Shown here in pieces: positions 1-29,754 of a DNA stretch of 29,754 nt. The position numbers were made by a program, and so were the translations under genes. Position 1 is the stretch's first letter. Every line of letters starts with the position of its first letter. The notes beneath the pieces were generated by a model. The model saw only the letters and a list, made by a program, of their open reading frames with translations. It was not told the DNA's origin and searched no databases. Origin of the DNA: Syncephalis plumigaleata. Lineage: Eukaryota > Zoopagomycota > Zoopagomycetes > Zoopagales > Piptocephalidaceae. The stretch spans positions 1 to 29,754 of the forward strand of contig JAIXMF010000156.1 of the NCBI GenBank assembly GCA_025201365.1, written 5' to 3'.

Positions 1-1461
1 CGTTGCTTCGTTTCAAGTCAACACACGTGATAATAATAACGATAATGGATAGAGTAAGGAAACCTAGACACCAAGTCAAAGGTAATAGGAATGTTGAAAT
101 ACTAGAAAGTGATATAGAAAAGAAAGGAATGCACTACACACACAGAGAGAGACACGCACACAAACAGAAAGAGAGAGAGAGACAGAAACAGAAAGACGAG
201 TAAAGAAAAAATATCCTTAGCCGTATAGTAGTAGAATTGATCGGAGTCACTTTGTTGATAGATAGAACAATCGATATATGAAAATGATAAGCGATGAGGT
301 ACCTTGGCAAGGGAAAAGATAATATAGAGGGCAATTATTTAATAAACGAGTAAAGCGGGAAAGAAAGATGAATATTAATATGGTCACCAAGAGAACGAAT
401 TGACATGTATGCGCATACACACACGTTACTTTGATGGTTCTATTACTACTGCTACTGCTACTACTACTAGTAGTAGACGAGCACAACTAAACCACCAGTA
501 TACTTGACGTATGCACATCTGTACACACACACACGTATATAAGTAGAGGCAGTAGTAAATGAAATACACGTGTTAGTAAACAAACCAATCAAATGAAACA
601 ATGATATCACTGATACTAATCAATCGAAATATAAAATGATACTGTAATAAAAAGAAAGAATCAATAATGACTCTAATAAATAATGATGATATCGTAGTAT
701 AAGTCAAGACTAGTACTACTAGTAGTTAACTAGAATGAATAGAGAATAGTTGTGTAGTACTTAAGTTGCGCAACTACGAAGAGAAGAAACGGTGTTTGTC
801 GTCGTTGTTGTCGTTAGGATTGTAATCATGAAGGTGTCATCTAATACTTTGACAACTATATACCTTCTCGTATTTAACAGTACTAACCACTCAACGAGAC
901 ACCTTATCCTTATCCCCTTTATTCAATGTGTACATATGCATGTATGAACCGTATAGATATACCCTTTACTTGTTCATATAAGGCATTATCTACATTGCGA
1001 TGCATGCATCTTTCCTGTGGCTACCATTCTTTTACAAATCAACTATAACTTGTTCATTGCCATCAGAATAGGAGTACAGTCCTTTTGTTTGTTTCCTCAA
1101 AGTTGAGGATGTTTGCATTCAAGGAACGGATGATGTGTAAAGATGAAGATAAGGTTAAGGAAAGAATAGAAGAACCAGGAAGAACTTGTCCTCTCTAGAC
1201 TGACAGACAAGTAAAGGCCTTTACATTTCAATTGTATTACTATATGAATGTAGAGGAGATACACTCACTCAATGGCGTATAACTAATTTCGTATATTGAA
1301 TATGAATGATAATTCCCGTGTTATAACATGCATCATTTATTTCATATACACATACATTTGTGACAGAGTATATATATGCTTATAAACGGGAATATGGGGG
1401 TTTTTGTTTCTCAATAATAATGATGATGATAATGGTGGTAATTATAGCAGCAGTATATCCC
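1..1461. other. Intergenic, no supportable gene
   Basis: I see no coding exon in this stretch: open frames are short, low in complexity and match no family I know. It holds a purine/CA-rich simple repeat near 124-199 and two CACGTG E-box cores at 24-29 and 67-72 of the 500 block (567-572), the latter inside the 8-bp palindrome ACACGTGT. The right end is the 3' flank of the cytochrome b5 gene. Confidence 0.6.
124..199. repeat. CA/GA-rich simple repeat
   Basis: The plus strand is almost pure CACACA, then GAGAGA and AGAAACAG motifs, with pyrimidines only in the CA units. It is a composite microsatellite, not coding: it reads open on both strands only because of its low complexity. Confidence 0.7.
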
Positions 1462-2130
1462 TTAAGACAATAGTTTGAAGGCAATATAGCCACCAATAAT
1501 CAATGCTGGTACTAGAATACGAAGAGCACTAAATAGGATAAGGAAAGATACGATTATTACAAATGATAACAGGATACATGGTCATTATAATGACTTACCT
1601 TCCCTCCTCTACGGGTGTACGCTTAGCCGATGGTAATACGTTCTTCTTGGTATCTTTTGAAATGGACTAGTTACAAAGGTAAGTGCCAGCATAGTATATA
1701 GGATACAAATATACAAATAAATAGATATATATATATATATATTAGTACCATTATTTATTCATCTATCTTAGCTTATTAGCTAATAGTAATATCTATTTAC
1801 GTTTGGGTCCAACTCGCCAATAATGTATTTGGCCAATAGTTCACGGGCTTCATCGCTATGGCCTACATCCTCGAATGCTTCTGTGCAGTCTAGACCAGCC
1901 TGCTCCAATAGAACTTCCTCACCACCTGGATGCTACAAGTAGAAAAAGAAGAGTAAGTATATATATGTATAGCGTGGAATAGTTTGCTATTCTATTCACG
2001 TATAATGATAGAGTATATTACTTACATCTTCAACAAACTTGGTGACATCATAGACTTTGCCATGAATAACCATCCACAAATCCTTCTTGTGGTTGTGTTT
2101 GCTAACTTCCTCAAGTGTGATTATTGACAT
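1462..2130 (-). CDS. Cytochrome b5, tail-anchored
   Basis: Small haem protein that passes electrons to desaturases, hydroxylases and P450s on the cytosolic face of the ER. Four exons, complement(join(1462..1528,1599..1666,1801..1932,2026..2130)), give 123 aa. The b5 fold covers residues 1-80. The HPGG motif supplies axial ligand His36, and VGHS supplies His60, the same 24-residue spacing as in animal b5. A polar Lys/Thr linker (about 80-101) leads to one hydrophobic segment at about 103-121 rich in Leu/Ile/Gly, ending LLS: a C-terminal tail anchor. All exon phases close, donors are GTAAG or GTAAAT, and the ATG is the first codon of the haem domain. Reading through the exon 2 donor would give an 85-aa form without anchor, which is less likely. 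It could be the outer mitochondrial membrane isoform; the sequence alone cannot separate the two. Confidence 0.93.
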
Positions 2131-2706
2131 AATGAACGAGTGTAGCGGTAAGGAACAACAATAAAGATATCAGTTCAAACTGGAGGTGTATTGCACGTTT
2201 GACTTGTGTCAACAAACTAGTATGCAATATAAACGGTGAGACCGTAGAGAAGCAAACAAATAGACGAGAAAGAGTAAGAGAGAGAAGAAAGAAAGAAAAG
2301 GCTACATATACACGTATATATACACACGCACATACACATCCATTCATATTCAGCAGGTCTGTATTCGGAATAAAATTACCATTCAACCGACCACTACTGC
2401 AACTACCATCATCATAGTGATAATGCTGAATGTGCTATTCCCATTGGTGGATTAATGCTTAAATGGCATGTCATGATTGGAAGAAAACAAATGGAGATGG
2501 AACGGAAAAAACATGATAGAATCTCACCGTAGATTGGCAAACAAATCCATCAGGTGTCATTATCATCATCCATGAGTAACAAATAGAGGAAATGATGTGA
2601 TTCTAGAAATACTACATAAACACACACACATGTTGTATCTATTAACAACTCTATGCTTATGAGAGAATTATATTTAATAAACTAAAAAGATTTTTAATTC
2701 AATTCT
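2131..2706. other. Intergenic: b5 promoter side and CCT5 3' flank
   Basis: These 576 bases lie upstream of cytochrome b5 and downstream of CCT5, both on the minus strand. They contain purine-rich and CA-rich simple sequence (2270-2340, 2617-2630). I see no further exon or RNA gene. Confidence 0.6.
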
Positions 2707-4946
2707 TTACGCTTCTGGTTGCGTAATAATAACATCATCAATCTTTAGAATCATCTTAACAAGCTGTGTGGCTAACAGGAATTGTTGTCGCTTGGAGATG
2801 AGTGGGTCGAATACGTGTTGCGCGCGCATATCTAGAATATCATACACACATAAGATGCAACAATATAGGATTGATTTAGTTCATATAGATATTGCTTATA
2901 GATACTACTTCACTTACCGTTGGATCCCTTCATTAGACAATCGATACCTAGACGGCTATTGCCCTCCGTGGCCTGTTGCGACTTGACATGAGCCAATGTT
3001 TCAATTGGGGATAGACCACTGTTCTCGGCCAATGCAAGTGGAGTGGCATCGAGTGCGGTGGCAAAGGCACGCATCGCATATTGTTCAATCGATGATACCT
3101 GCCCATTACACATTCATTAGTACAATGACTAACGTTCATTCATTTATTAATCAGCTAACTTACCTTGTCGGCTGCTTGTTCAACAGCTAATGAACAGCTA
3201 ATCTCTGCTGCACCACCACCATACACTACACGGTTGTCACGCACCAAATTGCGTACTACACAGATAGCATCGTGAAGTGATCGTTTGGCCTCATCGATAA
3301 TCTAGCCAGTGAAGATTATTAACAACATCAATTACAGTTTACGTGATGTAACTTACCATTTTGTTACCGCCACGAACGAATACCGTAACTGCGCGTGTGT
3401 TGGCACACTCCTCGATAACAATCATACGATCCTTGGTGGTACCGAATGAAATCTCACGTACAATGCCTGCCTTGCCCAATTTATCCGCTGTCAAATCTTC
3501 GAATCGTGGTACAATACGACCATTGGTAGCAATAGCAATCAACTAGTAGTATCATTTATAAATATATGTATATATATATGTATATCATATTATGTTTAGC
3601 TTACCTCAATCTCTTGACCACCCACCCAACGTACAGCTGGCAATTGATTCTGCATCAACAAATGGTTGGCCTCATCGTCAAAGCCCCATTGACAAATGAC
3701 TAGATTGGCACCGGTATCCTTGACCTTGCTAATCATTTCCTCGAACTTTTGACGTTCATAGTCGCGTAGCTTCTCGTATTCCTCGACATTGTTAATGTCC
3801 AAATGATGCTTGGTCTTTGGTTTAGGTGGCTCGAATGGACATGTAAGAATGGCTAGCTTGGCATCCTTGACCTCACGAGGCATTTGTGGCTGCGAGAAAT
3901 CCTTGTCGATAACGACACCTTGAATAAGCTGTGTATCGCCTAGTGAACCGCCAACTTTGCCATCGACCTTGATCAAGTCGAATTGAACGTCCTTACGTTC
4001 GAGGTCGGCCACCGATAGTACGGCATCTACGGCGATACGTGCAAATTGTTCGTGACACTTTGAAACACTAGTGAAATAGTTAGCAAGCAGAATAAATCAA
4101 TAAACTAGATTTACTTACATCTTACTACCAAGACTGGTCATGGCACACTTGAACAAGTTCTCCGTATTATCCTTGCTAAATGGTACCACATCGGAAATTG
4201 TATTCAAATGTGCCACGGCAATTTGACAGGCACGTTCAAATCCATCAGCAACACGAATAGGATGGATACCACGATCCAATAGTTGTTCCGCTTGTTCCAA
4301 CAATGCACCAGCCAATACTATAGAATGTATGTATATACACAATATGAGTATACATATACATACATCATACATACATACGTATGTAGTCACTTACCAACTA
4401 CACCGGTGGTACCATCGCCAATCTCGTCATCTTGAGACTTGGACAATTGCACCAAGAGTTTGGCTACCTGATGCTCAACCTCCATATCATTTAGAATGGT
4501 GGCGCCATCATTAGTGACGGTAATATCACCATCGGGTGAAATCAATATCTTGTCCAATCCTGTACATCATGCATGTAACACTATAGTTAGTCAATGGATT
4601 CGAGTACACATGTGTCCTATATACACTCTCATCATCATCATCATCATCATCGCAACTATTGCAATATACAGTAGGAAACATACCACGAGGACCCAACGAT
4701 GACTTGATAATATTGGCTACGGTTTTGGCGGCTAGAATATGTGCCTAGACAATAGGTGAGCATCATCACACGACTATTACACGTAGAATCAAGCGCGTCA
4801 AGGCTTAGATCTAACAAACAAACAAACCATACTGTCTTTCATCTTACTTTTTGCGCATCTAGTCCCGTTACTCGCAGCTTCTTGTCTTGTTCACGAACAA
4901 TGATGAACGGACGACCATACTCATCGGTAGCGTAGACAGCATCCAT
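2707..4946 (-). CDS. CCT5: T-complex protein 1 subunit epsilon (CCT5)
   Basis: One of eight subunits of the cytosolic chaperonin TRiC/CCT, which folds actin, tubulin and WD-repeat proteins using ATP. Nine exons: complement(join(2707..2831,2918..3098,3164..3301,3357..3542,3605..4067,4119..4317,4395..4559,4684..4744,4848..4946)), 538 aa against 541 in human. ATP-site motifs: TNDGATIL at 69-76 and GDGTTG at 101-106; the conserved GGGAAE lies at 419-424. Subunit identity comes from runs typical of epsilon, such as [26 protein letters not shown] and VRWVGG, which other CCT subunits lack. All nine exons join in phase. Intron 2 carries a (TCA)n repeat. The start is the ATG opening the short N-terminal arm ([11 protein letters not shown]), in line with relatives. 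The C-terminus ends in Glu-Ala rather than a Gly-rich tail. Confidence 0.97.
4629..4650. repeat. (TCA)n microsatellite in CCT5 intron 2
   Basis: About seven uninterrupted TCA units (ATC on the other register) sit inside the second CCT5 intron (4560-4683), so length change here should not alter the protein. Confidence 0.8.
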
Positions 4947-5286
4947 GATGTACAAAATAAGAAGAGATCAGCGAATATATAAAAGATAAGTATATAGTAG
5001 GGATCGCAACAAAAGCAAGTTAAAGCGTGAAAAATGATGACGCTGATCCATCGCCACACTTTCTCGCCTTGTTTAATACGCCAATGATGACCACGATGAT
5101 GATAATGGATTGTGATTTCACAGTTAATCAATAAAATGTTAAAACTATGTAAAATCAATGGTGCTCGCTCCTCATATACTTTTTTTACGTGATTGTATAC
5201 AAAGATGCCAGCCATTACTATTACTATTACTATTATACTATGGATAGGCAATACATAATTTTATTATAGATGTTATAGTAGATGAT
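4947..5286. other. Intergenic between RPA12 and CCT5
   Basis: Upstream region of CCT5 and 3' flank of RPA12, both on the minus strand. It has short trinucleotide runs (GATGATGA near 5092-5105 and TTACTA near 5216-5234). An open frame crosses it on the minus strand, but it has no family resemblance and its composition is that of spacer DNA. Confidence 0.5.
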
Positions 5287-5886
5287 CTAGCTGTTGACAG
5301 AAAACTTGTACCTATAATAAATGAGCAATAAACATGTACAGAATGTAAATAGACATGTTCTTACAATAAACGCAACTATCATTGACATACCCGCATTTAA
5401 CGCAATTGTAGAAAATGGTCTGACCTTCATCGGCTGAACGTAACTGCATCGTATGGAAGGACATTTCGGGTGCACCACATTTTGGACACTTCTCTTTGAT
5501 CTAGTAAGAGGAAGAGCAATGAATAGGATGTCGATTTGTATACGATAAGCATTGATACTTACCGTGGCAGCTGTTTCGCGTTTCTTCGTTTGTTGCACCA
5601 ACATACGCTTTAACTTGAGCGGCGAGTTGAATGCATTTTCTGCACTTTTCGTCACTACCTCAAACGACTCGAATACTATGTGATATGCGTGTTAGTCGAT
5701 TGTTGGCTACTCGCTTTTCGCTAACATTGACTTACACTGAGCAGACTGGGAATCACCACATTGATTGCATACAATTACGGATTGTTCCGCAATGGCATCT
5801 AATAGATTGCCGCAAGAGGGACAAAAGAAAAGCGAGCCATATTGATGGCGGTTCTGGAATCCGTAAGATTCAAACGACTGTGCCAT
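5287..5886 (-). CDS. RPA12: DNA-directed RNA polymerase I subunit RPA12
   Basis: Small Pol I subunit needed for RNA cleavage and proofreading during rRNA synthesis in the nucleolus. Four exons, complement(join(5287..5311,5391..5500,5563..5675,5736..5886)), give 132 aa (yeast 125, human 126). The N-terminal zinc ribbon has C22/C25 and C40/C43 within [11 protein letters not shown]. The C-terminal TFIIS-like ribbon has C93/C96 and C121/C124, with the hairpin RSADEG at 109-114 carrying the acidic pair D112-E113 that enters the polymerase funnel. The N-terminal ribbon motif and the overall length fit RPA12 better than RPB9, RPC11 or TFIIS. The last coding exon is only 25 nt (YKFSVNS). The gene is the third in a minus-strand run with CCT5 and cytochrome b5; a second Pol I subunit, RPC40, lies 11 kb away. 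Confidence 0.94.
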
Positions 5887-6240
5887 ATTGATGCTGAAGT
5901 AACGTTGTAAAGAAATAAGAATAGAAAAGCGTTTTATGAGTATGAAAAAAAAAGAAAAAAAGGCAAGCTATACTATTAATATTCTCCCGTATGTTGTCAA
6001 CGTTCATATTACGACACACCAAGTGGACTGCCTGCTTTATTACTCATACCTACTAACTAACATTTGACCTTTATCATAAATTAACAGATGACAATGCTTT
6101 ATACAGGCATACTTAGAATATTACGCGTGGAATTATCGACTAAGCAAGTATAAATATAGAGTCGTTAAAGTATTATCATGTTAATGAAAAATTAAAAATA
6201 TAATAAGGACTCGATATACAGCGTATGACTATGGAATATG
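5887..6240. other. Intergenic, RPA12 upstream region
   Basis: Promoter-side DNA of RPA12. I searched here for the missing first RRM of the PUF60 copy that begins at 6241 and found none. A short A-rich run (5945-5961) is the only notable composition. Confidence 0.5.
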
Positions 6241-7283
6241 CGAGTATTTGTAATGTGCATCCGCTTTATTTAGTATGGTATAGTTGACACTGTAAACTAT
6301 CATTGAAGCATTTGGTAAAATCGAGTATTGCATTCTTGTTGTAAGCATATATGCATACGTGATCATTCCATTCACTAGGTTGCTAGCCATTAAATTGTTA
6401 ATAACATTAGTCGAATATGATTACAAGACAACACATGACTTACGGGTAAGATGATAGCAGAAGACACGTATATAAATCCATCTAATAAATTGCACTAGAT
6501 TTATTGATTTTGTATCGAATGAGGTAATACCGGTGACCATAACAGCAATGAATGTATTCGAACTAGGTGGCAATAATCTCCATGTTATTACAGCGATGAT
6601 ACCTGGCACATTGATCGAAGGCATGAAGGCATTAAAAGGATTGGCACCACATCAAGCATCATCTGCTACGATAGCCAGTACTGCTACTACGAGTACTATG
6701 CTCAAAAGTAGTATACACATACATACATACATACATACATACATACATACATACATACGTAGCAATACCTTGACAGGACAATCCATGCCAATACCACCGG
6801 TGGAACCATTGAATAGCGTATTGGATGAAGAACACATCAGCATTAAAGGAAGTCAGCGTTGCGCGGTAATGCAGAAACTCGCACAGAGTGAAGAGGTAGG
6901 CAACGCGTATGTACTGGTATATCGAGTAACATTGCTGGTGTAGGCAGCTCGTGTTGCACATGATCGTGCACAAAAGAACGACAACACGACAACTACTGTG
7001 GTGCGTATTGCTAATGCAGTCACTGCCGGTGAAGCGGATGATGCACTAAGCGAAGAGCTCGAGGAGGAGTGTCGTCGCTTTTGATGTCGTAACTCGTATT
7101 CATATTGAAGTAGACGACGATACCACTGGTGCCGCCTATATATTCGTGCAGTTTGATGACGTGTCTGATGCACAACAAGCGATGAAGATGCTCCATGGCC
7201 GCTGGTTCAGTGGACGACAGTTGACGGCCGACTTTTACAACCAGAATGCGTTTATTCGATGCAATTACCGATTAGCTATGTAG
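6241..7283 (+). pseudogene. Broken, 5'-truncated PUF60 splicing-factor copy
   Basis: PUF60 is a poly(U)-binding factor that helps U2AF at 3' splice sites. The order of family segments survives: RVFV and VHP (start of RRM2, 6241-6263), EAFGKIEYCILV (6305-6340), RQHMTYG (in 6411-6445) joined by an intron to FIDF...ELGGNNLHV (RRM2 end), a linker, EEHISIKG, then the U2AF-homology domain ending in GRWFSGRQL (about 7197-7223). Lesions: RRM1 and the N-terminus are absent; the frame between RVFV and EAFGKI is broken and crosses a TAA; and in the last domain the frame breaks at 7080-7083 (TTT TGA), with the conserved sequence resuming at 7083 in another frame. The two preserved introns (6446-6494, about 6896-6943) show it derives from genomic copying rather than reverse transcription. 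A sequencing error could explain one break but not all. Confidence 0.8.
6717..6758 (+). repeat. (ACAT)n microsatellite
   Basis: Ten or so uninterrupted ACAT units within the linker of the PUF60 relic. It may be a short intron (GTATAC at 6711 to TAG at 6762) or an expansion after the gene died. It reads as Tyr-Ile-His-Thr in the surviving frame. Confidence 0.85.
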
Positions 7284-7856
7284 ACATCAAGGAATAATAA
7301 AGTGAATATCTCAATCTGGTACATTCATACGACATATGTTGCCACGATGTGTAGCCGACCAAGTAGTCCATAGAATGATGCATCACTAAACATTACCTAC
7401 AATGAAGTGTCAATTACAATGTGGTATACCTTTACAACTGGTGATACACTACTAGTATATGATGTGCTATATGTCGTAGTAGCTGATCGATATGTACTAA
7501 CCTATTGAATGATGATGGATTTGATGATAAGCTAATGTCTAATAAAAAGTATTAGTAGTGTGATATGAGTGCATTGTACTTACTTGAATCGTTTGCTTTT
7601 TAGATATGACCAAATGTAAACACGCTTAGACAAGTGTATACAGGAGATTATGAATATTTATTGACAGAAAAAGCAAAACAAACATATTTGATACAGTTGG
7701 CCATACATGGCGCATATTGAATGGAAATAGGAAAAGTGTGGCAACGGCCACATTGTTGGTATAACCCGATAGTAGTAGTAGTAGTAATAATAAAAACCTA
7801 ATAGTAATGTTAGTTGTTGTATTAGTAGTGTATATTAGTGTTGACTTACCTTATTA
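7284..7856. other. Intergenic, no supportable gene
   Basis: AT-rich spacer between the 3' end of the PUF60 relic and the 3' end of the next minus-strand gene, which converge here. Short GTA/TAG runs occur near 7770-7790. The GTAAG at about 7847-7851 on the minus strand, just after the stop of the next gene, could be a donor of a 3' UTR intron. Confidence 0.5.
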
Positions 7857-8627
7857 TTATTCATCGCGTATCACACAACGCACGCGACGATCATGCTTGC
7901 GTTGTGGTTCGTCCGTGTCGGTAGGGTCGACCGACACAGACTTGGAGGGAGAGGGAGTGGTAGGTGAAATGGGAGGAGAAGGAAGATGAGGGCGGGAGTT
8001 GCGGGAGTTGCGGCGAGAGCGGAGAGGAGGACGGCTGGGTCGAGCCGTGGTGTTAGGTTTAAAGATGATTGTCAATGGAGCGACGTCCCGTTGGTATTGG
8101 ACGTCTTCCATTGGCGTTGGTGTGTTATTGGAGGAGGAGGAGGAGTGGTAGTGGCGGATGAAGCAGAAGTCGGGGAGAGGAGAGGGATTTGGGATGTAGA
8201 AGGGATCGATAGGAGGGAGAGAGGTAGTGGAGAGAGCAGGGGGAGGCGTAGCGCCAATGCGGCTTAGCCGCTCGCGATTCCACTGGCGCCAGAGCTTCTT
8301 GCGCTCGATAGCACGTTGTTTGATGCGCTCTAGGATGCTATCCTTGCGCTTACGCTCGAAATGACGAGCTTTTTTATGCACCGAAGTGCTTTTTAGTTTT
8401 AGCTCAATTTCGGAGTAGGATCGCTTACGAACGATCATGGAAGCGGACGTGGCTTGCGAGTTATAAAATGGGCGTAAGCCCACCATACCACACTAAGTGT
8501 GACGTATTAGTAACGCATTTCAACTGCTAGTGCCATAATCACTTACCGTGACGTGTGGTGGCACAATGTTATTGCCCTGTGCACCGTGCACAGATGGCAT
8601 AAAGATGGATTGGTAAGCTGAAAACAT
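7857..8627 (-). CDS. Hypothetical basic Ser/Pro-rich protein
   Basis: I do not recognise this protein. Two exons, complement(join(7857..8492,8547..8627)), give 238 aa from ATG at 8627; the intron has a GTAAGT donor and TTAG acceptor and the phase closes. Residues 1-45 are mixed and uncharged. About 46-100 is a Lys/Arg/Glu-rich stretch that should form a charged helix (KKARHFERKRKDSILERIK and WRQWNRERL), with possible nuclear localisation signals. About 100-215 is low complexity: Pro/Ser/Thr runs, poly-Ser, and SRPPLRSRRNSRNSRP. It ends in a basic RKHDRRVRCVIRDE. No signal peptide or membrane segment is seen. Local GC is clearly higher than its surroundings. It sits alone between two pseudogenes, so it may be a lineage-specific gene or a captured fragment. 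Function unknown. Confidence 0.6.
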
Positions 8628-9113
8628 ACTGCAGATGAACACAGGTAGATGCAGATGGATGCTTGTACTATCAATTAATTAGAACAGCGTGAGTAACATA
8701 GAACAAGTATGCAGTGGGGAGGAGCACATACGGAGCACGTACAATAGAAAGTATTCGAGAAGAGCGCTTGCAGTGCAAATAGCATAGTCATGCACACGAG
8801 ACTACTACACACGAGAGAACATACAACGGGTAGAACAGAGACGAATACGTACAAACAACATACAAGAGAGATACAGCAGCAACATAATCAACAATATACT
8901 TACCAGTTATGGTTTAGTAAGCTACAAGAAAACAAACAGCGTTTAAAGTTCAAGTGAATAGCTTTTAGTGAGTGCTTTTTAGTGTTGAAAGAAAGAAAGA
9001 AATGAATGAGTTGATGATGTGACATTATTTAGTGCGCGTCCTTTTTATACCACACACTAAATAAGCAGACAAAATTGCTTGCACATTCCATTACAGCGTA
9101 AACACAGATTTTA
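8628..9113. other. Intergenic upstream of the hypothetical gene
   Basis: Likely promoter and 5' leader of the minus-strand hypothetical gene. It is rich in short ACA-type motifs (GTACAA, CATACA) and has one GAAAGAAAGAAA run at 8989-9001. I find no exon or structured RNA in it. Confidence 0.45.
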
Positions 9114-9480
9114 TTATGATGTACTCGCTATGATATTCTTGCCAACGCTTTTACGCAATAAACATCCATCTTTACAATAACTATATGCTGATTCTTCGAG
9201 CAACTGCTGTTCTACATTGATGCAAATGGTGTATATCATAGATGAATCTATACTAGATGAATAGCCTTGCTGGGTTTGACGACGACTGAAACGGTTAGTC
9301 CACCCACTGACCGAGAATAACATGCGACTTCATTATAATTACCGAATACTTGCTGCGGTATGTCAGCCATGTGATATGCCCAGTTTAATTTACCGATTGA
9401 GACGACGACTGTCCATACTCATATAGAAATACCATCAATGGTAATAATCGAGTGTTCGCTATGTTGGCAGTAATTAATGT
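9114..9480 (-). other. Unassigned open frames, possible relic exons
   Basis: Two stretches of the minus strand look more protein-like than the spacer around them. One (about 9400-9480) reads as a hydrophobic helix-like run with TANIANTRLLPLMVFLYEYG and ends at a GTAAAT donor-like site. The other (9114-9323) encodes 69 aa with a moderate mix of residues, including EQQLLEESAYSYCKDGCLLR, and ends at a stop. I could not join them into one phase-consistent gene or assign a family. They may be the last exons of another decayed gene or chance frames. Confidence 0.2.
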
Positions 9481-9556
9481 AGCGTAGATTGCATAATAGT
9501 AGTATCGCGTGTATCAATATCTATCATTGATCATACCATATGGATGTTTATAAACT

Positions 9557-9588
9557 GATGATGATGATGATGATAATGATGATGATGG
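9557..9588. repeat. (GAT)n simple repeat
   Basis: Interrupted GAT/GATAAT trinucleotide run of about 32 bases in non-coding DNA. The bases from here to 9790 contain no gene I can support. Confidence 0.7.
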
Positions 9589-9790
9589 TATCATTAGTAG
9601 TAATAGTTGCTAGCTGATCAGTCTATTCCATTCAACTAATAGTAAATATCGTACACGAGTACTATATGATAAAGTAACAATTTATAATGGGTATGTGTCT
9701 GGCAACTTGGTTCTATGTGTTCAGGATGATCAAATGAATCAGGTCGTTATTCACTAGACTTGCTAGCACACCATCAATGGAATGTTGCTA

Positions 9791-10925
9791 TTAGTTACAT
9801 GAATGCATAGCAGTGTCAATGATGTGTCCCTTGTTATTGTTCACAACAAGTTGGCATCGATTGCATAGCCATTCCGGTTGATCAGATCGATAGCTCCAAC
9901 ATCTAGGACATTTATGTCGTGCCGATAAACGTAGGATCATTTGACCAGATGCACCGTTCATAGTGTCTATTACGTTGTCGATCAATAATCATTATCACGG
10001 CACATTCATACTGCATACTTCATACTTACTTGGTAATGATATCGTTTCACTAATAAGGACACTGTCATTTCTCGTGCTTAATGTCGACTGTGCAGCAATA
10101 TTAACCGATGCACATAAGAACAGTTCAGGTAGTTGTGATGCTAATGAGTATTGCTTAATAAAATATATACAACCAATATCACTATCGCTATTGTTATTAT
10201 TGTCGTCTTACCGTATTTCTGTAGTAATTGACCTAGTGGAGACATTGCACTGTCTCCTAGTTCTAGTGTCAGATCGATTTACTCGCTTGTCTTGATTCCC
10301 CTGTCAGCCAATGAGATTTGTAAATAAATCATTTGGTATACTGCATATAGCACTTACTTGACCTGTCGCACCTTCTCGACTAGCTGGTAGTACTGACTAC
10401 GAAGGTGTCGTAGCACTGTCCAGTCCTGCTCCAAAACAATATTATGCCAACGACCATCCTATTCATTGCCAATGCTCGAGTGTTAGACCACACATAGCTC
10501 AGTGATTGCAAGTGTTTACCAGAGATATCCATCCCAACTGCAATACGCTGTCAAGTGGTGTCGACCAAGTTGACGAGGAGAAAAGCTGAATCTCCTCGGC
10601 TAAATGACAAGTAGTTGGTGCGAGTGCGCGTGTGTACATCTCAATTATCTATGCGGTATTCCTTGCTTAGCTACAGTTGCATACCAAGTATCAATGGCTT
10701 CTTACGCGGTATACGGCAGTCTGTGCTGATATTCGTGCCAACGATAATTTGTCGCCAACGTAAAGCCGCTCCTTGATAGATTCAAAGTAGAATGCCGATA
10801 GTTGTGCGTTGGTAGAGCGATTCAATTCTTGAATAACTACAATAAACAAGGCAAGTATTAGTTCTACCGTTGCATATGCTATTCACACTTCTTATCGACA
10901 TACCTTTATTGAACAAGAATACTTG
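9791..10925 (-). pseudogene. C-terminal relic of isoleucyl-tRNA synthetase
   Basis: Bacterial/mitochondrial-type IleRS charges tRNA-Ile. Seven exon-like blocks, complement(9791..9966,10030..10140,10212..10300,10358..10458,10520..10648,10706..10836,10904..10925), join in phase to about 253 codons. They show the anticodon-binding region (FNKVIQELN, LSAFYFESIKERLY, RALAP...HLAEEI) and the C-terminal zinc finger, CPRCW then CNRC about 15 residues later, which is diagnostic of this family. Lesions: an in-frame TAA at 10279-10281 before IDLTLE; a degraded stretch upstream of 10925 with two more stops in the same frame; and no trace of the catalytic Rossmann domain, HIGH or KMSKS, in the next 600 bases before retroelement DNA starts. 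A further weak fragment may reach about 11040. A working copy should exist elsewhere in the genome. Confidence 0.78.
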
Positions 10926-11548
10926 CTAAGCATTGCTATTAATGTGGCAGAGCAATGTGGTTCATGTAAAGTGTACTGGTATATCAAGTAACGATGAGAA
11001 TGCAAAACGGTTGACGTGATCAATATCCATTATCACCGTAAAAATGCCAACAGACGGAACGCAACAATGTCAAGCGTAATAATAATGATAAATCAGTGTT
11101 AGTCATGCATGCTTCATTGATAGCGATAACTACTATATTCAATTCTATAAGATAAACGATGCAGGTGCGCATATAGGTCGTAATTAAAGCTAGAGCAATT
11201 CAATTTAGCATGTATGCATTAAAATGCGCGTCCATGCAAGTTGATGAGAATTCGTCGATCAGCACTTTGCACATGGCGTGAGGAGCATAATTTATTCACA
11301 CCATATACGAATGACACCTATACAAATATTCTTATGTTCTATTAAAGAGAAGGATTCATTAGTCAACATCTCATGTCAATTGTAGTTGGTACACTAGTGG
11401 CAACCGTTCTCTCTTTTACTGTCACTGTGTTATTGACACCGCTTTCGTCAAAATGTTTCAGCAAGTCTATCAGTATTATTGTTTACATATCGTCTTCATT
11501 TTCAAGCGTCGGTCACTTCAGTAAGGTATTGCTTTATTGTTATAATCA
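10926..11548. other. Spacer between IleRS relic and Gag
   Basis: A possible extra IleRS fragment (minus strand, about 10985-11040) is the only coding-like signal. The rest is AT-rich DNA without recognisable features. I looked for a long terminal repeat 5' of Gag and could not define one. Confidence 0.4.
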
Positions 11549-12369
11549 ATGGTGCAGACTGATCGATCACCTTTATCATCAGTCTCGAAGTTCACAGGAG
11601 AAAATGGGTTTCCTGTGGACCGTTGGTGCAACCTTGTCGAACAAGTATGGAAAATTAGCGATTACAATGAAGCACAGAGAATAGTTTGGCTGCTCAGTGA
11701 TTAGGAGGGTCAGCGGCAGCTTGGCATCAATCCATGCGTGCTAGTCCCAAGGCACCTAAGACCTGGGAACAATTTAGAAAGGATATCCTCGTACGTTATG
11801 GAGGCAATCAGTCAGCTTCCATAGCTCGGTTGCAGTTATCTAGTTTGCAGTGGACGGATAATCTCGACTTAGAAGAACATATTACCAGGTTCATGGTCAT
11901 TCGTAGTCGTATCCCTAACGCAGCAGACGAAGAACTCATTGCGGCATTCCGACAAACACTTCCGGTATATTATTTGACTGAGTCCCTTCGAGCAAATCCT
12001 TGCAGTCTTGATGATACATTCCTCAACACGCGCGCCCTTTATTATTCCCGGCAACATTGCAGAAGTCAAAGAGTATCAAACGAAACAAGAAGGGAAGATA
12101 ATAGCAATGTCACATCTATGGATATTGATGCGTTAGTACAAGCACTAAACAGTTTAGGATTCCAGAATAATCGAAACAATAACAACCACAGGTGTAATAA
12201 CAATAGTAGTAATGCACGACGTTGCTATGCGTGTGACGAACTAGGCCACATTGCGAGAAATTGCTTCCAGAGGAATCGCAACAATACCTACAGCAATAAT
12301 CGTCGTCAGCAACACAGTAACAATAACAATAGCAATCGTCCGCAAAATAGCAATTTAGAAGTAGATTGA
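11549..12369 (+). mobile_element. Ty3-type retrotransposon Gag, frameshifted
   Basis: Remnant of an LTR-retrotransposon capsid gene. A first open segment from ATG 11549 runs through a Gag N-terminal region (KFTGENGFPVDRW, NEAQRIVWLLSD) and hits TAG at 11702-11704. The continuing capsid sequence (AAWHQSMRASPKAPKTWEQF) is in a different frame that stays open to TGA at 12367. This is a net one-base loss at about 11701-11703. The second part carries the retrotransposon capsid core and then a zinc knuckle, CYACDELGHIARNC (CX2CX4HX4C, about 12223-12264). It is followed by an Asn-rich tail with CAA/AAT/AAC codon runs. No reverse transcriptase or integrase follows. The element is therefore a dead fragment; its boundaries are not defined. 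Confidence 0.88.
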
Positions 12370-12492
12370 TCAACATAGAAATGTACATACTAGATGTTAA
12401 TGACGTGAACTCGAGAAACGACACTCATTAGTAATGGCTTTCGATACTTCTACTGATGACTGGTTCGTCGTTACATCTCTACCAATAAGGAT

Positions 12493-12645
12493 TCCACCTG
12501 GTTTGAGCTGGTCCCACTCATTCAGGTACGTGCCACTTTAGCGTTACTTATCGTTTCACCTTTGATAAACGGTATATCAGCGCACACATTATAAGACTCT
12601 GTTGTCTCGACTAATCTCCTTGACAAATCATTTGTAATAAAATAA
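12493..12645 (+). mobile_element. Retropepsin remnant of the same element
   Basis: In one frame the sequence reads PLINGISAHTL, a stop, then DSVVSTNLLDKSFVIK. This matches the start of a retroelement aspartic protease, where the catalytic motif is normally DSG or DTG after a hydrophobic strand. Here the Gly is replaced by Val and the residue before Asp is a TAA stop (about 12588-12590), so it is inactive. Its place 120 bases downstream of Gag fits the usual gag-pol order. Nothing of reverse transcriptase or integrase is seen further on. Confidence 0.65.
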
Positions 12646-13039
12646 TCGTAGGTACTAAACTAGGAAATGAAGTAGAATGTAGCACTATCACTATCAATAA
12701 AGCATTTATTGCTAAATACAGAATAGCGTGCAATCTAAATGGTAATAATGACGGCGCCCTTTGCACATACTAGATATATCCTTTCTCTCTCTTTTGAAAC
12801 GTTGTCATACCTGATTTTATTATAATAAACACTATTATGCAATGCTCAAGTAAAAAGATCATATATAAGAAATAAAATGAAATGAAATGAAATACAAGGA
12901 TATGATCAAGTTGAATTATTGAAGTGGGTGTTTATCGACATACTAAATTTCAAAATGAATTACAATGGGGCATCATCAGTACTTACTTGAATCACCAAAT
13001 GACGATTAACGACGTCATTTTAACAAATAAATAGCGCTC

Positions 13040-13300
13040 GATTCTACAGCTTGCTTAGCTTCGCTTCTTCCTCGCTTCTTCCTATCCACTTCTCTCATTA
13101 CTTCACCTCGCTCCACTGCTTCGCTTCTTCTTCGTCTCTTCGTTCTTCTTCTCTCATTACTTCATTTCGCTTCCTCGCTTTCTTCTTGCTTCTTCCTTGC
13201 TTCTTTACTCTTCTTTCTCCTCATTACTCCTTCTTTTTCTCTTTTCCTCTCATTACTCTTCCTCTTTATTTTTTACTTTCGCCTTCACTTTTCTTTGTTT
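13040..13300 (+). repeat. Polypyrimidine degenerate tandem repeat
   Basis: About 260 bases with a strong C/T bias on the plus strand, built of CTTCGCTTCTTCC-like units. A recurring CTCATTACT core appears four times (near 13094, 13152, 13217 and 13248). The unit spacing is irregular, so this is a decayed satellite-like array rather than a microsatellite. It reads open as Ser/Leu/Phe, but that reflects composition only. Confidence 0.75.
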
Positions 13301-13439
13301 AAACATACACATAGTAGAATAGGTCAGTGCTCTGTAAACTGTTTGCGTGTAGCGTAGCGCTGAGTGTTATAATGAGCGTAGTTGACTCTTTTTCAACTCA
13401 GTGTGATGTCGGTACCTGTAACGGGTGTCGGTCTTCTAC

Positions 13440-13515
13440 GCTACTTGCTTGCGGACATTCATATACTTGTATAATATGAAGCTACTTGCTTGCGGGCATT
13501 CATGTATAATATGAA
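13440..13515 (+). repeat. Imperfect tandem duplication, two copies
   Basis: A unit starting GCTACTTGCTTGCGG and ending ATAATATGAA occurs at 13440-13480 and again at 13481-13515. The second copy lacks about five internal bases and has one G-for-A change. The copies are head to tail without spacer, which suggests replication slippage or unequal exchange. Confidence 0.8.
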
Positions 13516-14152
13516 GGTGCTGCAAAACAATGGTGTATGGAGGTTTAACGATAGGTTTCAAAAGTTTTCCTGGTTCCTAGGGAATAATCTACTGAGCTAT
13601 TGTTTCTACAGGTCATTAAGTTGTAATGTAGCGCGATAGCCTCTCTATTATATGAGTATTATGAGATGTATCGGTTTGCAAATGCTTGAACATGTATCTT
13701 TATTCTATATTGATATGTGTTTGAGATATTTGCCATCATAATATCATTTAGCTATGCTTTGCCATGATATTTGACCATCATGTTGCTACTTCAAGGAGAA
13801 GGGCCTAGCTTACTTGGTATTATGGTGACTGACCTTACTTAATGATATGTTTTTGTGTGTGTTTAATCATTCTTTATTTGCGCTATCCTATTACATTTTA
13901 ATTGTATCTTTTGTTCATATCTCCACTTCCCAATCCCCTCATTTATTATGTTATGTCCCATTAGCACAGATACATTTGTATAAATGTGCTAATACACTGA
14001 TCCCTTTGTATGTGTCTCAGCTGGTATATATTGCGAAAACACTATGTGTGTATGGCCATTGGTAATAAATAACTATATACCTGCCCTCCATAGTGCCTAT
14101 TGCTTGATGCTATTGTAATGCTCATTTGTGAAGCATTATAATGCTAGCTGCG

Positions 14153-14206
14153 CCATGGTTCTATGGCATTGACGGTCAATTAATGATCTCTGCCATAGAT
14201 CCATGG
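14153..14206. repeat. 16-bp inverted repeat, hairpin-forming
   Basis: The arm CCATGGTTCTATGGCA (14153-14168) is repeated inverted at 14191-14206 with a single mismatch, around a 22-base loop. It could be a stem-loop of a small non-autonomous transposon or of an RNA. I see no flanking target-site duplication that would settle this. Confidence 0.65.
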
Positions 14207-14878
14207 TGTATAATATGGTCTCCAGCAATGGATTGATAGTATTCAGCAGCTGTCTGAAAAGACTAGCAAATGGCATTACATTAGTACTCAACAATATAGC
14301 AATATATTGTCGCAAGGCTATCCAGCTGTTTCAACGTAGCATCTGCTTGGCCCTTTTGGCCGAGTATAAATGGATGTGGATATGATGGGGACATAACATA
14401 TTTTATTACATTATTACAATCCATTCATTCATAAGTATTAATTACAGGTAAGTTCATTTATTACAATACACTAACAATATTACAATTAGAATACTCAAAT
14501 GTCAACGATATTGACTGCATTCCATTCTACATTACTCATTCTACTATTCCGACATTTCTATTAGTAATGTAAGCCATTTATTCCATTCTACTACCATTAT
14601 ACACATAGCAATAAAGATAAACTGTCCATTGCTTCATACAATTCATTGTTACATTTGCCATTATCATGCTGTATCAATTTGTATTTCTACAGTGACAATG
14701 GTGTTAACAATTACGCAACGTTATTTATTAATAAACTGCAAAAGATAAATGTTAACTGCGCTAATTGGATGGAAAAACCCTGTATCATTTCTAGTAGTGT
14801 AAACACTCATGGTTTTCCTTTTTCCCTTCCACGATTACTCTGTCATAATTTAACACGATTCTACGTAGACCTAAATTT

Positions 14879-16531
14879 ATGGACAAGAAGGTTAACGCAC
14901 GTAAAAGTACGAATAATACCGGTACGCCTTATTCTAAAAAGAACATGACCGATCAAAAGGATAAGAAGAAAGCTCCAAAACGACGTAAGGTTGCACATGG
15001 TAAGTAAACTGAATTAGCATTGCTCTTCTTTCATATATTTACTTACTTACTTGTCAACACTAGCATGTGTCTATTGTCGTCGCTCACATATGACATGCGA
15101 TGATGGTGAGTTATCTAATAGTTAACAAGTAGAAGCGATAGACTAACAACGGCTTAGGTCGTCCATGTCAACGATGTATCAAGAGAAATATAGGACATTT
15201 ATGTCATGATGAACACAAATCATCTGATTCATCGAATAATTCGAATAATTCACCAGCAAATAATAATAATCGAACGAGTTAGTATAACGACTTGTTAATA
15301 CTAGTATATAAATATTAATGTATTAATATATATATATTCATCATTAGAAGCGACGGGGCGACTCTCCAGCTTCACACCATTGCCAGCTGCACCATTGACC
15401 TTTGCTAGCGAGCATGTAGGCGATGAGTTTACTGTCATCAAGTAGGTTACCATTCACGCTTCGTTGTTACATCATTAATTGTAGCAATGCAGTGATTTCT
15501 TACATAGCCTTGATTCGCATGTCTTTCCTGCATCGTCGTCATCGGCGGTATCGGCATCGGCATCTGCCACATTACCGGTCGAGAACACCACGGATAGATT
15601 CTTCTTGACGGCGGCAGATCCTTCAGATGGTACACAGGAAGAGAAACTGATGCAAGTCATTAATGCTAAATATGAGGCTGGATTTCTTAAACCCTACAAC
15701 TACGTCAATGGATATGCAAGACTTCAAAAGTATATGGAGACACAGTAAGTGGCGTCAATTCTAGATCTCATGGCAAATACTAATCTCTATTCTATTGCGT
15801 ATTTCATTGCTGCTCCAATGATAGCATGTCCGATATAAGTAAACAGCGTATTGTTAATGTGATGGGCACATTCCGACCGGCTTTTCGTAAAGTAGCAAAA
15901 TCACTGACCGATATCGATCTAGTACTTGTAGAAGAGTCGTTTGAACGTTTACTTTTGGTAATGCTACTACTATTGTCTAGGAAGCACATGATATGCTATA
16001 GCATTTATTGACTGATCAATGTTTTGCATTATAGGATTACGATCGTGTATTTAGTTCCATGGGCATACCCGCTTGTTTATGGAGACGTACAGGCGAGATA
16101 TACAAGGCAAACAATGAATTTGCCGATCTAATTCAAATGCCATTACATCAACTACGCGATGGCAATGTTTGCATATATGAAGTAAGTCTATACTACGTGA
16201 CACGTATTACATTAACATTGATACTAATCATTTGCAATGATAACAGTTAATGTCAGAAGATTCAGCGGTTAACTACTGGGAGGTATGTTGTTGATTGACG
16301 AATAGTAACAAATAAGCATTATAGCCATCTAACTACTATTCTACGTAATAGAAATATGGTAATATCGCATTTGATGCAGGTCAAAAGGCGGTACTTACTT
16401 CGTGTGTATTAAAGAACAATCTGGATCCACGTAGTAAATTGGAGATATCTTGTTGTTTCTCATTTACTATTCGACGTGACAAGTATAACATTCCTACACT
16501 AATTGCCGGCAATTTCCTACCTTGCAACTAA
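14879..16531 (+). CDS. Zn2Cys6-PAS transcription factor, ERT1/AcuK type
   Basis: Nuclear regulator of the ERT1/RDS2/AcuK family, known in fungi to activate gluconeogenic genes on non-fermentable carbon. Nine exons, join(14879..14999,15064..15105,15158..15277,15348..15441,15508..15744,15825..15957,16035..16181,16247..16282,16352..16531), give 369 aa. The zinc cluster has C42, C45, C52, C58, C61 and C70 (CX2CX6CX5CX2CX8C), preceded by a Lys/Arg-rich nuclear signal (KKKAPKRRK). An Asn/Ser linker leads to the family block DRFFLTAADPSDG and the YEAGFLKPYNYVNGYARLQK region. The PAS domain (about 200-369) has FRPAFRKVAKSLTDIDLVLVEE, SSMGIPACLWRRTGEIYKAN and NYWEKYGNIAFD. It is shorter than yeast Ert1, mostly in low-complexity linkers. 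The start is the ATG before the basic stretch. It converges with RPC40. Target genes cannot be read from the sequence. Confidence 0.93.
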
Positions 16532-16745
16532 TGGACGATATTTACGTATTTTTCTATATAATTCCATTCTATACTGTTACTTTTCTCTACCATTTCAATA
16601 TACTTTATTTGAAGAATCAATGGATTAGTTAACATGATCGATGTATCATCACTATTTCTTATATGTATATGTATATATATTTATAGTGATGTAGGCAGAC
16701 AAACAAACTACTTGCACTTGCACTAGTAATTGTAGTAATATTTAA

Positions 16746-18336
16746 TTATGCTTCATGTTCGCCACCTTGATTGAGCTGTGCCAATGCCGCTTGTACAATT
16801 TGACATTTACGCATGAGTCGTTTGACAGAGTGCAATACAAGTTCTGGTGGTGTCATGGCACCCGTAGATTCTACATTAACTGTAGATTCATTAACGATTA
16901 GCTTACAATAAACAAGATCATATACATATTTACTTACAAATGAAATGAGTTGGATTATGCATGATTTTAACCTTGTTCTTGAATTCATCATGACGTAATG
17001 CCTCACGATTCATCGTACACAAACGAGCATTGTCCACTTTAGCCTTGCGTACACCTATGCAGCAATAAGAAATAGTAATAAAATACTAGTATGTTAGCCA
17101 TTGGTGCATAAATAAAGGATCAACTATTGTCGAACTTGCCTCGTTCTTTTACAACTTTAATGACACCAGGTACAAAACATTTGGCAAACTTATCGGCATC
17201 TTCATTGGTGATATCCTCCTTGATAAGAATCTCTGGCATTAATCGATAATAAGCGGTAGCTATTGTATAATGCATTAGAGAATGATCATGCTATACATAT
17301 CAATACTATTGTTCAGTATAATATACTTGCCTACAGGTGAGAATTTGGCATGATCACGACCAATTCCTTTTTGACAGTGTAGTTCAGCTTGAATACTCTA
17401 TGATTACTATTAATATGGTTAATATCATATACTATCAAGCACATACCTGTCCTGGTCGTAATTTGGCTATTAAAATTGATTTATACGCAGCACGAATGGG
17501 ATTCTTTTCAAATTGAATCGCTTGATTACCCTTAGGTTCCCATACTAAATCTCTTGAATATACTATTATAATCATTAATGCATTAATTATAATTACATGA
17601 ACTACAACAATGATAGTAATACTAACCGTTGGCATTTACCACTTTGTTCGTTTGTGAATCTATATAACAATCGGCATTCAATTTAAATACAATGGTATTT
17701 AGATCGGTGGCCTCAGCATCTAGAAATATTCATTTAGTATTATAACATGCTTCATTATTAACATCTGCATCAGTATTGACTAACCTCCTTTCCATTGGAA
17801 TTGCGTTGGATCTACTTTAATTGGAATCAATCCCAATCGATGAGCCAACACTTCATCGTGAATGACCGATGTGTTCTGTAGCATGAACACAGTTTCTATG
17901 GCCATTGTTGGAATCTATCACGTATTATCAATGATTAGATTACTAAACTGTATAATCCCTTTAGACAAATGTACAGAGGAATACAACTTACTTCAGCCAT
18001 TAGGATACGTCGAATGGCATTGGTAATGGGTGCTTCCACATTGACCATATCAAATTCCATGGCTCGACATGAAACACGCACAATATTGATGGAGAAGGAC
18101 TAGTACAGAAAGTATTAGTTACAGTCAACGATATTAGTCATTATCGTTCATTGTTGATTACCTTGGCAAAGTTATCAAGGCTCCATGTCTCGTTAGATTC
18201 GTGATGTCGCTATTACGCGTGTATTACTACCGGTCAGATAATAGTCCCTTGTTGCTTTTTGTAATTGTCTACTTACATTATTGACGTGATCACTCTCCAG
18301 TACAATCTTTCCCTCAGTACTACCCACTGGACTCAT
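16746..18336 (-). CDS. RPC40: RNA polymerases I and III subunit AC40 (RPC40)
   Basis: Alpha-like subunit shared by RNA polymerases I and III; with AC19 it forms the heterodimer that seeds core assembly in the nucleus. Ten exons: complement(join(16746..16879,16938..17054,17140..17259,17331..17397,17447..17562,17627..17719,17785..17914,17992..18099,18162..18209,18277..18336)), 330 aa (yeast 335). Family signatures are [27 protein letters not shown] at 96-103, [25 protein letters not shown] and the C-terminal VESTG block. [11 protein letters not shown] and the insertion pattern separate it from RPB3. The N-terminus is shorter than in yeast, so the exact start is less certain than the rest. Introns 7 and 8 begin with GC instead of GT. 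The gene diverges from RIO2 with 242 bp between start codons and converges on the ERT1-like gene. Confidence 0.95.
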
Positions 18337-18578
18337 ATTGACCTAGTATGACGTTGTAGTAGTAATATATAGACGATGAGAAGTTGCAATAGAAAAGCAG
18401 TTCAAAAAGAAATAGAGTAGGATGGAAATCAATAAAAAGATGCAAGTTTTTTTCTTTTTTTTACTGCCATCAATTTCTTCTCGTTCATAGTTTGAGCACA
18501 CACTTGAATGACCGTTACCACCTATAATTATCACCCTATTTGACTATATAGTATTGCAACGGTATAATCACAGTCAGT
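18337..18578. promoter_or_regulatory. Shared RPC40/RIO2 promoter region
   Basis: 242 bp separate the two start codons, so both promoters must lie here or overlap. It contains a T-rich run on the plus strand (18447-18463), a nucleosome-poor type of element in fungi, and no recognisable TATA box at a fixed distance. Both genes serve ribosome synthesis, which makes co-regulation plausible, but no specific factor site is identified. Confidence 0.5.
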
Positions 18579-20234
<1,656 letters not shown>

Positions 20235-20337
20235 ATATCAAGTGATTATGACAATGAATTATGCAAATCATATTAGTATAATAAACACATCTAGCTTATA
20301 GTTATTAGGTAAAAACAATTCCCTTAGTAGGATCTAT

Positions 20338-21491
20338 TTATTTCTTATGCTTCTTGGGAGCTGGTGCATCCTCTTCATCCTCTTCGTCTTCCGTGTCCTC
20401 AATGTCCTCTTCTTCATCAACATCGCTTATGTCATCATCCATATCATCGGATGTAGCAGAGTTGAATAGACTATTATTGCATAGATGCATATAAGTTATA
20501 CTATATATATATACAATTGTAATTACCTAATAGCATCAGGGAAGATGTCATTGGCTATTTGCGCACCCAAGTTCAATGGATCTTCCTCCGAGGCAAACCA
20601 TGTAAAGAAGCCAGGTAGCAAGAGTGTGGTGACATCATCCTCATCAGCATCATCTTCGTCTTTAGTAATGATAAGGTTCTATTGCAATGACATTAGTATT
20701 TATATACATATACATATATACTATACAATAGCTATTTACCTTGCCCTCTTTCCAGTCAATCTCAGCCTTGGTTGTCGTATATCTCTCCTCTTCCAACTTG
20801 AATGATTTGGAGATTTCGGTATTGGTGAAGAATTCGTTTTCAGCAAATGACTATAGTGATAATACACACACACATTAATAAGGGATACCTATATGAAACT
20901 TCTCTTCTATTACTTACAAGAACAATCTTGAAATCTGCTGGATTACTTTCATCACGCTCCACCATTACACCAGTAAGATGAGAGAATGCCTAATGAAATA
21001 CGAGATACATTAGTAATTGATCTACTATAATCATCAATCTACATACCTCCTCGTCACCTGGCATCAATAAACCATCTATATTGAATATATAATTGTTAAT
21101 ATTATATTACAGATGCGCTATAACTAAACAGAGTAAATTACCAATAACGCCAGCGGTTTGCAACTAGATTTATAGTACATCACATATTAATTATATATAT
21201 ATACAATTAAAGTAGTAATAATGCGACTTACAACAATCGACCAGAATCCATCGATTTTGTTAACACACTCGGCGCGTTCCTTGTAGAGTGATGCTTTTTC
21301 AAGCTCGAATTTACCCGTCAACTTGGCCTTCTCGTTCTCTATACGTGTACACGTATGGTTCAATAACTATTCGTATATAATGTGTATACTATGACAGAAT
21401 ACTTACGGAAACGTAGCTCAATCTTGTTAAGCTTCTCCTCAATCTTCTCAGCTTCTGCCAAAGCGTTATCGAATGGATGAGCGTCAGACAT
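20338..21491 (-). CDS. SET/NAP-family histone chaperone
   Basis: Nucleosome assembly protein family member of the SET/TAF-I (Vps75-like) branch, which binds histones in the nucleus and assists acetylation and assembly. Eight exons, complement(join(20338..20470,20527..20678,20740..20850,20918..20989,21047..21075,21142..21163,21232..21338,21407..21491)), give 236 aa. The N-terminal dimerisation helix (about 10-50) carries AEAEKIEEKLNKIELRF. The earmuff domain has IDGFWSIV, ENEFFTNTEISKSF, DWKEGK and LLPGFFTWFAS. The tail is Asp/Glu-rich and ends in a short basic KKHKK. Exons 6 (21047-21075, 29 nt) and 7 numbered from the 3' end (21142-21163, 22 nt) are very short. Its length and lack of an extended N-terminal region favour SET over NAP1. 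It converges with RIO2 (103 bp) and diverges from the RNF220-like gene. Confidence 0.93.
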
Positions 21492-21938
21492 GATAATTGC
21501 AATTATTGAAGGAAAGTCGCTTAAGAATTGGACAGAAAGTACGTTTCACGAGGTGACAATAAGAAATGAAACGAGAAAGAGAACGAGAAGGAAAAAAAGA
21601 GCGAAAGGAAGGAGAGGCAAAAGAAAAACAATCGAATAGCGCTAATTTTGGCAAATAGGACAATTGAACGGTGTTCCTTTTTTTAATTCCTCTTCCTATT
21701 AGGAGTACTCTTTTTACCACTCGTCATCATAGAAAAGAAAAGAGGAAAAAAATTAAAACCACTTTGAACCAGTTCCATTCCATCCAGTATTTCTATAGGG
21801 TGGATGGTGACTGTGTGTGTATACATGATATACGCGTAAGTATGTATCACATATAGGATACACTCTTTTCAATACATATTACCTTTGATTAAACGATATT
21901 ACACTTACAGATAATACACACTGGCAATAACGACTACT
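21492..21938. promoter_or_regulatory. Shared SET/RNF220 promoter region
   Basis: 447 bp between divergent start codons. The half near SET is purine-rich on the plus strand (21560-21625, AGAGAAAG-type), so pyrimidine-rich on the SET coding strand. A second AAAAGAAAAGAGGAAAAA run lies at 21733-21753. No defined factor site is recognised. Confidence 0.45.
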
Positions 21939-23772
21939 ATGGGTAAGCTATTGGAAGATTGAACGTTCATTACTCTCGTGATTAATGGCGTATTCTCTCT
22001 CTTTCTCTCTCTCTATTGGAAGATTCGCAAACTTGTCCGTTATGCTTGAAAACAGTGGCACCCTCCAATTATGAACGACATTACCGTAAAGAATTGGCAG
22101 CACTTGCCATACCTCAACTACCGCAACAAGTAGCATCAACAACTGGAAAGAGTGATAGTACAAGGTAAGTTCAATATTCCATATCTCATAGTCATCAATA
22201 TCCATGTTAATCGTTCGATGATAGTCAACTAGGTAAACGTGGTGCGGCCATAGCGGCAAAGAGTCGTATTCTTGGTGAATCAATATCTACAAAGGAAACA
22301 CCTGAACAAGCAAGTGTACTCATCCTATTTACTCTATTACTGTACTAATTGAATGTAATATTAGGTTATTAGTAAAGTAAAGCGTCAGATTGATCAGCGT
22401 GACAAATGGTTGACATCAGGTAATCATCATTAGTATTAGCAAGAATGACAATATATATATATGTGCTAATCTATTCAATTAGATGGCACTTCCAACAATA
22501 ACAACAACAACAACAATGATACTAGTATAAACAACGTTAGTAGTAATTATGAACAAACTGCTACCGATTTCTTATTATTACAAAGTGGAGCATCATCCGA
22601 GACAATAGGTAGATATATAGATGTAGATTAGAATACATAAAGTATGTCATCACATTGACAAGTCATCTAACATAACATTTGATGTAATGATCAAGAATCG
22701 ACGTGTTTCATGTGTGGCGCGGCATTATCCGGAGATCTAGTACAGATTAATGCACATATTGATCGATGTCTAGCTAATCCAGAAGCATCCTCTGTCCTGG
22801 TGTGTATTATATTGATTACAAATAGAATACAATACAATCACTAACATATATATGTATATATATATATATTGAATATTAGACAACTACTGCTAGTACCACT
22901 GCTGCTACTGCCGCTACACCTTCTCAGTCCACTGATACAGACATGACATTTGAAGAGTATACATGGGCGGGTCAGACACGCGTACGAGTTACTTCAATGC
23001 TCGAGGGAGGTGCTGCAGGTAATATTGTAATAGTAACATACTGCTCATTATTGCTTATTTAACATAAATGCATTGCCTTTATAGCACTTGCCAGTAATAC
23101 TGGTCGTCGTGTTGAAGAAGACACCAATGAAGAGTTGGACATTGATTTGGATGATACGGAACAATATGGTGCACAACAATATCCTTTCTAAATGATAAAC
23201 ATTGCTGTATATATATATAGTTGATAGATAATAGTTATTACTTAACCATATAGCACGTATACCGAAGATGACGTACGTCGAGTAATGAACGAAGAAAGTA
23301 TGGAATCTACTGCCACGTATGTATATACCAAGATATATTATGTCATCGATTGTATAATACCAATGACTAAATGTATGATGATTAGTGAAACACCAATGGA
23401 TACAGAAGCATTGCCCGTAACCACCTTTAATCTAGCATCACCTGTCATTACTGATGATCTGGCTCGAGCCAACCTACTAATTGCTTCACTTAAGGATCGT
23501 ATTAGACAACAGGTAATCTAATAGGCAGACCATTTATTTGTTTATTTACTTTTATTAATATCATGATGATGATTACTACTTAGGAACAACTCATTTCAAA
23601 TACTGGCAAATGTTTAATCTGCATGGACAGTTACAAAAAACCGACTACCTCGATTGTATGCTGGCATGTCTACTGCGAGACATGTTGGTTACAAAGTCTA
23701 GGTGCCAAGAAAGTATGTCCTCAATGTCAGACCATTACGCAACCGGCCGATCTACGTCGTATTTACTTTTGA
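21939..23772 (+). CDS. RNF220-like RING E3 ubiquitin ligase
   Basis: Probable E3 ubiquitin ligase of the RNF220 family. Eleven exons, join(21939..21942,22023..22164,22225..22309,22365..22419,22483..22608,22696..22799,22880..23018,23085..23178,23257..23316,23386..23512,23584..23772), give 374 aa. A first zinc element, CPLC at 6-9 with His21, is followed by RGAAIAAKSRI. A C2HC finger (C141, C144, H158, C162; INAHIDRC) resembles ubiquitin-binding UBZ fingers. Then comes the family block EEYTWAGQTRVRVTSMLEGG. The C-terminal C3HC4 RING has C322, C325, C338, H340, C343, C346, C357 and C360, with CWHVYCETCWLQSLGAKK and the family end DLRRIYF. The first coding exon is only ATG plus G. Intron 3 may be GC-AG. 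Intron 8 has U12-type AT-AC signals; using them gives QYTEDDVRRV exactly as in relatives. Substrates cannot be inferred. Confidence 0.92.
23179..23256 (+). other. U12-type AT-AC intron in the RNF220-like gene
   Basis: This 78-nt intron starts ATATCCTTTC, a full match to the minor-spliceosome 5' site RTATCCTTT, and ends in AC. Near the 3' end, TTACTTAAC (23238-23246) differs at one base from the U12 branch consensus TTCCTTAAC, with the branch A 11 nt from the end. Splicing AT to AC joins CA to G, making Gln250 and continuing the conserved sequence. No GT donor in the area gives a usable phase. Confidence 0.88.
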
Positions 23773-23986
23773 TGTGCAGTGCCACCACCACCACCACAGC
23801 ATTCACTACGTTCACGTCGTTTCTTTGCTGCCAAGTCGCTGATAATTACAGGTGGATTATCATTAATCTCGTGTTTATTCGTTAAATGGAGTTCTATGGT
23901 TATGCACACACACATATACATATACATATACATATAAAATTAGTCTTTGAAATAGCAAACAATAACAACGACATATGTCTCTCTAT

Positions 23987-24308
23987 CTACTTACGATAAG
24001 TATTGGGTTTATTTTCCATACGTGTTGCTTGTGCCACGTTACGCTCTAGTATCGAGGCTACCTCTCGACCAAATGCCAATGCCTTTTGAATCTTTTCTGG
24101 ATCAGTTTCCGTTCGTAATTGCTCAAATTGCTCGCGTGTACGTTGATGAGCCGCTATTTCAGAAATAGTCAATAGATTGCGTTTATTATTACTCCTATTA
24201 TTACTATTTACCTTGAATAACAGCATGATCTTGCTTGAACGTATATCGCTGTGTCCGTAGTAAAAGACGGTACACGCTTCTTGCTTGTTGTTGTAACTGA
24301 GAATTCAT
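23987..24308 (-). CDS. LYR-motif protein, MZM1/LYRM7-like
   Basis: Small mitochondrial matrix protein of the LYR family; the closest type is MZM1/LYRM7, which guards the Rieske iron-sulfur protein before its insertion into complex III. Two exons, complement(join(23987..24153,24212..24308)), give 87 aa. Residues 9-18 (ARSVYRLLLR) carry the LYR-type triad as VYR at 12-14. The pattern TFKQDHAVIQ then REQFEQL then a helix with REVASILERNVAQA follows MZM1. The other LYR proteins (ISD11, SDHAF1) fit less well. The C-terminus is uncertain: the frame reaches TAG at 23987, but a GTAAGT donor lies at the last Tyr-Arg codons, so a further small exon could lengthen it toward the usual 110-120 aa. It diverges from ATP12 with 95 bp between the start codons. 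Confidence 0.75.
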
Positions 24309-24403
24309 CGTAAAAATATATAGAAGAATGAGAAAGTTGTATTGCGAAGCGGTGATTTCTCGATTTTCTTTTCTCTTCCGTCTCCCTCCACTACAACCTG
24401 AAT
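24309..24403. promoter_or_regulatory. 95-bp bidirectional promoter, MZM1/ATP12
   Basis: Only 95 bp separate the two start codons, including both 5' leaders. The right half is pyrimidine-rich on the plus strand (TTTTCTTTTCTCTTCC at 24364-24379). Both products are mitochondrial assembly factors, so a single regulatory element probably serves both. No specific binding site is named. Confidence 0.6.
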
Positions 24404-25613
24404 ATGTTGTTGCTACGTTCCTCTTTGACGCGTATTACCACGCAATACCGTCCAAATGCCTCAAAGACAGCATTACGACTTATGGCCACTAGTGTAGTAT
24501 GTCGAAATGACAGTGCAAGTAGGAACAAGTATATGTATACCTAACTGAATCTATTACTAACACATATGACATTAGCTAAATCTATTAAACGATTCTGGAA
24601 ACAAGCGGATATCAAGGAAGAAACAGGTAGGAGTAGCAGAACTAGACAATACTGATAGTATACAAGGCACTGTATTAATGCAAACATAGATGGTATTCAA
24701 GTATTACTTGATAAACGCTCATTAAAAACACCCGGTGGACAAGTATGTCGTCTACCAACAAGTGATATTTGCAGTGCACTAGCTGTAGCAGGAGAATGGG
24801 AAGGAGCAGTAGAACAATTGAAACCACATGGACTAACCATGGTAAGTATATATATATATATATAGACTACATTTACATGGCTAACTATACTATTACTGCT
24901 ACTATTGTTACTATAAAGACATCTATTGTTGCTCGTGCAATTGATACATTTCATGATAATGAGGAACGAACCAAGGCTATCGATAAATTAGTAGCATTCC
25001 TACATAGGGATACACTTTGGTAAGTAATACATATTAATTTAATTGTATATCTAGCAATGTTAATAATGAACTATACTTAGTTATCAACATGATCATCCAA
25101 GTACATTAGTTGAACTACAATCATTGCATTGGGAACCATTAGTAAACTGGGCACGACAACACTATCAAGTTGAACTAACAGTGACCGATAGTATTATGGG
25201 TATACAACAACCGAAGTCTACTGTTGATAGATTACGAGCTGTAGTAACTAGTTTCTCGCCATTGAAACTTGCAGGTAAGTGCCACTATTGATACTATGAT
25301 TATTACTATTTACTCATTATACTGCTGTTACTAGCCTTTGAACAAGCAGTTCTAGCCTCAAAATCATTTATTATTGCATTGGCATTGAGTGAACGACACA
25401 TCAATGTACAACAAGCAGTAGAGGCATCTCAAGCTGAAGTACTCGCCCAGATTAAACAATGGGGTATGGTAGAGGATGGTAAGAAGTGTAATACAATATT
25501 GAATAACAATGAAATGAAGTATAATGATTACTTGTTATTTAGGACATGATTTGGATTTCGAATTACTACATCAACAATTGGGTGCTGCATCATGTGCCTT
25601 TATAACTCGGTAA
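24404..25613 (+). CDS. ATP12: Mitochondrial F1-ATPase assembly factor ATP12
   Basis: Matrix chaperone that binds the F1 alpha subunit and allows its assembly into ATP synthase. Seven exons, join(24404..24518,24576..24626,24690..24841,24919..25019,25081..25274,25335..25478,25543..25613), give 275 aa. Residues 1-38 are Arg/Ser/Leu-rich without acids until position 36, as expected of a mitochondrial presequence. The family domain starts KSIKRFWKQ and has LLDKRSLKTPGG, LAVAGEWE, LKPHGLTM, DTLCYQHDHPS, and the C-terminal FEQAVLASKSFIIALALSE. The end of exon 1 is a choice between GTAGGA (24519) and an earlier GTGTAG; both keep phase and only the presequence length changes. It shares a short promoter with the MZM1-like gene and converges on RBM22. 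Confidence 0.95.
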
Positions 25614-25771
25614 TAAACAGTGACATTTATTCATCTTCTATAGAATGCAATAATGGTTACTCTTTCATTCTTTAACATGTTAATTCTTATGTACTGATCC
25701 ATATAGTGTTGGATCTATATATATATAAATATATATTAGTATATTAGTATATACATCGTAGATTATTAGTA

Positions 25772-27420
25772 TCATTTATATTCACCTTGACTAGGATATG
25801 CTTGTGATACGGTAGTGCTAGTATGATCATTCTTACTACTTCCAGGTGGTGGTGGTGGTAATGTGCCATTATTTGTTGTATCAGCTATTAAATTGTCATA
25901 CATGATTGTAGCATGGGATTAGGAATACCATCTAATAAATGATATTGAATCACAACTCACCTGTTGTACTTTGTATCGATTTCAACTCTGATTGTGGTCC
26001 TTGTGGTTTAGGACGACCCCATGTTACGCGTAATTGATGCTGCTTCACACTTAGATTACCACTACCACCGTAACGTTCCATAGCTTGCTCGGCCGATGAT
26101 CGTAAAGCAAAGTTGACAAAGGCACATTTTACTTTACGAGCAATGACAACCGATTTGATATCACCAAATGTATAAAATGCATTTCTACGTGTATATATAT
26201 ATAAGCATTATTAATAATCATTAGTTTATAGTTCACATAGTCATTCCTACCTTAACTCAGTCTCTTCAATATCATCCTCGACACCACTAATAAACAATGA
26301 TGTCTATTCAATTCAATTCAATTAGATACGGATATATGTATATATCAAGTTAGATGTTTGTCTCTTACAATACTTTGATCACTGGGTGGTGCTAATGATG
26401 CTAGGAATCCTTTCGATTTGTTCATTATACTCTTGGCTACAGGATCATTCTTGCCGTAGAATCGATCCTTAATGTTTTGATGCGATAACTCGTTCTCTTG
26501 CGGCAATTCATGTCTATATATATATAATAATAATAAGTTACTCTTACTACTATTATTCTCATTATTAGTAATTACCTATAGGGACACTCGGTACCACGAC
26601 GACATTCACCCTTAACGAAGAACGAGCAAATATGTGCACGATTTCTATTATAGTATGGATCGGTACGTGCCATACGTTTTAGTAGTTCACGTCCAGCTGA
26701 TGTTGCTTTACTATGATCGAATACTCCTTCTTCTTCATTCTTTAATATCTATTTTCATCGTTTATTATTACTGCCGTATATCTTCATATATATATATCTG
26801 TATATCTTACCGTACGTTCTGCACTTTGTGCTGCAAAATTTCGATTGACTTTATCTTCTGGTACATGTTCAGCCATACCTAATGCTTTATCACGCACCTC
26901 CACCGGTAATCCTGTAATCAGCAACAATATCATCAGTTATCATGTCTGCTTACAATGCTAATATTAATCAGCTCACCATACTCCAAATCGAATACACAAG
27001 TTTGACAAACATTCTTCAATTTAGAGCACACTTGACATATTTCTGTTTTCTTATAACGCATACTATTGCCGGGATTCCATCGAAAACTAGTAAATGGTCG
27101 ATTGCATATCTGTACATATACCGTCATATTAATTATTACTATTTCATATTATTGTTATTGTTGTTGTTGTATCCTACTTTACATTCACTGCCATAGTTTT
27201 GCTTCAACTATTGATTGTATTAGCAAGCTAGTTATTACTCATAATAAGTGATTAATTATCGACTCACCATGCGTACATAAGGGTTAGGACCTAAGCAGGT
27301 CTCGCATAGAATCGGGAATTCCTAGTAGTAACATTTAGTCAGCATATAGTTTGCTTAGTCATCAATGAACATGATCCTTACCGCTTCCTCCCACTTATTT
27401 TTATTCTCAGAGCGTGACAT
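25772..27420 (-). CDS. SLT11: Pre-mRNA-splicing factor RBM22/SLT11 (Ecm2)
   Basis: Spliceosome component that contacts U6 snRNA and the intron near the catalytic centre in the activated complex. Nine exons, complement(join(25772..25884,25961..26184,26251..26303,26369..26513,26576..26748,26811..26911,26977..27109,27268..27321,27382..27420)), give 344 aa. The N-terminal zinc-ribbon block has C19/C22 in [14 protein letters not shown], then [10 protein letters not shown] and [21 protein letters not shown]. The CCCH finger is C150, C158, C164 and H168 ([20 protein letters not shown]). The RRM (about 219-295) has SLFISGV and [17 protein letters not shown]. The tail is Pro/Ser-rich. Yeast and human counterparts share this order. 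The length is less than human RBM22 (420), with the loss in the C-terminal Pro-rich region. It diverges from RPL10. Confidence 0.95.
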
Positions 27421-27724
27421 TGTAGTTTAAACGAATAGATCTGTGCAGCTACTGGTAGATAAAGAATTACGACGAGAAAGAGGAAGAGTGAACTGATATA
27501 AAAACGGGACACGTTAGAGCAAGCACCATCATTTCTTGTATCATCTCTCGACTCGTCTCATTTTACACCACACACACATCACACACTCATCACACACTCA
27601 TTAAACTATCATCTTATATCACGTGATTTATACTAGTGCAAATCACTCTTTCACATCACCTCCAGTCACTGTCTTCTTCCTCCTCTCTCCCTAAGAACCC
27701 GTTGGTCGATAATCAATAGTCAAC
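27421..27724. promoter_or_regulatory. Divergent RBM22/RPL10 promoter with E-box
   Basis: Shared upstream DNA of RBM22 (minus) and RPL10 (plus). It contains a perfect 10-bp palindrome ATCACGTGAT at 27618-27627, an E-box of the Cbf1/bHLH type; Cbf1 is known to act at ribosomal protein genes in some ascomycete yeasts. CACACTCATC-like repeats lie at 27571-27602. A pyrimidine-rich stretch with CTTCTTCCTCCTCTCTCCC at 27671-27691 precedes the probable transcription start of RPL10, as is common for highly expressed ribosomal protein genes. The 5' leader exon probably ends at 27724. Confidence 0.55.
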
Positions 27725-27793
27725 GTAAGTATACGAGAATGATATATGAATACTAGTTAGTATATGAGTATATATGCATATATGTATATATAA

Positions 27794-27820
27794 ATGGATG
27801 GATGGATGGATGGATGGATG
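27794..27820. repeat. (TGGA)n microsatellite
   Basis: Six to seven uninterrupted ATGG/TGGA units inside the RPL10 leader intron. Length variation here should be tolerated. Confidence 0.85.
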
Positions 27821-27885
27821 ACAAGATAGACAAATGAACAGGATATTATAGATGTTGGATGCTGGATGATTGATATCCAACTACA

Positions 27886-27914
27886 ATATATATCTATATA
27901 TCTATATATCTATA
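27886..27914. repeat. TATATATC octamer tandem repeat
   Basis: Three to four head-to-tail copies of the octamer TATATATC in the RPL10 leader intron. Confidence 0.75.
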
Positions 27915-28038
27915 GCAAATACATTATTACTATTACTGTAGTAGTACACTTGTATAACATGAATAGCTTTGATATTTGTATTTATAAGGAACAAAATAAC
28001 TAATCTAAATTCATAATGTCTTGTTGAATTCTTCTTAG

Positions 28039-28903
<865 letters not shown>

Positions 28904-29754
28904 CAGAATACTCCTTTTTACAAATGTTCCAATTTTCATTTGCCTACGATTAAACACCGTTGGTTCCATTGAACATTATTATTGTTGTTGTTGTTGTTAA
29001 GACGTGAACGAGTATTAGTGATATCTAGTGGAATGTAATATTGATGTATACAATGATGATACATTAGTGTGCCTAGTACAAATAGGATGGCAATTCTGTC
29101 AAATGCTCTATAAGCTGTATTCTATTCTTTAACAAACATCAGTGCATGTCGATCAACAACAACTAGTATATATTGAAATGATTGATGCAGTATAAAAAGA
29201 TCGAACTATCTATTACATGCATAATCAATACGATAGAGATAAGATTGAAATGTGCAGACATGCAAACATGTACATCTAGTGTGCGCTACTGACAAGCAAT
29301 GATATAGATTAGTAAAAAAGCATCAAAAGCACCTTTTTTCCTATGAATAAATCATACGTTTCTTTTTTTAATTCTGAATGGTAAATCTTTACAAAAATAA
29401 CAGGAAAAACACTGGTAATGATAATGAAGAAGATGAAGACAATGACAATGACAACGACGACGAGATATTGACTACAAATAATCATGACAGCAAGGAATAA
29501 ATGTAGTTGAAATAGAGAAAGGAAAAGAAGTAATAATATGTATTTCGTCGTATATAATAATTAGCTGCATGAAATTGTATATCAGCAAAAAAGAAACGAT
29601 AAAGAAAACACAACATGGAATCTCGTCGTATATCATATGTAATGTGTATATATATAAAAGAGATGATAATGATAATATGATAATGCTATCTTTTTCCCTT
29701 ATTCCCTCTCGTCTAGACCATATTGAAAGCAGTATTCGATGGATATTGCTGTGC
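28904..29754. other. Right flank, no firm gene
   Basis: The 3' flank of RPL10 (with a GTT repeat near 28983-28998), then AT-rich DNA with poly-T (29334-29340, 29362-29369) and AG-rich tracts. Apart from the acidic micro-ORF listed separately, nothing coding or structured stands out. Confidence 0.5.
29378..29500 (+). CDS. Doubtful acidic 40-aa ORF
   Basis: ATG at 29378 opens a 40-codon frame to TAA at 29498-29500. Its middle is almost all Asp, Glu and Asn (NEEDEDNDNDNDDE), encoded by GAT/GAA/AAT simple sequence. An acceptor-like AACAG at 29399-29403 means it could instead be the last exon of a gene whose other exons I do not see. Simple-sequence origin is at least as likely as a real protein. 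Confidence 0.2.
   Translation: MVNLYKNNRKNTGNDNEEDEDNDNDNDDEILTTNNHDSKE

What the first reader, a model, noticed from the sequence alone, without database searches (positions are those of the whole stretch)
23179..23256. A minor-spliceosome (U12, AT-AC) intron in a fungal RNF220-like gene
The intron opens ATATCCTTTC, ends AC, and carries TTACTTAAC with its branch A 11 nt from the 3' end. AT-AC splicing restores the conserved QYTEDDV run in phase, and no major-type site does so. Most fungi (Dikarya such as yeasts) have lost U12 splicing; it is known to persist in some early-diverging lineages. About 70 other introns in this window look major-type, so this is a lone survivor in a ubiquitin ligase gene.
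Basis: partly seen in the sequence, partly recalled or inferred. Interest (0 to 1): 0.78.

Follow-up and report, generated by a model that had tools for sequence, protein, structure and literature searches.

The report
Minor-spliceosome intron in a mycoparasitic fungus
A fungus that parasitises other fungi appears to carry a genuine intron of the rare 'minor' class in a ubiquitin-ligase gene, but it is not a lone survivor: the same genome holds other such introns and at least part of the machinery that removes them, as is already known for some other early-diverging fungi.

Summary
Window 23179-23256 is a U12-type AT-AC intron: ATATCCTTT 5' site, TTACTTAAC branch site with its A 11 nt from the end, AC 3' site, phase 2, in an 11-exon RNF220 gene (374 aa). 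Of 17 frame-keeping GT/GC-AG alternatives, none keeps the conserved run. A second copy on contig C329 keeps every splice element. Gene models of two other Zoopagales seem to read into a like intron at the same codon.

'Lone survivor' is wrong. The genome (Syncephalis plumigaleata, from an identical protein on a contig of equal length) gives 77 matches to a U12-intron pattern against 20 for the reversed control. Four other introns tested (xanthine dehydrogenase, VPS35, ESS2, prefoldin 5) rejoin conserved proteins without a gap. U6atac, U11, U11/U12-25K and -65K genes are present; U12 and U4atac were not found, by searches of limited sensitivity.

Minor introns are in print for several early-diverging fungi, so this is a new member of a known kind. 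A possibly newer side result: the 65K protein of Syncephalis, Basidiobolus and Absidia lacks the C-terminal RRM that binds U12 in humans.

The parts
23179..23256 (+). U12-type AT-AC intron, 78 nt, phase 2
   Evidence: same splice elements in a second copy at C329:1337196-1337273
23179..23187 (+). 5' splice site ATATCCTTT (matches RTATCCTT; pairs by inference with U11 and U6atac)
   Evidence: the rule RTATCCTT is quoted in PMC2846911 (passages)
23238..23246 (+). branch-site element TTACTTAAC, branch A at 23245, 11 nt from the intron end
   Evidence: consensus TTCCTTRAY recalled
23255..23256 (+). 3' splice site AC (CATATAGCAC; no pyrimidine tract between branch site and end, by eye)
21939..23772 (+). 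RNF220-like E3 ubiquitin ligase gene, 11 exons: 21939-21942, 22023-22164, 22225-22309, 22365-22419, 22483-22608, 22696-22799, 22880-23018, 23085-23178, 23257-23316, 23386-23512, 23584-23772 (last codon is the stop)
   Evidence: Pfam RNF220 91.6 bits and RING; best relative Syncephalis fuscata, 61% identity
22310..22364 (+). GC-AG (GCAAGT...ATTAG) major-type intron in the same gene
23085..23178 (+). exon upstream of the U12 intron (ends ...GGTGCACAACA)
23257..23316 (+). exon downstream (starts GTATACCGAAGATGACGTA)

Best explanation
It is an ordinary U12-dependent (minor) intron in the RNF220 gene of Syncephalis plumigaleata. By inference from the human system, U11 pairs with ATATCCTTT and U12 with the TTACTTAAC branch element in the U11/U12 di-snRNP; U6atac then replaces U11; the branch A at 23245 attacks 23179, and 23178 joins 23257. 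The major spliceosome has no GT/GC-AG pair here that would keep the conserved protein run. Shown: sequence elements, frame, homology, a second copy, other U12-type introns and part of the machinery in the same genome. Inferred: splicing itself, the snRNA pairings, and the presence of U12 and U4atac genes.
For: Intron anatomy and frame. The spliced protein runs through the junction without a gap against 11 of the 13 relatives aligned; the other two are the read-through cases below. The copy at C329 matches at 1123 of 1125 exon columns and 697 of 714 intron columns; in this intron the changes lie outside the 5' site, branch site and 3' site. Annotated proteins of Syncephalis pseudoplumigaleata (QQYPCIAID, end) and Thamnocephalis sphaerospora (QQYPLRGENIALSDDIV) carry Y-P after QQ, as expected if an ATATCC intron was missed by the gene caller. 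Own genome: 77 pattern matches against 20 for the reversed control; XDH, VPS35, ESS2 and PFDN5 introns confirmed; U6atac 33.7 bits, cut-off 33; U11 53.7 bits, cut-off 39; U11/U12-25K E=1e-15; 65K.
Against: No RNA reads were available. U12 was not found (family search; patterns; scans), nor U4atac. U11 was below its cut-off (35.7 bits) in the whole-genome search, where one of 14 control genomes also rang below cut-off; it passed only in the permissive local scan. U6atac passes by 0.7 bits. The 65K protein lacks the C-terminal RRM. The S. fuscata protein reads QQYTEEDV (P0001), so whether that species has the intron is unknown. The DNA of the two read-through species was not seen.
Confidence: 0.95

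Rival explanations
1. An AT-AC intron removed by the major (U2) spliceosome, as for the few U2-dependent AT-AC introns known in animals (recalled).
For: AT-AC termini alone do not decide the class; the gene's nine other introns have GT or GC donors.
Against: The 5' site is the U12 string ATATCCTTT, a near-consensus U12 branch element lies 11 nt from the end, there is no pyrimidine tract, and the genome has U11 and U6atac.
Confidence: 0.02
2. The minor spliceosome uses the AG at 23253 (AT-AG, 75 nt), giving GAQHTYTEDDV, as main or alternative product.
For: It keeps the frame and both conserved runs.
Against: Branch A to 3' end would be only 8 nt; it adds a residue that 11 of the 13 aligned relatives lack there (the other two are the 8-column insert of Thamnocephalis and the truncated S. 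pseudoplumigaleata model).
Confidence: 0.03
3. Assembly error or dead gene: the stop-containing stretch is not an intron.
For: The gene stretch of the window is near-identical to part of C329, so the window contig may be redundant.
Against: The two copies agree in every splice element and in 1123 of 1125 exon columns; relatives carry the same protein and read-through traces.
Confidence: 0.01
4. One reading: the last U12 intron in a genome that has lost the rest.
For: It is the only match to the full motif in the window.
Against:: other U12-type introns elsewhere in the genome.
Confidence: 0.01

Closest known systems
U12-type (minor) introns of early-diverging fungi: Rhizophagus irregularis (205), Basidiobolus meristosporus (249), Phycomyces, Rhizopus (PMC10639083 passages; PMC2846911 passages)
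   Same: Same class of 5' site, branch element and termini; PMC10639083 places Basidiobolus in Zoopagomycota, the phylum of Syncephalis
   Different: Different order (Zoopagales); the NCBI dump now gives Basidiobolus its own phylum; RNF220 and Syncephalis do not occur in the main text of PMC10639083
AT-AC U12 introns of animals and plants (recalled)
   Same: ATATCCTT...CCTTRAC...AC layout, spliced by U11/U12/U4atac/U5/U6atac
   Different: Short intron (78 nt); the 65K protein here lacks the C-terminal RRM of the human one
RNF220 (Pfam PF15926)
   Same: Pfam RNF220 and a C-terminal RING matched
   Different: Only the intron is of note; intron positions in other orthologues could not be read here

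Membership tests
U12-type intron | 5' site RTATCCTT | tested here: met
   ATATCCTT at 23179-23186
U12-type intron | branch element close to TTCCTTRAY near the 3' end | tested here: met
   TTACTTAAC at 23238-23246, 8 of 9 letters; A to end 11 nt; consensus recalled
U12-type intron | termini AT-AC or GT-AG | tested here: met
   AT...AC
U12-type intron | no pyrimidine tract before the 3' site | tested here: met
   CATATAGCAC after the branch element, by eye
U12-type intron | removal restores a conserved protein | tested here: met
U12-type intron | spliced in vivo by the minor spliceosome | not testable with these tools
   no RNA reads held
Minor spliceosome in this genome | U6atac snRNA | tested here: met
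   C1:977157-977339, 33.7 bits, cut-off 33, E 1.7e-5, rings in 0 of 14 control genomes
Minor spliceosome in this genome | U11 snRNA | tested here: met
   C329, L045:1501-1698 minus strand, 53.7 bits, cut-off 39; 35.7 bits and below cut-off in the filtered genome search
Minor spliceosome in this genome | U12 snRNA | tested here: inconclusive
   not found: family search, patterns (none above its control), local scans
Minor spliceosome in this genome | U4atac snRNA | tested here: inconclusive
   not found: family search; a pattern built as complement of the U6atac gave 4 places: U6atac itself, a tRNA, and two near-identical places of which one was scanned
Minor spliceosome in this genome | U11/U12-25K (SNRNP25) | tested here: met
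   Pfam Ubiquitin_4 71.2 bits, cut-off 22.8; PDB 25K chain E=1e-15
Minor spliceosome in this genome | U11/U12-65K (RNPC3), two RRMs | tested here: inconclusive
   N-terminal RRM and VPKLYTQVLHLMNKMNLPPPF motif present, a Rhizophagus irregularis protein named 65K at E=3.6e-47; C-terminal RRM absent
RNF220 | RNF220 domain and RING finger | tested here: met
   91.6 and 51.9 bits

The most novel reading that the evidence does not exclude
The minor spliceosome of Syncephalis, and perhaps of Basidiobolus and some Mucorales, is remodelled: its 65K bridge protein keeps the U11-facing half (N-terminal RRM and the VPKLYTQVLHLMNKMN motif) but has lost the C-terminal RRM that holds U12 in humans, and U12 may have diverged with it, so that U11 and U12 are bridged in another way (for example by an RBM41-like protein) while U12-type introns such as this one are still removed.
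Probability: 0.3. Interest if true: 0.62.

Novelty: new member of a known kind. Interest (0 to 1): 0.4.

Why it matters
It adds Syncephalis, a mycoparasite, to the fungi with U12-type introns; no held paper names Syncephalis together with 'minor intron' or 'spliceosom'. Gene models of two related species seem to read through the same intron, so counts of minor introns in these fungi that rest on annotated introns may be too low. The shortened 65K protein makes it testable whether the U12-binding half of the bridge is dispensable.

Tried and rejected
Lone-survivor reading: rejected. Major-type alternatives: 17 frame-keeping GT/GC-AG pairs, none keeps the conserved run.

U12 snRNA: Rfam RF00007 (0 matches; 42 of 1338 first-look candidates scored; rings in 0 of 14 control genomes); TGAGTAAGGAAAATAAC with up to 2 mismatches (14 matches, control 25); YGCC..AACT..GTAAGG (6, control 17); CCTTAC..TARTT..GCR (73, control 96). 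Rfam scans of 8 of the 14 places, 2 of the 6 and 2 of the 73 gave no U12. U4atac: RF00618 (0 matches; 48 of 522 candidates scored); pattern complementary to the found U6atac (4 matches, control 1); scan of 2 of these 4: a tRNA and no U4atac.

A Branchiostoma gene model (P0080) reads QHPL at the junction codon; I could not interpret it.

Full report
What is there. The sequence 23179-23256 reads ATATCCTTTC...TTACTTAACCATATAGCAC. The gene around it has 11 exons (21939-23772) and gives 374 residues, with Pfam RNF220 at 91.6 bits and a RING finger at 51.9 bits. Read without splicing, the frame stops right after QQYPF. The upstream exon ends with two bases of a codon, so the intron is phase 2. Frame-keeping donor/acceptor pairs for introns of 30 nt or more in the two-exon stretch were enumerated: 2308 in all, 17 of them GT/GC-AG, none of which keeps both conserved runs; 76 pairs with other termini do. 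Of these 76, AT-AC at 23179/23256 gives exactly the run seen in relatives; AT-AG at 23179/23253 and AT-AC at 23181/23246 insert residues; four neighbouring cuts give the same protein with unusual termini. The full motif, in a pattern written after seeing it, was absent from 300 of 300 first-order Markov shuffles of the window. The 8-letter 5' motif alone is weak evidence (6 found, 2.77 expected).

Whose genome. The 65K protein read from contig C223 is 100% identical over 328 residues to a protein of Syncephalis plumigaleata (P0101) whose contig is 1,947,659 bases long, the length of C223. I conclude that the organism is S. plumigaleata, order Zoopagales, phylum Zoopagomycota. Among the 100 RNF220 relatives the closest is Syncephalis fuscata at 61% identity; no near-identical S. 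plumigaleata protein is among them, for reasons I did not establish. The window is contig C64; its RNF220 stretch has a near-identical copy on C329 (1,413,401 bases), so the window is probably a second haplotype or redundant contig. The two copies match at 1123 of 1125 exon columns and 697 of 714 intron columns, and this intron differs only in its middle.

Sign from relatives. In an alignment of the query and 13 of the 100 hits, 11 of the 13 pass the junction without a gap. The other two are gene models of Zoopagales in which QQ is followed by Y-P: Thamnocephalis sphaerospora reads QQYPLRGENIALSDDIV, and S. pseudoplumigaleata reads QQYPCIAID and ends. Y-P-C needs TAY CCN TGY and Y-P-L fits TAT CCT TTR, that is, the start of an ATATCCTT intron at the same place read as exon. 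S. fuscata (P0001) and a sequence on a 1056-base contig (P0003) read QQYTEED, which says nothing on whether they have the intron.

Not a lone survivor. A strict pattern gave 5 matches against 0 for the reversed control; two pairs of the 5 are near-identical copies, and the window's own intron does not fit this pattern. A wider one (RTATCCTT, 26-56 bases, MCTTRAY, 6-12 bases, YAS) gave 77 against 20. The 77 collapse to 50 distinct sequences, 25 of them AT...AC; four of the 50 were cut off in display, so their ends were not read. The control was not collapsed, because its matches are not listed, so no exact number of true introns follows, and the pattern's end limits bias the share of AC ends. 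Of 32 loci put into, 31 gave output, one of them the window's own intron and several of them copies of one another. I picked four whose rejoined exons I recognised and tested those four: xanthine dehydrogenase (C351, AT-AC, E=3e-15), VPS35 (C1:1283546, GT-AG, the AG lying 7 bases beyond the pattern match, E=5.3e-16), ESS2 (C112:1718102, AT-AC, E=1.7e-7) and prefoldin 5 (C27, AT-AC, E=9.1e-12). In all four the best alignment runs through the junction without a gap. The other loci were not tested.

Machinery. U6atac: one match just over the Rfam cut-off (33.7 bits against 33), with the GGAGAGA core and a T-run end. U11: 35.7 bits in the filtered genome search, under the cut-off of 39, where one of 14 control genomes also rang below cut-off; 53.7 bits in the permissive scan of that locus, with an insert of 71 bases in the first hairpin and AUAAUUUUUU as Sm-like site. 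U11/U12-25K: two adjacent exons, spliced 189 residues, PDB 25K chain at E=1e-15. U11/U12-65K: found on C223, with a Rhizophagus irregularis protein named 65K at E=3.6e-47. The PDB search alone did not single out 65K: its best hit was RBM41, a paralogue, at 2e-7, with RNA-binding protein 40 (another name of 65K, recalled) at 8e-5. U12 and U4atac were not found by any search. The tool warns that its U12 search rang nowhere and does not show absence. I take this as a limit of the searches, not as loss.

A side result. The 65K protein of S. plumigaleata ends in the genome at a stop codon before any C-terminal RRM, and by eye the following roughly 780 bases hold no RRM-like frame. Of the 120 relatives listed (of 161 found), 107 have a C-terminal RRM and 13 do not, by a profile made from seven of them and a threshold of 15 bits; in 7 of the 120 the marker motif was missing, so there a hit anywhere counted. 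Among the 13 are two Syncephalis, two Basidiobolus, two Absidia and a Gongronella; three others are marked partial by their source, so the 13 are not all true losses, and most are unchecked gene models. Rhizophagus irregularis, Geosiphon, Cladochytrium and Rhizopus microsporus keep a C-terminal RRM. In humans this domain binds the U12 3' hairpin and the N-terminal half binds 59K (PMC12084885 passages; PMC11039992 passages). A single-RRM relative is known in Drosophila (Miso), but that one keeps the C-terminal RRM. Basidiobolus meristosporus has 249 minor introns (PMC10639083 passages), so minor splicing may work with a short 65K. I found no mention of this shortening in the passages I saw; I saw two listings and passages of four papers, none in full, and 'fung' does not occur in PMC11039992.

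Relation to what is known. U12-type introns in fungi are in print for Rhizopus, Phycomyces, Rhizophagus and Basidiobolus. PMC10639083 counts Basidiobolus as Zoopagomycota; the NCBI dump gives it a phylum of its own. No held paper has Syncephalis together with 'minor intron' or 'spliceosom', and only PMC10639083 has 'minor introns' with Zoopagomycota. The library lacks most subscription journals, and that survey's supplementary lists were not read, so this intron may be listed there.

Verdict.

Noticed in passing
L064 (C223:1035500-1043500), minus strand: U11/U12-65K gene ends before the C-terminal RRM; the same is seen in annotated proteins of S. fuscata, two Basidiobolus, two Absidia and a Gongronella, while 107 of 120 listed relatives have that RRM.
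   Followed up: partly
L045:1501-1698 (minus strand), C329: U11 snRNA with an insert of 71 bases in its first hairpin.
   Followed up: no
L006:1501-1683 (minus strand), C1: U6atac longer than the model in two stretches (53 for 12 and 42 for 25 positions) and with a changed segment (GGCGACC where the model has AGCACUC), which would call for matching changes in U12 and U4atac; patterns built on this found neither.
   Followed up: partly
window 21939-23772 and other contigs: The RNF220 stretch has a near-identical second copy on C329, and many of the U12-pattern matches recur on small contigs, as in a heterozygous assembly.
   Followed up: partly
window 22310-22364: GC-AG intron (GCAAGT donor) in the same RNF220 gene.
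   Followed up: no
genome-wide: The 22-mer CCTTACCTCTTTGTAGTTTGCG makes up 22 of the 73 listed matches, so it probably belongs to a dispersed repeat.
   Followed up: no
P0080 (Branchiostoma floridae gene model): Reads KPQHPLRDII where other Branchiostoma RNF220 models read KPQYRERDII, at the codons of the intron position; perhaps another mis-predicted intron there.
   Followed up: no
window about 24400-25615: Next gene downstream looks like the mitochondrial ATP synthase assembly factor ATP12, by eye and recall only.
   Followed up: no
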